From Streptomyces sp. NBC_00190 (lineage in GTDB: Bacteria; Actinomycetota; Actinomycetes; Streptomycetales; Streptomycetaceae), in contig NZ_CP108131.1 in the NCBI RefSeq assembly GCF_036203305.1, positions 372,001-436,000 on the forward strand: 64,000 nt of DNA, in the 5' to 3' direction. The translations under genes were made by a program, and so were the position numbers. Positions 1 to 64,000 of the stretch are shown piece after piece. Positions within the stretch are counted from its first letter, which is position 1. Each line of letters starts with the position of its first letter. The notes under the pieces are model-generated. The model had not been told where the DNA came from and did no database searches. It was given only the letters and a program-made list of their open reading frames with translations.

Positions 1-371
1 TCACCGCCCCCGGCGCCCGACGCGGTCGACGCCGAAGGCATCGCCCGCCGGGACGTCAGCTCCCACCCGGCAGCCACCGCACGGTCACCTGGTCTACGAC
101 GTATCGGCGAGCGCCAGGGTTGACGGGCTCTGATCCGAGCCGAAGAGAACACGAGTCCGCCGACGCCATGGTGTCCCGCTCTGGGACACGTGGCCGGGGC
201 TCGTGGCGTTCATCAGTGTGTCGATCAACGTGCCGGCGTTCTGCTGGAGCTGTTCAGATGGTGGGCCTCCCAGTCCCCCGACGGACCATGGTGCGGCTGG
301 TCGAGCCGATGTCTGGTCTGTACATGTCCGGGCGGGAACCGATGTCGATTTCGGGCGACCGGCGGTGAGAA
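1..371. other. no recognisable gene
   Basis: No start with a ribosome site and no recognisable family was found in either direction. An open frame entering from the left edge on the + strand (bases 1 to about 120) could be the tail of a gene beginning outside the window, but its composition gives no support. Confidence 0.4.
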
Positions 372-1835
372 CTATGAGGTGAGCGGGCAGCTCGTCAGCA
401 AATCCTCGGGCCTGGTGGAGGCAGGGCGGGGCAGCGTGTGGCCGGCCGGGGGCTGCACGCCGCGGCCGGTCCAGTCCTCCAGGGCCGTGAAGGCGGCACG
501 ATGGCACGGGAGGAGGGGCCGGAGCTTGTCGGGGAAGGCGTCGAACAGCGAGTCGACGTGGGTTCCTCCCTCGACCCGGTAGTAGCGGAAGAGGTGGCCG
601 CGGCCGACGTCGCCCACCATGCGGGCGTAGACGTCGGAGTCCTGGCTGATGGGCAGCAGCACGTCGAGAGTTCCGTGCACCGTAATCAGAGGTTTGCCGA
701 TCCGGCCGGTCAGAGCGATCTTCGAGATCGCCTCGCGGACGCCGTCGGGCCGGGAGCGGTAGTCGTAGTCGGCGTCGCAGCCGGGGCTGCCAGGTGCGCA
801 GAAGGGGTGGCCGGCCTCCAGAGTGCCGTCGTAGTGGGGGTCGAGTTCCTCACGGTAGATGCGCTGGGTCAGATCCCAGTAGTACTGGTGGTGGAAGGGC
901 CACAGGAATTCCGAGCCGGCCGGGAAGCCAGCGGCGGTCATCTGCTGGTGGGCGCGCTCGGCCCCCTCGCCGCCTCCGGCGTAGGCGGGGTAGGCGGCGA
1001 GGGCGGGCGGCAGGAAGGTGAGCAGGTTCGGCCCTTGCTCGCGCCAGAGGGTGCCTTCCCAGTCGACACCGCCGTCGTAGAGTTCCGGATGGTTCTCCAG
1101 CTGCCAGCGGACCAGGTATCCGCCGTTGGACATGCCGGTGGCCAGCGTGCGTGCGGGGGGCCGCAAGTAGCGTTGTGTGATGACGGCTCGGGCGGCGCGG
1201 GTGAGCTGGGTGACCCGGGTGTTCCATTCGGCGAGCGCGTCACCGGGAGCACGGCCGTCACGGTAGAAGGCGGCCCCGGTGTTGCCCTTGTCGGTCGCGG
1301 CGAACGCGTACCCGCGGGCCAGGACCCAGTCTCCGATGGCCCGGTCGCTGGCGTACTGCTCGCGGACACCCGGGGAACCGGCGACGACCAGACCGCCGTT
1401 CCACCGGTCGGGCAGGCGGATCACGAATTGGGCGTCATGCTGCCAGCCGTGGTTGGTGTTTGTCGTCGAACTGTCCGGAAAGTATCCGTCGATCTGGATT
1501 CCGGGGACCCCGCTCGGCACGGAGAGCCCGGCCGGGGTCAAGCCCGCCCAGTCGGCAGGGTCGGTGTGTCCGGAGGCAACGGTCCCTGCCGTGGTGAGCT
1601 CGGCCAAGCACGCCTTGTCCTGACGTTCGGCACCCGGCACCCTGAGCCACGCGAGCGTCGCACAATGGGCCGCCGACGCATCTCCAGCGGCATGGCTCCG
1701 GTCCTGGGCGGCCGCCGGGAGAGCGGCGAGGGTCAGGAGCGTTGCAGCCGCGGCGACAGCCCGCCGCACCATGGCGATGTGTGGCACCCTCCGTGGACGT
1801 TGCGGCGGTGATGCTGTTCTGAGCATGGAGAGCAC
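372..1835 (-). CDS. secreted alpha/beta-hydrolase (tannase / 3-hydroxybutyrate-oligomer-hydrolase-like)
   Basis: Probable exported esterase of about 487 residues. The GTG start at 1835 is chosen because GGAGG lies 5 bases upstream; ATG codons at 1826 and 1772 are weaker alternatives. A signal peptide follows (arginine-rich stretch, then an Ala/Leu hydrophobic run ending LPAAAQ). The nucleophile elbow GMSNGG supplies the catalytic serine, and a late HGTLDVLLP stretch and GGTHVDS probably hold the acid and histidine. Overall arrangement resembles the tannase/feruloyl esterase and 3-hydroxybutyrate oligomer hydrolase group, in which large substrates are degraded outside the cell. The exact substrate cannot be told from sequence. 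It stands alone, facing the left edge. Confidence 0.8.
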   Translation of the reverse strand: MLSMLRTASPPQRPRRVPHIAMVRRAVAAAATLLTLAALPAAAQDRSHAAGDASAAHCATLAWLRVPGAERQDKACLAELTTAGTVASGHTDPADWAGLTPAGLSVPSGVPGIQIDGYFPDSSTTNTNHGWQHDAQFVIRLPDRWNGGLVVAGSPGVREQYASDRAIGDWVLARGYAFAATDKGNTGAAFYRDGRAPGDALAEWNTRVTQLTRAARAVITQRYLRPPARTLATGMSNGGYLVRWQLENHPELYDGGVDWEGTLWREQGPNLLTFLPPALAAYPAYAGGGEGAERAHQQMTAAGFPAGSEFLWPFHHQYYWDLTQRIYREELDPHYDGTLEAGHPFCAPGSPGCDADYDYRSRPDGVREAISKIALTGRIGKPLITVHGTLDVLLPISQDSDVYARMVGDVGRGHLFRYYRVEGGTHVDSLFDAFPDKLRPLLPCHRAAFTALEDWTGRGVQPPAGHTLPRPASTRPEDLLTSCPLTS

Positions 1836-2223
1836 GGATACCTCCGGTGAAGTCGCGTCTGTGGGCAAGGCGGGACGCTATGGCTCACCGCGCCGCCCTG
1901 GGCAGAGGTAGGACCCCCACAGCCCCGACCTGGGCTGTGGGGCGGTGCACCACACCACAGCAGCGGGGAGAGGGTTGCTCTCGCCCCGCGGACGGGCCCT
2001 CAACCGTCGTTGACTTCCGACTTCCGCAATTGCTCGCTCGCGGTGCCGCCTGACGTTCTGGGCCGCGAAGTAGCCCTGGGGGACGGCGGCGTCCGGGTCC
2101 ACCGTGATCTCCGTTCCCTGGACGGCTGCCGAACCCGCCCCCGCCGCCGTCCGCGACCGACGCCGAACACGGGCTACTCCTCGTACGCGAGTTCGTGATC
2201 CGCTGGGGCGTACGGGACCGAGT
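1836..2223. other. no convincing gene
   Basis: Spacer between two minus-strand secreted-protein genes. Only overlapping frames of arginine/proline-rich composition are present. It holds the upstream region of the hydrolase gene. Confidence 0.4.
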
Positions 2224-2249
2224 CGGCCCAGGCAAGACCGTCTGGGCCG
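2224..2249 (-). terminator. hairpin terminator
   Basis: CGGCCCAG and CTGGGCCG form an 8-bp GC stem with a 10-base loop, 22 bases past the stop codon of the small secreted protein gene. There is no T tract, as is common in Streptomyces. Confidence 0.5.
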
Positions 2250-2271
2250 GCTGTCCCCTCCGGCCGCGTGG

Positions 2272-2700
2272 CTAGAGCTTCGCGATGTCCTTGTGCATCA
2301 CGTCGACGCTGTCGGAGTGGTAGGCGGCCAGGCGCACCTTGAGCGGGTGGCCCGCCGGGGCCTTGATGATGACCTCGCGCGTCTCGCCCATGCCGATGCC
2401 GTAACACGAGGGCTCGGGGGTGAGGGAGGTCCAGCCGTCCCCGCCGGCCTTCGGGTCGTTCCACTGAACCCAGGCACAGTCACGCTCGCCGGAGGTGATC
2501 AGCACGTAGGTGACCTTGACGGAGTTCACCGCGCCGTCGATGCGCTCGTAGTTCACCGTCGCGGTGTTGTGGTGGAGGTTGGCACCGGCCTCCAGGTTGA
2601 CCGTGCTGAGGGTGGTCTCGGCGGCGACCGGGGTCGCCCCTCCCGCCAGCGTCGCGGCAGTCAGGGCAAGGGCGGCGGGCAGGGCAGTGGATATGCGCAT
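2272..2700 (-). CDS. small secreted protein of unknown function
   Basis: 142 residues with a clear signal peptide: MR start, Ala/Leu-rich core and an Ala-X-Ala site (VAAE) near residue 27. The mature part is about 115 residues and beta-rich, with two cysteines (in the DCAW and SCYG stretches) that could pair outside the cell. GAGAGGG precedes the ATG. A terminator hairpin follows directly, so it is a single-gene unit. No family recognised; it looks like one of many short extracellular Streptomyces proteins. Confidence 0.75.
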   Translation of the reverse strand: MRISTALPAALALTAATLAGGATPVAAETTLSTVNLEAGANLHHNTATVNYERIDGAVNSVKVTYVLITSGERDCAWVQWNDPKAGGDGWTSLTPEPSCYGIGMGETREVIIKAPAGHPLKVRLAAYHSDSVDVMHKDIAKL

Positions 2701-2813
2701 GTTCCCTCTCCACGAAGGTAGTTGGGCCGATCGCGCGCACCCTATCCCGCGGGTCGTACATCCCCCTTCCGCGACCTGTCAGTTCAGGCCGCAGAAGGGG
2801 AGGTGGACGCGAA

Positions 2814-3349
2814 TCAGCGCTTGAGCGTGAAGGTGAAGTCACCGGAGAGCCTGGCGCCCAGCCGGACCGCCGAGACGAGACTCCCCTCCGCGATCAGGCG
2901 CTCGACCTCGGCCCGAGCGAGAACACAGCCCTCCGCGATGAGCCGTACCGGCCGGACCGGTATCCGGGCCGCGAAGCGGACCGAGACGTCGATTACCTCG
3001 CGGTCCAGGTGGTTCGAGCCGCCTGTGTCCAGGCGCCAGGCGCCGTCCCAGTCGAGGGCGACGCGGTTGCGACGCTGCAGGACCGGGTCCTGGAGCAACT
3101 CGGCGGTCAGACCGTGGTCGTTGTCGTGCCCAGCCGGTCCAGCAGCTCCGGCCGTACGGAGCGGACGTTCGCCCGCTCGAAGATCGTGAGCTTCGCCGTG
3201 TCCCCGCACCCGGTGCAGAGGACGAGGAGCCAGGCGTCGAGCGCCTTGTGGTTCGCGTTGACGCGGAACTTGCCGCTCGCCCGGAAGTGGTCGGATGCGC
3301 ACGCATGGCAACGACGGCGGACGAGGGGCAGGCAGGTGGGAGTGACCAC
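2814..3349 (-). pseudogene. DUF1062 family gene, frameshifted
   Basis: The first third (from GTG 3349; VVTPTCLPLVRRRCHAC then LLDRLG) and the rest (HDNDHGLTAELLQ, then NRVALDWDGAWRL to the stop) match consecutive parts of a DUF1062 protein but lie in different frames. The join is near 3125-3135, where CTGGGCAC has one base too few to read through. The CHAC and CTGC pairs suggest a zinc knuckle in the intact family. Either one deleted base has killed the gene or the base was missed in sequencing. Confidence 0.75.
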
Positions 3350-3717
3350 CCAGGTGTTGAGTACAGGTGTACACCGGTTTCAGTGAGAAATCCGCAGCAG
3401 GAAGCAGCACGGCGCGCAGATGCGCGACGCGCGACCGATCAGCTCTCGGGGGGTCTCACAGGGTGTACAAGGGCCTGCCTTCGGCTCGACGACGCGTTCG
3501 GGCAGCACGGTAAGCCCGCACGGCGGCGCCGTTCCACCGGTTTTCCGGTCACGCGGGAACGGCTCGGCTTCCTGGGGCGGCGACTTCGCACCCGGACCGT
3601 GATGATCCGGTGTTCGGTGCGGGTCGGGACACGGCCCCTGCCCGGCGGCAGCGAGTACCGCCTCGAGCAGTGGCCGACAGATCAAACTCAAGGCACCAGG
3701 GCCAGTCGTATCGCGAG

Positions 3718-3957
3718 TCAGGCCACCGCCCGAAGCGGCACCCCAACATCCTCACAGTCGTATCGCGTGGCGACGGCTCGGAGCTGTTTCCACTTGCTGA
3801 CGCACCGCTCGACAGCGTTGCGGCGGCGGTACTGGGTTTTGTCGAACGCGGGCGGTCGTCCGCCGACTCGGCCCTTGCGCCTACGGTTGGCCCGCTGATC
3901 GTCAGGCTGGGCAATGGTCGCGTTGATCCCGTCGCGGGGCAGACGGGAATGTGACGA
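3718..3957 (-). pseudogene. IS5-family transposase, C-terminal remnant
   Basis: Reading frame HSRLPRDG, then GGRPPAFDKTQYRRRNAVER and LRAVATRYD is the end of an IS5-group DDE transposase; the glutamate of NAVER is the last catalytic acid. The N-terminal two thirds are missing: the remnant starts abruptly a few bases from the methyltransferase stop codon and ends at a new stop at 3718. Only a scar remains. Confidence 0.75.
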
Positions 3958-3963
3958 CAGGCC

Positions 3964-4593
3964 TTAGGGGCGGCGGGCCAGCAAGTGGGCGTCGAGGAAG
4001 CCTCGCTCGGAGGCCGGGTCGTGGAGCAGCCGGGCGAACGTGACGAGCCCGGCCCTAGCCAGCAACTCGGCGAACTGGTCCACCGGCCAGCTATAGGCGG
4101 GCGTCACCTTGTGGTCGAAGCGGACCGGCTCCGGCCCGTCGGTCGCGAAGAACGAGACCAGGAGCAGGCCCCCTGGTGCCAGGACACGTACCTGCTCGGC
4201 GAGCAGCGGGGGCAATTCCCCAGGCGGGGTATGGATCATCGAATAGTGGGCCAGCACGCCGCCGAGCGCGGCGTCCTCGACCGGCAGGGCCTCCATCCGC
4301 GCCTCATCGAACCGCAGCGCCGGATGGGCCCGCCGGGCATGGTCGACCATTCCCGGGGAGAGGTCGAGCCCGAAGGCGTCCAGCCCCAGTTCGTGCAGCA
4401 TGGCCGTCAGATGTCCAGGCCCGCACCCGACGTCGGCTGTCCGCGGGTTCCCCGTCCCGCGCACCAGCTCGGCGAATGTGCCGATCATGTTCCGCGAGAA
4501 CGGGTGCGTCTCCAACCGATTGGCGAACATCGACGCATAGAGCTCGACGACCCCGTCGTAGGCCGCCCTCGTCTCGTCCTGATGTTCCGCCAC
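3964..4593 (-). CDS. class I SAM-dependent methyltransferase
   Basis: About 209 residues from GTG 4593 (reads MAEHQDETRAAYD, a usual start for the family). Motif I is VGCGPGH near residue 54, followed by an acidic end to the second strand (FGLDLSPGM). The post-motif PGGLLLVSFF and C-terminal half are complete, so the enzyme should be functional. Substrate is unknown; this subgroup (Methyltransf_11/25 fold) acts on small molecules. The ribosome site is weak, and an IS5 scar touches its 3-prime end. Confidence 0.8.
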   Translation of the reverse strand: MAEHQDETRAAYDGVVELYASMFANRLETHPFSRNMIGTFAELVRGTGNPRTADVGCGPGHLTAMLHELGLDAFGLDLSPGMVDHARRAHPALRFDEARMEALPVEDAALGGVLAHYSMIHTPPGELPPLLAEQVRVLAPGGLLLVSFFATDGPEPVRFDHKVTPAYSWPVDQFAELLARAGLVTFARLLHDPASERGFLDAHLLARRP

Positions 4594-4619
4594 GGGGAAG
4601 AAGCTAACACCCTTGCCGT

Positions 4620-4994
4620 TCACTGCCGTTCTCCGGCTCCATACCGCCCCTGGGGCTGATCCCATCGCCTGAGTGCGGGACGACCCCAGTAGTTCGGAGA
4701 AAGCTCCTCCCACACCCCGTCAGGAGCCGCGCTGACGTCGGTCAGTGAAGTAGTCGGTGCCCAAGACGTGACCACGGCGATGGTCCAGCCGGCACGTGTC
4801 CAGCGGTACACGGCCCCGTCAGCGTCCACTGAACCGACCGGGCTCCTTGCTGGCGGGACGGCCGGTTGCTGATGGAAGTCCGTCGAAACCAGCACGTCTT
4901 TCCCACGACGCAACGAGCTCCCGCTCACGGGCACTGAGGACATCGCCGGCTTCCTCCTCCGCCGCAGCAGCCTGCGCACCGAATCCCGCATCAC
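4620..4994 (-). CDS. hypothetical protein (weak)
   Basis: 124-codon frame overlapping the end of the upstream frame by 4 bases (start at 4994). The last 50 residues (DVSAAPDGVWEELSPNYWGRP) look like real protein, but the first part is arginine-rich, and another frame of the same strand (GAQAAAAEEEAGDVLSARER) is at least as protein-like between 4870 and 4990. The region may be one frameshifted gene rather than two. Confidence 0.3.
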   Translation of the reverse strand: MMRDSVRRLLRRRRKPAMSSVPVSGSSLRRGKDVLVSTDFHQQPAVPPARSPVGSVDADGAVYRWTRAGWTIAVVTSWAPTTSLTDVSAAPDGVWEELSPNYWGRPALRRWDQPQGRYGAGERQ

Positions 4995-5233
4995 CTCACG
5001 CCCCAGCGCCCGGACGCTCCGCTGACCCGCCGGGCCCGCTCCACCTCCTGCTGAGCTGCCAAGGATCTCCTCCTGCTGCTGTCCTGTGCATCCGCGGCCA
5101 GCAGAGCGTCGGCCTGCTCCGCGATCGCTGTCTCCGCTGCAGTGCGGTCATGGCTCGCGGTGCCGTTGGCCATCACCAGGAGGTGGCCAATCGCCATGAG
5201 GTTTCCCGCCGCGTCGGCCTCCTCCAAGAGCAT
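4991..5233 (-). CDS. short hypothetical protein
   Basis: 80 residues, alanine- and glutamate-rich and mostly helical (AIAEQADALLAADAQD, QEVERARRV). It overlaps the next frame by 4 bases. Not recognised; it may be the first part of a longer gene now shifted out of frame near 5000. Confidence 0.35.
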   Translation of the reverse strand: MLLEEADAAGNLMAIGHLLVMANGTASHDRTAAETAIAEQADALLAADAQDSSRRRSLAAQQEVERARRVSGASGRWGVR

Positions 5234-5276
5234 TCATCGTCTCTGGCACCCCTGAGGGTCCGGCGGTCCTACCCCG

Positions 5277-5408
5277 GTCGACGAGAAGATCCTCCGAATG
5301 GCCCGGGACCTGCTGCCCCACCCCGAGCACTCCAGCACCGCGATCGCCAAAACGCTTGGAGTGAGCCCGGGGACCAACTACCCCGGCCGCACACGGGGCG
5401 TGACGTGA
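5277..5408 (+). pseudogene. serine recombinase, C-terminal HTH remnant
   Basis: In-frame stretch EKILRMARDLLPHPEHSS then AIAKTLGVSPGT is the DNA-binding tail of resolvase/invertase-type recombinases (family pattern ending GVSPGTLYNHIPDL). The catalytic domain is absent and the frame runs into unrelated residues and a stop at 5406. A mobile-element scar. Confidence 0.65.
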
Positions 5409-5531
5409 TGAAGCCGGGTTGCCCTCACGGCATCCCGGCTTCGTCGTCGACGGCGAGGAAAGCGGGGGGACTATCAGTGGAGTGGTGAGAAGGAAGTCCG
5501 CCCATGGCCTCGCCGTGGTCAACGGTAGCAG

Positions 5532-7721
5532 TCAGGCCGGGATCAGCGCGCGCAGATTTTCCGGCGTGATGATCAGCGAGTCCGGGTGCAGCCCTTCCGG
5601 GCGTTCCAGGCCGATGTACGTGACCGGGCCGTCCGGAACCCGAACCTGGCTGCCGTCCCACCACGTGGTGGCCGTGGCGCGATCGGTCATCAGGCTGACG
5701 AGGTGCCGTACCGTCAGCTGGTCGCGTTCGACGATGCCGCGCACCAGCGTGGCGACCGACACCCGGTTCCCCTCAACCCGGTTGGAGTTCGGGGTGCCCT
5801 TCAGGTAGAGGTGCAGCCACTTCGCGCGCCACCCGCCGTCGTCCCCGCGCAGGAACACCAGCGGCAGGGCGACCCGGCCCGTCCCCCGCATCTCCGACTT
5901 CATGCGCACCGTACGCGGCTCGAAGGGGCGTCCCCGCTGCTCGGCGTCGCGCACCATGAAGCCGAAGAACGACTCCGCGACCTCCTCGAAGCCCTCCCCG
6001 GAGTAGATGTTGACCTGCGGAACGATGAAGTCGCCGCGTACGGCGTCCAGGCGCAGGTTGATGAACTCCGAGGCGCCATCGGGTGCGGGAGCGTTGGTGA
6101 TGTCGCCCGAGTGTTCGCCCTCGAGGTCCTGGAGGACCGTGTACGACAGCCAGGTCACGGTTTCGTACGACCCGTCCAGTATGAGCGCCGACAAGTCGAA
6201 GTCCGTGCTGCGCTGCGTCTGACGCCAGTGGACGAAGAACCTGAGCAGCTCGCCGTCCACCGGGGAGAGGGACCCGCGGGGCAGTACGCCGAGCCCCGCT
6301 GCCGTCGCCTTGCCGCTGAGCGGAAGCGCGACGTCGAGGACCGCGGGATCGACCAGCAGGTGGCCCGGCTGCGGGAGCCGGCGCCGCGTCTCCGCGTCCA
6401 GGGCTGCAACCAGCCGTTTGATGTCGTGTTCCGGCACGGACGGACGGGTGTCGGCGGCTACCCAGGCGCGGCCCCCTCGGTTGACGAAGAAGCGGCGCTG
6501 GCGCTGCACCGCCTCCTGCGTCCGGTTGTGGAAGTGCTCGCGTACCGACAGCAGGACCCGGCCCGAGACATGGGGGGCGGCCACCTCGGCAGCGGCCGCG
6601 ACCGCGTCGCGCTCCTCCTGACTGGGGCAGGCGCGCAGCAGCCGGTCCAGGGAGCGCAGCAGCTTGCCCGGGGCGGCGGCCGCCAGCAGCCGCGCCGCGC
6701 CCGTGACGTCGTCGGAGCCGAGCAGTTCCTCGACGCGGCTGTCGAGGGTCCGGGCCTCCTTCTCACCGCGGGCGACGGCGAACACGTCGGCGGCGTGCGG
6801 CCAGCGCGGGTACTCGTGCGGGTGGAGGCGCTCGCCGAGGCGCTTGAACGCCTCGCGGTGGGGGACAACGTCGGCGAGCTTGGCGGGGGATGCGGCGACC
6901 GTGTCAAGGCCGGCGAGCAGGGCACGACGGACCGGCCGGGACAGCGAACGGAAACGGGTCGGCTCGGCGAGGGTCACGTCGCCATCCGACAGGGCGCAGG
7001 CCAGGCGCAGGACGTCGGTGACGGTGTCCAGCAGCAGGTCCGCGCCGCGGTCGAGGCGGGCACGGTTGACGACGGCGCGGTTCTCCCGGACCGGGATCTC
7101 CTCGGGCTGGGGACCGTCGGCGCAGTGCCCGGCGAGCACGGCGAGGTCGCGCAGGCCGTCCTCGCCCAGCGGTGTGGCACTGCCCGCCAGGGCCAGGTAC
7201 AAGGCGGTGACCTCGTCGTCCGGGGTGCCGCCCGCGTGCAGGACCGTCATGCGGTCGCCGACGGCGGCGATCAGCTCGTCGTGCGCGGCGAGCATTTCCT
7301 CGTATGCGTGCCGGTAGGTGCCGTACGTCGGGAGGGTGAGGAGGTCAACGACACCGGACCGGAGCTGGTCGATGGTGCCCGCCCGCGAGGCGTCGTCGGC
7401 GAGCGCCTCGCGGATGCACTGCATCCAGAACTCGAGCGTGTCCGGCACGTTGGCCGGGAAGTCGACGAAGTAGACGTTGTGCTGGACGTGGTCGCCGACC
7501 ATCGCGCGCACGGTATCCAGCGTGCGCGACGCGGTGTCGAGGACGACCTCTTCAGCCAGGCCCGAGAGGTGCTCCAGCAGCTCCCCGGAGAGCTTGAAGC
7601 CCACTGACAGCAGCGCGGCGTCGAACTGCCGTGCCGCGGCAGCGCCTTGCCCAGCGGGCCCGGAAGGGGTAGGGAGGCGGTGGTTGTGCCTGATGACCAG
7701 GGCTTCAAGAGGATGGGCCAT
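5532..7721 (-). CDS. MXAN_6230/SCO0854-family protein with C-terminal TerD-like domain
   Basis: About 729 residues from ATG 7721 (a start at 7742 is also possible). The long N-terminal part is alpha-helical. The last 230 residues are TerD-like: FDLSALILDGSYETV, a HSGDITNAP segment resembling the calcium-binding loops of tellurite-resistance proteins, then GEGFEEVAESFFGFM and the terminal GLERPEGLHPDS. Members of this family are annotated with an N-terminal RING finger, but no pairs of CxxC are visible here, so the start is either truncated or this is a RING-less variant. TerD proteins are linked to stress and phage response. Function of this family is unknown. Confidence 0.75.
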   Translation of the reverse strand: MAHPLEALVIRHNHRLPTPSGPAGQGAAAARQFDAALLSVGFKLSGELLEHLSGLAEEVVLDTASRTLDTVRAMVGDHVQHNVYFVDFPANVPDTLEFWMQCIREALADDASRAGTIDQLRSGVVDLLTLPTYGTYRHAYEEMLAAHDELIAAVGDRMTVLHAGGTPDDEVTALYLALAGSATPLGEDGLRDLAVLAGHCADGPQPEEIPVRENRAVVNRARLDRGADLLLDTVTDVLRLACALSDGDVTLAEPTRFRSLSRPVRRALLAGLDTVAASPAKLADVVPHREAFKRLGERLHPHEYPRWPHAADVFAVARGEKEARTLDSRVEELLGSDDVTGAARLLAAAAPGKLLRSLDRLLRACPSQEERDAVAAAAEVAAPHVSGRVLLSVREHFHNRTQEAVQRQRRFFVNRGGRAWVAADTRPSVPEHDIKRLVAALDAETRRRLPQPGHLLVDPAVLDVALPLSGKATAAGLGVLPRGSLSPVDGELLRFFVHWRQTQRSTDFDLSALILDGSYETVTWLSYTVLQDLEGEHSGDITNAPAPDGASEFINLRLDAVRGDFIVPQVNIYSGEGFEEVAESFFGFMVRDAEQRGRPFEPRTVRMKSEMRGTGRVALPLVFLRGDDGGWRAKWLHLYLKGTPNSNRVEGNRVSVATLVRGIVERDQLTVRHLVSLMTDRATATTWWDGSQVRVPDGPVTYIGLERPEGLHPDSLIITPENLRALIPA

Positions 7722-7941
7722 CAGGACATGATCCCAGAACACCCGAACGACCTGCGCCCAATTTTTCGAACACCGAGGTGGGCCGGCTCAGCCGCCGAAG
7801 TCCGCAGCACGACCTCAGCGAATCCCTCTCAGCGCTGCGGCATCAAGCGCTGGCTGTTTGTCGGTAGAGCGACGCCTGGCCAGTGAGACTCCGCCACCCC
7901 GGCGGTATCGTGCCGCAAACATCTCGGAGGGGGATAAGACC

Positions 7942-8328
7942 ATGGACCCAGAGCGCGAATCTCGCGACTCGGTCGAAGCGGAGTGGGATTTCCTAGCGGA
8001 TGCCGCAGCAAAATGGGACGACCGATCCCGAGGCTCCGCTACGACATGGGTACCGCCGATCATGGGAGCCCTCGTTGACGCGGCGCGGAACAGCGTGCTC
8101 AGCCAGTTCTATCCCTTCACCAGCCACGCCAGGCTCTGTTTCAGCACTGGTCTGCGGCAGTGGCTGGGAGAGGGCTACGTTCTCCCCCTGTGCATCGCCC
8201 TTCTTCCCGGGGGCAGCTACTCGGTGGGGCACAGACACGACCCGGCCAAGATGCTGCTCGAAACGACCAGCGCTGATGAGGCCGTGGCGACGGCTGTAAC
8301 TGCGCTCCAGGAGCATCTCCAGGCGTAA
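7942..8328 (+). CDS. DUF6193-like protein
   Basis: 128 residues from ATG 7942, with GGAGGGGG about 10 bases upstream. The segment SQFYPFTSHARLCFS and the following strand-rich part with GSYSVGHRHD resemble the end of DUF6193 proteins, which are often found near secondary metabolism or polymorphic-toxin loci. The C-terminal TSADEAVATAVTAL helix is typical. It sits immediately before broken SMI1 and ankyrin genes, suggesting an immunity-type neighbourhood. Function unknown. Confidence 0.55.
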   Translation: MDPERESRDSVEAEWDFLADAAAKWDDRSRGSATTWVPPIMGALVDAARNSVLSQFYPFTSHARLCFSTGLRQWLGEGYVLPLCIALLPGGSYSVGHRHDPAKMLLETTSADEAVATAVTALQEHLQA

Positions 8329-8540
8329 CGGCCGGACACGGCTGAGCCGTCTGGGGGCGTCCGAGGACCAGCGATGAACTGGCGACCCATCAGCCGCAGG
8401 TCAGCACTCACTCCGACGGTTAGCCCGCAGGCCGCTGAGGCGGGGGTGAAGCCGAGGACAAGAGATACGTCGGCTGCCCAGATGGCCAGGACCTCACCCC
8501 GGCTCCGGCGTGCCCCCGTAAGCAGAGGGGACCCCTCGCT

Positions 8541-9190
8541 ATGCTCGCCCGCTTCGCGGGCCAGGAGCCTGCCCTTCGGGCAGGAGTCCCTCGCCCCGCT
8601 TCGCAGCAGAACGCCGCCCTGCGGTGGCTGGCGCTCCGTGCTCCAGACGACCCGGCGTGCGAGGTCTTCGCCCACCACGACGAGGGTCTCGAAGAAACAG
8701 CGGAAGCCGAACGGCGACTTGGGATACGACTGCCCTCGGACTAGGTCGCCTTCATCGAAACCTACGGGGCCGGCGGAATCGGCGGAGACCCACTGTGGAT
8801 ACCCCCGCCATACGACGCATCCGGAGGCGACAGCGTGATCGGTATGGCCGAACTCTTCTGGGAACAAGCCCCCGAATCGTACTCTCCTGCTGGCTACCTC
8901 CCGAGGTAAGCGCCGACAAGCTGCTCCGGTGGGGCTTCATAGAAGACGGAACCCACCTGTTCTGGCTGATGACAGGCGATGACAGCGACACCTGGCCCAC
9001 CGCTGACCTCTATGAAGACGGCGGCCCCCTCACCATCCACGAAGACGGGTTCGCCGCCTACGTACAACGCTGGTGCGCCCCAGCACCCGGCCCCACCCAG
9101 GAAGCAGTGCAATTCATACACTGGCGCGAATACGAACGCCTCATGGACCAAGGCCTCAACCCCACCACAGGCCTCCCCTGGAACCCCTGA
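8541..9190 (+). pseudogene. SMI1/KNR4 family gene, nonsense and frameshift
   Basis: Three consecutive pieces of an SMI1/KNR4 protein: up to ERRLGIRLPSD ending in TAG at 8742 (the family has tyrosine there, so TAC to TAG), then VAFIETYGAGGIGGDPLW in the same frame, then a +1 shift near 8860-8905 into EVSADKLLRWGFIEDGTHLFW and the normal C-terminus at 9190. SMI1/KNR4 proteins commonly act as immunity proteins to secreted toxins. Two independent lesions argue for true decay. Confidence 0.75.
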
Positions 9191-9234
9191 ACACAACCCG
9201 CACCCCTGGCTGCGCGGACCTGGGTGACCCCGTC

Positions 9235-9669
9235 TCACGGGGGCCTGGCCTTCGGCCCGTTGGGGTGTCCGCTTCGCTCACACTTTGAGTCGCTACGCCT
9301 ACTCCTCCAGAGCCTCGGGCTGCTTCGCGGGCGGCCGGCAGCAGGAACGGGCTGGTTGATGAGCCGGTCCAGGATGCGGTAGGCGATGTCATGCCCGTAA
9401 TGGTCTGCGAGGTCTATCGGGTGCAGGTGGTTGGGAGTGGCCGCGTTCGGTTCTGCCCCGTACGCCAGCAGGATCACGGTGAGACGGCTGTCGATAGGCG
9501 TGCCGGCCTGGAGTGCCGAGTCCCCCCTCCACGTCGATCGCGTGCGTCAGGAGGGTCAGCCCGCAGCAGACCGCGTTGACGTCGGCCCCTCGTCAAGGAG
9601 GCGGATCAAGTCGGCATGGTCGCTGGCCTCCACAGCCTGATGGGCCGGCGTACAAGGACTCTCGAGCAT
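9235..9669 (-). pseudogene. ankyrin-repeat gene, two frameshifts
   Basis: From ATG 9669 the frames together read PAHQAVEASDHADLIRLLDEG, ADVNAVCCGLTLLTHAID, then ILLAYGAEPN and HPIDLADHYGHDIAYRIL: two to three ankyrin repeats. A G is missing in the run at about 9592, and one G too many sits in the run near 9527. Both indels are in G homopolymers. The tail after 9360 is arginine/proline-rich and probably not original. Lies end to end with the broken SMI1 gene. Confidence 0.7.
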
Positions 9670-10494
9670 TCCGGCTCCTCATCGAGAAGCACTTGACTGG
9701 ATGGGTGTGCGCTCGTGTCAGGTTCCAGCTACTCCCCGGAGTCCTCGGAGGGGTCCATCGAGGTTCACGGCTGCGGCAGGTAGGCGTCCCGGGGCCTGGG
9801 ATCCGTTGAGGCTACGGGACGGGTTCGTGCGCGAGGGCTCGGTGTGGAACGCGGCGTTCTGGGATGGGTAGCAGGCCCTGTGACCCAAGGCCTCCGTGCT
9901 GCCCGGCATCACCATGCAGCTGCTGCAAGCTGCCCTGACCCGCGTCGGCGTGCTGTGGTCGACCCACCGGCTGGCAACCGGCGACTTTCCGACACTGCGG
10001 GCCGCCGCAGCGACCAATTCCCACTGCCCCAGCCAACCGCTGGCCGCCATCGACCAGGTTGCCTTCTCCGGCGACGGTGCTGTCCTGACCGATGTCCTCA
10101 ACACCGCCTGGGCCAAGGTCCCCTGGGATGCCGTCTGATAAGCACCACGTCGTCACCGGGAACGAAGCGTCGCCGTGCAGAGGCGATTGACTGCCGCTTC
10201 GCGTGCGGACGCGGGAGAATGAGGACACGCACGGCCATTCCTGAGCCGCGTTCTGGATGGTCATGAGCAGCCCGCCGACCAGCTGGGCTGAAGGAGATCA
10301 GACCGCTGCGCTTCCTGTACCCCGTGGCGCTGGCCAAGGCCGCGGCCGTCAACATCAGGCACCGCGGGGCGGCAGTGCCACCCGCGCACCTGTCCCGTAC
10401 AGGGGCATGACGGGATCCTCACGGAACCGGCCGACAGAAGCGGGCATCTTCTTGTATCGAATCCTGATGTGTCTCGTGCTGGAGGTGCTCCACC
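9670..10494. other. no confident gene
   Basis: One plus-strand frame (9896-10138; MQLLQAALTRVGVLW onward) and another at about 10289-10411 (LKEIRPLRFLYPVALAKAA) have protein-like stretches but neither has a ribosome site or recognised family. They may be tails of genes cut by rearrangement. Confidence 0.3.
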
Positions 10495-10908
10495 GTGGTG
10501 CGCGCGTCGATCGGTCTCCTCTGCGGTGCGGCAGGCCTCATCTGCCTGGTCGTCGGCCTGCGGGCCGTCGCGCGGAAGGTTCGTACACACCGGGCCCTGA
10601 GCACGGGACTGCTCGCCGAGGGACGGGTGTTGCAGACGTACGTGGTCCCCGGGGATCAGGGGCGCGCGGGTGTGCGGCGCGCGGCGGTCGTCTTCCGATC
10701 GGCGGACGGGCGGGAGTTCCTGCTCGACGACCGGTCCGGCCGGCCCCGGGCGGTCAACGACCGGGTGCTCGTGCGCTACCCGCAGGCCCGGCCGCAGCAC
10801 GCGGTCCTCGACGACGTGCCCCGGCGGGTGGCGGGCCCCGCGGTGGTGATCTGCTGCGGGACCGTCTTCGTCGCCGCCTGCTTGTTCGCGGCCGTCCAGA
10901 CGCTGTAA
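10495..10908 (+). CDS. DUF3592-type membrane protein
   Basis: 137 residues from GTG 10495, GGAGG about 10 bases upstream. Two membrane segments: residues 4-22 (GLLCGAAGLICLVVGL) and about 113-133 (GPAVVICCGTVFVAACLF). Between them is a compact beta-rich domain (AEGRVLQTYVV, RAAVVFRSADGREF, DRVLVRYP) typical of DUF3592 proteins. Role unknown; these are usually single small envelope proteins. It is intact although flanked by mobile-element debris. Confidence 0.7.
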   Translation: MVRASIGLLCGAAGLICLVVGLRAVARKVRTHRALSTGLLAEGRVLQTYVVPGDQGRAGVRRAAVVFRSADGREFLLDDRSGRPRAVNDRVLVRYPQARPQHAVLDDVPRRVAGPAVVICCGTVFVAACLFAAVQTL

Positions 10909-10924
10909 CGGAACCCCGGCCAAG

Positions 10925-11286
10925 GCGTCTGGCGACCAAGCTCGTCGAGGCCGCCGACGAGAAGCAGTTGACCAAGACCGTCGCCCGATACGGCCGCGTT
11001 GATCTTTTGTGCATCAACGAGATCGGCTACATGGAACTCGACCTCCGCGGCGCCGAACTCCTCTTCCAGGTCCTCACCGAACGCGAAGAGGAGAACAGCG
11101 TGGCGATCGCCTCGAACGAGTCGTTCTCCGGCTGGACCAAGACGTTCACCGACCCCCGCCTCTGCGCGGCCAGCGTCGACCGCCTCACCTTCGGTGGCAA
11201 CATCAACCGAGACCGGCACCAACTCCTACCGACTCGCCACCACCCGCGCCCGCGCCCGCGCCGAACAACAGCAGACGTCCAGCTGA
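10925..11286 (+). pseudogene. IstB-like ATPase remnant (IS21 family)
   Basis: Begins mid-protein at RRLATKLVEAADEKQ and continues through GYMELDLRGAELLFQVLTER and SNESFSGWTKTF, the second half of an IS21 helper ATPase. The Walker A region is gone, the Walker B acid is changed (LLCINEIGY instead of IDEIGY), and one extra base near 11200 shifts the last 30 residues. Inactive scar. Confidence 0.75.
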
Positions 11287-11340
11287 CACCGACCTGACCT
11301 GCCTGTCCTGCCCTGAATCACCTGGCGCTTTGGGACGTGA

Positions 11341-11625
11341 GTGTCGGAGGATTGCCCTCATGTCCATAGGTGTTCACGATCGCTACACACATGTGCTGCG
11401 GTCGCCGACGATGGACGTGTCTACCGGTTCGACCTCTTCTATGACCGGGACTCTCCACACGGAGCACGGAAGGCCACCATCAGGTCATGGACCGACATCA
11501 CTGACACCTGGCAGGCGGATCCTCTCCAACACGAAATCGCGCAGGCCTTCATCTGGGCCCCTCCGCCGAGGCGAACAGACCTCACACCTCGGCCTGTCAG
11601 CGGACCACTGCCAGACACCGCGTGA
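11341..11625 (+). CDS. hypothetical protein (weak)
   Basis: 94-codon frame; the middle (VADDGRVYRFDLFYDRDSPHG, then SWTDITDTWQADPLQHEI) is protein-like and acidic, the first 18 residues less so. No ribosome site stands out and no family is recognised. It could be the tail of a longer degraded gene. Confidence 0.3.
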   Translation: MSEDCPHVHRCSRSLHTCAAVADDGRVYRFDLFYDRDSPHGARKATIRSWTDITDTWQADPLQHEIAQAFIWAPPPRRTDLTPRPVSGPLPDTA

Positions 11626-11769
11626 GGGCAACACCCCGCACCGCCTCGTCGGCCCACGTGGTCTCAATACTCAAAACTCGGCAACATTTCACAGCCGCCA
11701 GACCACCTGCTGCTGCCAGAACCCCGCTTTCACCTACGCAGCCACGCGGGGTTCGCGAACGCATGCTGG

Positions 11770-11785
11770 CCAATGACGTCATTGG
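11770..11785. promoter_or_regulatory. perfect 16-bp palindrome
   Basis: CCAATGACGTCATTGG is its own reverse complement and lies about 90 bases before the chosen start at 11872, a good position for a dimeric repressor site. No matching regulator is adjacent. Confidence 0.35.
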
Positions 11786-11871
11786 AAGGCCCCGCTCCAC
11801 TTGGCGCGAAGGCGCAGGACCTTGTCGCTCAGTACACCGGGGCTTTTTCTCAATTGCGCGAGGGACTGCAC

Positions 11872-12564
11872 ATGGGCTCCGTGGTCGTAGGTGTCATCGG
11901 CACCTTGATCGGAGTGACAATCGGCGTGGTGGCCCAGCAGGCGCAGGCAATTCGCAACCACACGTGGCAGCGCGAGGACGTACTCAGCAGTGCAAAGCGA
12001 GCCGTGTACGCCGAGTACCTGCGATCCATCAGCGCGAGCTACGCCCAAGCGATCTCAGACAAAAAGAGGACCCGCACCGAGGACGCACACCTGCTTGCCG
12101 CAACAGCCGAGCTAGAGATCCTCTCCGAGCCGGAAGTGGCGGAAGTGGCCCGGGACCTCGCTAACCGGGTAATGGCAGTGCACGAGCGGATCGCAGACGG
12201 CGGTGCGCCCAAGGCGCATGTCGATGCGGTCGATCGCCGCCGGCTAGAGATCGTCGACCTGTTCAAGGCTGATCTCGGGCTCCCGACGCGGGCCAGTGCG
12301 GCTCACGGACCAGGCACGTTCCCGCTGCCGGGCGGCGCGGACAAGATGCCGTTCAACATCGCGACCGGGCCTGACCAGAACGTCTGGTTCACCGAACTCC
12401 TCGGCAACGCCATCGGCCGCGTCGAAGCCCTCCCGGGCCAGGGGGCCGGCCCGCACGCTGCCGACCCGCAGCCGGCCCCGACGCGTCCGCGCCACGAGCG
12501 CCCCCGCCGCTTGCTGCCCTGCGGCACCGGGACACCCCCAGGGGCGGCCTCGTTCTGCCGCTGA
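11872..12564 (+). CDS. membrane-anchored hypothetical fused to a streptogramin-lyase fragment
   Basis: 230 residues from ATG 11872, preceded by GAGGGA at ideal spacing; an in-frame ATG at 11773 is possible but has no ribosome site. Residues 1-20 form one membrane anchor, followed by a charged helical cytoplasmic part (QREDVLSSAKRAVYAEYLR, DRRRLEIVDLFKADLG). From about residue 146 the sequence becomes FPLPGGADKMPFNIATG then NVWFTELLGNAIGRV, a single blade of the virginiamycin B lyase propeller, then proline/arginine-rich residues. A working lyase needs the whole propeller, so this is a fusion scar on an otherwise intact N-terminal gene. Confidence 0.55.
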   Translation: MGSVVVGVIGTLIGVTIGVVAQQAQAIRNHTWQREDVLSSAKRAVYAEYLRSISASYAQAISDKKRTRTEDAHLLAATAELEILSEPEVAEVARDLANRVMAVHERIADGGAPKAHVDAVDRRRLEIVDLFKADLGLPTRASAAHGPGTFPLPGGADKMPFNIATGPDQNVWFTELLGNAIGRVEALPGQGAGPHAADPQPAPTRPRHERPRRLLPCGTGTPPGAASFCR

Positions 12565-12809
12565 CGACACATCCGGGCCCGGCCGCACTGCCGCGTTCCG
12601 GTACCGCTGCTGATACCGGGGCTCACGGCAGCCTGATCTGCGAGTAGCGTCGGCGGCACGGGGTGCGGCCCTGGCCAGCTGCGTCGCGACGCTGGCCGCT
12701 CCCCGAGATACAGGGACAGCCAGGAGAGGGCTGCTGCGCCGGTGGCTTCGCTGCTCCCGTCGGCGTGGCGTGTCCGTTCCTGTCCGTTCTGCACCACTAA
12801 CCTCAGCGC

Positions 12810-13070
12810 ATGGCTGACACGTTCGAGCACGCGCCGCAGGTCTGGACGGCGGGACGGCTGCGCTCCGCTCTCACCGGGGTTACCGACGACACCCCCATCC
12901 ACATCGGGGTCGCGGACGAGCCGGGCAACCTTGAGGGTTACGGCGAATTCGTGCTCGTCGGCGCCGAGCCTGTGGAGATGGAGGCCGACGACAGCACCAC
13001 GCCGCCCCAGGTCCAGTTCACCCTCTTCGCCGACGCCAAGGCAGGCGTGTACTACCTCGACATGGACTGA
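12810..13070 (+). CDS. DUF6225 family protein
   Basis: 86 residues from ATG 12810. The whole length follows the DUF6225 pattern: PQVWTAGRLRSAL, DDTPIHIGVADEPG, YGEFVLVGAEPVE, and the terminal QFTLFADAKAGVYYLDMD. Small soluble acidic protein of unknown role, widespread in Streptomyces and usually in accessory regions. Intact. Confidence 0.75.
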   Translation: MADTFEHAPQVWTAGRLRSALTGVTDDTPIHIGVADEPGNLEGYGEFVLVGAEPVEMEADDSTTPPQVQFTLFADAKAGVYYLDMD

Positions 13071-13632
13071 GCGGCTTCGTCCACGAGAAAGAACCCACTG
13101 GGAGTGCTTGGTGCGGGCGTCGGTCATGGTCGGGTCTTGGGGTGGCAGTCGACGGCGAGAGGGACGCGGTCCGGGACCGGCCACAGCCCCGAGCAGGCCT
13201 GCGCGGACGTTCTCGCCATCGCGAGCCCTTCGACAAGCAAAACTGCGTGCTCATCCAATGATCGGATCCGCCGGTACCAAGTATCCCGGTCCCGTTCACG
13301 GCGATGAGCACTCCCATCTGGGCACCATCACGGGCGCGCTGCACTTCAGCGTCCGGCGTCAGCCGAGGTGAGCTCGCCCGTGGCGGCGGAGCCGGTTTCG
13401 GAACCGAGGGTTGCCTGCTCATGGTGACGGCCAGGCGAGGCCGAGGAGGAATTGTGGCAGCTCTGGCTCGGATTCCGGGATCCCGACGACGCCGCGAACC
13501 GCACCCCGGTGCGCGGGTGGCCGGGGCCGGCGGCCGCCGGGTGTTCGGCGCCCGCCGGTCCAGCTCCATGTAGCCGAGCTCGTTTCCCGAAGCGGCGCGG
13601 GAGGCATCCGTGGCCAGCATGAAGGTCGTCAT
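13071..13632. other. degraded spacer
   Basis: No intact gene. On the minus strand at about 13552-13590 a short run (NELGYMELDRRA) matches the Walker B neighbourhood of IS21 IstB proteins, hinting at a second tiny IstB scrap; the rest is unrecognised. Confidence 0.3.
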
Positions 13633-13977
13633 CTACAGGCCGAGGCTCAACAGGATCGTGACCGTCGGCGGGAACGGCGCGACCCACCCCGCCCATCGGC
13701 GTGCCCTGGCCAGGGTGGGGTGTCGCAGGGGCAGCCGGGACGCCACCACGAGCAAAGGGGTAACCGTCCAGGACGCCCACCAGCAGGTTATGAGGACCGC
13801 CACGGTCTGAGGGTGAACCTCCCTGGCCATCCCGGCCAGACACCCGAAGATGAAGGCGACCGGGATCAAGGCCACCGTTGCAACCGTGCCCCATATCGAC
13901 ACCTTGCCGATGGCACGGGCCTCGGCGGCACGGTCGGCAAGCAGAACGGAGGTTGTCTTGTGCATGGGTACAGCCAA
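13633..13977 (-). CDS. small integral membrane protein
   Basis: 114 residues (or 110 from ATG 13965). Three hydrophobic segments: GTVATVALIPVAFIFGCLAG, VAVLITCWWASWTVTPLLVV and the C-terminal WVAPFPPTVTILLSLGL. The short amino end is cytoplasmic and charged. No family recognised; composition and codon use look real. Confidence 0.6.
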   Translation of the reverse strand: MAVPMHKTTSVLLADRAAEARAIGKVSIWGTVATVALIPVAFIFGCLAGMAREVHPQTVAVLITCWWASWTVTPLLVVASRLPLRHPTLARARRWAGWVAPFPPTVTILLSLGL

Positions 13978-14081
13978 GCGGCTCCGGCACGGGTTCGCCT
14001 GGGCGTACGTACTCAGCTCCTCGTCGGCCCCGTACTCATTTCAGAGCCGGGACACTGACATCTCGCGTCGTCTCCCTGCCG

Positions 14082-14139
14082 GACGACACGAGAGCCTTCA
14101 GCGAGAAACGACACCGACCTCCGCCAGGAAAACGACACC
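14082..14139. repeat. IS21-type terminal repeats
   Basis: Three spaced copies of an ACGACAC core (about 14083, 14109 and 14133; the last two extend to AAACGACACC). Read on the minus strand they give TGTCGTTT motifs about 25 bases apart, the multiple-terminal-repeat pattern of IS21-family ends. This fits the IstB scraps at 10.9 and 13.6 kb and suggests a largely deleted IS21 element. Confidence 0.45.
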
Positions 14140-14450
14140 TACAACACCACAAGCCAGACGGCTGACAAGCCCAGACCGTGCGCAGATTCAGCGAGCCAAC
14201 GCAGCCACGAACCGTTCAACCAACCTGCACAACCCCAGGTCAGGTGCCTGACGACTGTTCAGTTTCACTGACCGGCGACAGTAGAGCCGGCAACCGGCGC
14301 ACCGCCGGCCCCCACAACGCCCGAACCGACACGGCCGGCAACACCCCGCCCAAGCCTTCCCAGACTGGCGGCTGCACTTCCTCATCCACCATCAGGAGCG
14401 ATGCGAGGGCGACGGCTGCAGCCTTCGCCGAGGCGGGATTGATCCAGAGT

Positions 14451-14610
14451 TCACCCGCCGGGACATACGGGGGCGGTTTTCTGGTCCGGCAGGTACGCCG
14501 CCCGTTCTTCCGCTGTGAGCTCGCGGTTGACCGCCTGGCAGATCTTCCGGATCGCTGCGGCAGACGGGGGCGATAGCGCACCCGAAGCGGTCTGGCACCG
14601 CTGGTAGACC
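14451..14610 (-). pseudogene. C-terminal tail of a WD40-repeat protein
   Basis: A minus-strand frame reads AAAIRKICQAVNRELTAEER then AAYLPDQKTAPVCPGG and stop. This AxxICxxxxRxLTxxEWxxYLP....PxC pattern is the usual last 40 residues of Streptomyces WD40/nSTAND proteins. Nothing of the repeats remains upstream; a TAG lies about 60 bases before. Gene fragment only. Confidence 0.5.
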
Positions 14611-14818
14611 GCACCGCGCTCACCGCGCCACTACGTCGGAGCGCATCCTCGGAGGGCAGAGGAAGGGCATCGTGGAACTGGTGGCGGGGCCGGTCAGCCC
14701 CCGCGACACCACGAGTTCAACCTCAACAGCATTGCCAGGAGTCGGAAGGAAGTTCGCGACGACGCTTCCATCGAGCCCCTCCCTCCGGCGCTGGCAATCC
14801 ACTCAACCCTCGCTATGC

Positions 14819-14854
14819 AAATATCCCCGCCTCTCGTAAGAGGCGGGAATATTT
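14819..14854 (-). terminator. strong hairpin terminator
   Basis: Left arm AAATATCCCCGCCTCT, loop CGTA, right arm AGAGGCGGGAATATTT: a 16-bp stem with one G-T wobble, 40 bases after the stop of the 39-residue membrane peptide gene. The A/T-rich outer part gives a short T run on either strand. Confidence 0.75.
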
Positions 14855-14893
14855 CACAAGCAGCAATTCAAGTGGCGCATTCCGCTGACGCCA

Positions 14894-15013
14894 TCAATCG
14901 TCGTCGGCCGAGCGGGAGTTACGTTTCTTCCAGATCGCACCACCCGCCACGCATGCGACGAGGAGTACGAACAGAACGGGAATGAGCGATCCGAAGCCCA
15001 CGCTTCCGAACAT
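14894..15013 (-). CDS. 39-residue single-pass membrane peptide
   Basis: Short gene starting at ATG 15013 with AAGGAG 6 bases upstream (CAAGGAGATATT). The product is MFGSVGFGSLIPVLFVLLVA followed by CVAGGAIWKK and a charged end RNSRSADDD: one hydrophobic helix of about 22 residues with a positive then acidic cytoplasmic tail. A strong terminator follows, and a perfect palindrome lies 24 bases upstream, so it appears to be a complete regulated unit. The secreted protein gene at 15158-15895 is just upstream on the same strand. Function unknown. Confidence 0.65.
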   Translation of the reverse strand: MFGSVGFGSLIPVLFVLLVACVAGGAIWKKRNSRSADDD

Positions 15014-15036
15014 AATATCTCCTTGACGCACCGAGA

Positions 15037-15052
15037 AATCGGCTAGCCGATT
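15037..15052. promoter_or_regulatory. perfect palindrome upstream of the membrane peptide
   Basis: AATCGGCTAGCCGATT is a perfect 16-bp inverted repeat 24 bases before the ATG at 15013, where an operator or a leader hairpin would act. It also separates this gene from the secreted-protein gene. Confidence 0.45.
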
Positions 15053-15157
15053 CGGGACGTCAGCGGGAGTACCATACGTTGACCATCCCCGCGTTCGATC
15101 GGACTGCGACCCACGATCACCGACACGGCATTTGCGGCGACTGCAAACCCGTTGGGC

Positions 15158-15895
15158 CTACTCGTCCTTGAGATACCCGCCGACGAAGCCCCGGTAGTCG
15201 CCCCAGACGCGCTCGCGCTCGTCCCAGGAGCTGCCCCAGCAGGACGCCGTCCAGATGGTCTCGCTCTGCGCGTTGTCGGCCGGCGGCGAGGAGATCCACT
15301 CCTTCACCGGGCTGTGGGAGAAGTCGCACCCCGGCACGTAGAGGTAGTGGGAGGCGCTGCCCGGGTACACCTTCGTGGTGTCCTTGCCCTTGACCTGGTA
15401 GTTGGTCCGCACAGAGACCCGCGAGACCTTGACCCCCAAGAACTTGTCGGTGTAGGAGTACGAGGCCCACATGTCGTGGTAGCCGGACGCCCTGAGCGCC
15501 GCGCTGGAGTTGGGGGACGCGTCGTCGCCACCGCCGGTGGACTCGCGCTCCACCACGACATCGCCGCCCGCCAGCACCGACCGCGTGATGCCCGCGGCAG
15601 CCGGGGACTCAGCCGCGTCGAAGAGCTGCTTGATCAGGGTGCGGTCCTCCAGCAGGTCGAGGAACCGGGTCTTCTGGGCAGCCGAAAGGGCCGAGAACCC
15701 CTGCGCCGTCTCCTTGGCCTGCTCGTCCCCCTGAGCCGACTTCATCGCGAGGTAGGCCTGGTACTTGGCGACCCGGGAAGCCTGTGAGGCCAAGCCGTCG
15801 TCGGCCTGAGCCGAACCGGGGATCATCGCAAGAGCTATTCCGGCAAGAGTGACGCCGGCAGTGGTGGTGAGGCCTTTTCTGATCGCGGAGCGCAT
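15158..15895 (-). CDS. secreted protein of unknown function
   Basis: 245 residues with a signal peptide (MRSAIRKG, hydrophobic core to IPGSAQA, cleavage near residue 32). The mature part begins with a helical region of about 85 residues (YQAYLAMKSAQGDEQAKETA) then a strand-rich domain with aromatic residues and two cysteines (GCDF and SCWG) that may form a disulfide. GAGGAGAG precedes the ATG. No known family. The same-strand membrane peptide lies 144 bases downstream, and the local base composition is somewhat less GC-rich than the flanks. Confidence 0.7.
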   Translation of the reverse strand: MRSAIRKGLTTTAGVTLAGIALAMIPGSAQADDGLASQASRVAKYQAYLAMKSAQGDEQAKETAQGFSALSAAQKTRFLDLLEDRTLIKQLFDAAESPAAAGITRSVLAGGDVVVERESTGGGDDASPNSSAALRASGYHDMWASYSYTDKFLGVKVSRVSVRTNYQVKGKDTTKVYPGSASHYLYVPGCDFSHSPVKEWISSPPADNAQSETIWTASCWGSSWDERERVWGDYRGFVGGYLKDE

Positions 15896-16207
15896 ACTGG
15901 TTTTCTCTCCTCTTTGCTTGCCACTCGCTTAATTCGGGCAGGAAAGGGAGAGGCACACAAACGCGCACCTCAAGGCCCCGGCCCCCCGTGTCACGCGCCC
16001 GCCTTTCGGTCCCCGCGGTCGCGCCTCACAAAGAGTGCCCGAGCGCGCGGCGACACGTCAATCGATCCCAAATCATTTGAGGATCATCTGAGTTAAGGAG
16101 GTGCCGCAGCCCGCCAACGTTCCGGAATTAAAGAATCCGCCAATAGGGAGTTTGCGAACCGATGAAACTGGGCCACCCAATGCCCCGGAACACCCGCTTT
16201 CCCCCCG

Positions 16208-16545
16208 ATGTCCCCCGGCCTTCGCGAAGACCTACGGCACGAAGTGGCCCAGGCCGTCACGAAGATCATCGAGGACTGGGAGGAGCTGCTGGTGGCGTTC
16301 TACAACTTTCCAGCCGAGCACTGGATCCACCTGCGGACCACGAACCCGATCGAGTCCACGTTCTCCACCGTCAAACTCCGCGCCAAGGTCACCCGCGGCG
16401 CCGGCCGCCCGGCAGCGGCGCCCGCGATGGTGCCCAGGCCCGATGGCGCGCGATCACCGGCGCCCACCTCGTCCCGCTGGTCCGCGCCGGGGCCCGCTTC
16501 GAACGCGGTCAGCTCGTCGAACGCCCCAAAGACCTCGCAGCATGA
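16208..16545 (+). pseudogene. IS256 (mutator) transposase remnant
   Basis: The piece WEELLVAFYNFPAEHWIHLR then TTNPIESTFSTVKLRAKVT is the conserved C-terminal part of IS256 transposases; the last part (DGAQARWRAITGAHLVPLVR, ending LVERPKDLAA) continues in another frame after a shift near 16395. The N-terminal catalytic region is missing. Confidence 0.75.
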
Positions 16546-16683
16546 ACGTGCTCAGCTGACACACTGAGGCCGAAGCGCAGAACCGCACAGAGGACCCAGA
16601 CGCCCGTGCTGAACCCACTCGACGCTCCAGACGCGGTGTCAGCCGCAGCTGAACCGCTCGAGGACCTGCTCGACGACTGCAAC

Positions 16684-17060
16684 CATGGGTCGTCCATATG
16701 CCACTGACGTGTCGCGGCGTCGCCGCGGTCTAACGCTGCTGCCGCCCGGGCCGACGAGGTCGCCAGGGCCGCGGCCGGTAGCTGACCGGCTGTGTCTGCA
16801 AGGCGTCTTGTACGTGCTCTGCAAGACTCGCGTGGCAACTTCTGCCCCCTGAGCTGGGGTTCGGCTCGGGGCCGACCTGCTGGCGAAGGCTGGAGCGGTG
16901 ACAGCAAGCCGGGGTCTTCGACCAGCCGCACCGCATTTTGCTCGCCGAGCTGAACGTGCCGGCCGCCTCGACGGTTCCAGGGCGTGCATGGACGGCTCGC
17001 ACATCCGCGCGAAAGAAGGGGGAGCCGATACCAGTCCGTCGCCGGTCGCCCTGCTCCGGC
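16684..17060 (+). pseudogene. IS5-family transposase, heavily degraded
   Basis: Pieces in order: LCLQGVLYVLCKTR, frame change, VAWQLLPPELGFGSGPTCWR, then RRLER followed by TGA where the family has tryptophan (TGG), QQAGVFDQPHRILLAEL, frame change, and RACMDGSHIRAKEGGADTSP which holds the first catalytic aspartate. The sequence stops there; the C-terminal half is gone. At least three lesions. Confidence 0.7.
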
Positions 17061-17254
17061 GTTTCATGCTTGAACGCGTGATCGGACAGGATCGCATCCA
17101 TGAACTTTGAGCCGGACAGTCGGACCTTCCGAGGTCGGGCCGCCGCTTCAGGTAGCGCTGCTGCCGGGTGGCGCGGATCGGCACTGGGCACAGGCTGATC
17201 CGCCACGTGTGTCGGGCGCACGGATCCCGAGCCTGCGTTCGTTACGCCGCTACC

Positions 17255-18439
17255 ATGCGCCGCATGCCGGACGCCCTGACCATCCCTCAGCCGTTCACCC
17301 CGCAGACCGCCCCCGCGGCGCTCGAGGACCTGCGGGCGCGGCTCCGCAGGACGCGTTGGCCGGACACGCCCGAGGACGCCGGGTGGTCGCTCGGGACCGA
17401 CCTCGACTACCTCCGCGACCTCGTCACCTACTGGGCGGACCGTTTCGACTGGCCGGCGCAGGAAACGGCACTCGCCCGGCTCCCCCGCTTCCGCGTGGCG
17501 CTCGGCGGCCTCGGGATCCACTTCGTGCACGCCCGGGCCGTCGCGCCGGCCGGGCCGGTGCTGCCGCTGGTCCTCAGCCACGGCTGGCCGGACTCGTTCT
17601 GGCGGTACACGAAGGTCATCCCCCTCCTGTCCGACCCCGGCGCGCACGGCGCCGATCCTGCGGATGCCTTCGACGTGGTCGTGCCCGACATGCCGGGCTA
17701 CGGGTACTCGGACCGTCCCGCGGGCCCGCCCCTCGACTCCATTGCTGTCGCCGGACTGTGGGCCGAGCTCATGGACCTCCTCGGCTACACGCACTTCGGC
17801 GCCGCGGGCGGGGACATCGGCAGCCATGTGAGCCGCTACCTCGGGCTCGACCACCCCGAACGGGTGGTGGCCGTCCACCGCACCGACGCGGGTGTGCCCG
17901 TCTTCACCGGCGACCCTGCGCACCTCGCGCCCGAGGAGCGCGCCTGGCTCGAGAGCGCCGCGGCCTGGGGCGGGAACGAGGGTGCCTACGCAGCCGTGCA
18001 CCGCACGAAGCCCCAGACCGCAGCCGTCGGGCTCAACGACTCGCCGGCCGGGCTCGCCGCGTGGATCGTCGAGAAGCTGCGATCGTGGAGCGACTGCGAC
18101 GGTGACGTCGAGCGGAGCTTCACGAAGGACGAGATCCTTACGAACCTCACGATCTACTGGCTCACAGGGACGATCGGTTCGTCGATGCGCATGTACCGCG
18201 CGAACGCCGCGGTCCCGCTCGCCCAGCACGCCCGCCGGGTCGAGGTGCCGTCCGGCTTCTCGCTCTTCCCCGGTGACGTCGTCCGTCCGCCGCGGGCGTG
18301 GCTCGAGCGCACGACGAACCTCGTGCGTGTGAGCGAGCCTGCGCACGGCGGGCACTTCGCGCCCTTCGAGGAGCCCGAGCTCTATGCGGAGGAGCTGCGC
18401 GCGTTCTTCCGCCCGTACCGGTCGGCGGCAACTGGCTGA
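17255..18439 (+). CDS. epoxide hydrolase (EHN-type alpha/beta hydrolase)
   Basis: 394 residues from ATG 17255 (ATG 17264 also possible). Starts with the N-terminal epoxide-hydrolase segment (ALEDLRARLRRTRWPDTPED), then LSHGWPDSFW as the oxyanion loop, nucleophile Asp187 in AAGGDIGSHVS, and the late GGHFAPFEEP with the catalytic histidine. Family members open epoxides by an aspartyl ester and add water; substrates are often xenobiotic or polyketide epoxides. Length is normal and no lesion is seen. Stands alone between transposon and CHAT-gene debris. Confidence 0.85.
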   Translation: MRRMPDALTIPQPFTPQTAPAALEDLRARLRRTRWPDTPEDAGWSLGTDLDYLRDLVTYWADRFDWPAQETALARLPRFRVALGGLGIHFVHARAVAPAGPVLPLVLSHGWPDSFWRYTKVIPLLSDPGAHGADPADAFDVVVPDMPGYGYSDRPAGPPLDSIAVAGLWAELMDLLGYTHFGAAGGDIGSHVSRYLGLDHPERVVAVHRTDAGVPVFTGDPAHLAPEERAWLESAAAWGGNEGAYAAVHRTKPQTAAVGLNDSPAGLAAWIVEKLRSWSDCDGDVERSFTKDEILTNLTIYWLTGTIGSSMRMYRANAAVPLAQHARRVEVPSGFSLFPGDVVRPPRAWLERTTNLVRVSEPAHGGHFAPFEEPELYAEELRAFFRPYRSAATG

Positions 18440-18463
18440 GGGCGTCGCCGTGCGCCGTCTCGG

Positions 18464-18944
18464 TCACGCCCCGGTGTGGAGGTGGGCGGCCCACAGGGAG
18501 GGGGTTCTCGGGTAATTGGTCGCGCATCGCCCGGGTCGCCCGGTGAAGGGCGGCCGCGGACCGTTCGGGGTCGACCGTCTCCCGGTGGGCCGGTGGTCAG
18601 GTGCGTGTGGAAGGACTCGGTAACCGTAACGGCCAGGTGGTAATCGATCGGCCACCGCGTGTAGACGACGTGGGGGAAACCTGCGAGTTGTAAAGCGCTG
18701 GTGACGTGGATGGCCTCGTCGAGCACATCGGCCCTGCCGGGAGCCGCGGTGCTGCAGGCGGAGAGGAAGCCAGCCGTGCGCCGCCGAGGTTGACCTGGGC
18801 GAGGGCGGAGACGGTCAGCGGTGTTGTGGCGTGGTCGTGCAGGAACAACCGTCTGGGGGAGGAGTCGGTGCTGTCGCTGGCACCATGGCACGCGAAGTGC
18901 GCGATGGCGCAATCCGAGCCGACCGAGACCGGGGTGGCCGGCAT
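18464..18944 (-). pseudogene. CHAT-domain protease gene, C-terminal remnant
   Basis: AIAHFACHGASD carries the catalytic histidine context of CHAT (caspase-like) peptidases; a shift near 18775 leads into FLSACSTAAPGRADVLDEAI with the catalytic cysteine, followed by ALQLAGFPHVVYTRWPIDYH (family: GTLWPIDD). Further frame changes precede the end. N-terminal repeats are missing. CHAT proteins serve in bacterial conflict and cell-death systems, so this is the wreck of one. Confidence 0.65.
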
Positions 18945-19014
18945 CCCCCGACGAGACCCGCTCGATCGCGCCGTGCGGCCGATGACCTTCCCGGACCCTG
19001 GTCGGACGGGCGGA

Positions 19015-19848
19015 TCAGCGCAGTCCGGCGAAGAGATCGTTCTCGGGTACGGCCGCGCCGGTGGCGTCCTTGACGCGTACGAAGGTCTCCATGCCCATCA
19101 ACTCGCCGAACCTCTCCTTGCCCATCTTGAGGAAGAAGATGTTCTCGCCCTGACTGGCGTGCGCTGCCAGCGCATCGAACTTCTGACCGCTGAACGCGGT
19201 GGTGTCCACCCACGTGGTGATCTCATCGTCGGGGAGGCCGATCTTGGCCATCGCGGCGGCCTCGGCAGGATCCGGCTCCGGCATGTCCTCATGAAACTCG
19301 CGCATGATCTCCCCGAACCGCCGCATCCCCGAGCGGGGCATCGTCGTCCAGTACACCTTCGGTGTCAGCGCGGTCATCTCCAGCGCCGCCATCGTGATGC
19401 GGTGGGCCTGGATGTGGTCGGGGTGGCCGTAGAAGCCGTTCTCGTCGTAGGTGACGACCACATCGGGTCGGTAGTGCCGCATGAGTTCCGCAAGCCGGGC
19501 GGCGCCTTCCTCCACGGGGGTCTGCCAGAAGGATCCGGGGGCGTCGTTGCTCGGCCAGCCCATCATCCCGGAGTCGGCATAGTCCAGCATCTCCAGATCG
19601 CTGACCCTCAGGACGTCACAGCTCGCCTCGAGTTCCTGACGGCGCATCAAGGCCACGGCAGCCGGATCATGCCCGGGATCGCCCGGCTTGACACCCCCCG
19701 GTCCGTCACCGCAACCGCCGTCGGTACACGTCACGAGAACCGTGCGGATGCCCTCCGCCGCGTACCGCGCGAGGACCCCTCCGGTACCGGTGGCCTCGTC
19801 GTCGGGATGGGCGTGCACTGCCATGAGCGTCAAGGGCCGGTCAGTCAT
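19015..19848 (-). CDS. PIG-L family deacetylase, Mca-like mycothiol S-conjugate amidase
   Basis: 277 residues. Zinc-binding motif HAHPDDE at residues 12-18 and the second histidine cluster YGHPDHIQAH near residue 140 are intact. Asp-rich CTDGGCGDGPG and the C-terminal SQGENIFFLKMGKERFGE fit the Mca group, which cleaves mycothiol conjugates to remove toxic electrophiles; the related MshB acts in mycothiol synthesis. A role in detoxification is inferred. ATG 19848 is preceded by AGGAGG. A single gene, with no obvious partner next to it. Confidence 0.75.
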   Translation of the reverse strand: MTDRPLTLMAVHAHPDDEATGTGGVLARYAAEGIRTVLVTCTDGGCGDGPGGVKPGDPGHDPAAVALMRRQELEASCDVLRVSDLEMLDYADSGMMGWPSNDAPGSFWQTPVEEGAARLAELMRHYRPDVVVTYDENGFYGHPDHIQAHRITMAALEMTALTPKVYWTTMPRSGMRRFGEIMREFHEDMPEPDPAEAAAMAKIGLPDDEITTWVDTTAFSGQKFDALAAHASQGENIFFLKMGKERFGELMGMETFVRVKDATGAAVPENDLFAGLR

Positions 19849-20206
19849 GAAACAGTCCTCCTGCAGAAATACTTCTTGGTCCGAGTGCGCGGCGGGTGTA
19901 CCGCGATCCTGGGGCCCGGACCCTGGTGGGGCGGACGACCCTGTGGTCTCCGTGCTCCCCGCCCGCGGCGCCGGTCCCTCGGTCGTTGCAACCGCGCCGA
20001 CCGGACCGGCTGTTCCCGGCGCGGCCGATTGACCTTCCAGGCAGCCTCCGTCCTGGCCCGCCTGGTCGGCCCTTTGTGCGGGGCGGCGTGCTCGTGACCG
20101 CGATCAGACGGCACCGCCCCAGTCGGAGTCAGCAGCCCCGTCGATCGTCCAGGGAAGGGCCGGAAAGCGTCGTGCCGGCTGAGCTGCTTATGGGGATACG
20201 AGCGAC
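19849..20206. other. no gene seen
   Basis: Upstream region of the Mca-like gene; proline/arginine frames only. No clear operator or transcript hairpin. Confidence 0.4.
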
Positions 20207-20431
20207 ATGAAGATCCAGGAAGTCGTGCAGAACGGTGTCACCGGGCTGCGCGAAGAGAACCGCGAGCTGCGCCGCCGCCAGGACAGGATGATCGCTGACC
20301 TGCAGGAAAGCCGGGAGGAAACACGGGAGGAGATCCAGCAGCTGCGCGAGCTCGCCGACCTCCTGCACGGCTTCGCCATAGCCCCGGATTCCACTCTGCA
20401 GCAGCCTGACGCACCGTTCTCTGGGCGGTGA
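20207..20431 (+). CDS. short coiled-coil protein
   Basis: 74 residues from ATG 20207. Residues 8-55 form an uninterrupted charged helix with heptad spacing (LREENRELRRRQDRMIADLQ, ETREEIQQLRELADLL), predicting a coiled coil. Weak GGGGAT ribosome site. May be an independent small protein or the surviving end of a larger one. Confidence 0.4.
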   Translation: MKIQEVVQNGVTGLREENRELRRRQDRMIADLQESREETREEIQQLRELADLLHGFAIAPDSTLQQPDAPFSGR

Positions 20432-20480
20432 TCCGTGACGGAGCGTTCTACCAACCGGTACCATCAGTCACGCGTGTGCC

Positions 20481-20760
20481 GTGGAAGTGACCGTCGCCAT
20501 CGGCGACTACGGCCGATACTCCGCCATACGGGACTGGAACCTGGGCGACGTGGAACGCCGCGATCTGCGGCCGGCAACGGCCGAGGAGTTGTCCGGCGTC
20601 GGTCGATGGATGCACGAGATCTCTGAGCGGGACGGGCAGAACGCGCTGGTCAAGGGAATCCTCCACCTTTTCGGCAAGGCGGAGTGCCCCGGCTGTGCAA
20701 GCGTCTTCAGCATCGCGGATGAGTACACATCCGCAACCTCCCCGTCCTTCGGTAAGCCAC
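20481..20760 (+). CDS. hypothetical, possibly truncated
   Basis: GTG 20481 opens a frame with a protein-like first 90 residues (GDYGRYSAIRDWNLGDVERR, ELSGVGRWMHEISERDGQN) ending near ECPGCASVFSIADEY. Beyond about 20760 the frame runs antisense to the ligase remnant and is unlikely to be original. No family recognised. Confidence 0.3.
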
Positions 20761-20875
20761 ACAGCACCGGCTCGCCTTGGCTCAGTGACGGAACCACCGC
20801 AGAACCACGGATCTCGTGTCCGGCTCACGTTGGACTCACATCGCAATGCCATTCCCCAACTTCTGATAGCCGGAG

Positions 20876-21292
20876 TTACCGGCAGTCGGCGTGCCCCTTG
20901 CCCACGATGCCTTCGACGCCGGACACATCGGTCCAGGACTCCAGCCGCTCCCGGGCCTGCGCGAGGTCGGTCGTCATCGGACACCGCGTCCGCTGCAACG
21001 CCTCGAAGACAGGGCGCCGGCCTCGGGATCCCACACGAGCAGTTCACCGTCCCGGACCAGGCCGGGTGGTAGCTGCTCGACGGTGGCCGCGATGAGATCG
21101 GGAACCGGTCCTGGACCAGGGCGCCGCGCCGGGTCTGGGCAGCACCCGCCCGCCCGGCGCGGGCGGAATCAACAGCAGGGCGCGGTGACCGTCGAACCTC
21201 TGCTCATACGCCGCAGTCCGCAGCACACCCGCAGGCGGGACCGCCTCGGCGGCCTGCGCCAACATCGGCACCGCAGGAAGCCTGAGCACCAC
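20876..21292 (-). pseudogene. ATP-dependent DNA ligase, degraded
   Basis: From GTG 21292 the frame reads AAYEQRFDGHRALLL, the ligase motif I (E-K-x-DG in active enzymes) with the AMP-accepting lysine changed to arginine. After a missing base near 21106 it continues DLIAATVEQLPPGL, DGELLVWDPEAGALS, then a further missing T near 21009, FEALQR, and a jump straight to RLESWTDVSGVEGIVGKG (motif IV region) and a stop. Over 100 residues between are deleted and the C-terminal domain is absent. Confidence 0.7.
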
Positions 21293-21454
21293 CGTGGATC
21301 ATCCTCGCGCTCGGACCAGCCCCTGCGCCCAGCCTGACGCCCGCCGGGAGCCATGGCCTCGCGGGTGGCACCGGACAGCGCAGCGCGACCGGGTGATGTG
21401 GTTTGAGCGCTGCATCTGGTCCGGATGGACACCTTCGATGCTCAACTCGGTGCC

Positions 21455-21488
21455 GGCAGGGCCGCCCCTGGCCAGGGGCGGCCCTGCC
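21455..21488 (-). terminator. perfect 34-bp palindromic terminator
   Basis: GGCAGGGCCGCCCCTG, GC, CAGGGGCGGCCCTGCC: a perfect 16-bp stem only 7 bases after the MerR gene stop codon. Very stable and likely to work in both directions. Confidence 0.75.
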
Positions 21489-21494
21489 GATCGT

Positions 21495-22253
21495 TCAGGC
21501 GAGGCGGTCGGTGGCGTAGGCGTCGATGGCGTCGCGCTGGAACGCCGCCAGGCCAGGTGCGATGGCCTCGTAGGCGGCGCGCCAGGCGGGGTTGTCGACG
21601 CAGGAGCGGCCGATCGCCCGGTACTCCTGCGCGGACACCGGGCGCAGGGCCGTCAGGGTCCGGTACTGGGCGTCGGTCTCGGTCTGCACCGGTGCGGCGT
21701 CGGCCGGGTGGCCCGCGGTCATGAGCTCGGCGAGGCGGATCATCTGGGCAGTGCGCTCGCGCTGTCCTGCCTTGATCTCCTGCGGGCTCATGGCGGCGAC
21801 GCGGCGGGCGACCTCTTCGCCGTGCTCGGGGAAGTCGCGCAGGCTGTCCTGGTACTGGTCGGGCTGGACGCCGTCGAAGAGGTTCTCGGGGCGGTTGATG
21901 GTCATGGGGGTGCCGTCCTTCCTGGACTGTTCCAGTTCGGCGATCGTGCGGGAGACGGTGGCGGCCAGGGCATCGAGCCGGTCCCGTTCGGCGAGCAGCC
22001 TCTGGCGGTGGCCGCGCAGGGCCTCCACCTCGTCGACTTGCTCGGCCAGGACCCGGCCGATGTCCTCCAGCCCCAGGCCCAGGGCACGCAGGACGAGGAT
22101 CTGCTGCAGGAGCAGCAGCTGACGCTCGCCGTAGTAGCGGTGGCCATTGGCCCCGATCCGGGCGGGCAGCAGGAGGCCGATCTCGTCGTAGTGCCGCAAG
22201 GTCCGGGCGGTCACACCCGACATCCGGGCCACCTCCGCGATCGGCCAGTCCAT
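21495..22253 (-). CDS. MerR-family regulator with TipAS-type drug-binding domain
   Basis: 252 residues from ATG 22253 (GTG 22274 possible). Residues 3-70 are the MerR winged helix (IAEVARMSGVTARTLRHYDE, NGHRYYGERQLLLLQQIL), then the dimer coil (QRLLAERDRLDALAATVSR), then a TipAS domain (LFDGVQPDQYQDSLRDFPEH to the helix RPVSAQEYRAIGRSCVDN). TipA-type proteins bind thiopeptide or similar antibiotics and activate their own promoter. No transporter or resistance gene is adjacent, so it probably acts at a distance and on itself. Followed by a very strong terminator. Confidence 0.85.
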   Translation of the reverse strand: MDWPIAEVARMSGVTARTLRHYDEIGLLLPARIGANGHRYYGERQLLLLQQILVLRALGLGLEDIGRVLAEQVDEVEALRGHRQRLLAERDRLDALAATVSRTIAELEQSRKDGTPMTINRPENLFDGVQPDQYQDSLRDFPEHGEEVARRVAAMSPQEIKAGQRERTAQMIRLAELMTAGHPADAAPVQTETDAQYRTLTALRPVSAQEYRAIGRSCVDNPAWRAAYEAIAPGLAAFQRDAIDAYATDRLA

Positions 22254-22281
22254 CGCCCTCTCGCTCACGATCACCTTGCCT

Positions 22282-22298
22282 GGCCGGTCTCTCCGGCC
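22282..22298. promoter_or_regulatory. inverted repeat upstream of merR gene
   Basis: GGCCGG, 5 bases, CCGGCC, 28 bases before the ATG at 22253. MerR regulators bind inverted repeats within their own promoters, so this is a candidate operator, although spacing to a recognisable -10 was not established. Confidence 0.35.
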
Positions 22299-22461
22299 CT
22301 GGTCACGACCGTAAAAGCTGCCGCAACGGCAACCACAAGCCCCGGCGGACCCCGATCTCGCCAGCCCCCGTGCACAGGGATCTGGTCCGGAGGCAACGCC
22401 GTGGACGGGATCCGGGCTCGGCCTCGGGCCGGCCGAGGCCAGGGCTCCCCGGGCTACAGCA

Positions 22462-23157
22462 TCAGGTCGTCAGCGTGGCCGTGGCGAGGGCCCCCTGAAG
22501 GATCCGGCCTCGGGGCAGGGCGAGGTCGAACAGGCGGCCCAGGATTCCCAGCAGTGTGCGCCGCATCTGCTCTTCGTCCTCTTCGCCTGTGTAGCCTTCT
22601 CGGCCGGCAACGGGCAGGCCGGCGTCCGCTATGGCCGCAGTCACCCGCGTCGCCACCGCCGGGTCCCCGTCGACACCGTCGTATCCCCATGACCCGTCCA
22701 GGTGCAGATTGAACGAGCAGGCAAGAACCTCGTCGTGGTAGTACTCGAAGAACGGCGGCACGGGCTTGCCGTTGTCCTCTTCGAACTTCACCTGGAAGAC
22801 GTGCGCGCCACCCGCCGAGACCCGGGCCAGCTCGTCGAACTCGCCCCACCACGCGCCGTACATGACCGCGAACGACAGGTCGGCGTGCTCGCCGTACCGC
22901 AGGTGCACGTCTTCGTCGACATCGAAGAGGTCAGGGTTTGCGACCTCCTCGGCGGTGTGCTCGCCAGACCCCCGGCGGACAACGGCGGGCACCTCCTCGA
23001 AGGCCGTCGCCGCGAGCCGCTCTACCAGCTCGTCCGGGGTCACCCCCCGGGCCATCACCACGTTGTATCCGCCGAAAGGAATCCAGCGGGGCGCCGCGAG
23101 CCAGGCAATCCCGGTCTCGGGTCCGAGGGGAGCAGTGTCCTGCGTTCGATGAGTCAT
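22462..23157 (-). CDS. DUF6461-like hypothetical protein
   Basis: 231 residues from ATG 23157. Starts ETGIAWLAAPRWIPFGGYNV then ARGVTPDELVERLA, the opening pattern of DUF6461 proteins, which often occur next to toxin or secretion genes in Streptomyces. The middle is strand-rich and acidic (HADLSFAVMYGAWWGEFDEL, GGAHVFQVKFEED). Appears intact. Assignment rests on the first 50 residues only. Confidence 0.55.
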   Translation of the reverse strand: MTHRTQDTAPLGPETGIAWLAAPRWIPFGGYNVVMARGVTPDELVERLAATAFEEVPAVVRRGSGEHTAEEVANPDLFDVDEDVHLRYGEHADLSFAVMYGAWWGEFDELARVSAGGAHVFQVKFEEDNGKPVPPFFEYYHDEVLACSFNLHLDGSWGYDGVDGDPAVATRVTAAIADAGLPVAGREGYTGEEDEEQMRRTLLGILGRLFDLALPRGRILQGALATATLTT

Positions 23158-23208
23158 CCGGACATGATCCAGGACGCCACTGACAACCCGGCGTAGCCGG
23201 CTCCCCCG

Positions 23209-23468
23209 GTGCCGGACCCGGTCCCAGCGGCCGAGCCGCCCGGGACGGCGTCGCCGGCCTTCCAGCGAGGCGTAGCGGCGCTCGCGAGGTACGCCGTCCC
23301 CGAAGGTCGCTCCCGGGTCCTCCGTGCTCCCGTGGAGGAGATCGCGGTGGAGGGCGAGACGGTGACGGTGAAGCTGGGGATCTGGACCATGAACACGAAG
23401 ACCCGCCGCGACCGGCTCGCCCCGGCCAGCGCGGCGCACTCGCCGATCTCGGCATCCGCTGGGCATGA
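23209..23468 (+). pseudogene. helicase-associated (HA) domain remnant
   Basis: AFQRGVAALARY, then VEGETVTVKLGIWTMNTKTRR and DRLAP match one helicase-associated repeat; one missing base near 23427 then shifts to QRGALADLGIRWA and stop. HA repeats decorate superfamily II helicases of Streptomyces. No helicase core is nearby, so this is an isolated tail. Confidence 0.6.
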
Positions 23469-23744
23469 GCCGGGACCCGCGGACGGCTGCCCTCGTTCGA
23501 CGAACGACGTCCTTCGGAACACTCATGCAGTTTTGACCAGTGGAAACACCCTCCGGGCTGTACCGACCGGCAACCAGCTGACCTACCCAATCACCAAAAC
23601 GTCAGCCCCACATCGGCATTCATGTCACCAACCGAGGCCCTCACCACAACCGACTGGACACCCCAGACCCGACGCACACCGCACTGACATCAAGATGCCG
23701 GACCACACCGACAAACCCGCAGAGTTGGGACGTAGGGTCGAGGG

Positions 23745-24314
23745 ATGCGTGGACAGGGGCGGGCGAAGCGGATCGGTGCGGGGGCGGGCGCCATGGCGCT
23801 GGCGTGGGTGCTGGTGGGGTGCGACTCGGCCATGGAGGCGATCGGCGAGTCGCTGCCGACGCGTAGGGCGGAGCCCTGCCCGGAGGGCGGGGTGCGGCTG
23901 GCCGAGGGTGAGGGGAACTCGGCAATGGGACTGCGGGTGACCGACTTCCAGCTGGTCAACTGCGGTTGGGCGGCATACGTGCTGGAGGGCTACCCGGAGA
24001 TCCGGCTGCTGGACGGGGAGGACCGGCCCCTCCAGGTGGACATCGGGCACGGGACGAACGGCGTGACTTCATCCGCCGCTGGCGGGGACGCGCCGCCGCA
24101 GCGGGTGACGCTCCAGCCGGGCCAGGCCGCCACGACAAGGTTGCTGTGGCGCAACCTGGTCACCGACTCGACCGTGCCCGCCGCCGAGGGGCGAGTGCTG
24201 GAGCTCGTCCCCAAGCCGGGCGCGCCCCGGCTGACGCTGCGGCTGAGCGCGCCCGTGGACCTGGGCAACACCGGCAAACTGGGGCTGAGCGCCTGGTCGG
24301 CATTCGCGCGCTGA
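23745..24314 (+). CDS. DUF4232 lipoprotein
   Basis: 189 residues from ATG 23745. Signal peptide ends in the lipobox LVGC (cysteine 26), so the protein is lipid-anchored outside the membrane. The mature domain (GLRVTDFQLVNCGWAAYVLEG, then VTLQPGQAATTRLLWRN) fits DUF4232, a beta-sandwich family abundant in Streptomyces with no known activity. Stands alone. Confidence 0.75.
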   Translation: MRGQGRAKRIGAGAGAMALAWVLVGCDSAMEAIGESLPTRRAEPCPEGGVRLAEGEGNSAMGLRVTDFQLVNCGWAAYVLEGYPEIRLLDGEDRPLQVDIGHGTNGVTSSAAGGDAPPQRVTLQPGQAATTRLLWRNLVTDSTVPAAEGRVLELVPKPGAPRLTLRLSAPVDLGNTGKLGLSAWSAFAR

Positions 24315-24506
24315 CCGCCGGCCGGGATCTCAGGCCGCTGCCGTCCGGTAGCCAAGGGGCGGGAGCAGTCGCTGCCCCAGTGCTGGACGTATGCCCCGAT
24401 ACCGGCCAGGCCCGACTCTCCTACCGCGGGCCGAGGAGGTCTTCGAGGAGAACACCATCTCGCCTGCCGCAGCCTGACCGACCTGGCGAACCTTGTCCGG
24501 CCGGCT

Positions 24507-25211
24507 CTAGGAGTAGCCGTCCAGCCTGGTTCCGGCAGGAGTGAGGTTCGGCCAGGGGTGCCCTGCTCTGTCCGATGCTGCGGACCTTAGAAGATCAAGA
24601 AGGCTGCATCCCGGGTAGCCGCGGAAAGTGGAATAGGCGGAACGGTAGTAGCAGCTCCAGTAGCTCACGACCCGTCGCTGAGTGCGTGCGAAGAAGACCG
24701 GGTTGTTTGCGATGAACTGCCCGTAAGCGAGGTGGCTTCGGGTGCCTGGCGTGGCGAGATCGCGCAGCTCATCGCGGATGACGAGCAAGATCTCCAAGAC
24801 GTACTCGCCGACCAACTGCACGACGAACGGAACGACCCACGGGTCCGCGGAGCCGACGACCTCCGCCAGGTGGCGCTGCCTGACCATCCCGTCGCAGTGC
24901 CTTGAGTACAAGCAGTGCAGAAGTTGACGTTGACGCGACGAGAGCGACGCTACCGCTTCTGTTGACGGCTCGTCGTTGTACAGACGGCCTGGGATGGACA
25001 CCTGCTGGCCCTCTACAGCGACCGAAAACGGTTCGAGCGGCCGGAGGCGGGAAGCAGGCATGACCGCCACAACTGCCTCGGCATCGCCCGCAAGCTCGGC
25101 TGGGAACGCCGTGATCAATGGATCGTTGCTGTTGGAAGTCGGCTGCACGAGCTGAGCATAAGCGGACGCCCCAGTCACGAGTATGGCCCCCACCACCTCA
25201 CGGTTGCCCAA
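24507..25211 (-). CDS. hypothetical protein
   Basis: 234 residues. N-terminal half is mixed (AILVTGASAYAQLVQPTSNS, FPAELAGDAEAVVAVMP), then SSRQRQLLHCLYSRHCDGMV, and the C-terminal half is helical and aromatic (DPWVVPFVVQLVGEYVLEIL, FFARTQRRVVSYWSCYYRSA). It has no membrane anchor or known motif. Codon use and steady composition indicate a real intact gene; family not recognised. Confidence 0.6.
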   Translation of the reverse strand: MGNREVVGAILVTGASAYAQLVQPTSNSNDPLITAFPAELAGDAEAVVAVMPASRLRPLEPFSVAVEGQQVSIPGRLYNDEPSTEAVASLSSRQRQLLHCLYSRHCDGMVRQRHLAEVVGSADPWVVPFVVQLVGEYVLEILLVIRDELRDLATPGTRSHLAYGQFIANNPVFFARTQRRVVSYWSCYYRSAYSTFRGYPGCSLLDLLRSAASDRAGHPWPNLTPAGTRLDGYS

Positions 25212-25389
25212 GCCGGTGAACGTACGTGGTCAGAGCACTAGATTCGGCTGAGTGGCGTCGAACCTGCGGTGAGGCTTTGGTAGCTCTTCAGCCTCTGTAA
25301 GAAATCGCAGGTCAGGATCCCTCTATGGGGCGACAGCTACTCAAGCGACCGAAGGTCATACATAGGCTCACCGTAGTGCGAGCCTGCGG

Positions 25390-25720
25390 GCTCAGGCGTC
25401 CGCTGCTTGCGCTGGCCTCTCCGAACGTTCCGTCTTCCGACCCTTGCTGCCAGGCGTGCGGGTTGTCGGGTCGACAACTTCGGCGGGGGGGGTCCGGTGA
25501 CGTAGAGGCCGCCCTCGCTGACGACACCGCAAAGCACCGGTGGTGCTCGGCCCAGGCCCTGGCCTTCGTCCACTCGGCGAACGATCGCAGCCAGCGCCTC
25601 CCGGTCACCGTGCCGCCGACGGCCGCCTCCCTGAGGCCGGGTAGGCGCTTCCGGCACCACTCGCTGGAACAACTCCCACAACTCGTCCGGCACCAGCCGC
25701 TCGACGATTCCCCCGTCAGC
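25390..25720 (-). pseudogene. IS5-family transposase with internal deletion
   Basis: IVERLVPDELWELFQRVVPE then GDREALAAIV is the transposase start; the strand then jumps, in another frame, to FAEWTKARAWAEHHRCF, skipping the FVATSGCTWRQLPP part found in the family. After that only scraps are recognisable. No DDE residues remain. Confidence 0.65.
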
Positions 25721-26282
25721 AGGCTCTCGAACGCGCCAAATGAGATGACGTCCAAGGACGCCAGGCCGTGGCTTCCGTTGCGATCTCCTGTGCCAGCAGG
25801 CAAATGCGCTCTGCAGACGATCCCCGGCCCCGGGCACCCCGCCGTCGCGGCACGGGCGGTGCATACGCCGAGTTCTACCGTTCCTCGGGGTGTGGGCCGA
25901 CCCCGCGTGCACGGCGGGGCGATCTCGGCAGGAACGGCGGATTCCTCCTCGCAGCCACCCTGAGGCCCTCGGGGGCGATCCGGATGACGAGCCCTACCTG
26001 CTGTGGTTCCGGATCCAGCTACTCGATGACTGGGACCCGGTGAGGAGCGAGGCGGCTGTTTGAGGAGTGGGTGCGCAACGCTCTTCACCGACCGTCTTGT
26101 TCCGGAGCAGGAGGAGTCACGGTGCCCAGATCACCTGCCGTCAACTTGGCGCCTGGCTTCGTGAGGTGTCTCCGGTGCATCGCGGCGCCCGCCCGGGCCG
26201 GTGTGGCGGCTGCAACCCCGGGCGTGATCAAGAACCTGCCGAGGAGCCCCGGCCCGCGCTGCAGGACCCACCGGCCCTCCCG

Positions 26283-26849
26283 TTACCCCCGAGGGACGGC
26301 CACGTCCGTGAGCAGCGCGCCGCCCGCCCCGAGGCCCGACCAGGCGCCCTGCCGGCTCAGTACGGCCACGGCCGACGTCGGGAACTTGGTGCGGACGCGC
26401 TCCAAGGCGTCCCCCACGGCCGCCCCGGCGATCAGCAGAACCAGATCCTCCAGGCCCGGGTTGTGCCCGACGAGCAGCAAGGTGCCCACCTCGGGAGAGA
26501 CTTCGCGGACGACGTCGAGGAGGTCCCGCGCGTCCGCCGCGTACAAGCGCGGGTCGTGCCGGACAGGCGGCGTGCGGTCCAGCTCCGCCGCGGCCAGGTC
26601 CCAGGTCTCCCGGGCGCGGCGTGCCGGGGAGCACAGCACGAGATCCGGCACGTCGAAGGAGCGGGCGAGCAGTCGGCCGGCGGCGGGCGCGTCGCGCAGC
26701 CCGCGGGGCCCGAGCGGACGGTCGTGGTCGGGAACCCCGTCCGGCCAGGCGCTCTTGGCGTGTCGTAGGAGCACGAGTCGGCACACCGTGCCTTCCGCCG
26801 CCGCGTTCCGTACGTCCTGGTCCTCGGGGATTTGGTCGCGATGCCTCAT
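26283..26849 (-). CDS. SixA-type histidine phosphatase
   Basis: 188 residues from ATG 26849. Histidine phosphatase signature LVLLRHAKSAW near residue 25 (RHA with catalytic histidine), CSPARRARETWDLA as the arginine-containing loop, and GHNPGLE near residue 135 with the second histidine. The short single domain fits SixA, which removes phosphate from phosphohistidine on signalling proteins; a small-molecule phosphatase is the alternative. Intact and alone. Confidence 0.8.
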   Translation of the reverse strand: MRHRDQIPEDQDVRNAAAEGTVCRLVLLRHAKSAWPDGVPDHDRPLGPRGLRDAPAAGRLLARSFDVPDLVLCSPARRARETWDLAAAELDRTPPVRHDPRLYAADARDLLDVVREVSPEVGTLLLVGHNPGLEDLVLLIAGAAVGDALERVRTKFPTSAVAVLSRQGAWSGLGAGGALLTDVAVPRG

Positions 26850-27283
26850 GTCCCGAGCGTAGGGCCCGTGACCATGGACAGGTCCCTTCGCCGTGGCTGG
26901 ACTCGCAGGCCCGTTCCCGTGCGCACGCCTCCCGGGCGACTCGGGAGCGCCTGAGTTGCGGAGCCGGGCTGCTGCGCGTGCCCGACCGCAGCGTGCCGCC
27001 GTGGTTGTTTGGTGGAGGGGCGGGCAGGGTCACCGGCCCGCCTTGGAGACGCCGCTGACGAGCCGGTCGAGGAAGCCGACGATGCCCTGTCCGACGTCGC
27101 CACTTCGGATGTCCAGCGCGCTTCGGCATCGGGCGCGTCGGCAGCTGTTCGGTTCCCCGAAGGCCCGGTTGTGGGTGCGACAGCGACGACGACCGGCCGC
27201 TGCGGTGTCGGCGGCCATGCCCGCTGTCAGATTTTCACTCAAGATCAACGCTAGGCTGTTCTCAGTCATTTATGGGGGATTAC
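26850..27283. other. no confident gene; promoter region of the WXG operon
   Basis: A minus-strand fragment at about 27053-27123 (ALDIRSGDVGQGIVGFLDRL) looks protein-like but has no start. The rest probably contains the promoters of the divergent phosphatase and WXG100 operons. Confidence 0.35.
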
Positions 27284-27607
27284 ATGGACATGGACATCAA
27301 GACGTACTACGTACGGCAAGGCGCGGGAGGGGCCCGCTCGGCCGCCGAAGCCGCACTGGAGAACCTCCGGAAGTCCCTCGATTCGAGCGATACGGCAGCC
27401 GACGGCCACCACGGCTGGGCCTCGGCCGCGGCTTTGAAGCGGTGTGCGACCGCCTGGGAGGACCACATGGTCGACCTGGGGAAGCAGATGAACACCATGG
27501 CCGACAACCTCCACACCACGGCCAACGCCTACGACACCACGGACGCCCAGGCGAAGGACGCCTTCAACCGGCTCCAGCACGGCCTCTCCGACTTCGGGAG
27601 GCACTGA
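27284..27607 (+). CDS. WXG100-like protein
   Basis: 107 residues from ATG 27284 (GGGGGAT 5 bases upstream; ATG 27272 and 27290 are alternatives). All-helical, with a central turn HHGWASAAALKRCATAWE resembling the WXG hairpin, and a second helix ending in NTMADNLHTTANAYD. Size and shape match substrates or partners of type VII (ESX-like) secretion. Only 3 bases separate it from the next gene, whose N-terminus is also WXG-like, so the two products probably pair for export. Confidence 0.75.
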   Translation: MDMDIKTYYVRQGAGGARSAAEAALENLRKSLDSSDTAADGHHGWASAAALKRCATAWEDHMVDLGKQMNTMADNLHTTANAYDTTDAQAKDAFNRLQHGLSDFGRH

Positions 27608-27610
27608 CCC

Positions 27611-28912
27611 GTGGTCTCGTATCACGACCTGCACGGCTGCCGCGTGGACCAGTGGCAGAAGGCCGCTGACGACTGGGTCGACCTCGCCCGGCGCTCCTCC
27701 TCCGCCTGCGAGGACATCCGCGCGCAGGGCAAGAAGCCGCTCGACGACCACTGGGCGGACGCCACCGGCAAGACGGCCGGCAAGCGCCTGGAGGACCTCG
27801 CCGACCGCCTGGAGTCCGGCGGCGACATCATGAAGGGCGTGGCCATGGTCCTCGACGCCCTGGCCCACACCATGGGCTACGCCCAGCGCACCCTCTCCCA
27901 CGCCATCGAGCTGGCGAACGAGCACGGGCTGAGCATCCAGGACGGCCGCGCCGTCGGCGTCTACACGGGCGCCGTGCCCACCGGCCCGAACGTCCCGCAG
28001 AACGTGCGTGACGCCTACACCAAGGAGCAGGGGCACATTGCCACGGTCAACGGGCTGATAGACGAAGCCCTGCGCGAGGCCTCGCAGGCGGACGCGAAGG
28101 CCTCCGCCGAACTGGACAAGCTGGCGACGACCATCAACGTCTCCGACACCTCACAGGCGCACAATGTGCTCCTCGTCGAGGCGTCCCACGTCGAATTCGA
28201 GATGCTCAGGGCGGACATCCCGGTCGGGAAGGACCCGCAGCTCGTCCGGGCCTGGTGGGACGGCCTGACGCCGCAGCAGCAGAAGGACCTCATGCGGGCC
28301 GATCCTGTGACCCTCGCCGACCTCAAGGGCCTGCCGCCCGAGGTCGGGCGCGAGGTCCGCGGCCCCGACGGAACGATCGACCGGGTCGAGATGGTGCGGT
28401 ATGCACTCGACCACTGGGACATGAAGGACGACCTGGACTACGGGGCCGCCGGCAACTGCACCAACTTCGTGTCGTCCAGCCTGGAAGCGGGAGGCATGAA
28501 GAAGAAGCTCTCCCCGTGGACGGGGCTGATGGGCGACGACACCTGGGGCCGCCAGAGCGGGATCGGGTGGGACTGGTTCGACCAGAACGCGTACCACTCC
28601 GAGTCCTGGGCACGGGCCGAGGGGCTGCAGAACTTCCTGCTGCGCCACGGCAGCAGGGAGGTCCCGAGGGCGGACGCGCGGCCCGGTGACATCATCTTCT
28701 ACGAGCAGGTGGCGCCCGGCACGGAAACCGCCCCGGGCGAGACCCACCATGCCGCCGTCGTCACCTCTGTCACCCCTGACGGGGACATCAAGCTGACCCA
28801 GCACACGAGCTCCTTCCAGAACGTGAGCCTGGACAGCCGGGAACACATCGCGAACAGGAACGGGGGCGAGCAGCGCATCCGCATCGTCCGCCCGGAACCG
28901 GATTGGTACTGA
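27611..28912 (+). CDS. WXG-type secreted effector with amidase_6 domain
   Basis: 433 residues from GTG 27611. Residues 1-110 form a WXG/LXG-like helical hairpin (DDHWADATGKTAGKRLEDLA), 120-250 are helical linker, and about 258-430 are a putative amidase (amidase_6) domain: YALDHWDMKDDLDYG, Cys283 in AAGNCTNFVSSS, and His379/His380 in ETHHAAVV, as in CHAP/NlpC-like papain-fold hydrolases. Such domains cut peptidoglycan cross-links. The fusion of secretion signal and wall hydrolase indicates an exported toxin or wall-remodelling enzyme. The following membrane protein gene overlaps by one base and could be immunity or anchoring. Confidence 0.8.
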   Translation: MVSYHDLHGCRVDQWQKAADDWVDLARRSSSACEDIRAQGKKPLDDHWADATGKTAGKRLEDLADRLESGGDIMKGVAMVLDALAHTMGYAQRTLSHAIELANEHGLSIQDGRAVGVYTGAVPTGPNVPQNVRDAYTKEQGHIATVNGLIDEALREASQADAKASAELDKLATTINVSDTSQAHNVLLVEASHVEFEMLRADIPVGKDPQLVRAWWDGLTPQQQKDLMRADPVTLADLKGLPPEVGREVRGPDGTIDRVEMVRYALDHWDMKDDLDYGAAGNCTNFVSSSLEAGGMKKKLSPWTGLMGDDTWGRQSGIGWDWFDQNAYHSESWARAEGLQNFLLRHGSREVPRADARPGDIIFYEQVAPGTETAPGETHHAAVVTSVTPDGDIKLTQHTSSFQNVSLDSREHIANRNGGEQRIRIVRPEPDWY

Positions 28913-29358
28913 TGGCCGCCACCTCGCCCTCCCCCTCCCCCGCTACGAGCGACGGCACCGCGCGCCCGCGTGCCGTCACGTTCGGCACCGTGACGGCGGC
29001 ACTGATGGTGCCGCTCCTGATCGTGGCAGGCGTCGCGACCTCCTTGCACACGCAGGAGATCGAGCACGGGTGGGCCGACCGGCAGCGGGAAGCCTGTCGG
29101 CACCTGCCCTTCCCGATGGCGGAGTACGCCGCCGGGTGGGCCGGTGTGGTCCTCGGCGTGGCGGCTGTGGGGGTGTGCGTGCTGCTCGCGCGGCGGCTGC
29201 GCGCCCGGTACGGCCTCCGGCTCGGGGACACCTGGCCTGGGCTGCTCGCCGGCACCACCGTGTGGTTCAGCGTCCTGGCGATTCCGATGGAGCTGATCCA
29301 GCTGTGGGTCGTGTACTCGGCCGCGGCGTCGGGGATCAACCTTGGCGACGGGTGTTAG
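28912..29358 (+). CDS. membrane protein co-encoded with the amidase effector
   Basis: 148 residues; its ATG overlaps the effector stop (TGATG), implying translational coupling. Three hydrophobic segments: VTAALMVPLLIVAGVAT, AAGWAGVVLGVAAVGVCVLL, and LLAGTTVWFSVLAIPMELIQ to the end. Between the first two is an extracytoplasmic loop with a single cysteine (REACRHLPFP). Position after a toxin suggests an immunity or export partner, but no immunity family is recognised. Confidence 0.65.
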   Translation: MAATSPSPSPATSDGTARPRAVTFGTVTAALMVPLLIVAGVATSLHTQEIEHGWADRQREACRHLPFPMAEYAAGWAGVVLGVAAVGVCVLLARRLRARYGLRLGDTWPGLLAGTTVWFSVLAIPMELIQLWVVYSAAASGINLGDGC

Positions 29359-29452
29359 CCGCCCGCGCCGAGCGGGTGCGCCGGGCGCCCGCCGCGCGGC
29401 CACGGGATCCGCGTCGGCGGGTCTGGGCCGCCGCGCTGTGAGCAAGCCGGGG

Positions 29453-29887
29453 TCAGTCCTCCGCCTCCGCCATGGGCTCGTCCGGGTCTGTGGCCATGGT
29501 CAGCTGGGTGATGTTGCAGCCGTCCGGGTGGATCTGCCAGGGCCGGACCGCCTGGACCAGGTCTGGGGCGCTCAGGCCGCAGCCGGCTTCGCCCTGGGGC
29601 AGGCCGGGGTTGATGTCGTCGCGGACGATCTCGGTGACGGCTTCGAGTGCGGTCTGCGCCTTGGCGACGTCGCCGTGCTGGAGCGGCAGGTGGGTGATGA
29701 TGTCGGTGAGGATCGCCGATTCCTTGTAGACGGTCCCGTCACCGTGCACCTGGAAGTGGCGGACGCGGTCGTACCGGTCGAGGATGAACGTCCCGTCGGA
29801 GTTCTGCCGGGCGCGCCGGGTGATGCACTTCTGGCGGTGGGGGAAGAGGGCCGCGTTGCACGTCAGTTCCGCGTCGCGGTGCGCCAT
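29453..29887 (-). CDS. hypothetical protein
   Basis: 144 residues from ATG 29887. Looks like a compact soluble protein: NSDGTFILDRYDRVRHFQVH, then HGDVAKAQTALEAVTEIVRD and a cysteine-containing end (GEAGCGLSAPDL, HPDGCNITQL). Convergent with the type VII operon. No family recognised; composition supports a real gene. Confidence 0.55.
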   Translation of the reverse strand: MAHRDAELTCNAALFPHRQKCITRRARQNSDGTFILDRYDRVRHFQVHGDGTVYKESAILTDIITHLPLQHGDVAKAQTALEAVTEIVRDDINPGLPQGEAGCGLSAPDLVQAVRPWQIHPDGCNITQLTMATDPDEPMAEAED

Positions 29888-29981
29888 GAGGCGACCGTCC
29901 TCGTTGTGGCCATCAACGAGCGGCTGTGACCGGCGCGGAAGTCAGTTGGCCTCACGGTGCTGCAGGAGCGAGGCTCGCCCT

Positions 29982-30090
29982 CATGACCACAGATCTCATC
30001 GTGCGTCCGGCCGGGCCCGCCGATTCGCGGACCTGAGCCGAACTGCGTTGGACGTTCAAGCAAGAGGACCCGGACCCACTCACGCCGGCC
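29982..30090 (+). pseudogene. GNAT acetyltransferase, N-terminal scrap
   Basis: ATG 29982 gives TTDLIVRPAGPADSR then stop; one frame over the strand continues AELRWTFKQEDPDP, together the opening of a GNAT protein (IVRPAGPADxxxLAELRWxxKxED). Nothing of the acetyl-CoA site remains. Confidence 0.4.
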
Positions 30091-30500
30091 TCCCGCTGCT
30101 CGACACCCCGATGAGCCATCGGTGCGGCCAGGTCCGGCAGGGCCGGCCGCGACAGGGCCGGCGTCTTCTCCTCGGACGGCCCTCCCGGCCGATGCCCCGC
30201 CCTGACCGCAGTCATCCCGTCACCCTGCAGGCCAGTTCGGCGGACCGCGCGCGGCCCTCACCAGGGAGGGGGTGCGTCGCGGCGGGTGGCGGGCCCCGCG
30301 CCCGTGCGGCGTTGGGCGTCCGGGATGGCCGCCGCCAGCTGCGCTAACACCCGACGGCGATCCGGTATTCGGATGATCTGTCTGTAAATCGACCACCCAT
30401 TGGCGCCCCTCCTTCGGACCTGTCAGGCTCATCTTCAGTTGAGCGCCACATCGCAGGCGCAGAACTGAAATCAACCTCGAAATCGAAGGTGAATCTTGTC
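30091..30500. other. no gene seen
   Basis: Spacer holding the upstream region of the protease inhibitor gene. The last 100 bases are less GC-rich, consistent with a promoter. Confidence 0.4.
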
Positions 30501-30926
30501 ATGCGGCACCAAGTAGTCACCGTATCCGCCCTCAGCCTTCTCTGCCTTGCGGGCACCACCGGTCTCGCGGAGGCGCAGCCCGCCAGTGCGCACGCCCCGT
30601 CCGCGATGGTCCTCGCAGTCATTCACGGTTCCGGTGCACCCACGGACACCGTCCTGCGCGCGTCCACCCTCAGCTGCGCCTACACCGCCGAAGGCACACA
30701 CCCCGATCCCAGGGCCGCGTGCGACGCCCTCAACGCCACCAATGGCGAACTCAACCGCCTGCTGGCGGCTCCCAACCCGCCGCGGGCCTGCCCGATGCAC
30801 TTCGACCCCGTCACGGTCACAGCGGACGGCGTACTGCGCGGCAGGCACGTCGCGTGGAAGCACACCTTCTCCAACGCGTGCGCAATGTCCGCGGCCCTGA
30901 ACGGGAACCCGGTGTACGCGTTCTGA
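30501..30926 (+). CDS. SSI-family subtilisin inhibitor
   Basis: 141 residues from ATG 30501, AAGGTG about 10 bases upstream. Signal peptide ends near AEAQPASA. The mature protein has the Streptomyces subtilisin inhibitor pattern: two disulfide pairs (LSCAYTAEG with AACDALNA; RACPMHFDPVTVTADG with FSNACAMSA) and the reactive loop CPM, giving methionine at P1 as in classic SSI, so chymotrypsin/subtilisin-like proteases are the expected targets. Secreted, regulates extracellular proteolysis. Complete, single gene. Confidence 0.9.
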   Translation: MRHQVVTVSALSLLCLAGTTGLAEAQPASAHAPSAMVLAVIHGSGAPTDTVLRASTLSCAYTAEGTHPDPRAACDALNATNGELNRLLAAPNPPRACPMHFDPVTVTADGVLRGRHVAWKHTFSNACAMSAALNGNPVYAF

Positions 30927-31379
30927 CGCCGCGCAGCGGACGCACGTTCGAGCCCGTCCGATGTGTCCACTCGGCCGGTGGCGTTCTCAGCGCCAAGGAG
31001 TCAGGCACGGTCCCCGCCGTACGTATTGGCGGCTCACCTCGGGGGCGGCGATGCGCTGCTGGAGGGACCACGAGCCGGCGAAGCGCAGGACCGGCGCGTT
31101 GAGGAGCGTCGGCCGAACTCGGCGGCCCGGCGGCGGCGGTGGGCGGGGGAGCCCGATGACGTCAGCCGGGCCGCGCAGGGCCGCGCGAACCACTCCTCGG
31201 GGTGGGGCGCGGCGGCCTCCACCACTCCCCCGCGTCCGGCGACGGAACCAGCCCGGACCCGGCCGCCCGCCCACCGCGACGTCGGGGGGGGCGGGCGGCG
31301 GCCGTCTCCGTCATCTCGAACTTCCACGAGCGCAGCAGGCCGACCGCCCGCCTCATCCGAGCGCGGCGTGACCGTCGGA
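30927..31379. other. no confident gene
   Basis: Very GC-rich. Minus-strand frames contain short plausible pieces (VGLLRSWKFEMTETA; APVLRFAGSWSLQQ) with no start, ribosome site or known family; they may be debris of one gene. Confidence 0.3.
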
Positions 31380-32882
<1,503 letters not shown>

Positions 32883-33059
32883 CTACCGCGCACGGCGCTG
32901 ATCTGGGGAAGGCTTCTGCCCCGCGGACAAAAAACGTCCCGCACGCCGGCGTTTCGCCCGCTGCGCGACGGTCGTTCCGGAGGCGATGACCGAGACCCGC
33001 ATGTCGGGCCTCGCATGACGCTCCCGGATGGCCCCGCCGTTCCGGGTGATGGTGCCGGA

Positions 33060-33271
33060 CACCTTGAACATGCCGTCGTCGTCTGCCCGGGCGGCGACGC
33101 TCCCTCTCGGTGGTCGGCACGGTCCGCGTACGCTGCCTCCTCGAATCGCTCCCCGGCATCGGCTCGGCCCGCGCTGGCCAATTACTCGCCGACTTCGGCA
33201 TCTCCGAGAGCCGCCGCGTCCAAGGGCTCGGTCCCGCCCAGCGCGCCCGGCAGTTCCCGCAGCAGAAATGA
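33060..33271 (+). pseudogene. actinobacterial integration host factor, broken
   Basis: The second half reads VRVRCLLESLPGIGSARAGQ then LLADFGISESRRVQGLG, the helix-hairpin-helix and DNA-contact end of actinobacterial IHF. The first half (HLEHAVVV) lies in another frame and no proper start is present. The C-terminus also ends early (RQFPQQK). Probably an extra degenerate copy rather than the essential gene. Confidence 0.6.
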
Positions 33272-33399
33272 CTCTGCAGCACCTCGGCGATCAACCGGTG
33301 GGGTCCCGCGGATCCAGATGATCCCTGCGCGTGAGTGGAGTCCGGCGAAAGAGCTCTCGGGTGTCCACTCCTGGCACCGGGACCGGCACGGGGCGGCTG

Positions 33400-33744
33400 T
33401 CATCCGGCCCTGTCCGGGGGCGGGGCCGTGGCACCCAGGGTCAGCCGGGCGTCCAGCCAGACCCTCTCGAATTCCTCGGCCGAGATCGCGCCGGCGCGCG
33501 GCGCTTCCTCCCATCCCATGAGCCTGCCCTCGGCGACAAGGCCGTACCGCTGCTCGTACCGGCTCATAGTGGCGATGTCCGCGCGCTCCTGGTACCGGAG
33601 AACCTCCTCCAGGGAGGCGGCGGTCACGGGGGTGCCGTCATCGCCTCGCAAGTCCACTTGCCGCAGAACCCATCCCTCCTCATCACCCTCGAAGTACTGC
33701 CACAGGTCCAAGGCCACGTCGTACGTGCGGATCCACATCACCAT
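33400..33744 (-). CDS. hypothetical protein
   Basis: 114 residues from ATG 33744. Begins MVMWIRTYDVALDLWQYFEG then GWVLRQVDLRGDDGTPVTAA, EEVLRYQERADIATMSRYEQ: a compact acidic soluble protein seen in similar form in many Streptomyces. No known activity. Overlaps the end of the broken gene upstream on the same strand. Confidence 0.6.
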   Translation of the reverse strand: MVMWIRTYDVALDLWQYFEGDEEGWVLRQVDLRGDDGTPVTAASLEEVLRYQERADIATMSRYEQRYGLVAEGRLMGWEEAPRAGAISAEEFERVWLDARLTLGATAPPPDRAG

Positions 33745-34504
33745 GGCACCACGTTCGCGCAGGTGACGGGGCTGCTCCGATACGGCACGCGCGTGGTTGC
33801 GAACGGCTCACCCCGTCGCCGAGCATCGGGCCTGCGGGGGGGGGCCACCCGTGGTTGGTTGCTTACGGGGCTTGCCGTGAGGATGCCGATGGCGCTGGTG
33901 ATGAGCGGGCCCGCAAGCGGGTCTTTCCACCAGGATCGTTCGGCAGGAGAGCAGGTGACGCCGGGGATCGTGGTCGGAGGCGCCTGACGTCCCTGGGCTG
34001 CCTGCAAGGCGCTACCAAGTGCAGCCGTGTCCAGTCGGTCGGCCGGTTCGGCCGCCCAGGTGAGCCGTGTCTGGGCTTTGCCGGCGATCGTGGTGGTGGT
34101 CGGCTGTGCCTGGCTGTTCCAGACGGAGAAGCCGCCCACCACCGCGGTGGCCAACGCAGGACGGTCGGCAGGAGCAGGACAACCCAGCCACCGAAAAGAT
34201 CTTGCTTCAGAGGGTCGCGGCCGCTGTAGCAACGCAACGTGGGCTGCGTGCGGTCACCGAGCTTTTCCGAATCCGCCTCGTTCAGATAGCCGCCTTCGAC
34301 GTTTCCGCGCGGCTGGACCGTGGTCCGGGCGATCAGCTCAAGGCTCTCGCCGTGTGGTGTCTGGAGCACGACGCGCTGTCCCAACTTAGGAAGCCACGAT
34401 CGGGGCTCGCCCTCGACGTCCTCGGCGACGTAGATGCTGCCCGGTGCGACGCCTGGCGCTTGACGGAGGGTGGGCAGGTCAGTCGGCTTCCCGTCCCAGG
34501 GCAT
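33738..34504 (-). pseudogene. membrane hypothetical, frameshifted
   Basis: ATG 34504 opens PWDGKPTDLPTLRQAPGV, SIYVAEDVEGEPRSWLPKLG, QRVVLQTPHGESLELIARTT as a soluble head, then at about 34180-34200 the frame breaks in a hydrophobic stretch (WVVLLLPTV against ALATAVVGGFSVWNSQ) and continues in another frame as SAERSWW-like and DPLAGPLITSAIGILTA. Together this would be a two-membrane-segment protein. No family recognised; one lesion seen. Confidence 0.4.
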
Positions 34505-35026
34505 ACGCGGTTCCCACCATCCACATGACCGGGTCGAGCCGGACAGGTCGGGAGACCTCCCACGGCCGCCGGACTTCGACCGTCGTCCGGTCTCGGGAGT
34601 CGTCGGGGCGCTGTGCGCCGACATCCGCGTCCGCGAGCATCGGCAAAGACGGGACACCGGCTGACACCACCGCTCCCTGCCAGGGCCCGTTGTCCTCTGA
34701 CACCGAACCTGGATCGTTCGCCAGTGATGTAGGACCTCCACTTCGTTTGAAGGTTGTCCGACGCGGGCCGGCAGGCGCGGGCGTACGCCAGGCGTGTATC
34801 CGCTTCCGTCTCGTGCGCTCACCCGGACGGTCGGCGTCCGCTTCCGGGAGATCGGGAAGGACCCCTTGTGCAGGCCGTACTCGTGCTTCGCGCGGCACTT
34901 CATGGCCGGGTCTCGTGTCCTTCGGGGCCATCCCGCGGCCGGTCCCCTGGGCTTCGTCACCGCACCAGCCACAGGAGCCAGGCGAACCGGGAGCGGCACC
35001 GCCCCGTCCGACCCGAGAGGTGAGTC
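34505..35026. other. no confident gene
   Basis: A minus-strand frame ending at 34479 contains a plausible stretch (QGAVVSAGVPSLPMLADADV, RPVRLDPVMWMVGTAYALG) that may belong to the broken membrane protein. The right part is the promoter side of the amine oxidase gene. Confidence 0.3.
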
Positions 35027-36664
35027 ATGACCACGCGCACATCCACCGCCCCCTCCGCACAGGCGCTATACGACGCGATGTCCGGCCTCGCCGGCCCGCT
35101 GAGTTCAGGTGAGGGCGCTTCGCCGGACTTCGCCGCCGCACCGCGCGCGGCGGCCGGCGAGGAACCGTCGGTATTGATCCTGGGTGCAGGCGTCGGCGGA
35201 CTGACCGCCGCCTACGAACTGGGCAGACTCGGCTACCGGTGCACGGTCCTGGAGCCCCAGTCCCGCACCGGCGGCCGCAACCGCACCGCCCGCAAGGGCG
35301 ACAAGCTCTACGAACTCGACGGCAAGGGCAACAGCCCGGTGCTGACCCACACCTGCGCCTTCGACAAGGGCCTGTACCTCAACCTCGGCCCCGGCCGCAT
35401 CCCGTACCACCACCGCAGGGTCCTCAAGTACTGCACCGACCTCGGCGTGGCGCTGGAGCCGTACATCATGGAGACGACCGTGAATGTCCTGCACCGCGCG
35501 GGACACACTCCGCCGGGGCAACCGTGGCGCAATCGGCGCATCGCCAACGACACCCGAGGCCACCTCGCGGCCCTCCTCTCCGCCACCATGGTCGGCCGTG
35601 ACGAGTTCACCGGCCGGCTGAAGGACCTGCTGCGCAAGTTCGGCGACCTGGACGCGGAGGGCGAGTACCACGGCTCCACCCGCTCCGGCTATGCCGAACC
35701 CCTCGACGTCCACGAGTTCCCCACGCCCGCGCCCCCGCTGCCCCTGGCCGAGCTGATCGACTCACAGTTCTGGAAGCACAGCTTCTACCAGCCGGTGGAC
35801 TATCTGTGGCAGGCCACGATGTTCCAGCCGGTCGGCGGCATGGACAAGATCGTCCACGCTCTCACCGAGCGGATCACCTCCGAGCACGAGGTGACCGTCG
35901 AGCTCGAGGCCGAGGTGACGTCGGTCGGCCTGACGAGTGACGGGGTCAGCGTCACCTACCGCTCCGGCGGCAAGGAGCTGACGGCGTCGGCCGACTACTG
36001 CGTGAGCAACATCCCGCTGCCGGTGCTGAAAGAGCTCGCGCTGACCGGCTTCTCCCGAGATTTCGCGGACGCCATCCGGGCGGTGGATTTCGCGCCGACA
36101 TGCAAGGTCGGCTGGCAGGCCAACCGGCGGTTCTGGGAGGACGACCACAACCAGATCTACGGCGGCATCAGCTTCACCGACCATCCCATCACCCAGTTCT
36201 GGTACCCGTCCAACGACTACTTCTCCAAGACGGGCACCCTCACCGGGGCGTACAACTTCGGCGACAACGCCCTGGACATGGGCAAGCGCACGCCGGACGA
36301 CCGGCTGGCCCTGGCCCGGGACGGAGCGGCCCAGCTGCACCGCGAGTTCCTGGAGAAGACCACCGTGCCCCAGGACCTGGGGGTCACCATCGCCTGGCAC
36401 AAGGTGCCCCACCAGCTCGGCGGCTGGGCCGACTGGGACCCGGCCGACCCCGCCCACCAGATCGCCTACAAGCAACTCCTCCAGCCCGAGGGCAACGGCC
36501 GCTTCTACGTCGTCGGAGACCAGGCATCGCCACTGCCCGGCTGGCAAGAGGGAGCCATGATGTCGGCGCAGTACGTCACCGCCCAGATCCTCGGCCTCCT
36601 CCCCCGCACCGCCCCGGAAACCGTTCAGGTCCCGGACGCCGCCTTCCTCACCCAGGGCCTCTGA
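35027..36664 (+). CDS. flavin-dependent amine / L-amino-acid oxidase
   Basis: 545 residues from ATG 35027 with GAGAGGTGAG upstream. FAD dinucleotide motif VLILGAGVGGLTAAYELGR near residue 50 followed by EPQSRTGGRNRT, and the C-terminal FAD motif FYVVGDQASPLPGWQEGAM. The central PVGGMDKIVHALTERI and QFWYPSND are typical of the monoamine/L-amino-acid oxidase superfamily. No signal peptide, so it should be cytoplasmic. It oxidises an amino acid or amine to the imine, giving hydrogen peroxide; substrate cannot be read from sequence. A strong terminator follows at once, so it is transcribed alone. Confidence 0.85.
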   Translation: MTTRTSTAPSAQALYDAMSGLAGPLSSGEGASPDFAAAPRAAAGEEPSVLILGAGVGGLTAAYELGRLGYRCTVLEPQSRTGGRNRTARKGDKLYELDGKGNSPVLTHTCAFDKGLYLNLGPGRIPYHHRRVLKYCTDLGVALEPYIMETTVNVLHRAGHTPPGQPWRNRRIANDTRGHLAALLSATMVGRDEFTGRLKDLLRKFGDLDAEGEYHGSTRSGYAEPLDVHEFPTPAPPLPLAELIDSQFWKHSFYQPVDYLWQATMFQPVGGMDKIVHALTERITSEHEVTVELEAEVTSVGLTSDGVSVTYRSGGKELTASADYCVSNIPLPVLKELALTGFSRDFADAIRAVDFAPTCKVGWQANRRFWEDDHNQIYGGISFTDHPITQFWYPSNDYFSKTGTLTGAYNFGDNALDMGKRTPDDRLALARDGAAQLHREFLEKTTVPQDLGVTIAWHKVPHQLGGWADWDPADPAHQIAYKQLLQPEGNGRFYVVGDQASPLPGWQEGAMMSAQYVTAQILGLLPRTAPETVQVPDAAFLTQGL

Positions 36665-36678
36665 CCACAGCACGCGCT

Positions 36679-36708
36679 CGGGGCCCGGCCCACAGCGGCC
36701 GGGCCCCG
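36679..36708 (+). terminator. hairpin terminator of amine oxidase gene
   Basis: CGGGGCCCGGCC, loop CACAGC, GGCCGGGCCCCG: perfect 12-bp stem, 14 bases past the stop codon. Confidence 0.75.
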
Positions 36709-37289
36709 ACCGACCCGCTGACAGCCAGGTCATTCGCGCACCGGACGGCCGGCCACGGTGGCGCGCCGCATGCCGGGCCACACCTCGCTGCCTCACTCGC
36801 CGACGGTGTCGTGAGTCCACCGCCAGTCGGCCAGCGCCCGAAGGGCCACTGCGGAACCTCCGCACCCTGAGGGGTGGGCAGTTCACCCACCCGGTCAACC
36901 CAATTGCCTGCTGAAACGCCACTCATCCTCAGCGCGCGCCGTGGACGCTGCCAGGGCGGTATCGGCTGGGGGTACCTAGAGCCGGGCCCGATAGGGGGCG
37001 CCCTTCCGCCTTGCGATGGACCGCATCTGACGCGGTGCGCTGCCCCTGAAACGGGCCGGGTTGCCCAGCGGAGAACCGTGGTGGAGACGGACCTGCATCT
37101 GGCTCAGGCAAAGGATGGCTGGGCGTCGGCCCGTGATCGCGAGTCGGCGGCATTTGCGGGACGACAGCTCAGCTTCGCTCACCGGCGACACGAGCAGCGC
37201 CGGCGGAGTTGAACACTTAGCGCGGTGGTGTTGGACCCGATGATGTAATGATCCTTATGGGCAGCAGCTCATTACACATAGGGGGAATC
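36709..37289. other. no confident gene
   Basis: No frame with a ribosome site. The last 20 bases contain the AGGGGGAA ribosome site of the acetyltransferase gene. Confidence 0.4.
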
Positions 37290-37931
37290 GTGTCCGAGGA
37301 CAGGCTCACCAGCTGGGTGAAGCAGTGGATCGACGGCTGGACCGTCTCACGCGGCGCGGCCGACCCGGTCGAGGAACCGTGGGGGTGGACCATCGCCGTG
37401 GGGCTGTCGAAGGAAGTCGCCCGGCACGTGGTGCCCGTGCCCGCGGAGGCCGACGTCCGCAAACTGGCCGCCACCGCCCCGCAGGGCACCTGGCTCAAGC
37501 TCTTCGCCCCGGACGATGTGGTGCGACCCTGGGCGGGGGACGAGTGGCAGACGGGCATCGCAGGCTTCCTGATGACCCTGCCACTCGCCGCGGCGTCCGC
37601 CGGGCGGCCGCCGGCCGGGTACACCGTGACGACTTGGACGCGGGGTGGGGTGATCAAAGCCCTGGTCCGCACCGGGGACGGGCGGCTGGCCGCGAGGGGC
37701 CAAGTGGGCCTGGCCGACCGCACCGCGGTGGCGGACCAGATCGAGACCGCCCCGGACCAGCGACGCCAGGGCCTGGGTGGCCTGGTGATGCGCACGCTGC
37801 AGAACGCCGCGTGGGAGGCAGGGGCGCGGGACGGGGTACTGGTGGGCACGCCCGACGGCAAGGCCTTGTACGAGGCTCTGGGCTGGACCCTCCGCTCCCC
37901 AATGGCCAGCCTGACCCGCCGGGCAGACTGA
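37290..37931 (+). CDS. GNAT-family acetyltransferase
   Basis: 213 residues from GTG 37290, with AGGGGGAA 5 bases upstream. N-terminal half is variable (SWVKQWIDGWTVSRGA, EEPWGWTIAVGLSKEVARHV). The GNAT core is at residues 120-210: AARGQVGLADRTAVADQIET then the acetyl-CoA loop DQRRQGLGGLVMRTL and the closing ALYEALGWTL. Family transfers acetyl groups to amines; the long N-terminal half probably binds the unknown substrate. Intact. Confidence 0.75.
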   Translation: MSEDRLTSWVKQWIDGWTVSRGAADPVEEPWGWTIAVGLSKEVARHVVPVPAEADVRKLAATAPQGTWLKLFAPDDVVRPWAGDEWQTGIAGFLMTLPLAAASAGRPPAGYTVTTWTRGGVIKALVRTGDGRLAARGQVGLADRTAVADQIETAPDQRRQGLGGLVMRTLQNAAWEAGARDGVLVGTPDGKALYEALGWTLRSPMASLTRRAD

Positions 37932-38297
37932 CGGCAAGCGACGGGCGGCCGACGTCGGCCGGAGTCAGATGCCCGCCCCTGCCGGGCACCGTCGGCCGGC
38001 AGGGTCCGGCTTGCAGCACCGTGCGGCCGGCCAGCAGTGCCGTAGCGGCCAAGGACGGTGTAGACACTCCTTCATGACCGTGGGTGGCGCAACGCGGTGG
38101 CGATCTTCCGGTTCTTTTCCCCGCCCTCGAAGCGTTCCAGGGGCGGCAGCCGGCTCCGCTCTCGCGCAATTCGACGTCGGTCAACCCGCCGCCGAGCGCG
38201 TACCCCACAGTCCAGGGCTACGAGGTCTTGTCATCATGTGCGCCCGCCGCCCTCAGCCATCAACACCCTCAGGAGCCACCGCCATCCCCCAGATTGA

Positions 38298-38730
38298 CCC
38301 CCGAAGTGGCCGAGCAACGGGCTCGAGCCAAGGGGTGGCTACCCGCCGTCCCCTACCCCGGCGCGGAGGTTCCCTGGCCCGGCCGCTGCGCGGCCTGCGG
38401 GCTGGCCGGCGCGCCGAAGTACGGAAACCTCTGCTCCCCGAAATCCACCCAAGGGCCGTGCCCACCATGCAGCGGCTCGCAGAAGAAGACCGAGACGGAA
38501 GCCCGGACCATCAGGCTGCAGCGGGGCCTGGCACCGTTTGTCCCTATCCGGGCAGCAGCGCGCCGTGGGAGTCGGAGTGCGGCCATTGCGACGGCATCAC
38601 GGCGCCCACGCTCAGCAGCGTGCGCAAGGCCATCAAGCAGGGCCAGCCGAAGTCGACCTCGCCCGGGCCCTGGCAGCGGTGCCCAGGGTTCCGGCCGCCC
38701 GCCCCCCTGAACACAACCCTGCGGGCCTGA
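38298..38730 (+). pseudogene. tandem zinc-ribbon protein, frameshifted
   Basis: Two repeats of a Streptomyces zinc-ribbon module: PYPGAEVPWPGRCAACG...PCPPC in one frame, then PYPGSSAPWESECGHCDG...TAPTLSSVRK in the next. The shift is a single missing C near 38553 (GTCCCTAT). Each repeat has the YPGxxxPW entry and CxxC pairs; the second lacks its closing pair. The module occurs in long arrays fused to predicted nucleases in other genomes; here just two remain. Confidence 0.55.
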
Positions 38731-39000
38731 ACCTCCAGTTCGGGCACGCACCCGCTCCTCGAAGGTCGGAGCTGGTCCTGCCGGACAGCTCCTTCTCATC
38801 CTCGTAGATGCAATCCGCTCACGAACTTTGAGCATGTTCAATTCTTCTCGTGACAAAGGCTGCCTGCCCAGGAGATCATGGACGACGTCTCCGTGGATTC
38901 TCATGCGCCTGGCGGCCGTGGGGGGAACGGATCGTTCCGGCGTCATGAAGAGCCGCACCGAACCGAATCCACGCAGCCCCTTCCTAAAGGAGCCCTGCTG

Positions 39001-41763
39001 GTGCGCCCTACTCGTATGACCGTCCTGCTCACCGCGGGCCTTGTCACCCTCCTCGGTATACCGGCGGTTGCCGCCGCCGAGACCCCGACGGACCTGTATG
39101 TGAACAACGGGCAAGGCTCCGGATGCAGGGATTCCGGAGCGGGGACGCAGGACGTCCCGTTCTGCTCGATCTCGGCGGCGGCCAAGGTGGTCAAGCCGGG
39201 ACAGACCGTGCGGATCGTTTCGGGTGCCGACATCGACGAGGCCGTCACGATCGACCGCTCCGGAGATCCGGGCAAGCCGATCACCTTCACCACCGATGCA
39301 CGTGACGGCTCCCGGGGCTGGGCGGATCTGCACCAGCCGCTGACCATCAGCGGTGCCTCCCACGTCGTGCTCCGCGGGGTGGATGCCACAAAGGGTGTCA
39401 CGGTCAGCCGTTCCGACGACGTCGTACTGGAGCGGATCTCCGGTAGTAACAACGGCGGTCTCGCCGTCGGCGAAGGGAGCACGGATGTACGTGCCATCCG
39501 GAGCGGCCTGGCCCGGGTCCGGATCGACGGTGGCTCCCAGCGCACCGTGCTCAGCCGCAACCTCATCGGGTTCGGCGAAAACGCGGCCTCGACGCTCACC
39601 GTCGTCGATGCACCCGGCACCGTCATCACCAACAACAGCATCAGCGGGGAGTGCGGGCCGATCGTCTCCGTGGGCGGCGGCTCGACCGGCTCCGCCCTGT
39701 TCAACAACGTGCTCAACAGCATCATCGTGAGCGGGTGCAGGGCGCCCAAGGAGCCGCTGGGCGGCATCGCGGTGGCGCAGGCCGCGGCGGCGGGCACCCG
39801 GACCGACTACAACCTGATCACCGGTAATCCCGGGCTCACCATGGTCCCTTACAACTGGTCCGGCACGGGCTATCGGACACTGGCCGAGTTCCAGGCCGCG
39901 AGCGGCCAGGGCGCGCACGACATCCTGACCCCGTCGCGCGACGGCGTCGGCTTGATCGAGGGCTCGCCCACCATCGATTCCGCCGACGCAACGGCTCCGG
40001 GCGTCCTGCTGACCGACCGGTACGAGAATCCGGCTGTGGACGACCCGCGTGTTCCGAACACCGGCAAGGACGGCGGGCATCTGGACCGGGGCGCCGACGA
40101 GTTTTCGGACATCATGAGTGCCGTCGAGCCGATGGAACTCGACGAGACCTGGGCGCCGGTGGGCACCAAAGTGACGGTGAAGGCCGCCACGAACAGCCGC
40201 TGGCCCACGGCGCTGGTCTACACCGTGGACTTCGGCGACGGAACCGCTCCTGTGGTCACCCGGCAGGGCGACGCCGACCACATCACCGCTGCCCACGTCT
40301 ACACCTCGCCCTGCGACTGCGCGGTCAAGGTGACGGCGGTCAACGGCATCGGGACTAAGGTCTCGGCCTCACGGTCGACCAAGGTGGCCCCGGCAGGCCC
40401 GCTGACCGCCGCTTTCACCGCCACGGCCGTCCTGCCGCGGTGGGACGACCCGAAGGGTGGCACCCCGCTGACCTTCGCTGTCGACCCCTCGGCCACCGCG
40501 GCACCGTGGCAGGTGTCAGGCGTGGACGTGGACTTCGGTGACGGCGCCTCCCAGCACGTCGACAGCCTTCAAGCGGTCCGGCACACCTACCCCGCCTTCG
40601 GCGACTACAAGGTGAGCGTCACCGTAACCGACGTCAAAGGCACCAAGTCCACCTCCAGCCGGAGCGTAAAGGTCGATTACGCGCCGTCCGGCTACGTGGC
40701 CACCGAGCCCTTCCGCCTCCTGGACACCCGCACCACCCACACCCCGCTCCAGGGCGGCGAACCCCTGGCCGTACAACTGCCCACGGGCACCGCCGTACCG
40801 GGTCACGAACTTTCGGCGGGTATGACCGCAGCCGTCCTGAACGTGACCGTGACCGACTCCACCGAGGACGCCCACCTCACCGTCTGGCCGGCGGGCCAGA
40901 CGCCCCCCGCGAGCTCGAACGTGAACGTCGCCGCGGGCGGCACCTCGTCCAATACGGTCACCGTCCCCGTCGGTCTCGCAGGCAAGGTGCTGGCGCAGCT
41001 CAACTCGGGCCGGGCGTCGGTCATCGTGGACTTCCTCGGCTACTACCAGCCCAACATCGGTCAGCGCTTCACCCCGCTGCCCCCGACCCGCCTCCTGGAC
41101 ACCCGCACCACGGGCGCTCCGCTGGCCGAAAGCGTATTCTTCACCGTCAAAGTCGCGGGTCTTGCCGGGATTCCGGCCGATGCCACCGCCGTCGCGCTCA
41201 ACCTGACAAGCACCGGCGCCACGAGCAACTCGCACGTCGTCGTCTATCCGGACCCGGCGCATCAAGCCGCGACGTCGAACCTCAACCCGGAGCCGGGCAA
41301 GGACAAGTCGAACCAGGTGATCGTCCCCGTAGGTCCGCAGGGCACCGTCGCGCTCAACATCAACACCGGCTCCACCCACGTGATCCTCGACGCGGTCGGC
41401 TACTACGGCAAGGACGGCAAGACGCTCTTCACGCCGACCGTCCCGCGCCGCCTGGCCGACACCCGCAGCACCGGCAAGGTGGCCCCCGGTACCGCCACCA
41501 CGGTCTCGGGCCTGCCGGCGGATGCTGTCGGTGCGGTCCTCAACGTCACCGCGACCGATTCCACGGCCCCGACCTTCCTGACCGCGTACGGGTACGGCGC
41601 CACCCGCCCCGAGGCGAGCAGCCTCAACACCCGCCCCGGCGCAACCGTGCCGAACCACGTCACCACCCCGGTCGGCGACGGCGGCCGCGTCAGCATCTGG
41701 AACAGCTACGGCGGCTCCACCCACGTGATCACGGACCTGCTCGGCTACTTCACCAAGGGCTGA
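39001..41763 (+). CDS. large secreted beta-helix / PKD-domain protein
   Basis: 920 residues from GTG 39001, with AAAGGAG upstream (an in-frame ATG at 38878 would give an unlikely long leader). Signal peptide VLLTAGLVTLLGIPAVAAAE. Residues about 30-370: right-handed beta-helix of pectate-lyase shape with short ladder repeats (VTIDRSGDPGKPITF; SGASHVVLRGVDATKG). About 385-570: two PKD domains (YTVDFGDGTAP; VDVDFGDGASQ). About 580-920: three repeats of roughly 110 residues, each opening with RLLDTRTT or RLADTRST and closing GYY or GYF, probable beta-sandwich adhesion modules. Likely a cell-surface or matrix polysaccharide-binding protein; no enzyme site is evident. Confidence 0.75.
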   Translation: MRPTRMTVLLTAGLVTLLGIPAVAAAETPTDLYVNNGQGSGCRDSGAGTQDVPFCSISAAAKVVKPGQTVRIVSGADIDEAVTIDRSGDPGKPITFTTDARDGSRGWADLHQPLTISGASHVVLRGVDATKGVTVSRSDDVVLERISGSNNGGLAVGEGSTDVRAIRSGLARVRIDGGSQRTVLSRNLIGFGENAASTLTVVDAPGTVITNNSISGECGPIVSVGGGSTGSALFNNVLNSIIVSGCRAPKEPLGGIAVAQAAAAGTRTDYNLITGNPGLTMVPYNWSGTGYRTLAEFQAASGQGAHDILTPSRDGVGLIEGSPTIDSADATAPGVLLTDRYENPAVDDPRVPNTGKDGGHLDRGADEFSDIMSAVEPMELDETWAPVGTKVTVKAATNSRWPTALVYTVDFGDGTAPVVTRQGDADHITAAHVYTSPCDCAVKVTAVNGIGTKVSASRSTKVAPAGPLTAAFTATAVLPRWDDPKGGTPLTFAVDPSATAAPWQVSGVDVDFGDGASQHVDSLQAVRHTYPAFGDYKVSVTVTDVKGTKSTSSRSVKVDYAPSGYVATEPFRLLDTRTTHTPLQGGEPLAVQLPTGTAVPGHELSAGMTAAVLNVTVTDSTEDAHLTVWPAGQTPPASSNVNVAAGGTSSNTVTVPVGLAGKVLAQLNSGRASVIVDFLGYYQPNIGQRFTPLPPTRLLDTRTTGAPLAESVFFTVKVAGLAGIPADATAVALNLTSTGATSNSHVVVYPDPAHQAATSNLNPEPGKDKSNQVIVPVGPQGTVALNINTGSTHVILDAVGYYGKDGKTLFTPTVPRRLADTRSTGKVAPGTATTVSGLPADAVGAVLNVTATDSTAPTFLTAYGYGATRPEASSLNTRPGATVPNHVTTPVGDGGRVSIWNSYGGSTHVITDLLGYFTKG

Positions 41764-41816
41764 GCCCCACAAGACGCCTTCACGTGGAGCAACAACAGCG
41801 ACATCTTTGAGAACCG

Positions 41817-41856
41817 CAACTGGCGCTGCCGCCCCATGGGGCGGCAGGGCCAGTTG
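41817..41856. terminator. 40-bp near-perfect hairpin
   Basis: CAACTGGC-G-CTGCCGCCCC, loop AT, GGGGCGGCAG-G-GCCAGTTG: a 19-position stem with only one mismatch, 53 bases past the beta-helix gene. Could end transcripts from both sides. Confidence 0.7.
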
Positions 41857-42030
41857 TCTGGTGCATACGAATGACGTTCCTGCTGCTGCCTTTGCGGGCG
41901 CAGCGGTGACGGTCCTGAGTCGGCGCCTGTCCACACGCTGCGCGACGACCTGGCTGCGGACCTGGCCGGCTACCGGCGCCAGAACCGCTACGACAGGGAA
42001 ATGGGAGCCGCGGGCTGGAAGGCCCGCCGG

Positions 42031-42258
42031 TCAGGCGACCTCCTGGCGCTCGGGCACCTTCCGCGTCTTCACGCCGACAACGATGAGCGCCAGCCCCACG
42101 ACGAAGATGCCGAGGTAAGCGGTGGACGGAAGGTCGACGACCTTGTGCATCCAGCCCCACTCCGTGCCGAAGAAGGTCTGCGAAGCGAAGCTGATAAGCC
42201 CCTGGGCTCCTACGACGTAGCCGATGCTTTCGACGGTGTATCCGATGGTTGTTCGCAC
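42031..42258 (-). CDS. small membrane protein
   Basis: 75 residues from GTG 42258 with GAGAGGG 7 bases upstream. Two hydrophobic segments: GYVVGAQGLISFASQ (weak) and AYLGIFVVGLALIVVGV, joined by an aromatic loop (FFGTEWGWMHKVVDLP), then a positively charged tail. It follows the next upstream gene by 12 bases, so the two form an operon. Function unknown. Confidence 0.55.
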   Translation of the reverse strand: MRTTIGYTVESIGYVVGAQGLISFASQTFFGTEWGWMHKVVDLPSTAYLGIFVVGLALIVVGVKTRKVPERQEVA

Positions 42259-42270
42259 GGATCAACCCTC

Positions 42271-42651
42271 TCACCGCGCTGGCCGCAAGATCGTCCTCCT
42301 CAGGGCCGAAAACACAGTAGGCCAAAGGATGCAGTCGCTTGCGGCGGCAGCGCCGCCCGGCACCCCGAGCAGAGCGGCCATGGAATCGAGGTCGAGGGTG
42401 GTCACGGCGCCGTCCACAGCAACGATCAGCGGCCAGGGCGACCCGTCCCATTCCTTGGCGAGTACGCGGACGGGTCGGGCGGGGTAGGCCGCATTGATCC
42501 GGACCTCGGCGAGGGCTGCCACGCGGGCCCGTGCCGGGGTGAGTCCTGGCTCGCTGACCTTCTCGCCGTCGAGGGTGGCGATACCGGATGACGTGAGGGT
42601 GATTGTGTAGACGGGGGTGGGGGCTGCGATGCACCGCGTCCATGTCAGCAC
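42271..42651 (-). CDS. hypothetical protein
   Basis: 126 residues from GTG 42651, with GAGGAGGGCG about 12 bases upstream. Strand-rich start (PVYTITLTSSGIATLDGEKV), helical middle (TPARARVAALAEVRINAAYP), and ending (LIVAVDGAVTTLDLDSMAAL). Soluble. Co-transcribed with the small membrane protein. No family recognised. Confidence 0.5.
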   Translation of the reverse strand: MLTWTRCIAAPTPVYTITLTSSGIATLDGEKVSEPGLTPARARVAALAEVRINAAYPARPVRVLAKEWDGSPWPLIVAVDGAVTTLDLDSMAALLGVPGGAAAASDCILWPTVFSALRRTILRPAR

Positions 42652-43219
42652 ACCGAGATAAGTACGCCCTCCTCACCAGCACAGACCGATAGCACCTGAC
42701 ACAACGTCACTACCATCTCTCACTGACACGAACACGGCACATCGCACCCGGCCGGCGAGGCCGACCCGCCCGGTCGCGGGCAGGACACCGGCCAAGTCTC
42801 GGCGGCCTCGACCCTGGACAAATAGGCCGGCGCGACTTCGAGCATCACCTCCCCCGGCACGAACGCTGCCGCCACTGCAAGCAAGGTGTCGACGATCCAC
42901 CGTGGGTCGAAGTCGGCCAAGAGGCGGCGCGGTTCCTCCTCGGGGGGGGCGATCTGCTGGGCGAGGCGAGCACGGTGCGGTCGATGGAGGGGCCGACCGC
43001 GGCGAGGACCAGGCGCTGGAGCTCGGACGGCTCTGCCTCCACCTCCCGCTGGAGGGGAGGGCGGGGTACGTCTGGTCAACCGTGTCATCGTTGGCCACCC
43101 ACGCAAAGGCCCACGGACGGCCCCCAGCAGAGTGCACGCCCGAATGTCGGCGCGGGTCCACTCACCAGCTGATCAGCCAGATCACCATCGGCCCACAGGG
43201 CACCGCTAGTCTTCCGATC
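42652..43219. other. degraded gene region
   Basis: On the minus strand, EPSELQRLVLAAVGPSIDRTV and, in a second frame, LLADFDPRWIVDTLLAVAAA then VPGEVMLEVAPAYLSRVEAA look like parts of one protein broken near 42950, where a run of G occurs. No start or family could be fixed. Confidence 0.35.
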
Positions 43220-43846
43220 ATGGCCTTGCGACCCGATGAGTTCTACGACCACGCACGTGCGGCTGCGGATGATGAGCTTCGGCTTCCATTGGCACGGATG
43301 ACCGGATGGGACATCAGCCCGTTCGAACCGGATGGACTTCGCGTCGCGCCGCTACGCCCGCCCGTTCTGCCCGAGCCTGGGCGGCACGGTGAGGACCCGG
43401 CGGACTGCGACGTGTGCCGCGCCAGAGACGAAGGCATCTGGCTCAACGACCGGTGGCGCCTGGCCCGGATACCGGGCGTCGGTGTGCCACTGGTGCTGAT
43501 GCTCTACCCACGCGACCACTACGACATGGCGGATCTGCCCGACGAGTTGGCCGCCGAACTCGGGGTGCTCACCACTCACATCGTCCGCCACGTACAGGCA
43601 CTGCCTCACATCTCCCGAGCCCACGTCTACCGGATCGGGGACGGAGCCGCACACCTGCACCTCTGGTTCTTCGCCCGACCCGAGGGACAGGTCCAGCTGT
43701 ACGGGTCGTGGTTGCCCGTCTGGGACGACCTACTGCCGGAGTACCCGGCGGATGTAGCCGATGCAGACGCAACCGCCGTTGCCGACGCTCTGGTTGCCTC
43801 GTACGGAGGTCGTCGCTCCGCCGCCGACGAGCAGATGCACCTCTGA
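43220..43846 (+). CDS. HIT/GalT-like protein
   Basis: 208 residues from ATG 43220. The C-terminal HLHLWFFARPEGQ has the spaced histidines of the HIT/galactose-1-phosphate uridylyltransferase fold, and DCDVCRARDEGIW near residue 55 is a possible zinc-binding CxxC. YPRDHYDMADLPDELAAELG is the usual HIT central helix. The exact HxHxH triad is modified (HLHLW), so catalytic activity is uncertain; nucleotide binding or hydrolysis is the family expectation. Confidence 0.6.
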   Translation: MALRPDEFYDHARAAADDELRLPLARMTGWDISPFEPDGLRVAPLRPPVLPEPGRHGEDPADCDVCRARDEGIWLNDRWRLARIPGVGVPLVLMLYPRDHYDMADLPDELAAELGVLTTHIVRHVQALPHISRAHVYRIGDGAAHLHLWFFARPEGQVQLYGSWLPVWDDLLPEYPADVADADATAVADALVASYGGRRSAADEQMHL

Positions 43847-44049
43847 CTTCGCGCCCGTAGCGGGCCGGTCGAGACGAGGACCGGGCCGAGTGGACGAGTG
43901 CGGGGCCGTGCAGGGTGATTCTGCCCGGCCCCGCTGTCGCCGGGTCAGCCGAAGTCAAGCGTCTCCTGTGCCGGGGCGGGGCGGGGCGGTGGTGCGCAGC
44001 GTCACTGCGACCCGTGACCGGACGGAGCCCGCCCGGCAGGGTTGTCCAT

Positions 44050-44370
44050 GTGATCGAAGTCAACGAACTCACCAAGCGCCGTGGCCACGCTGGCGGACAA
44101 GGCCGCAGGCTCCGAACCCGGTGGATTCCTGGCCTACGACGCCTACCCGGCGACCGGCTACATGACCCTGGTGCTCGTCGCCGGAAGCATGGCCGCCCTT
44201 GCCGTCGTAAGCGAGTACAGCAGCGGATTGATCCGCACCACCACCACGGCCGTCCCCGCCCGTAGTGCGGTGGTGCTGGCCAACGCGGTCGTCACCGCCG
44301 TGCTGTGGACCGCGGTCGGCACGGCCGCCTCGATCGGTTCCTTCCTGGTCCCCCAGGCCATCCTGGAGGA
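44050..44370 (+). pseudogene. ABC transporter: ATPase start joined to permease end
   Basis: GTG 44050 begins IEVNELTKR, the first residues of an ABC ATPase, but the following bases are from the partner ABC-2 permease in another frame: DAYPATGYMTLVLVAGSMAA, VVSEYSSGLIRTTTTAVPAR, VVLANAVVTAVLWTAVGTAA. The Walker A, signature and Walker B motifs and the first permease segments are deleted. The join suggests loss of roughly a thousand or more bases. Confidence 0.7.
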
Positions 44371-44499
44371 ACACAGTCCCCGGGACGTTTCCGAGGACTG
44401 TATGGAGCAAGAAGCTCAGGATGTTCTCCGCGATGGGACTCATGAGGCACAGCGTCGAGCGGGATCCGGGAGACCTCGCAACCGTCGGTGACCGGCGAC

Positions 44500-45150
44500 C
44501 GCAGACCCTGACCCGAAGGTGCGGCTTGCCCTGTCCGTGCACCCCGAGCTGAGCGAGGAGGAACGGGCCGAGGTCGACTACGAGATCCCCGTGAACGACT
44601 GCTTTCACGCGCAGCCCGAGCCCTACGTGCCCCGAGACCCCCAACAGGTCCGCCGAGACGCGAGCTCCGGCCACCCCCTGCTGCCCCGGAAGGCGGCCAC
44701 GGACCACACTCTGCCGCCCGACCTCGTAGAACGCCTGACCGCCGACGACGATCTCGGCGTACGCGTACTGCTGGCCCAGAACCATCCGCAGGCCCCGGCG
44801 TCACTCCTGCTGCGCAGCTTCCTTGAGTACAAAGGCCACGAGCGCGCGCACCTCACCACCCGGCCGAACTTCCCTACGACCGGCCTGGCCGCCTTCGCCG
44901 ACCACGAGGACCCGGAGGTCCGCGCCCTGGCCGCCCGCGACGCCAGACCCTGCCGGCAACCGTGGAGCGGCTCAGCCGCGACCCGGACCCTGCCGTGCGC
45001 GCCGCACTGGCACGCCACCCGAATCTTCCGCAGCCCCGGCTGACAGAACTCCTTGCCGACGAGGAACTGGCTCACGCAGCCGCGGCGAACCCGGCATTGG
45101 ATTCCGAGGTGATTCACCGGCTGGTGACGATGCAGGGACAGCGGGCGTGA
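44500..45150 (+). pseudogene. leucine-repeat-variant (LRV/HEAT-like) protein, frameshifted
   Basis: Repeats of the type DPDPKVRLALSVHPELSEEE, ADDDLGVRVLLAQNHPQAPA, DHEDPEVRALAARDA, then a shift at about 44945 and RDPDPAVRAALARHPNLPQP to the end (45150). The helical repeats are recognisable throughout, but one indel splits the protein and its beginning is unclear. Such proteins are scaffolds or immunity-like partners. Confidence 0.6.
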
Positions 45151-45380
45151 CCGGCTGCGACGTAGCCGGGCCGTTGGACGCCGACAGCGGCGTGCCAGGC
45201 CGCAACCTCGGCGGACGCCCGCACCGTCTGTTGACGCACCCTCGCTGCCCCTGTCCGTGGCATCCCCGCGCACGTGAACCCTTACGGCCGCTTCGAGCTG
45301 GCATGGACTCCCGGCTCGGCCTCGGCCACACCCCGTCGTGCCCGCGCCACGCACGGCCCAAGGGGAGCCGTGGCGGCGGG

Positions 45381-45914
45381 CTAGCGCTCCGTCCCTGCGC
45401 ATCCGGGATCGGCGGCGGCCTGGACGAGGTTGTGTTCCAGGCGTTCCAGGGTGTGCAGGGCCTCGGTGCGCTCGTCGGGGGTCAGGCCTGCGGCAACCAG
45501 GTCTTCGAGTTGGCTCCAGCTCTGTTCGACCTCGCGGCGCAGGGCGTGGCTGGCGGCTGTGGGTTCAATGAGGGACGCGCGCTTGTCGGTGGGTGAAGGG
45601 CGGCGGCGGACGAAGCCGGCCTGCTCCAGGCGCTGGACGGTGCGGGTCATGGTTGCAGCGTCTGAGTCCAGCAGTCGCACCAGGTCGGCCTGGCGCTGGG
45701 GGCCGAGTTCCCACAAGTGCATCATGACCAGCTCCTGGCCCGGGTGCAGGCCGATGCGGCGCAGGAGCTGTCCGGCGTACATGCGGTGCAGCCGGGCCAG
45801 GCGGAAGATCGCGTGACTGATGGGCCCGCCGCTGGCCGCGGCCGGCACCGGAACGCTGGCCTCCTGTCCGGCTGCCGCGGGATCCTTCCCGGCCGCCGGT
45901 GTGGACTGTTCCAT
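45381..45914 (-). CDS. MarR-family regulator
   Basis: 177 residues from ATG 45914, preceded by GGAAGTGAGGG (an upstream start at 45941 is possible). Winged-helix core: GPQRQADLVRLLDSDAATMT, RTVQRLEQAGFVRRRPSPTDKR, then the dimerising helices. MarR proteins are repressors released by phenolic or electrophilic ligands or by cysteine oxidation. It is divergent from the old-yellow-enzyme gene, sharing an upstream region with two inverted repeats, so it most likely represses the flavoenzyme operon and itself. Confidence 0.85.
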   Translation of the reverse strand: MEQSTPAAGKDPAAAGQEASVPVPAAASGGPISHAIFRLARLHRMYAGQLLRRIGLHPGQELVMMHLWELGPQRQADLVRLLDSDAATMTRTVQRLEQAGFVRRRPSPTDKRASLIEPTAASHALRREVEQSWSQLEDLVAAGLTPDERTEALHTLERLEHNLVQAAADPGCAGTER

Positions 45915-46058
45915 CTCTCCCTCACTTCCCTGGTCGATCAACTAACGCTACCGCGAGACATAGCCTCTCAAGGGCCTCACCTGCCTCCCCTTCGCGATTC
46001 CCCTGGCTAGCGGCCGTGATGTGCGTCACATAGCACCCCGGGAATGGCTTCTCCCATC

Positions 46059-46085
46059 TTACTTGTTCAGACAGGTAACTGTTAC
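46059..46085. promoter_or_regulatory. probable MarR operator
   Basis: TTACTTGT and ACAGGTAA form an imperfect 20-bp inverted repeat (46059-46078), overlapped by a perfect GTAAC-T-GTTAC (46075-46085). Lies between divergent marR-type and flavoenzyme genes, about 50 bases before the enzyme ATG. Confidence 0.6.
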
Positions 46086-46133
46086 GTTGGATGCGTCGGG
46101 GCCACCGCCCATCCACTTCCGAGGGAAGAGATC

Positions 46134-47204
46134 ATGACCACTGCTTTCGATCCGATCGTTCTGGGCGGCAAGCCCCTGGCCAGCCGTATCGCGATGGCGC
46201 CGATGACCCGCAGCCGCGCGTACGGGCCCGGCGCGGAGCCGACCGAGCTGATGGCGGAGTACTACGCGCAGCGCGCCAGCGCGGGACTGATCGTCACCGA
46301 GGGCATCCAGCCCTCGCCGGTCGGCCAGGGCTACACCGACACCCCCGGCCTGCACACGCCCGGGCAGGTGGCGGCGTGGCGGACGGTGACCGACGCGGTC
46401 CACCGCGAGGGCGGGGTGATCTTCGCGCAGCTGATGCACACCGGCCGGATCGGCCACCCCAGCCTGCTGCCCGATGGCCTGGTGCCGGTCGCGCCGTCGG
46501 CCGTGGCCGCCAAGGGCCAGGTCTACACCCACGAGGGACCGAAGGACTTCGTGACGCCGAAGGAGCTGAGCGAGGCGGAGATCCGGCAAACGATCAACGA
46601 CTTCGCCCACGCGGCCCTCGGCGCCGTCGAGGCCGGGTTCGACGGCGTAGAGCTCCACGGCGCGAACGGCTACCTCATCCACCAGTTCCTCGCCCCCACC
46701 ACGAACCTGCGCACCGACGCCTGGGGCGGCACGGTCGAGGGCCGGATCCGCTTCGCCGTCGAGGTCACCGCGGCCGTGGCCGCAGCGGTCGGCAGCCATC
46801 GGGTGGGCCTGCGCATCTCGCCCGGCAACCCGTTCAACGACATCGCCGAGCCCCGCCCGGCCGAGGTGTACGAGGCGCTGCTGGACAAGCTCGCCGACAT
46901 GGACTTGGCCTATCTGCACCTGATGGAAGGTCCGGACCGCGACCTCACCGCACGGCTGCGCAAGACATGGACCGGCACGTTCGTCCTCAACCCGTTCACC
47001 TACCCCGAGGTCACCGGCCCCGAGGCGCTGAAGCTGATCGAGGACGGGACGGCGGACATGGTCGCCTACGGGGCGCTGTTCCTGGCCAACCCCGATCTGC
47101 CGCGCCGCCTGGCCGCCGACGGCCCGTTCAACGCCCCGGATGCGTCCACGTTCTACGGCGGCGACCACCGCGGCTACACCGACTACCCGACTCTCGACGT
47201 CTGA
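46134..47204 (+). CDS. old yellow enzyme family alkene reductase
   Basis: 356 residues from ATG 46134, GAGGGAAGAG upstream. FMN barrel start FDPIVLGGKPLASRIAMAPM, then FAQLMHTGRIGHPS, the active-site stretch FDGVELHGANGYLIHQFLAP with histidine and asparagine, GRIRFAVEVTAAVAAAVG and the end ADMVAYGALFLANPDLPRR. Uses NADPH to reduce activated double bonds (enones, quinone-like, nitro compounds). Regulated by the divergent MarR gene. A quinone oxidoreductase gene follows 110 bases on. Confidence 0.9.
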   Translation: MTTAFDPIVLGGKPLASRIAMAPMTRSRAYGPGAEPTELMAEYYAQRASAGLIVTEGIQPSPVGQGYTDTPGLHTPGQVAAWRTVTDAVHREGGVIFAQLMHTGRIGHPSLLPDGLVPVAPSAVAAKGQVYTHEGPKDFVTPKELSEAEIRQTINDFAHAALGAVEAGFDGVELHGANGYLIHQFLAPTTNLRTDAWGGTVEGRIRFAVEVTAAVAAAVGSHRVGLRISPGNPFNDIAEPRPAEVYEALLDKLADMDLAYLHLMEGPDRDLTARLRKTWTGTFVLNPFTYPEVTGPEALKLIEDGTADMVAYGALFLANPDLPRRLAADGPFNAPDASTFYGGDHRGYTDYPTLDV

Positions 47205-47314
47205 GCGGCGAGGCCACCGGCGAGCCCTGCCGACGTGGCCGCCGCCACGGCCACACAGTGAGTCACAGCGCGTGCGGTTCGCCTTCTCCACCCACCTCTA
47301 CCTGGGAGTTCCCG

Positions 47315-48220
47315 ATGTCCACTGCGATCACTTTCTCCGAGTACGGCGCGCCCGAGGCGCTGCGGCCGATGGAGGTCACCCCGCCTGAGCCCGGCCCGGG
47401 CCAGGTCCGGATCAAGGTCAAGGCCGCCTCGGTGAACCCGCTCGACTTGAAGATCCGGTCCGGTCTGATGGCCAAGATCGCCCCCGCGCGTTTCCCGGTG
47501 ATCCCGGGTCTGGACGCGGCCGGTGTCGTCGACGCGGTCGGCGAGGGAGCCGACGGGACCGTCGGGGATGAGGTCCTCGGTGCCACCGTCGACGGCAGCT
47601 ACAGCGAGTACGCCCTGCTGGAGCGGCCGGTGGCCAAGCCCGCATCCCTGTCGTGGGAGACCGCCGCGTCGCTGGTCACGGTCGGCCAGACCGCACACCG
47701 TGTTCTCGGCCAGCTGGGCGTCGAGGCGGGCCAGACCCTGCTCATCCACGGCGCCGCCGGCAGCGTCGGCTACATCGCCGTACAGCTGGCCGCCGCCCGC
47801 GGCATCACCGTCATCGGCACCGTGGGCGACAAGGACATCGAGCGCGTCACGGCCCTCGGAGCCACCGCCGTCCGCTACGGCGACGGCTGGATGGAACGGG
47901 TCGAGGCCGCCGCGCCGGGCGGGGTGGACTTCGTCTTCGACGCCTCCGGCGTCGGCGTGCTCCCCGACTCCGTCGCCCTGACCGGCGATGCGGCCAAGGT
48001 CATCACCATCGCCGACATGTCCGCCCAGCAGCACGGCGTACGCTTCAGCGCCGGCACCGGCGACCGGGGCGGCCAGGCCCTGCCAGAGCTGGTACAGCTG
48101 GCCGCCGACGGGCGGCTCACCGTCCCGGTCTGGCGAACCTACCCTCTGGCCGAGGCCGCCCAGGCGCACGCCGACCTGGAAGCCCACCGCAACCAGGGCA
48201 AGGCCGTCCTCCTGCCCTGA
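47315..48220 (+). CDS. zinc-independent NADPH:quinone oxidoreductase (MDR family)
   Basis: 301 residues from ATG 47315. N-terminal GroES-like fold (EVTPPEPGPGQVRIKVKAAS, NPLDLKIRSG, FPVIPGLDAAGVV) without the zinc cysteines, then Rossmann motif HGAAGSVGYIAVQLAAARG. Matches quinone oxidoreductase/enoyl-reductase-like enzymes that reduce quinones or enals with NADPH. Same direction as the flavoenzyme and probably the same detoxification operon; a terminator hairpin follows at 48238. Confidence 0.85.
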   Translation: MSTAITFSEYGAPEALRPMEVTPPEPGPGQVRIKVKAASVNPLDLKIRSGLMAKIAPARFPVIPGLDAAGVVDAVGEGADGTVGDEVLGATVDGSYSEYALLERPVAKPASLSWETAASLVTVGQTAHRVLGQLGVEAGQTLLIHGAAGSVGYIAVQLAAARGITVIGTVGDKDIERVTALGATAVRYGDGWMERVEAAAPGGVDFVFDASGVGVLPDSVALTGDAAKVITIADMSAQQHGVRFSAGTGDRGGQALPELVQLAADGRLTVPVWRTYPLAEAAQAHADLEAHRNQGKAVLLP

Positions 48221-48237
48221 CCCTGACCCCCCACCCC

Positions 48238-48270
48238 GCCGCCTCGCAGCAATGCAACGGGCGAGGCGGC
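48238..48270 (+). terminator. hairpin terminator
   Basis: GCCGCCTCGC, 13-base loop, GCGAGGCGGC: perfect 10-bp stem 17 bases after the oxidoreductase stop codon. Confidence 0.6.
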
Positions 48271-48329
48271 CCGGGGCCGCGGCCGACACCCTCACCTCAG
48301 CCAGGTGCGGCTCAGCCCCCCGAACCCCA

Positions 48330-48369
48330 GGGCCGGGGCCGGGGCCGGGGCCGGGGCCGGGGCCGGGGC
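48330..48369. repeat. GGGGCC hexanucleotide repeat, about 6.5 copies
   Basis: Uninterrupted GGCCGG units run from 48331 to 48366 with partial units at both ends. The two strands can form G-quadruplex and hairpin structures. It separates the terminator from the HxlR fragment. Confidence 0.85.
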
Positions 48370-48450
48370 ATGAGCTGTACCCGCACGACAGGAGACCGAA
48401 CGCGATGGTCCTGGCTGCCCGCCCCGCCCGATTCGGCGAACTCGGCACCC

Positions 48451-48597
48451 GCCATCGCCCTCATCAGGACCAAGATGCTCGCCGACCGGCTGCGCGAACT
48501 CCTCGACGCCGGCGTCGTCAACCACGGCCAGCTCCCATCTGGGCCCGCCATCTACACCCTCACTCCCGACAGCCGGGCCCTGATGCCCGCCCCGTAA
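48451..48597 (+). pseudogene. HxlR-type regulator, C-terminal scrap
   Basis: IALIRTKMLADRLRELLDAGV then GPAIYTLTPDSRALMP matches the recognition helix and wing of HxlR regulators (family: LxxRLRELxxAGxVxR...YxLTxxGxxL). The amino half is replaced by the GGGGCC repeat region. No longer a complete DNA-binding protein. Confidence 0.5.
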
Positions 48598-48665
48598 CAG
48601 ATCCGCACCTGGGCCCGGCACCGCACCACCTGCCCTCGACACTCCCCGAATAACGGAGAATCGCC

Positions 48666-49460
48666 ATGTCCGAGCGCACCCTTCCCGAAGCGACGTACGC
48701 CCGCACCGTCCTGGGCTCCGGCCCCGGCCTCGCCCTCGCCCACGGTGCCGGCAGCAGCATCGCCGACACCTACGGCCCGATCCTGGAAGGCCTCGCCGCC
48801 CGCCACACCGTCGTAGGCGTCGACTACCCCGGCAGCGGCCACACACCCCGCTCCACCACCCCACTGCAGCTCGACGACCTCGCCGACCAGCTCGTCGCCG
48901 CTGCCGTCGCCGAAGGCCTGAACACCTTCGCCCTGCACGGCTACTCCCTCGGCGGCCCCGTCGCCATCCGCGCCGCCGCCCGCCACCCCGAGCGCGTCGC
49001 CGCCCTCGTGCTGACCGCCACCTTCCCCCACCGCGACAACCACCTCGTCCTCGCCACCTCGATCTGGCGCAAGCTGGCCGAATCCGGCGACCGCGAACTG
49101 CTCGCCGAGTACCTCACGATGATGGCCGTCGGCGCCGACGCCTTGGAGGCGATACCGGACGACCAGCTCCAGCAAGCCCTCGCCTTCACCGCCGCCAGCA
49201 TCGCCGACGGCACCCCTGAGCACGCCGAACTCGCCCCCCGGATCGACGTCCGCGACGACCTGGCACACATCAAGGCGCCCACCTTGGTCATCTCCACCGT
49301 CCAGGACGGGTTCACCTCGACCCGCCTGCACCGCCAGCTTGCCGACGGCATCCCCGGCGCCAAGCTCGTGGAGATCCTCACCGGCCACCTGCCCATGGTC
49401 GAGCGGCCCGAGGAATGGCAGCAGCTCATCACCGACTTCCTCGCCGAGCACGACGCCTGA
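48666..49460 (+). CDS. alpha/beta hydrolase
   Basis: 264 residues from ATG 48666 with CGGAG upstream. Oxyanion region LALAHGAGSSIADTYGP, nucleophile LHGYSLGGPVAIRAAARHPE (serine in GYSLGG), later acid in STVQDGFTS and catalytic histidine in LTGHLPMVERPEEW. A typical small-molecule esterase or haloperoxidase-like enzyme without signal peptide. Same direction as the flavoenzyme cassette; it may belong to that regulon despite the intervening terminator and scrap. Confidence 0.8.
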   Translation: MSERTLPEATYARTVLGSGPGLALAHGAGSSIADTYGPILEGLAARHTVVGVDYPGSGHTPRSTTPLQLDDLADQLVAAAVAEGLNTFALHGYSLGGPVAIRAAARHPERVAALVLTATFPHRDNHLVLATSIWRKLAESGDRELLAEYLTMMAVGADALEAIPDDQLQQALAFTAASIADGTPEHAELAPRIDVRDDLAHIKAPTLVISTVQDGFTSTRLHRQLADGIPGAKLVEILTGHLPMVERPEEWQQLITDFLAEHDA

Positions 49461-49488
49461 GACACATCTGTACAGGGCGGACACAGCA

Positions 49489-49723
49489 TCAGCCCCACGC
49501 ACGGCGCCAGCAGTGCGGGCGACAACCCACGTCCGCGACCCACGGCCCGGACCGCAGAACCCAGTAGACGCTGCCCGGCCCCCTGCCTGTTGGGAAAGGG
49601 GCGAGGAACGGCCGGTGGATCTCCTCGTGGAGCCGGTCCAGGGCGTCGAAAGTCCAGTCACCCGCGGTCGGGCAGGTAGTGGGACTGGGCGACCAGCACG
49701 AGCCGGTCCGCGGTCAGCGTCAC
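49489..49723 (-). pseudogene. hypothetical, second gene of a broken pair
   Basis: GTG 49723 opens TLTADRLVLVAQSHYLPDRG then TGA; one extra G near 49661 restores the frame as GDWTFDALDRLHEEIHRPFL, PTGRGPGSVYWVLRSGPWVA and a stop at 49489. Its GTG overlaps the stop of the first gene (GTGA). No family recognised. Confidence 0.45.
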
Positions 49724-49868
49724 TGGAGCACCGGAAGGTCGGACAGCCGCACCTTCAGCTCCAGGCGGTCGGGCGCGAGTGGAACGCAACGAACTCCACC
49801 GGCATGTCGCCGGCAAGGTCGAGGTCGACCGCCTGCTCTCCGAACGGGTCGTCCTCGCCGTCGGTCAT
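49720..49868 (-). pseudogene. short hypothetical, first gene of a broken pair
   Basis: ATG 49868 gives TDGEDDPFGEQAVDLDLAGD, MPVEFVAFHSRP; after a one-base change at about 49770 the frame continues DRLELKVRLSDLPVLQ and stops at 49720. Overlaps the next gene by four bases, so the pair was translationally coupled. Confidence 0.45.
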
Positions 49869-50001
49869 GAACTCCCCCTCTGCTGCTCCCGGCACCCATT
49901 CAGGTCGGCACTCGCATGCCATGCGGCCTGTCCGGGTGACCGGCCGCCTGCTGCGGCCCGCAGTGAGTTCGGCGACGCCCACCCGCACTCCTGCTGGAGT
50001 A

Positions 50002-50553
50002 CTAGGCGACGTGAGTCCGGCGCGCGGCGACCTCTTCGACCGTCATCGGGAGCTGGATGCTGTACACGTCGCCGACCCGCAGGTTCTCCGGCGTGCTGTA
50101 CTCGCCGTACGCGCCGATGACCGTGACGGCCGCCCGGGACGCGGGATGCCAGTACGTGCGGAAGTACGGGGTGTTCGACGGGTACTCCGGGATCTCCACC
50201 AGGGGGACGCCGCGCCGCTCCAGCAAGCGGCGCAGCTTGTCGAACCGGAGCCGGGGCGCGAACCGGCCGTACCGGCCGCGCAGTACACCGCCCACGCGCG
50301 TACGGTCCTGGGGTGCGAGCCGGTGCACCTGGAGGCTGACATGGTGACCCGACCACGGGTCACCATCGCGGGAGCGCTGCCAGTGGAACTCCACGAGACC
50401 GTAGTCCCGCCACAGGGTGTCGCGCCCTCCGTTCTCCCCGAACTCCGCGCCGAACACCTCCGCGACACGCTCAGGGGAGTCGCCGGGGCCCAGCCCGAGC
50501 ACCGTGCCGGTCCGAACGACGTCCACGTAGAACGCCAGGGAATACGGGGTCAT
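50002..50553 (-). CDS. hypothetical protein
   Basis: 183 residues from ATG 50553. Start MTPYSLAFYVDVVRTGTVLG then GDSPERVAEVFGAEFGENGG, a middle with LVEFHWQRSRDGDPWSGHHV, and the end VGDVYSIQLPMTVEEVAARR. Regularly sized soluble protein with no motif known to me; the style (single compact alpha/beta domain in an accessory region) resembles immunity proteins of secreted toxins, but this is only inference. Confidence 0.6.
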   Translation of the reverse strand: MTPYSLAFYVDVVRTGTVLGLGPGDSPERVAEVFGAEFGENGGRDTLWRDYGLVEFHWQRSRDGDPWSGHHVSLQVHRLAPQDRTRVGGVLRGRYGRFAPRLRFDKLRRLLERRGVPLVEIPEYPSNTPYFRTYWHPASRAAVTVIGAYGEYSTPENLRVGDVYSIQLPMTVEEVAARRTHVA

Positions 50554-51238
50554 GTGCGAATCCTAAGTAACCTCAGTGGTACCGAGCGGGACTGGCTCGC
50601 CGGACCACGGACCGCCACGCTCGGGCGGTCAACACGGTGGCCGCGCCGTGTCCGGGTCCATCTGCCCGCGCTCCGTATCGAGCTGACCTTCGGGCAATGA
50701 GCCGGGCCAACCGCCGGACTGTTCCCTGCGCTGGGGCCCGGGGTGCGGCAGGCCTCTGCTTCAGCGCGACCCCGATCATGCCGAGGACCCGACCCCAACG
50801 TCGCCCCGCCGGAGCTGCGGGAGTTCGCGCAGGCGCGTGGACAGCTCCCGGGCGGGCAGCGGGGTGCAGGCGAAGACCGTGACCGGTTCGACCGCTCCCG
50901 ACCGACTGTCGGCCCACGACGACAGCGGCCCGGAGGGTCGTCCAAGAGCCAACCGATGTGATGGTCCGACCTGTTGGGCCGCCGGGTCCCGGTCGAACGC
51001 CCACGGCCGCCGCTGAAGGAGTCGGCAGCCGAGACGGAAGTACGCTGCCCGGCCAGGGCGCTCCTATCACCAGCCAAGCACATCGGGTTCTTGCCGGAGT
51101 TACGGCATCAGCCGCCCCGGTCGCGGTTGCAAGCGTGTCGGCGCAGTCCACCACAGTCACCCTTGCTACTGTCCACTTCGCCCAGATCTCCCTTAAAAGC
51201 ACGATTCGCGCCTACTGGCGGCCGAGAGGAATCGGACC
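50554..51238. other. no confident gene
   Basis: A minus-strand frame at about 50782-50922 (SGAVEPVTVFACTPLPAREL, RLRELPQLRRGDVGV) looks protein-like and ends in a stop but has no start. The final 100 bases form the upstream region of the FAD oxidase gene. Confidence 0.3.
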
Positions 51239-52735
51239 ATGAACGACTTTTCCCGTCGTAAAATGCTCAAGGCGACGGCAGTCGCCGGCGCCAGTGCGGT
51301 CGTCGCGCAGGGCATCACGGCCACCGAGGCCCACGGTGCGAGCGCGGTGAACGAGGCGTCCAAGAGCGCGAAGTGCCCGCCGGCGAAGCTGACCGGCCGC
51401 ATCGTCCGCCCCGACAACCCCGGATACACGGACGCACGCCTCGGCTGGGACCAGCTCATCTCTCGCTATCCGCTGGTCATCGTCTTCGCCCAGAACACGC
51501 AGGACGTGGTCAACGCCCTGACGTGGGCACGGCAGAACGACGTCGCGCTACGGGTCCGCAGCGGCCGCCACAACACTGAGGGCTGGTCGAACATCGACAA
51601 CGGCCTCGTGATCGACATCAGCGAGCTGAAGTCGGTCCGCATCGACAGCGCCGCCCGTGTCGCGACGGTCGGCGCCGGACTCAACCAGCTGGAAGCGGTG
51701 ACCACGCTCGCGGAGCAGAACTTCGCGGTGACGACCGGGACCGAAGGCAGCGTGGGCCTGTCCGGGGCGACACTCGGCGGCGGTCTCGGCTTCCTCACCC
51801 GCTGGATCGGCATGGCCTGCGACAGCCTGATCGGTGCCGAGGTCGTCGTTGCGGAAGGCGCCGAGTGCGCCAAGGTGGTCAAGGCCGATCTGCACAACAA
51901 CCCGGACCTGCTCTGGGCGCTGCGGGGAGCCGGGAACGGCAACTTCGGGATCGTCACCTCACTCACCTACAAAGTGGCCCCACTGAGGAGCGTCACGTAT
52001 TTGCAGGCCACTTGGGACGGAATCGGCGACCTGTCCAGGATCTTCGAGGCCTATCAGCGTACTGCGCCGTACACGGACGACCGCCTCGGCACCCAGCTCG
52101 AAATTCACCGGAACCAGATCCTGCTGTTTGGGGTCCTCGCGGAAGGAACACCCGCGGAGGCGAAGAAGCTGCTGGCCCCGATCCTGTCGGTCGACAGCCC
52201 CCAGGTGTCGGTGCAGGTAGGGAACTGGGGCGACGTGTACGCGGGCTTCCAGATCCCGATCGCGGACGAACCCGCGAACTGGAAGTTCTTCTCGCAGTTC
52301 GCCAGAAAGCCGTTCCCGAGGAAGGCGATCGATGTGATCTCCTCGTTCATGCGGGACGCGCCCACGGACGACAGCAACTTCTTTGTGCAGGCGTTCGGCG
52401 GGGCGGTCAGGAAGAGCCCCCGCGGCGGCACGGCGTTCCCGCACCGCGACGCGCTCTTCTACTCCGAGCCCGGCGCCGGCTGGGGGACCCGCTCCGACCA
52501 GCCGGGCGTCTGCGACCCGCTCACCTCGCAGGCCCAGGCTTGGATCGCCGAATTCAGCCAGGCACTGCGCCCCTACGTAGACGGTGCCTACGTCAACGTG
52601 GCGAACATCGGCATGCAGGACTGGGAGACCGCCTACTGGGGATCGAACTTCGACCGACTGCGCACGATCAAGGCGGAGTACGACCCCCACAACGTCTTCA
52701 AGTACGAGCAGAGCATCCCCCCCGCATCCCGCTGA
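51239..52735 (+). CDS. Tat-exported FAD-linked oxidase (BBE-like)
   Basis: 498 residues from ATG 51239. Twin-arginine signal (FSRRKMLKATAVAGAS). FAD-binding PCMH domain: YPLVIVFAQNTQDVVNALTW, His111 in VRSGRHNTEGWS and Cys194 in GMACDSLIGAEVVV, the two residues that attach FAD by a double covalent bond in berberine-bridge and gluco-oligosaccharide oxidases. LSGATLGGGLGFLTRW and the C-terminal BBE motif YWGSNFDRLRTIKAEYDPHN are complete. Exported after folding with cofactor; probably oxidises a sugar or secondary metabolite. Followed by a terminator. Confidence 0.9.
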   Translation: MNDFSRRKMLKATAVAGASAVVAQGITATEAHGASAVNEASKSAKCPPAKLTGRIVRPDNPGYTDARLGWDQLISRYPLVIVFAQNTQDVVNALTWARQNDVALRVRSGRHNTEGWSNIDNGLVIDISELKSVRIDSAARVATVGAGLNQLEAVTTLAEQNFAVTTGTEGSVGLSGATLGGGLGFLTRWIGMACDSLIGAEVVVAEGAECAKVVKADLHNNPDLLWALRGAGNGNFGIVTSLTYKVAPLRSVTYLQATWDGIGDLSRIFEAYQRTAPYTDDRLGTQLEIHRNQILLFGVLAEGTPAEAKKLLAPILSVDSPQVSVQVGNWGDVYAGFQIPIADEPANWKFFSQFARKPFPRKAIDVISSFMRDAPTDDSNFFVQAFGGAVRKSPRGGTAFPHRDALFYSEPGAGWGTRSDQPGVCDPLTSQAQAWIAEFSQALRPYVDGAYVNVANIGMQDWETAYWGSNFDRLRTIKAEYDPHNVFKYEQSIPPASR

Positions 52736-52749
52736 ACGAGCAGAGCCAC

Positions 52750-52782
52750 CTGAGCCCCCTCCCGACCTGCGAGGGGGCTCAG
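52750..52782 (+). terminator. hairpin terminator of FAD oxidase gene
   Basis: CTGAGCCCCCTC, 9-base loop, GAGGGGGCTCAG: perfect 12-bp stem, 14 bases after the stop codon. Confidence 0.8.
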
Positions 52783-53068
52783 CAGACTGTGCGGCGGCAG
52801 TCCGATCTGCTCCTGGAAGAACACCTGGAGTCGCCGGCTGCCGCGGCCCAGGGCAGCAGCCAGGTCTTTGGCGGATCTTCGCCCGTGTCAGGCGCGCAGC
52901 CGACTCCATGCCTCCGCAACGACTGGCGCGGGCAGCGGTGCGTCCACCCTTGGCCACGCAGTACGGCGGCAACCCCAGGCACTAGTACGCGCCGAGCGGA
53001 GACGTAGGGGCTGTGGTGCGTCCGCCGTATGGCCGGTCCGTCCGATGGGTGCCGGCTAGCCGAATCGC

Positions 53069-54001
53069 TCAGGTGACGCATCCGGCGAGCTCAGCGACGG
53101 AGAGGCAGGCGGGGTGCCAGTCGCCCGCGGGTTCCGCGCTGACGGTGCGGAAGACGTCCGGCGGGAGGGTGAAGACGGCGACCCGGTGTCGCGGCATGAC
53201 CACTCGGCCCACTTCCCGCTGCAGCACAGCCACCGTTCGGCCGTCCGCCCGGTCCTCCGGGCGGTAGAGGCCAATCGGGACGCGGGCGCCGACGGGGTAT
53301 CCGTAGACCGCGATCCGGTGGTTGCGCTCCCAGCCCTCCACGGTCGCCGCTCCCCGGGACAGGCGCAGCGGAACCTCGCTCTCGGCACGGACGGCTCCGG
53401 AACGCGCCGTCACGGTGAACCGTCCGGACCGGGCGATGTCCGTCAGCGCCGGCTCGGACGGGAGGAAGCGCCAGAAGCCGCTCTGGAGCAGGCCGCCGCC
53501 GACGTCCTCGACCTCCATCGGATGGCCGTTGAACAGGTCGTCCATCGCCGACGGCGTGGCGCTCAGCTCGGCGACGGGTTTCACGGCCGTGGTGTAGGTG
53601 CGTCCTGCGGCCTTGACCGTGACGGTGATCGGGCCGGGCGGGAAGCCGTGGAGACACAAGAGGGACTCCTCGCCCAGGCCTGCCGCCACCGCGCTGCTCA
53701 GCCCCGTCGCGTCCTCGCCCGAAGTCACCCAGACCCGGGGACGGTCGTCCGGGCGGCCGTGCGCGAGCTGGGCCAAGTCGTCCGGGCAGCTGACCGGGCC
53801 GGCGCCATACGCCTCCATGTCGAACTGCTGGGCCAGCAGGATGTCCCGGGCGTCCGGGCTGGGGGTTGCCGACCGTGCGGCGGCCCTGCCGGCGGGGGCT
53901 GCCGTCGGCGTCTCGCGGAGCATCGCGCAGCCGGTGCCGAGGAGCAAGGTGAGCACCCACAGCACGGGCGGCCGCCAACGGGTCGGGCGTCGTGTGACCA
54001 C
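53069..54001 (-). CDS. lipoprotein of unknown function
   Basis: 310 residues from GTG 54001 with GAGAGGTGACGA upstream. Lipobox LLGTGC gives a lipidated cysteine near residue 25. The mature part is beta-rich: FPPGPITVTVKAAGRTYTTA, a possible Ig-like fold, RSGRFTVTARSGAVRAESEV, then GYPVGARVPIGLYRPEDR. Cysteines SCPD, LCLH and ACLS, GCVT could form disulfides. Lies 22 bases after the preceding membrane protein gene, so they are one operon and likely work together at the cell surface. Confidence 0.7.
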   Translation of the reverse strand: MVTRRPTRWRPPVLWVLTLLLGTGCAMLRETPTAAPAGRAAARSATPSPDARDILLAQQFDMEAYGAGPVSCPDDLAQLAHGRPDDRPRVWVTSGEDATGLSSAVAAGLGEESLLCLHGFPPGPITVTVKAAGRTYTTAVKPVAELSATPSAMDDLFNGHPMEVEDVGGGLLQSGFWRFLPSEPALTDIARSGRFTVTARSGAVRAESEVPLRLSRGAATVEGWERNHRIAVYGYPVGARVPIGLYRPEDRADGRTVAVLQREVGRVVMPRHRVAVFTLPPDVFRTVSAEPAGDWHPACLSVAELAGCVT

Positions 54002-54023
54002 TCGTCACCTCTCATTGTCCGTG

Positions 54024-55706
54024 TCATCGGCTGGTCCCGCACCGCTCCTCGGCGCGCCGCAGCTCCGTGGCGAAGGCCTGTTCGTGCTGGCGGACGAGCG
54101 CGCTGTCCGCCCTGCCCGCGCGTTCTGCCGCGGCCAGCTGGGTCAGGGCGTCCTGCTGCGCCGCACGCCCCGTCGCGAGGTCGCAGCGCGCGAGGCTCCA
54201 GGAGGCCAGCAGGCCGTGCCAGACAGCGCGTTGGACTGGGTCCTGGCCATGGGCGATGGCGTCCCGGATGCGGTCGACGGCTGCTGCCAGGTCGCCCCGG
54301 CCGGCCGCGTTGACGGCGGCGATGGACTCGGCGAAGGCGCGCAGGTCCGCGGAGCCGGTGAGGTCCGGGGCGGCGCGGACGGTCGCCACGGCGCGCTCCA
54401 CCGTGCCGTCGTCCTTCACCAGGCGCGCCGTGATGCGGCACTGCTCGACCTGGGCGAGGTTCACGGTGGCCTTGATCCGTCCGAGTTCGGTGATGCCAGG
54501 GTCCGCGGCGAGGGCGCGCAGGGCCTGCGAGACCTGGGCGAGGTCCGTGGCGCGCACGGTGCCCGGCTTGCAGCTGTGCGTGGGGCCGAGGGCCCGTCGG
54601 TAGGTGTTGCCCTGCAGGCTGAGGGCGGCGCGACGGCCGGCCGGCGAGTCCCGGCCAATGGCGAGGTAGTCGGCGCGGGCCGCCGCCAGCAGCTTCTCGC
54701 GGCCGGGGCCGCTCTCGCCGGACGCCTGGTCCTCGAGGACGTGGCCGTGGAAGAGCCGGACCAGATCGGGCGGCACGAAGCCGCCGACGCCGTCCTGCCG
54801 CTCCGCGTCGAGGAGGCCGGCGAGGATCCGGCCGGCCTCCGTGGCGCTGCCGTTGCGCCAGGTGTCCAGCGCGTCGACGAACTGCGCGAGGGTGCCGATC
54901 CGGCGGGTCAGTTCCCCGGTCAGCTGGGCGCGGGCGCGCGCCGACTCCCAGCCGCGGGCGACGAGTACCGGCGCGCCGAGGAACCATCCGGTGAGCTCGG
55001 GCGAATCGGGGATCTGGTCGGCCCGTACGTAGACGGCGGGCCGCAGCGTGGTCTGGCCCGCCTGGTCCTCGCTGACGAGGCCGCCCACGACGATCTCGGC
55101 GTTGGTCTCGTCGGCGAACCTGGCGGTCTTCCGCTCCAGTGCGCCGCGGCGGGTGTCGGCGAGCTGGGCGAGGGGCAGCGACGCCTCGCCGGCGTAGCTG
55201 CGGACGGCGGTCGCGGTGGGGACGCGCGCCGCCATGTCGTGGGCGAAGGTCGCGGCCACGTCGTCCAGGACCTGCCTGTCCTGCCGCCCGCCCTCGGCCG
55301 CGAAGCCGGCCACGGCCACGTCGCGGGCGCCGCTCATCCGGACGAGCGGGGGCGGCGGGGGACGGAAGGCGAGGAGCACCGCGACGCTGCCGAGGAAGAG
55401 CACCGCGGCGGCCGACCACACCAGGATCCGGGACCGGCGGGGGTGCTGCCCGAACCGCTCCCCCACCACGGCGCGCACCGCCAGCACGTACCCGGCCAGC
55501 GCGGCGAGCACGGCGAGGACGAGCGGCACGGGTGACAGGGCGGAGCCGAGCTTCTCCACGACGAGCAGGGCGCACGGCACGCAGGCCGCGAACAGGCCGA
55601 GCAGGGACCACGGCCAGAGGGAGGTGCGGTGGCCGCCGTCCGTGGAATGGCTGGGCGCACCGTCGGGGGCGTGGTCGGGCGCTCCTTCCGGGGAGTGGTC
55701 CGGCAT
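54024..55706 (-). CDS. three-segment membrane protein with large helical domain
   Basis: 560 residues from ATG 55706, GAGGAGG upstream (the frame is open further, to 56051, but without a ribosome site). Three N-terminal membrane segments: SLLGLFAACVPCALLVV, PLVLAVLAALAGYVLAVRA, ILVWSAAAVLFLGSVAVLL. Then about 430 residues: an alpha/beta part that resembles periplasmic sensor/adenylyl-cyclase-linked domains (VAVAGFAAEGG, NAEIVVGGLVSEDQ) and a helical, TPR-like region (KLLAAARADYLAIG, AVDRIRDAIAHGQDPVQRAV). Found in nSTAND-associated actinobacterial families. Partner of the downstream lipoprotein. Role unknown. Confidence 0.65.
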   Translation of the reverse strand: MPDHSPEGAPDHAPDGAPSHSTDGGHRTSLWPWSLLGLFAACVPCALLVVEKLGSALSPVPLVLAVLAALAGYVLAVRAVVGERFGQHPRRSRILVWSAAAVLFLGSVAVLLAFRPPPPPLVRMSGARDVAVAGFAAEGGRQDRQVLDDVAATFAHDMAARVPTATAVRSYAGEASLPLAQLADTRRGALERKTARFADETNAEIVVGGLVSEDQAGQTTLRPAVYVRADQIPDSPELTGWFLGAPVLVARGWESARARAQLTGELTRRIGTLAQFVDALDTWRNGSATEAGRILAGLLDAERQDGVGGFVPPDLVRLFHGHVLEDQASGESGPGREKLLAAARADYLAIGRDSPAGRRAALSLQGNTYRRALGPTHSCKPGTVRATDLAQVSQALRALAADPGITELGRIKATVNLAQVEQCRITARLVKDDGTVERAVATVRAAPDLTGSADLRAFAESIAAVNAAGRGDLAAAVDRIRDAIAHGQDPVQRAVWHGLLASWSLARCDLATGRAAQQDALTQLAAAERAGRADSALVRQHEQAFATELRRAEERCGTSR

Positions 55707-56340
55707 ACGCCTCCTCACCCCGTTGGCAGGACGGCGCGGGCCCGCGCCGACCAGCACGGTATGGGGCGCCGCGCCGCGCGGACGGTCGACACCGCCCTGG
55801 GGCGCCAGGATTGCGTGCCGAATTCCCCGGATCAGAGGCAGGGCGGACCAGTCCGTCGGCGGCCGGCCGGGGCCGGGTGCGCATCCGGCCCCGGCCGGAG
55901 CAGCTGTACCGCTCCCCGTGCTGACCAGGATCCTCGGCCGCCACGATCCGGCGAGCCAGCTGCGGACGGTCGGCAGGACGGTGCCGTCCCGCTGCGGCCG
56001 GAGCAGGCCGGGCAGGCCGGCGAGCACCTGGCCGCTACCGAACCTGGACACCCCTGGGAGGATGTCCGGTGCGCAGCGTCCTGGGGGTCACGCGACGTGC
56101 TGGACGCGACCCTGGTCCGCCGATATCTGCTGGCAGGCCGGGCCGGTGCCCGGCCCTGTCCAGGCGGTGGAAGGGCGGCCCGGGCAGCGATCCGGAGGCC
56201 GGGAAACACTCAGCCGAGATCGACACCCTCCCTCCCCGGCAAAGGCCACCGCCAAGGTGCTGAAGATGGCCGGGCAGCTCACCGGCGGGGGCGCGGGTGG
56301 CCGGGGGGAATCCGGAACCGCGAGTCGGCGTTGCCCCAGC
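55707..56340. other. no confident gene
   Basis: Between two divergent genes. Holds a very stable hairpin at 55863-55898; the open minus frame running through it reads as low-quality proline/arginine-rich residues. Confidence 0.45.
55863..55898. terminator. perfect 14-bp stem hairpin
   Basis: CCGGCCGGGGCCGG, 8-base loop, CCGGCCCCGGCCGG: perfect stem 157 bases before the ATG of the membrane protein gene. Could be a transcription barrier or a leader structure. Confidence 0.45.
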
Positions 56341-56754
56341 ATGGGCGATGCATCCCGGTATGGCCATGACGTGCCCGGCCCGTCCACCTTCGCGACCGCC
56401 CGCGCACGTCTCGCGGCCGACCGCGCCGACACCCTCGCGCGGGCGGCCGCGCTGAGCCGCGACTTCGACGGGATCGTCGCGGCGAATGCCTTGGTCGCGA
56501 TCGACGACGAGCACGACCCCGAGGGGGGCACCACCGCCTTCGAGCGGGCTCACGTGGCCGCCCTGATGGCGCGGGCGCGCGAGCACCTGGAAGAACTGGA
56601 CCGGGCACTGGAACGACTCGAACGAGGACAGTACGGACGGTGCGAAGGCTGTGGCGGGACGATTCCGCCCGAACGCCTGGAGATCCGTCCGGCGGCGACC
56701 ACCTGTGTCCGCTGCGCCCGGTCCGACCCGCGCCGGCCGCCGCGTTCCACTTGA
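56341..56754 (+). CDS. DksA/TraR-type zinc-finger protein
   Basis: 137 residues from ATG 56341 (GTG near 56371 possible). Long helical hairpin (FATARARLAADRADTLARAA; ALMARAREHLEELDRALERL) then RGQYGRCEGCGG and TTCVRCARSDP, a complete C4 zinc finger at the C-terminus as in DksA/TraR. These proteins enter the RNA polymerase secondary channel and alter transcription in stress. Actinobacteria carry several such small paralogues of unknown targets. Single gene with terminator. Confidence 0.8.
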   Translation: MGDASRYGHDVPGPSTFATARARLAADRADTLARAAALSRDFDGIVAANALVAIDDEHDPEGGTTAFERAHVAALMARAREHLEELDRALERLERGQYGRCEGCGGTIPPERLEIRPAATTCVRCARSDPRRPPRST

Positions 56755-56844
56755 GGACGGTCCAGGTCCAGGCGCCTTCCGATTTCTGCCAGCCTCACCC
56801 GGTCGTGCCTGTGCCATTCCCGGGCTGGGCAGGAACCAAGGACA

Positions 56845-56876
56845 AGCGCCCGGCCGGGGTTTCTCGGCCGAGCGCT
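56845..56876 (+). terminator. hairpin terminator of DksA-like gene
   Basis: AGCGC-C-CGGCCG, loop GGGTTTCT, CGGCCG-A-GCGCT: 12-position stem with one mismatch, about 90 bases after the stop codon. Confidence 0.5.
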
Positions 56877-57096
56877 CTCGATGGACGCGGAAGTCCTAGT
56901 GCGGAAACGGCGGCCGTGCCGAGCGCCCCGTTACCCTGTGGCTCCACTGGGACCAGCCAGCCGAAGGCGGAGTGTCGACCCGGGGCGCGGCGGCCGGGTT
57001 CCCCGGCTCCGTTTCCCCGATCCGCTCACCGAGTGAAGCATGCGGCTCTCACCGCATCTGGCTCTCCTCCCCCGCCTTACCGGCCGAGCCCTCAGC

Positions 57097-57576
57097 TCAG
57101 TCGTCGCAGTACTGGGCCCGTACGTAGAGGGTCTGATTGTTGTGCACTCGCTGCCAGCCCGGCGTCGTGGAGTTGTGCCGGGAGCGCGAGAACTGCGACC
57201 CCCAGAAGCCCTCGCCCGGCTGGGTCACGTACCAGTACTGCAGGATGTACTCGCATCCCGCGTCGATCTTCAACGTGTCCCAGTCCTCGAAGCCGTTGGT
57301 GTGCGACCCCCGGCTATTCAGCCGCACGTATTCACGGTCGCCCTTGTAGCCGCAGGGCGCGTCGCCCTGGACCAGGTACTCCGCATCGCCGCACCAGTTG
57401 CGGTAGGCGTCCGCGTACACGCTCGAGTCGTTATACGTCTCCGAGCAGTAAGGGTTGACGCACCAGGAGCCGGCCTGTGCGCTACCCGCGCTGAGACCGA
57501 ATCCGGTGACCATGAAGACCGCAGCCAGCAGGGCGCGGAGCAGAACACGTCCACGCCCGGTTATGCGATTACGCAC
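57097..57576 (-). CDS. secreted cysteine-rich protein
   Basis: 159 residues from GTG 57576, chosen because GGAGGAG lies 4 bases upstream. Signal peptide (RVLLRALLAAVFMVTGFGLS, cleavage after AQA). Mature part of about 125 residues has six cysteines (SWCVNPYCSE, NWCGDAEY, APCGYKG, AGCEYIL, QYCDD), suggesting three disulfides, and many aromatic residues. No enzyme motif. Probably an extracellular stable beta-fold, perhaps a binding or inhibitor protein. Confidence 0.7.
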   Translation of the reverse strand: MRNRITGRGRVLLRALLAAVFMVTGFGLSAGSAQAGSWCVNPYCSETYNDSSVYADAYRNWCGDAEYLVQGDAPCGYKGDREYVRLNSRGSHTNGFEDWDTLKIDAGCEYILQYWYVTQPGEGFWGSQFSRSRHNSTTPGWQRVHNNQTLYVRAQYCDD

Positions 57577-57898
57577 AAAACTCCTCCATCCGTGAGTATC
57601 CCCGACCCGGGCTGCGGCGAGGAACAGCGATAGTCCGCGTCTGATCGCAGACGTCATGTGTCTCCTTGAGTGAATGATGAGCTCCTTGCGGGCCTATGGC
57701 CACGCACTGCGGACAGCGTGGTTCATGCCCGCTCCAACCGACAAGACCTGCAAGGCAGTTCGGGACACTGGGACACAAAGACGGCCCTCACCTGCTGGGA
57801 CTGGGCGTCGTGAGACACGGTTCGGACGCCGGGACGGTCGGTGGGCGCGTGCGTGGCAGACTGGCCGCGCTTGGTCAGGTGAACATTGGGAGAGTGCG
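57577..57898. other. divergent promoter region
   Basis: No gene recognised. Lies between the secreted protein gene and the receptor gene, so it must hold both promoters; no clear operator was found. Confidence 0.4.
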
Positions 57899-59497
57899 GT
57901 GGCTGGGTCCCGGAGCCAACAGGAATTCTCGGACTTCCTGAGTGCATTGAAGCAGCGCAGTGGTCTCACTTATGAGCGGATCGGACAGAAAGCGAATCTG
58001 AGCCGGTCGAGCGTTCATCGTTACTGTGGCGGCGGCGGATTCCCGCAGGAGTTCGGGGCGGCCGAGCGTATCGCCAAGGTGTGTGGCGCAAGCCGTGACG
58101 AGCTCAACAGGCTCTATCGGTTATGGTCGCGGGCCGGCGAGATCAAGAATGATCCCGGAGACTTGACGCCCGGTGAAACTGGAGCGTTCGATCCGTCCGC
58201 CAGCGAGAGAAAAAGAGCTGGAATTCGGGTGTGGTACTGGGTGCCGGTGGCTGGAGTTCTTGTGGCCGCGATCGTGGCCGCCTGGATCGTCAGCGGAGAG
58301 CAACCTGCCGCGGTCAGCGCGGCGATATCGGCTTCATCGTGGGCGCAGGCGCCGACTCCAGTGCCGGCGGGGTTCTTCGGGGTGACGACGAACAGCTCGA
58401 CCGGGGCCATGCCGACGTTTCAGACCGGGGCAGTGCGGCTGTGGGACAGCCGAACCCGGTGGGCCAACATGCAGGCGCGGCGGGGTGAGTTCGACTGGTC
58501 GATCCTGGATCGGCTGGTGGCGGGGGCCGAACAACGGGCGCTGCCGGTGATGTTCACGATGGGGGGCACGCCGGAGTGGGCGAGCCCGGGTGGACCCAGG
58601 ACTGCGTACGACGACGGGTCTCGTACCTCGGCGCCGGATGACCTGGCCGACTGGGACGCGTTCGTGCGGGGCGTGTCGGAGCGGTACCGGGGGCGGATCG
58701 AGGCGTACGAGTTGTGGGTGCTCGCCAATGATCCGAGGTTCTACAGCGGGGACGTGCGGACGCTGGTGGAGATGACCCGGCGGGCCAGCGGGATCATCAA
58801 GGGCGTTGACCCGAAGGCGACCGTGGTGTGTCCCTCGATGGGGCAGCTGTGGAAGGCGGAGGGACGGGCAGTGCTGGAGCAGTTCGCCGCGATGGGCGGG
58901 TACGACCACTGTGACGCGGCCGGGGTGAAGCTCTACCAGCGACAGGCGAGCGATCCACCGGAAACGATGGTGGAGCTGGCCGGCGAGATCGACCGGGCGT
59001 TCCATCGGGCCGGGGTGCACCCCAGGCTGTGGAGCACCGGAACCACCTACGACATTGCGCTGGCCGCTCCGTTGGAGCCTGAGCGGGCCAGCGACTACGC
59101 GGTGCGCTTCTACCTGGTCGGGCTGTACACGCAGATGCGACGGATGTATTTCTACAACTGGGGCGGCACCAAGATCCCGATCGTGTTGCAGCCGGTGGGT
59201 GGCAGCCCAACCCAAGCCGGCCTGTACGTAGAGGAGTTGCAGCGGTGGCTGCGAGGAGCCAGCATCACTGGCTGCGGGATGGGGTCGCAGGCCGCGTTGC
59301 CGTCGAACGTGTGGGAGTGCCGTTTCGTCGGAGCCGACGGCAAGGAGGCGCTGATCCGGTGGGCACACGACGGTACGGCCCGGACGTCGGCGGCCGGAAT
59401 GAGTGCCGTACACAGCCTTGATGGCACGTCGATCCGGGTCTCGGTTGGGGACGCGATCACCATCACCGGACGGCCGGTGCTGATCACCAGCGGGTAG
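57899..59497 (+). CDS. membrane one-component regulator: HTH, transmembrane segment, glycosidase-like extracellular domain
   Basis: 532 residues from GTG 57899 (GGGAGAG upstream). Residues 5-70 are an XRE-type helix-turn-helix (FSDFLSALKQRSGLTYERIG, ANLSRSSVHRYC). One membrane segment at about 110-132 (VPVAGVLVAAIVAAWIVSG). The 390-residue exterior resembles a family 39/5-type (beta/alpha) barrel: VRLWDSRTRWANMQARRGEF, MFTMGGTPEWASPGGP, YRGRIEAYELWVLANDP, MYFYNWGGTKIPIVL. The usual acid in the N-E-P position reads as LAND, so catalysis may be lost and sugar binding retained. It probably senses an extracellular glycan and transmits to DNA. Confidence 0.7.
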   Translation: MAGSRSQQEFSDFLSALKQRSGLTYERIGQKANLSRSSVHRYCGGGGFPQEFGAAERIAKVCGASRDELNRLYRLWSRAGEIKNDPGDLTPGETGAFDPSASERKRAGIRVWYWVPVAGVLVAAIVAAWIVSGEQPAAVSAAISASSWAQAPTPVPAGFFGVTTNSSTGAMPTFQTGAVRLWDSRTRWANMQARRGEFDWSILDRLVAGAEQRALPVMFTMGGTPEWASPGGPRTAYDDGSRTSAPDDLADWDAFVRGVSERYRGRIEAYELWVLANDPRFYSGDVRTLVEMTRRASGIIKGVDPKATVVCPSMGQLWKAEGRAVLEQFAAMGGYDHCDAAGVKLYQRQASDPPETMVELAGEIDRAFHRAGVHPRLWSTGTTYDIALAAPLEPERASDYAVRFYLVGLYTQMRRMYFYNWGGTKIPIVLQPVGGSPTQAGLYVEELQRWLRGASITGCGMGSQAALPSNVWECRFVGADGKEALIRWAHDGTARTSAAGMSAVHSLDGTSIRVSVGDAITITGRPVLITSG

Positions 59498-59598
59498 CCT
59501 GAAAGGTCTGTACCGGCCCGCCCCGAACCGTGTGATCGGAGCCGGTGGAAGGTAAATGCGTCGACAGCGCCCCTCGGTACCCGGCAAAGTGGCCGCCC

Positions 59599-60339
59599 GT
59601 GACGAGCAGTGAGCTGTGGACCCGTGCGACCGCCGACCGCTACGACGCCGAGGAGACCGAGACGTCCTCGGCCGCCGTTCTCGGACCGACTCTCGCCTTC
59701 CTCGCCGAGCTCGCCGGAGACGGCCGGGCACTGGAGTTCGCCATCGGGACCGGACGAGTGGGCGTCCCGCTCCGGGAACGAGGCGTGCCGGTGGTGGGCA
59801 TCGAACTGTCCGAGCACATGGCAGCGGTGCTGCGGCGCAAGATCGACGAGGACACGCTTCCGGTAGTCATCGGGGACATGGCCATCACCGTCGTTCCCGG
59901 GGAGTTCACCCTGGTCTATCTCGTCTACAACACCATCACGAACCTGCTCACGCAGGACGAGCAGGTCGAGTGCTTCCACAACGCCGCACGTCATCTGGAG
60001 CCCGGCGGCCGATTCGTCATCGAGCTGGGCGTGCCGCCGCTGCGGTTCCTGCCGCCCGGCCAGGTCGCGGTGCCGTTCGACGTCTCCGAGCAGCATCTCG
60101 GCTTCGACACCTTCGACCTCGTCGAGCAGATTCTCGTCTCGCACCACTTCACCCGCGACGGCGACGACGGCCGCTATCGCCGCGACAACTCCCGGCACCG
60201 CTACGCCTGGCCGGCAGAGCTCGACCTGATGGCACGGATCGCTGGGCTCGAGCTGGAACGTCGCGTCGCGGACTGGGACGGGGCGCCGTTCACCCAGGAC
60301 TCCGCGAAGCACATCTCCGTGTGGCGCAAGCCAACCTGA
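59599..60339 (+). CDS. class I SAM-dependent methyltransferase
   Basis: 246 residues from GTG 59599 (a GTG at 59545 is possible; neither has a strong ribosome site). ELWTRATADRYDAEETETSS is the family opening; AM-binding motif ALEFAIGTGRVGVPLRERG, then VVGIELSEHM, and LEPGGRFVIELGVPPLRF. C-terminal DGDDGRYRRDNSRHRYAWPA is typical of actinobacterial methyltransferases of unknown substrate. Complete. Follows the receptor gene by about 100 bases in the same direction. Confidence 0.75.
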   Translation: MTSSELWTRATADRYDAEETETSSAAVLGPTLAFLAELAGDGRALEFAIGTGRVGVPLRERGVPVVGIELSEHMAAVLRRKIDEDTLPVVIGDMAITVVPGEFTLVYLVYNTITNLLTQDEQVECFHNAARHLEPGGRFVIELGVPPLRFLPPGQVAVPFDVSEQHLGFDTFDLVEQILVSHHFTRDGDDGRYRRDNSRHRYAWPAELDLMARIAGLELERRVADWDGAPFTQDSAKHISVWRKPT

Positions 60340-60387
60340 GGTCGGCCACCGCGGTCCGTCGACGTAAGCCTGCCTGTCTTGAAACGC

Positions 60388-60757
60388 CTACCGGAAGTTC
60401 AGGCGTCGCCAGCAGATCAGGGCGCATCCGAGGGTGAGGAAGGCTTCGTGGATGTCGTCGCGTGTCTCCCAGCGGATCCGCAGGCGGCGGAACCAGTGCA
60501 GGTGGGCGAATGCCCGCTCCACGACCCAGCGTTGGGCGCCGAGTCCGGAGCCATGCTCGGTGCCCCGGCGGGCGATCAGCGGCTTTACGCCGAGATCCCG
60601 AACGAGGCTGCGGTACTTGTCGTGGTCGTAGCCGCGGTCGCCCAACACCAAGTCCGGGCGGTGCCGGGCGGGCCTCGCTTGCCCCGCACCCGCGGTACTG
60701 CCTGAAGCAGCGGGATCAGCTGGGTGACGTCGTCGCGGTTGCCGCCGGTCAAGGTGG
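60388..60757 (-). pseudogene. IS5-family transposase, C-terminal half
   Basis: TGGNRDDVTQLIPLLQAVPR, a shift in a run near 60675, then RPDLVLGDRGYDHDKYRSLV and GSGLGAQRWVVERAFAHLHW with the second aspartate and the glutamate of the DDE triad, to a stop at 60388. The upstream half was lost at about 60757. Inserted between the methyltransferase and the receptor gene. Confidence 0.75.
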
Positions 60758-60814
60758 CAGCTCCAAGCCGGGCGGCATGTGCCGCCCGGCTTCACAGCAT
60801 GGTTCGTGTGTCGC

Positions 60815-62722
60815 TTAGTTGTACGGTGGGATGCCCTTGCGCACGACTTGGGGTTCGTGGGTGCTCTTGCGGTTGCCGGTCTGTGAGTCGATGCGGAATA
60901 CGCCGCTGGCTCCCTCGATGACATTGGTGGTCTCGAAGAGGTAGAGCTGTGCTCCTACCGCCTGCACGGTGGGCGGGGTCTGCGGCGGGTCGATGGCGTT
61001 TCGGATGGCCAGGCTCGCGGTGAGGACCGCGTCGTGCGCCATGACCGGCCACCCGCTGGACAGGTGACCTTTGTCGAACTGCTGTCCGTAGTGGACACGG
61101 CCGAACTCGTCGGCGAACGCCTCGAAGAGGCTGTGGTCAGGGTTGATGCTGTCGCCGAGCTGGCCGGGGTCGGCGAGGGGCACGTAGAGCACCGAGATCG
61201 GGGCGCTGGGGTCGTTCAGGGCCGGCAGCTTGGGGTCCAGGGTGGCCGCGTCGGAGCCGGTGACCACCGTGATCGGCGTCGTTCGGCACTGCCGCTGGTG
61301 CAGGTAGTCAAGGAACGTGGGCAGGTATGTCGCGCGGCCGGCATAGAACACCATGTCGGGTGTGACCTTGCCGCAGAGGTTCTTGCTGATGGTGCTCAGG
61401 CTGGTCTGCGCGGCACCTCCCGTGACGACGAAGTTGAACGAGATGCCTCCCGCCTCCAGGTAGGGCAGGACTCCGGTTCCCGGGTTCCGGAAGGCCCCTT
61501 CCAGCGACTGCGTGTAGAAATCGGGCGTTCCGTTCGGGGTGGTCGGTGCGCTGACGAGGGCCGCGGTCTTCAGCTCGGGATACTTGACCAGTGCCTGGCT
61601 GATCGCCTTCAACTGTGTGCTGGCGTTGGGGGCCACCCGTACCAGACCCGCGATCTTGGCGCCGGCGTCGATACTGCCGGTGGTGTCGAAGCCGTCCGCG
61701 GTGATGAGGTCGCCGACCATCGGAATGGAGGCCGCCGACAGCGACCGCGCGGCATCGATCGATTCCTTCTGGCTCAAGCCCATCCCGGTCACCGCGACGA
61801 GCGGGCCGGGTCCGCCAGTCATCTTCTTGAGGCGGTCGACGACGTCGGGCCAGTTCGTTTCATCCGAGCTCATGTTCGCCAGTACCAGGCGGATCTTGGG
61901 GTAGGCGTTACCCTCGTTCGCCTTGCGCACAGCGATGAAGGCCCCCTCGACCTGATGCACGGCACGGTCGCCGGTCAGGCTTTTGGGGCCCTGGGTCAGC
62001 GGCCCCATCAGCGCCACCGTGACGTAGCCTTCGGTCTTCACCACGGCCTGGTTCTCGGCCTCAATCGCAGCGAGGGCCGACTGGAGTCCCGGGCCGAAGA
62101 CGCCGTGGTCGTCGCTGCCGTCGGTGATTCCGGAACACCCGTCCGGCGTGGTGAGCAACGCCAGATTCTTGGCGCCGCAGTGGGCCTTGCGTAGGGCCGC
62201 GTCCTCCGCGGCAGCTATCACCTTCTCCTGCCATGCGTGCCACCACAGGCCGCCAGCGATCAAGGCGATCATTACCACCACTGCAGTCAGCACGATCCGC
62301 CAGTGCCGGCGCACGAACCGAGGCAGCGGGATCGAACCGGAGGGCGTCGAGGCCTCGGAGCCCCGGCCATCCGGCGAGACCTCGGGGCCCTGCGACCGCT
62401 CAAGGGGGGCTCGGCCGTCCTCCAGGGCCTGCCGCACCTCTCTCCAGAGGGCCTGGCCGTCTTCGCTCAGCCCGCAGGCCTTGAGGAACTGACTCACGAA
62501 CTCGAGCGTGGGGAGTTCGTCCCGGGTCAGGGCCGACGTCACGGCGGCTTCCGGAAGCGGTAGGCCCCCCGCCGCTCTGGCCGCCTCAGCGACCTCCTCA
62601 CCCGTCTTTTCCGTGTACCTCTGGAAGCTGCCGAGCAGCTCGCGGAATTCCTTGTCGTTGCCTATCGCGCGGAGCTTGTCCTGCCAGTAGGAACCGCCGC
62701 CAGGCGTCGTCGGGCCCGTCAC
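60815..62722 (-). CDS. membrane receptor: cytoplasmic helical domain, transmembrane segment, periplasmic-binding domain
   Basis: 635 residues from GTG 62722 (GGAGGA 6 bases upstream). N-terminal 95 residues are a helical domain like a degenerate XRE helix-turn-helix or death-fold adaptor (YWQDKLRAIGNDKEFRELLG, LPTLEFVSQFLKACGLSED). One membrane segment near 140-163 (WRIVLTAVVVMIALIAGGLW). The exterior is a two-lobed ABC-type I solute-binding fold (LVALMGP-like YVTVALMGPLTQG, PLVAVTGMGLSQKESIDAAR, SIPMVGDLITADGFDTTG, GWPVMAHDAVLTASLAIRNA) as in branched-chain amino-acid receptors. No permease is nearby, so sensing, not transport, is the likely role. Confidence 0.75.
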   Translation of the reverse strand: MTGPTTPGGGSYWQDKLRAIGNDKEFRELLGSFQRYTEKTGEEVAEAARAAGGLPLPEAAVTSALTRDELPTLEFVSQFLKACGLSEDGQALWREVRQALEDGRAPLERSQGPEVSPDGRGSEASTPSGSIPLPRFVRRHWRIVLTAVVVMIALIAGGLWWHAWQEKVIAAAEDAALRKAHCGAKNLALLTTPDGCSGITDGSDDHGVFGPGLQSALAAIEAENQAVVKTEGYVTVALMGPLTQGPKSLTGDRAVHQVEGAFIAVRKANEGNAYPKIRLVLANMSSDETNWPDVVDRLKKMTGGPGPLVAVTGMGLSQKESIDAARSLSAASIPMVGDLITADGFDTTGSIDAGAKIAGLVRVAPNASTQLKAISQALVKYPELKTAALVSAPTTPNGTPDFYTQSLEGAFRNPGTGVLPYLEAGGISFNFVVTGGAAQTSLSTISKNLCGKVTPDMVFYAGRATYLPTFLDYLHQRQCRTTPITVVTGSDAATLDPKLPALNDPSAPISVLYVPLADPGQLGDSINPDHSLFEAFADEFGRVHYGQQFDKGHLSSGWPVMAHDAVLTASLAIRNAIDPPQTPPTVQAVGAQLYLFETTNVIEGASGVFRIDSQTGNRKSTHEPQVVRKGIPPYN

Positions 62723-63025
62723 TCCATTCCTCCTGGAAGGGCGAAAGACCGATGAGGTTGCATGGGAGAGCCTCCTGGGCGATGTGGGCGTGCAGGACAA
62801 GCCCGAATGCGCTTACCGGGCGCCAGGTACGGGCTGTGACGGGGAGTAAGCCTGCTGTTATCAAAGGGTGGCTGGCAAGCCGTGGTCAGGGTGGGACACA
62901 ACCGCTCCCAATCCGTTCTGACTACGCATACGTTCCGCCACGCCCGATCACGAGAATTCGGCCCGCAGCACGGCCGGCACGATCCGCATTGCGACCGACG
63001 ACAGGCGGACAACACGCGGACATTC
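62723..63025. other. upstream region of the receptor gene
   Basis: No gene recognised; carries the receptor promoter. Confidence 0.4.
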
Positions 63026-63056
63026 AGAGGGCCCCTGTTACCGGCAGGGGCCCTCT
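63026..63056 (-). terminator. hairpin terminator
   Basis: AGAGGGCCCCTG, 7-base loop, CAGGGGCCCTCT: perfect 12-bp stem 70 bases beyond the stop of the small membrane protein gene on the minus strand. Confidence 0.65.
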
Positions 63057-63126
63057 TCCACAAACACCCCGCGGCCTCCGCCGACGCTCCCCCGCTGCGC
63101 GCAGGTGCCGGGAGACTCACCGGCTC

Positions 63127-63384
63127 TTACGGGTGCGGTTCCTCACCAGGGTGCTCACCAGCACTGCGGCCGTTGGTGCGGCGGCGCGTTCGGTGGTCGC
63201 GCCGGTTGGTCCACCAGGTGAGCCGGTCCGAGGAATTCTGGGGGAAGACGGTCTGCACGGATGTCGCGGCCAGGACCAGGACCAGGCAGATCACGACGCC
63301 CCACCACGGCGCCCCGGCCATCGCGGCGGCCAGGCCGCTGACCGCGGTGACCGACGCGGGCACCAGGTTCGGGGAGATGGCCAT
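63127..63384 (-). CDS. small membrane protein
   Basis: 85 residues from ATG 63384, GAAGTGAGG upstream. Two hydrophobic stretches (SVTAVSGLAAAMAG and WWGVVICLVLVLAATS) then a long arginine-rich cytoplasmic tail (DRLTWWTNRRDHRTRRRTNG). Followed by a terminator. Divergent from the XRE gene, so they may share control. No family recognised. Confidence 0.55.
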   Translation of the reverse strand: MAISPNLVPASVTAVSGLAAAMAGAPWWGVVICLVLVLAATSVQTVFPQNSSDRLTWWTNRRDHRTRRRTNGRSAGEHPGEEPHP

Positions 63385-63620
63385 CGTCAGACCTCACTTC
63401 CGCTTGCGTGTACGAATCGCCCTCCGCGCTTCGCTGCTACCAGCCTTCGAGCGGGGCGGATCTTGCGGGAGCGGGAACAGCCAATTTCCAGCCAATCGTC
63501 AACTTCCAGCCTTCCGCTTACCTCTTCAGCCAGGACGTTCCCGGCGTGTCACCGCATGCGTGACAATCGGTCAACCGCACTGTGCACAAGCGGTGTTCGC
63601 GGGAACTGAAAGGCTGGGCG

Positions 63621-64000
63621 ATGGACGAACCAGAGAGCGCCTCAGCCGTGTACGCGGCCGCGCTGCGGACAGCGCTGGCCCGCTTCACCACCGCCGGCGG
63701 GACACAGAAGAAGATCGCCCAGGCCTTGAACCTGGCCCCGGCCACCCTCTCCCGCTACCTGAGCGGAGAACGCGTCGCCCCCCGCGAATTCCTCCGTGAC
63801 CTGCGGGACTACCTCGACCAGCAGGACATGCCCTGGACACCCGAGGCATACGAGAGCCTGGGCGCCCTGTGCGGGCAGGCCCACACGGCCAGCGGATCCC
63901 CAACCGTCCAACTCGCACAGCTCAGAGAAGAACTGACCCGCCTGCGCCACGAACAGCAGCAGGCCCAGCAGGTCGACGAGGCACGCCTGGCCGAGCTGGA
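63621..64000 (+). CDS. XRE-family helix-turn-helix protein, cut by window end
   Basis: Gene opens at ATG 63621 with GAAAGG upstream and runs past base 64000. Residues 15-75: LARFTTAGGTQKKIAQALNL then LAPATLSRYLSGERVAPREF, a clear XRE helix-turn-helix. From about residue 95 a coiled coil starts (LAQLREELTRLRHEQQQAQQ). The layout resembles large Streptomyces signalling proteins in which an XRE domain precedes coiled coil and effector or membrane domains. Only the first 126 residues are visible. Confidence 0.7.
   Translation, partial: MDEPESASAVYAAALRTALARFTTAGGTQKKIAQALNLAPATLSRYLSGERVAPREFLRDLRDYLDQQDMPWTPEAYESLGALCGQAHTASGSPTVQLAQLREELTRLRHEQQQAQQVDEARLAEL

Follow-up and report, generated by a model that had tools for sequence, protein, structure and literature searches.

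The window analyzed here is the whole stretch of 64,000 nucleotides from Streptomyces sp. NBC_00190, and the genes that we call S, A, B, and C lie near its end, as listed in Table 1. The original prediction held that two genes pair an N-terminal helix-turn-helix (HTH)-like part with one transmembrane (TM) helix and a large exterior, and this layout was confirmed in both A and B. A third HTH gene, C, was said to follow and does, with a borderline match to HTH_31. Gene A begins at a GTG codon (57899) preceded by GGGAGAG, and B begins at a GTG codon (62722) preceded by AGGAGG. For S, an alternative start that would give 159 aa is possible. A methyltransferase gene starts 47 bp downstream of A. 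After BLAST clustering of A neighborhoods, this gene was in none of the 25 largest neighbor clusters, and the largest cluster besides A itself held 12 loci.

Table 1. Features of the locus, numbered by position in the window
Feature	Position	Strand	Basis
Gene S, divergent from A: small cysteine-containing protein of 186 aa, secreted	57097..57657	-	
Direct repeat CGGGACACTGGGACA in the S-A gap, a probable operator	57761..57775	+	
Gene A (532 aa): HTH_31 in the cytoplasm, a single TM helix, and a pseudo-glycosidase exterior	57899..59497	+	
HTH_31 domain of A, residues 9-72	57923..58114	+	Pfam match
TM helix of A, hydrophobic core, about residues 115-131	58241..58291	+	
Exterior of A, PslG/GH39-like barrel	58334..59494	+	structure model, fold search, alignment
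First catalytic position in A, L275	58721-58723	+	alignment to PslG
Second catalytic position in A, G381	59039-59041	+	alignment to PslG
Gene B, made up of a weak HTH at about 62417-62656, a single TM helix at 62240-62296, and a LivK-type exterior at about 60818-62185	60815..62722	-	
Gene C (399 aa; L009:9582-10781, extending past the window): HTH, then a coiled coil, then about 3 TM	63582..64000	+	

The profile check proposed for the two N-termini gave a clear answer for A, in which a Pfam scan matched HTH_31 at 47.2 bits, over the cut-off of 27 (E 2.7e-12). Thus, a DNA-binding domain and a TM helix are both present within a single protein. The recognition helix of this domain is LSRSSVHRYC (residues 34-43). 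Basic residues flank the TM helix on its N-terminal side and, therefore, the HTH is predicted to lie inside and the barrel outside. The AF2 model of A has a mean pLDDT of 87.7, and its closest PDB folds are PslG and the GH39 enzymes (Foldseek of the exterior against PslG, E 2.7e-20), with the exterior forming a barrel. Domain order was then compared among relatives, where the best 80 of 105 were kept as named loci, from 24 named genera. The HTH helix is in frame with the exterior in 73 of these best 80 loci, so the layout does recur in other genomes, as had been proposed, and its recurrence across so many genera argues that it is more than chance. A SARP DNA-binding regulator replaces the HTH in four relatives. 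Searches of phage records found only a 24%-identical xylanase, and searches of viral contigs found no relative. Also, no description of this family was found in open-licence PMC articles.

The N-terminus of B scored below the HTH_31 cut-off (13 bits against 27), and its relatives P0122, P0160, and P0169 scored above it. The B-type and A-type N-terminal profiles aligned in hhalign with a probability of 95 (E 4e-8). The TM helix spans about residues 143-161. As for the solute-binding exterior claimed for B, the structure model and fold search bore this out, placing it with the LivK/mGluR-type folds and giving it a type I binding-protein fold. We consider B a second candidate receptor, built along the same broad lines as A, with a putative output. 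The chance is only slightly below even that the HTH of B is instead an adaptor, handing the signal on to another protein and not to DNA. This would fit the net charge of -5 on B's own domain and the finding that the same exterior stands behind different N-termini in other relatives. It would also fit the position of related exteriors, which in seven fetched loci and for one paralogue in this genome lie directly 3' of an NTPase-like gene (neighbors read by eye). Against an adaptor are the relatedness of the B-type and A-type HTH profiles and the scatter of charge across the family, from -6 to +7 when B itself is not counted. An operator search with three B sequences found nothing common to all of them.

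The HTH_31 match of C scored 27.3 bits in the genome scan and 26.5 and 23.9 bits in two other scans, against the cut-off of 27. Read by eye, its sequence has a coiled coil and about 3 TM after the HTH and no exterior domain. At E<=0.1, the 8.9 Mb of this genome contain 101 matches to HTH_31 and, by a rough estimate, three such genes within 6 kb are therefore plausible by chance, so we do not regard the cluster of DNA-binding genes as notable in itself. Among 295 same-genus genomes, A and B were detected together only in this one. For this reason, we rejected A and B as one system, and the idea of a conserved three-gene system fails with it. B and C are separate from the module formed by A and S.

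No Pfam family matched S, which is a fast-evolving protein. Comparison of loci linked it to A, as S was found within 1.5 kb of A in 44 of 91 A loci, with no S match farther away; the other 47 had no detected S. A subset of the A loci also shares a direct repeat, GGGACnnnGGGAC, which was present exactly in 19 of 71 regions upstream of A, compared to 0.3 expected. At a 1% threshold it was found in 29/71 regions on one strand and 0/71 on the other. Inverted-repeat operators were weaker than this direct repeat. A coding origin of the upstream repeat was rejected, since its frames were distributed 11/5/5 and an in-frame stop came before A at 8 of 21 sites. Outside the 400-bp upstream windows there were 26 exact matches, and the 11 of these inside A would correspond to codons for WDSGT. 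Where S and A are not divergent, the repeat precedes S in 8 of 17 pairs and precedes A in none of the same 8. Of the 44 S genes paired with A, 21 carry the repeat, three of them in the opposite orientation. From these comparisons, A is probably a membrane one-component transcription regulator that acts at the GGGACnnnGGGAC repeat and controls S.

An explanation that we find unlikely is that A and S are merely co-inherited, that another factor, either an ECF sigma factor or a soluble regulator, occupies the repeat, and that A signals by a different route. Many A loci do not have the repeat (42 of the 71 upstream regions fell short of the 1% threshold), which speaks for this explanation. This genome has four strict matches, compared to one in a backward control: A's own, two in coding frames, and one before an unrelated gene pair, the last of which also favors co-inheritance. 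Set against this, none of the 16 S genes from genomes with no detected A was preceded by the repeat, and it was not found upstream of five loci with a SARP or a lost HTH (L146, L147, L149, L150, and L164). Its presence also varies with the residue at position 36 in the recognition helix of A. Loci with a basic residue there had the repeat in 36 of 54 cases and loci with other residues in 3 of 12 (p 0.011, or 0.0006 with five later loci, values that ignore shared ancestry). Loci with an identical recognition helix can differ in the presence of the repeat, as in L109 and L110. Further loci were fetched as an independent check, and 24 of 30 had the same sequence as the named loci. Scoring was possible for only three new upstream regions, none of which reached the threshold, and three further loci could not be scored. 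The repeat was also absent from two plasmid A loci, where the S profiles matched nothing. In all five of these repeat-less loci, the residue at position 36 is not basic. In one plasmid locus, a gene annotated as an I36 peptidase inhibitor adjoins A.

RodZ has the domain order HTH, TM, exterior. A shares this order, and the B relative P0147 is named "protein RodZ" in its source annotation, which raises the idea that the HTH of A serves as a scaffold for binding proteins and makes no contact with DNA. We regard this as quite improbable. The eight HTH_25 matches in this genome include neither A nor B, and DUF4115 was not found in either protein by Pfam scan. In addition, a DNA repeat accompanies A, and it is a SARP regulator that takes the place of the HTH in four loci.

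The exterior of A had been called glycosidase-like, which holds for its fold and not for its catalytic residues. The catalytic Glu residues of PslG are E165 and E276, as given in PMC9075953. Among 81 aligned A members, none has Glu at the first of these positions, and the second is Gly in all 81 and Glu in none. By this alignment, the exterior of A is a pseudoenzyme with a glycosidase fold that has lost both catalytic Glu. In three Actinomadura loci (L149, L150, and L164), related secreted proteins adjoin A and keep both Glu, making this a clean case in which to study a proposed change from enzyme to sensor. Its fold might suggest that A is simply a membrane-bound glycosidase whose N-terminus is decoration, but this is hardly credible given the loss in all 81 members and the retention of both Glu by these neighbors.

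We propose that A, as a membrane regulator, would bind a ligand outside the cell, most likely a polysaccharide or polysaccharide fragment, because the barrel keeps its pocket while both catalytic residues are lost. Binding would be relayed through the single TM helix to the cytoplasmic HTH. The HTH would contact the repeat before S and set its transcription, through either activation or repression. Where A and S are divergent, it would set the transcription of A as well. Since relatives of A are often beside S and share the repeat, A may report an outside signal directly to a neighboring gene. The original prediction of signaling from outside to DNA without a kinase is thus supported for A by an HTH over the Pfam cut-off, a repeat that varies with the recognition helix, and the SARP replacement in four relatives. 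For B, it stands as a layout with a putative DNA-binding output. A more tentative reading, to which we give a modest chance, is that A and S form a self-contained actinobacterial sensing circuit in which the dead glycosidase, retained as a receptor, senses either a glycan or S and adjusts the level of S, a rapidly diversifying protein. In such a circuit, S may serve in recognizing neighbors or in conflicts with them. If true, one receptor type would have been joined again and again to different families of secreted protein, with a single conserved repeat in common. According to a survey (PMC10269533), very few membrane one-component regulators have been validated experimentally in comparison with the number predicted. 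Here, the receptor A, a probable operator of ~15 bp, and S as the probable neighboring target can all be named.

Among known proteins, the PslG/GH39 glycosidases share the fold of the A exterior, and A differs in having neither catalytic Glu. The LivK-type binding proteins and the mGluR ligand domains share the fold of the B exterior, which in B follows an HTH and a TM helix within one fused chain. ToxR, CadC, and TcpP, as described in PMC10269533, resemble A in having a DNA-binding domain inside, one TM helix, and a sensor outside within one polypeptide. A differs from them in its XRE-type HTH_31, its pseudo-glycosidase exterior, and its linked secreted protein. A term search of the survey text found neither XRE nor glycosidase exteriors named. 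The RsgI anti-sigma factors of Clostridium thermocellum are, according to PMC12203970, carbohydrate sensors for transcription and, like A, single-pass proteins whose exterior is of a glycosidase type (GH10 in one of them). The Pfam scan gave only HTH and glycosidase families in A, with no anti-sigma N-terminal domain and no sigma-factor domains. RsgI holds a sigma factor, whereas A bears its own HTH. Similarly, ECF52 and ECF53 are actinobacterial sigma factors that, according to PMC10766802, share with A a TM part and predicted glycosidase or carbohydrate-binding parts, and they have a sigma factor where A has HTH_31.

The window spans positions 372001-436000 of a contig of 8.6 Mb in a genome of 8.9 Mb, and the features considered are collected in the table. 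Gene A was predicted to combine an HTH, a single transmembrane (TM) helix and a large exterior. This layout held, with HTH_31 over the cut-off and one hydrophobic helix at residues 115-131. Because a basic stretch just precedes this helix, the N-terminus of A should lie inside the cell. Its closest named homologue among the matches listed has 89% identity. For gene B, the predicted layout stood for the TM helix, the exterior and an HTH that profile comparison joins to that of A (probability 95, E 4e-8), but HTH_31 is below the Pfam cut-off in B itself; it is above it in three of ten relatives scanned (P0122, P0169 and the Streptomyces protein P0160). Gene C, proposed as a third XRE gene, does contain an HTH, though with a different layout.

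Features of the region around genes A, B and C (positions within the window)
Feature	Position	Strand or orientation	Description
Gene S	57097-57657	divergent from A	small secreted protein; 241 bp gap to A
Element	57761-57775		site of the GGGAC repeat in the window
Gene A	57899-59497	+	532 aa; HTH_31 scoring above the Pfam cut-off, one hydrophobic helix, large exterior
Methyltransferase	59545-60339	+	SAM methyltransferase (Methyltransf_25/11); starts 47 bp after A
Transposase-like fragment	60388-60924	-	overlaps the 3' end of gene B (ORF reading)
Gene B	60815-62722	-	635 aa; weaker HTH, one helix at residues 143-161, exterior differing from that of A
Gene C	3' part beyond window		HTH, coiled coil, about three TM helices, without exterior

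The closest NCBIfam model to the methyltransferase, a daptide-type RiPP methyltransferase, is below cut-off. About 3 kb past C, a further XRE regulator is followed by a small gene (L009:13938-15331), presumably an instance of the XRE/small-protein pair common in Streptomyces. The arm appears to have undergone rearrangement.

One question was whether the three genes form one conserved system. A was detected in 11 of 295 same-genus genomes (E<=1e-30, best four candidates per genome scored), and B-like matches whose N-terminal part is long came from its own genome and six others (G199, G286, G110, G148, G226 and G095), the match in G199 having an N-terminus of a different type. Among the 295 genomes, A and B-like matches occurred together only in the own genome and, therefore, A and B as a single system were rejected. 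Since there are 101 genome-wide HTH_31 matches at E<=0.1, three HTH genes within 6 kb are unsurprising by a rough estimate.

The ABC-type solute-binding fold predicted for the exterior of B was borne out by a structure model, which showed a LivK/mGluR-type fold (pLDDT 90.7). Related exteriors were found in 83 of the 295 genomes (E<=1e-30). Eight exterior-only loci from other genomes were inspected (L171-L178), and L173 yielded no gene call. At the other seven and at the own paralogue L084, the exterior gene lies directly 3' of a 666-1026-aa frame. Five of these eight frames were scanned: those of L171, L176 and L177 gave AAA-type matches below cut-off, and no AAA-type match was found in those of L178 and L084. 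The recurring two-gene pair (L084:4253-8816, L171, L172 and L174-L178) consists of an NTPase-like protein and then a short-tailed membrane LivK-type receptor, and the own genome has one copy. Further relatives of B carry differing N-termini ahead of the same exterior. These N-termini and the NTPase-like neighbours make B look, from sequence, like a receptor with exchangeable outputs.

The AF2 model of A (mean pLDDT 87.7) has PslG and GH39 enzymes as its nearest folds (Foldseek E 2.7e-20). Searched against the PDB, a profile of 70 A sequences matched PslG (E 6.6e-7); in the alignment, WNEPN of PslG falls opposite WVLAN of A, and WSTE opposite WSTG. The key residues of PslG are E165 and E276, according to the available part of PMC9075953, and by numbering the Glu of the two motifs would correspond to them. 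In A and 80 named loci (the best 80 of 105), Glu was found at the first catalytic position in 0/81 and the second position was Gly in 81/81. The same count with A and 120 listed of 465 matches gave no Glu at the first position, where 120 of 121 residues were shown, and Gly at the second in 121/121. The exterior is, thus, glycosidase-like in fold, as predicted, but the catalytic Glu is absent at both positions (0/81), and the alignments indicate that it is a pseudo-glycosidase. Invariant residues cluster near the C-terminal ends of the barrel strands (20/48 invariant positions within 48/292 residues; hypergeometric 3e-6, with hand-picked windows), which fits a retained pocket. At three Actinomadura loci (L149, L150 and L164), the next gene encodes a secreted relative with both Glu kept and 39-43% identity to the exterior of A. 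These would be pairs of enzyme and pseudoenzyme, with the receptor beside its secreted relative.

The HTH helix is kept in frame in 73 of the 80 named loci. A SARP regulator replaces it in L146, L147, L150 and L164 (Trans_reg_C and BTAD over cut-off), and L141, L144 and L149 are the remaining three outside the in-frame count. Judged by these domain matches, the cytoplasmic part of A is swapped between types of DNA-binding domain.

No neighbour of A proved widely conserved on BLAST clustering. By a simple signal-peptide rule and approximate gene calls, 57/150 immediate neighbours were secreted compared to 102/655 distant genes (Fisher 5.5e-9). Iterated profiles, with secreted neighbours as seeds, were used to search 12,807 stop-to-stop frames from 91 A loci. 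They matched 44 distinct frames in 44 loci, every one within 1.5 kb of A, and none beyond that in the 91 loci; matches are biased towards neighbours since the seeds are neighbours, and five of the 44 loci have just 1.5 kb of flank, which leaves no room for a distant match. S was undetected in 47/91 loci by this search. Profile types 1 and 2 overlap, whereas types 3 and 4 each stand apart. In type 1 (25 sequences, alignment A3), one Asn never varies, two Cys hardly do, and a D-x-D motif is present; this type had no Pfam match over cut-off, and its sole PDB match was at E 0.59. S was less similar than the A exterior in 231/231 compared pairs. Being secreted, cysteine-containing and quick to change, S would fit the part of a protein meeting variable partners outside the cell.

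In the same-genus set, 23 S matches were found in 22/295 genomes, 18 of them away from A. Two S-family genes without A adjoin, respectively, a SARP-like frame (L206:7153-11066) and, at 59 bp, a frame of 1225 aa that has one TM helix and whose N-terminus is HTH-like (L209:7328-11483), suggesting that S may pair with other regulators. One locus labelled Rhodococcus rhodnii (L137, JOAA01000027.1) has A, S and the repeat and resembles Lentzea loci; either a contaminated assembly or transfer could explain it. The Amycolatopsis plasmid pAS20800 (L255) carries an A homologue adjoined by an annotated I36 peptidase inhibitor, with a MobF relaxase gene nearby.

When short dyads were counted in 71 non-redundant A upstream regions, GGGAC repeated at an 8-bp period emerged. 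The exact repeat occurs in 19/71 regions versus 0.3 expected from shuffles (21 sites, single orientation). In 400-bp windows of the 80 named loci, 24/25 sites have this orientation, and sites are about 40x as dense there as elsewhere in the loci. With a leave-one-out matrix and a 1% shuffle threshold, 29/71 pass on the repeat strand and 0/71 on the opposite. The element is present at 21/44 paired S genes, 18 times on the strand opposite to S; in L092, L116 and L160, it is on S's own strand near the mature domain and possibly coding. In non-divergent A/S pairs it precedes S in 8/17, and A in 0/8 of these. Among the 18 S genes away from A, one has the element (G054, whose A is elsewhere); in G007, which also has A elsewhere, it is below threshold. 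It was found at 0/16 S genes in genomes without detected A, compared to 21/44 paired genes (Fisher 4e-4). The element also varies with residue 36 of A, which lies in the recognition helix: 36/54 loci with Arg/Lys have it versus 3/12 others (p 0.011), or 3/17 others after adding five later non-basic, element-free loci (p 0.0006), kinship being ignored in both. These associations indicate that the candidate element goes with S and with the HTH of A. Against an operator reading, 42/71 upstream regions are below threshold, loci sharing a recognition helix differ in element presence, and one strict own-genome match precedes an unrelated gene pair. In a sample meant to be independent, 24/30 records repeated earlier ones and the three new upstream regions were negative.

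The exterior of A would most likely bind a glycan by analogy with RsgI sensors, which bind glycans (PMC12203970, in part). The signal would pass through the single helix, HTH binding at the repeat would change and S production would be switched on or off as a result. The original prediction of direct outside-to-DNA signalling, thus, gained comparative support for A, in that the element goes with S and the A HTH; the output of B may be DNA or another partner.

Transcription regulators that span the membrane once form an established class (excerpt of PMC10269533). No paper on the A family was found in the open-licence PMC literature searched, and the available portion of PMC7159879, checked for HTH adaptors, does not describe an A-type family. 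A would be a new form within this class. Glycosidase-type exteriors are known in RsgI transcriptional regulators (PMC12203970) and predicted in ECF52/53 (PMC10766802), as far as the available text of these papers goes.
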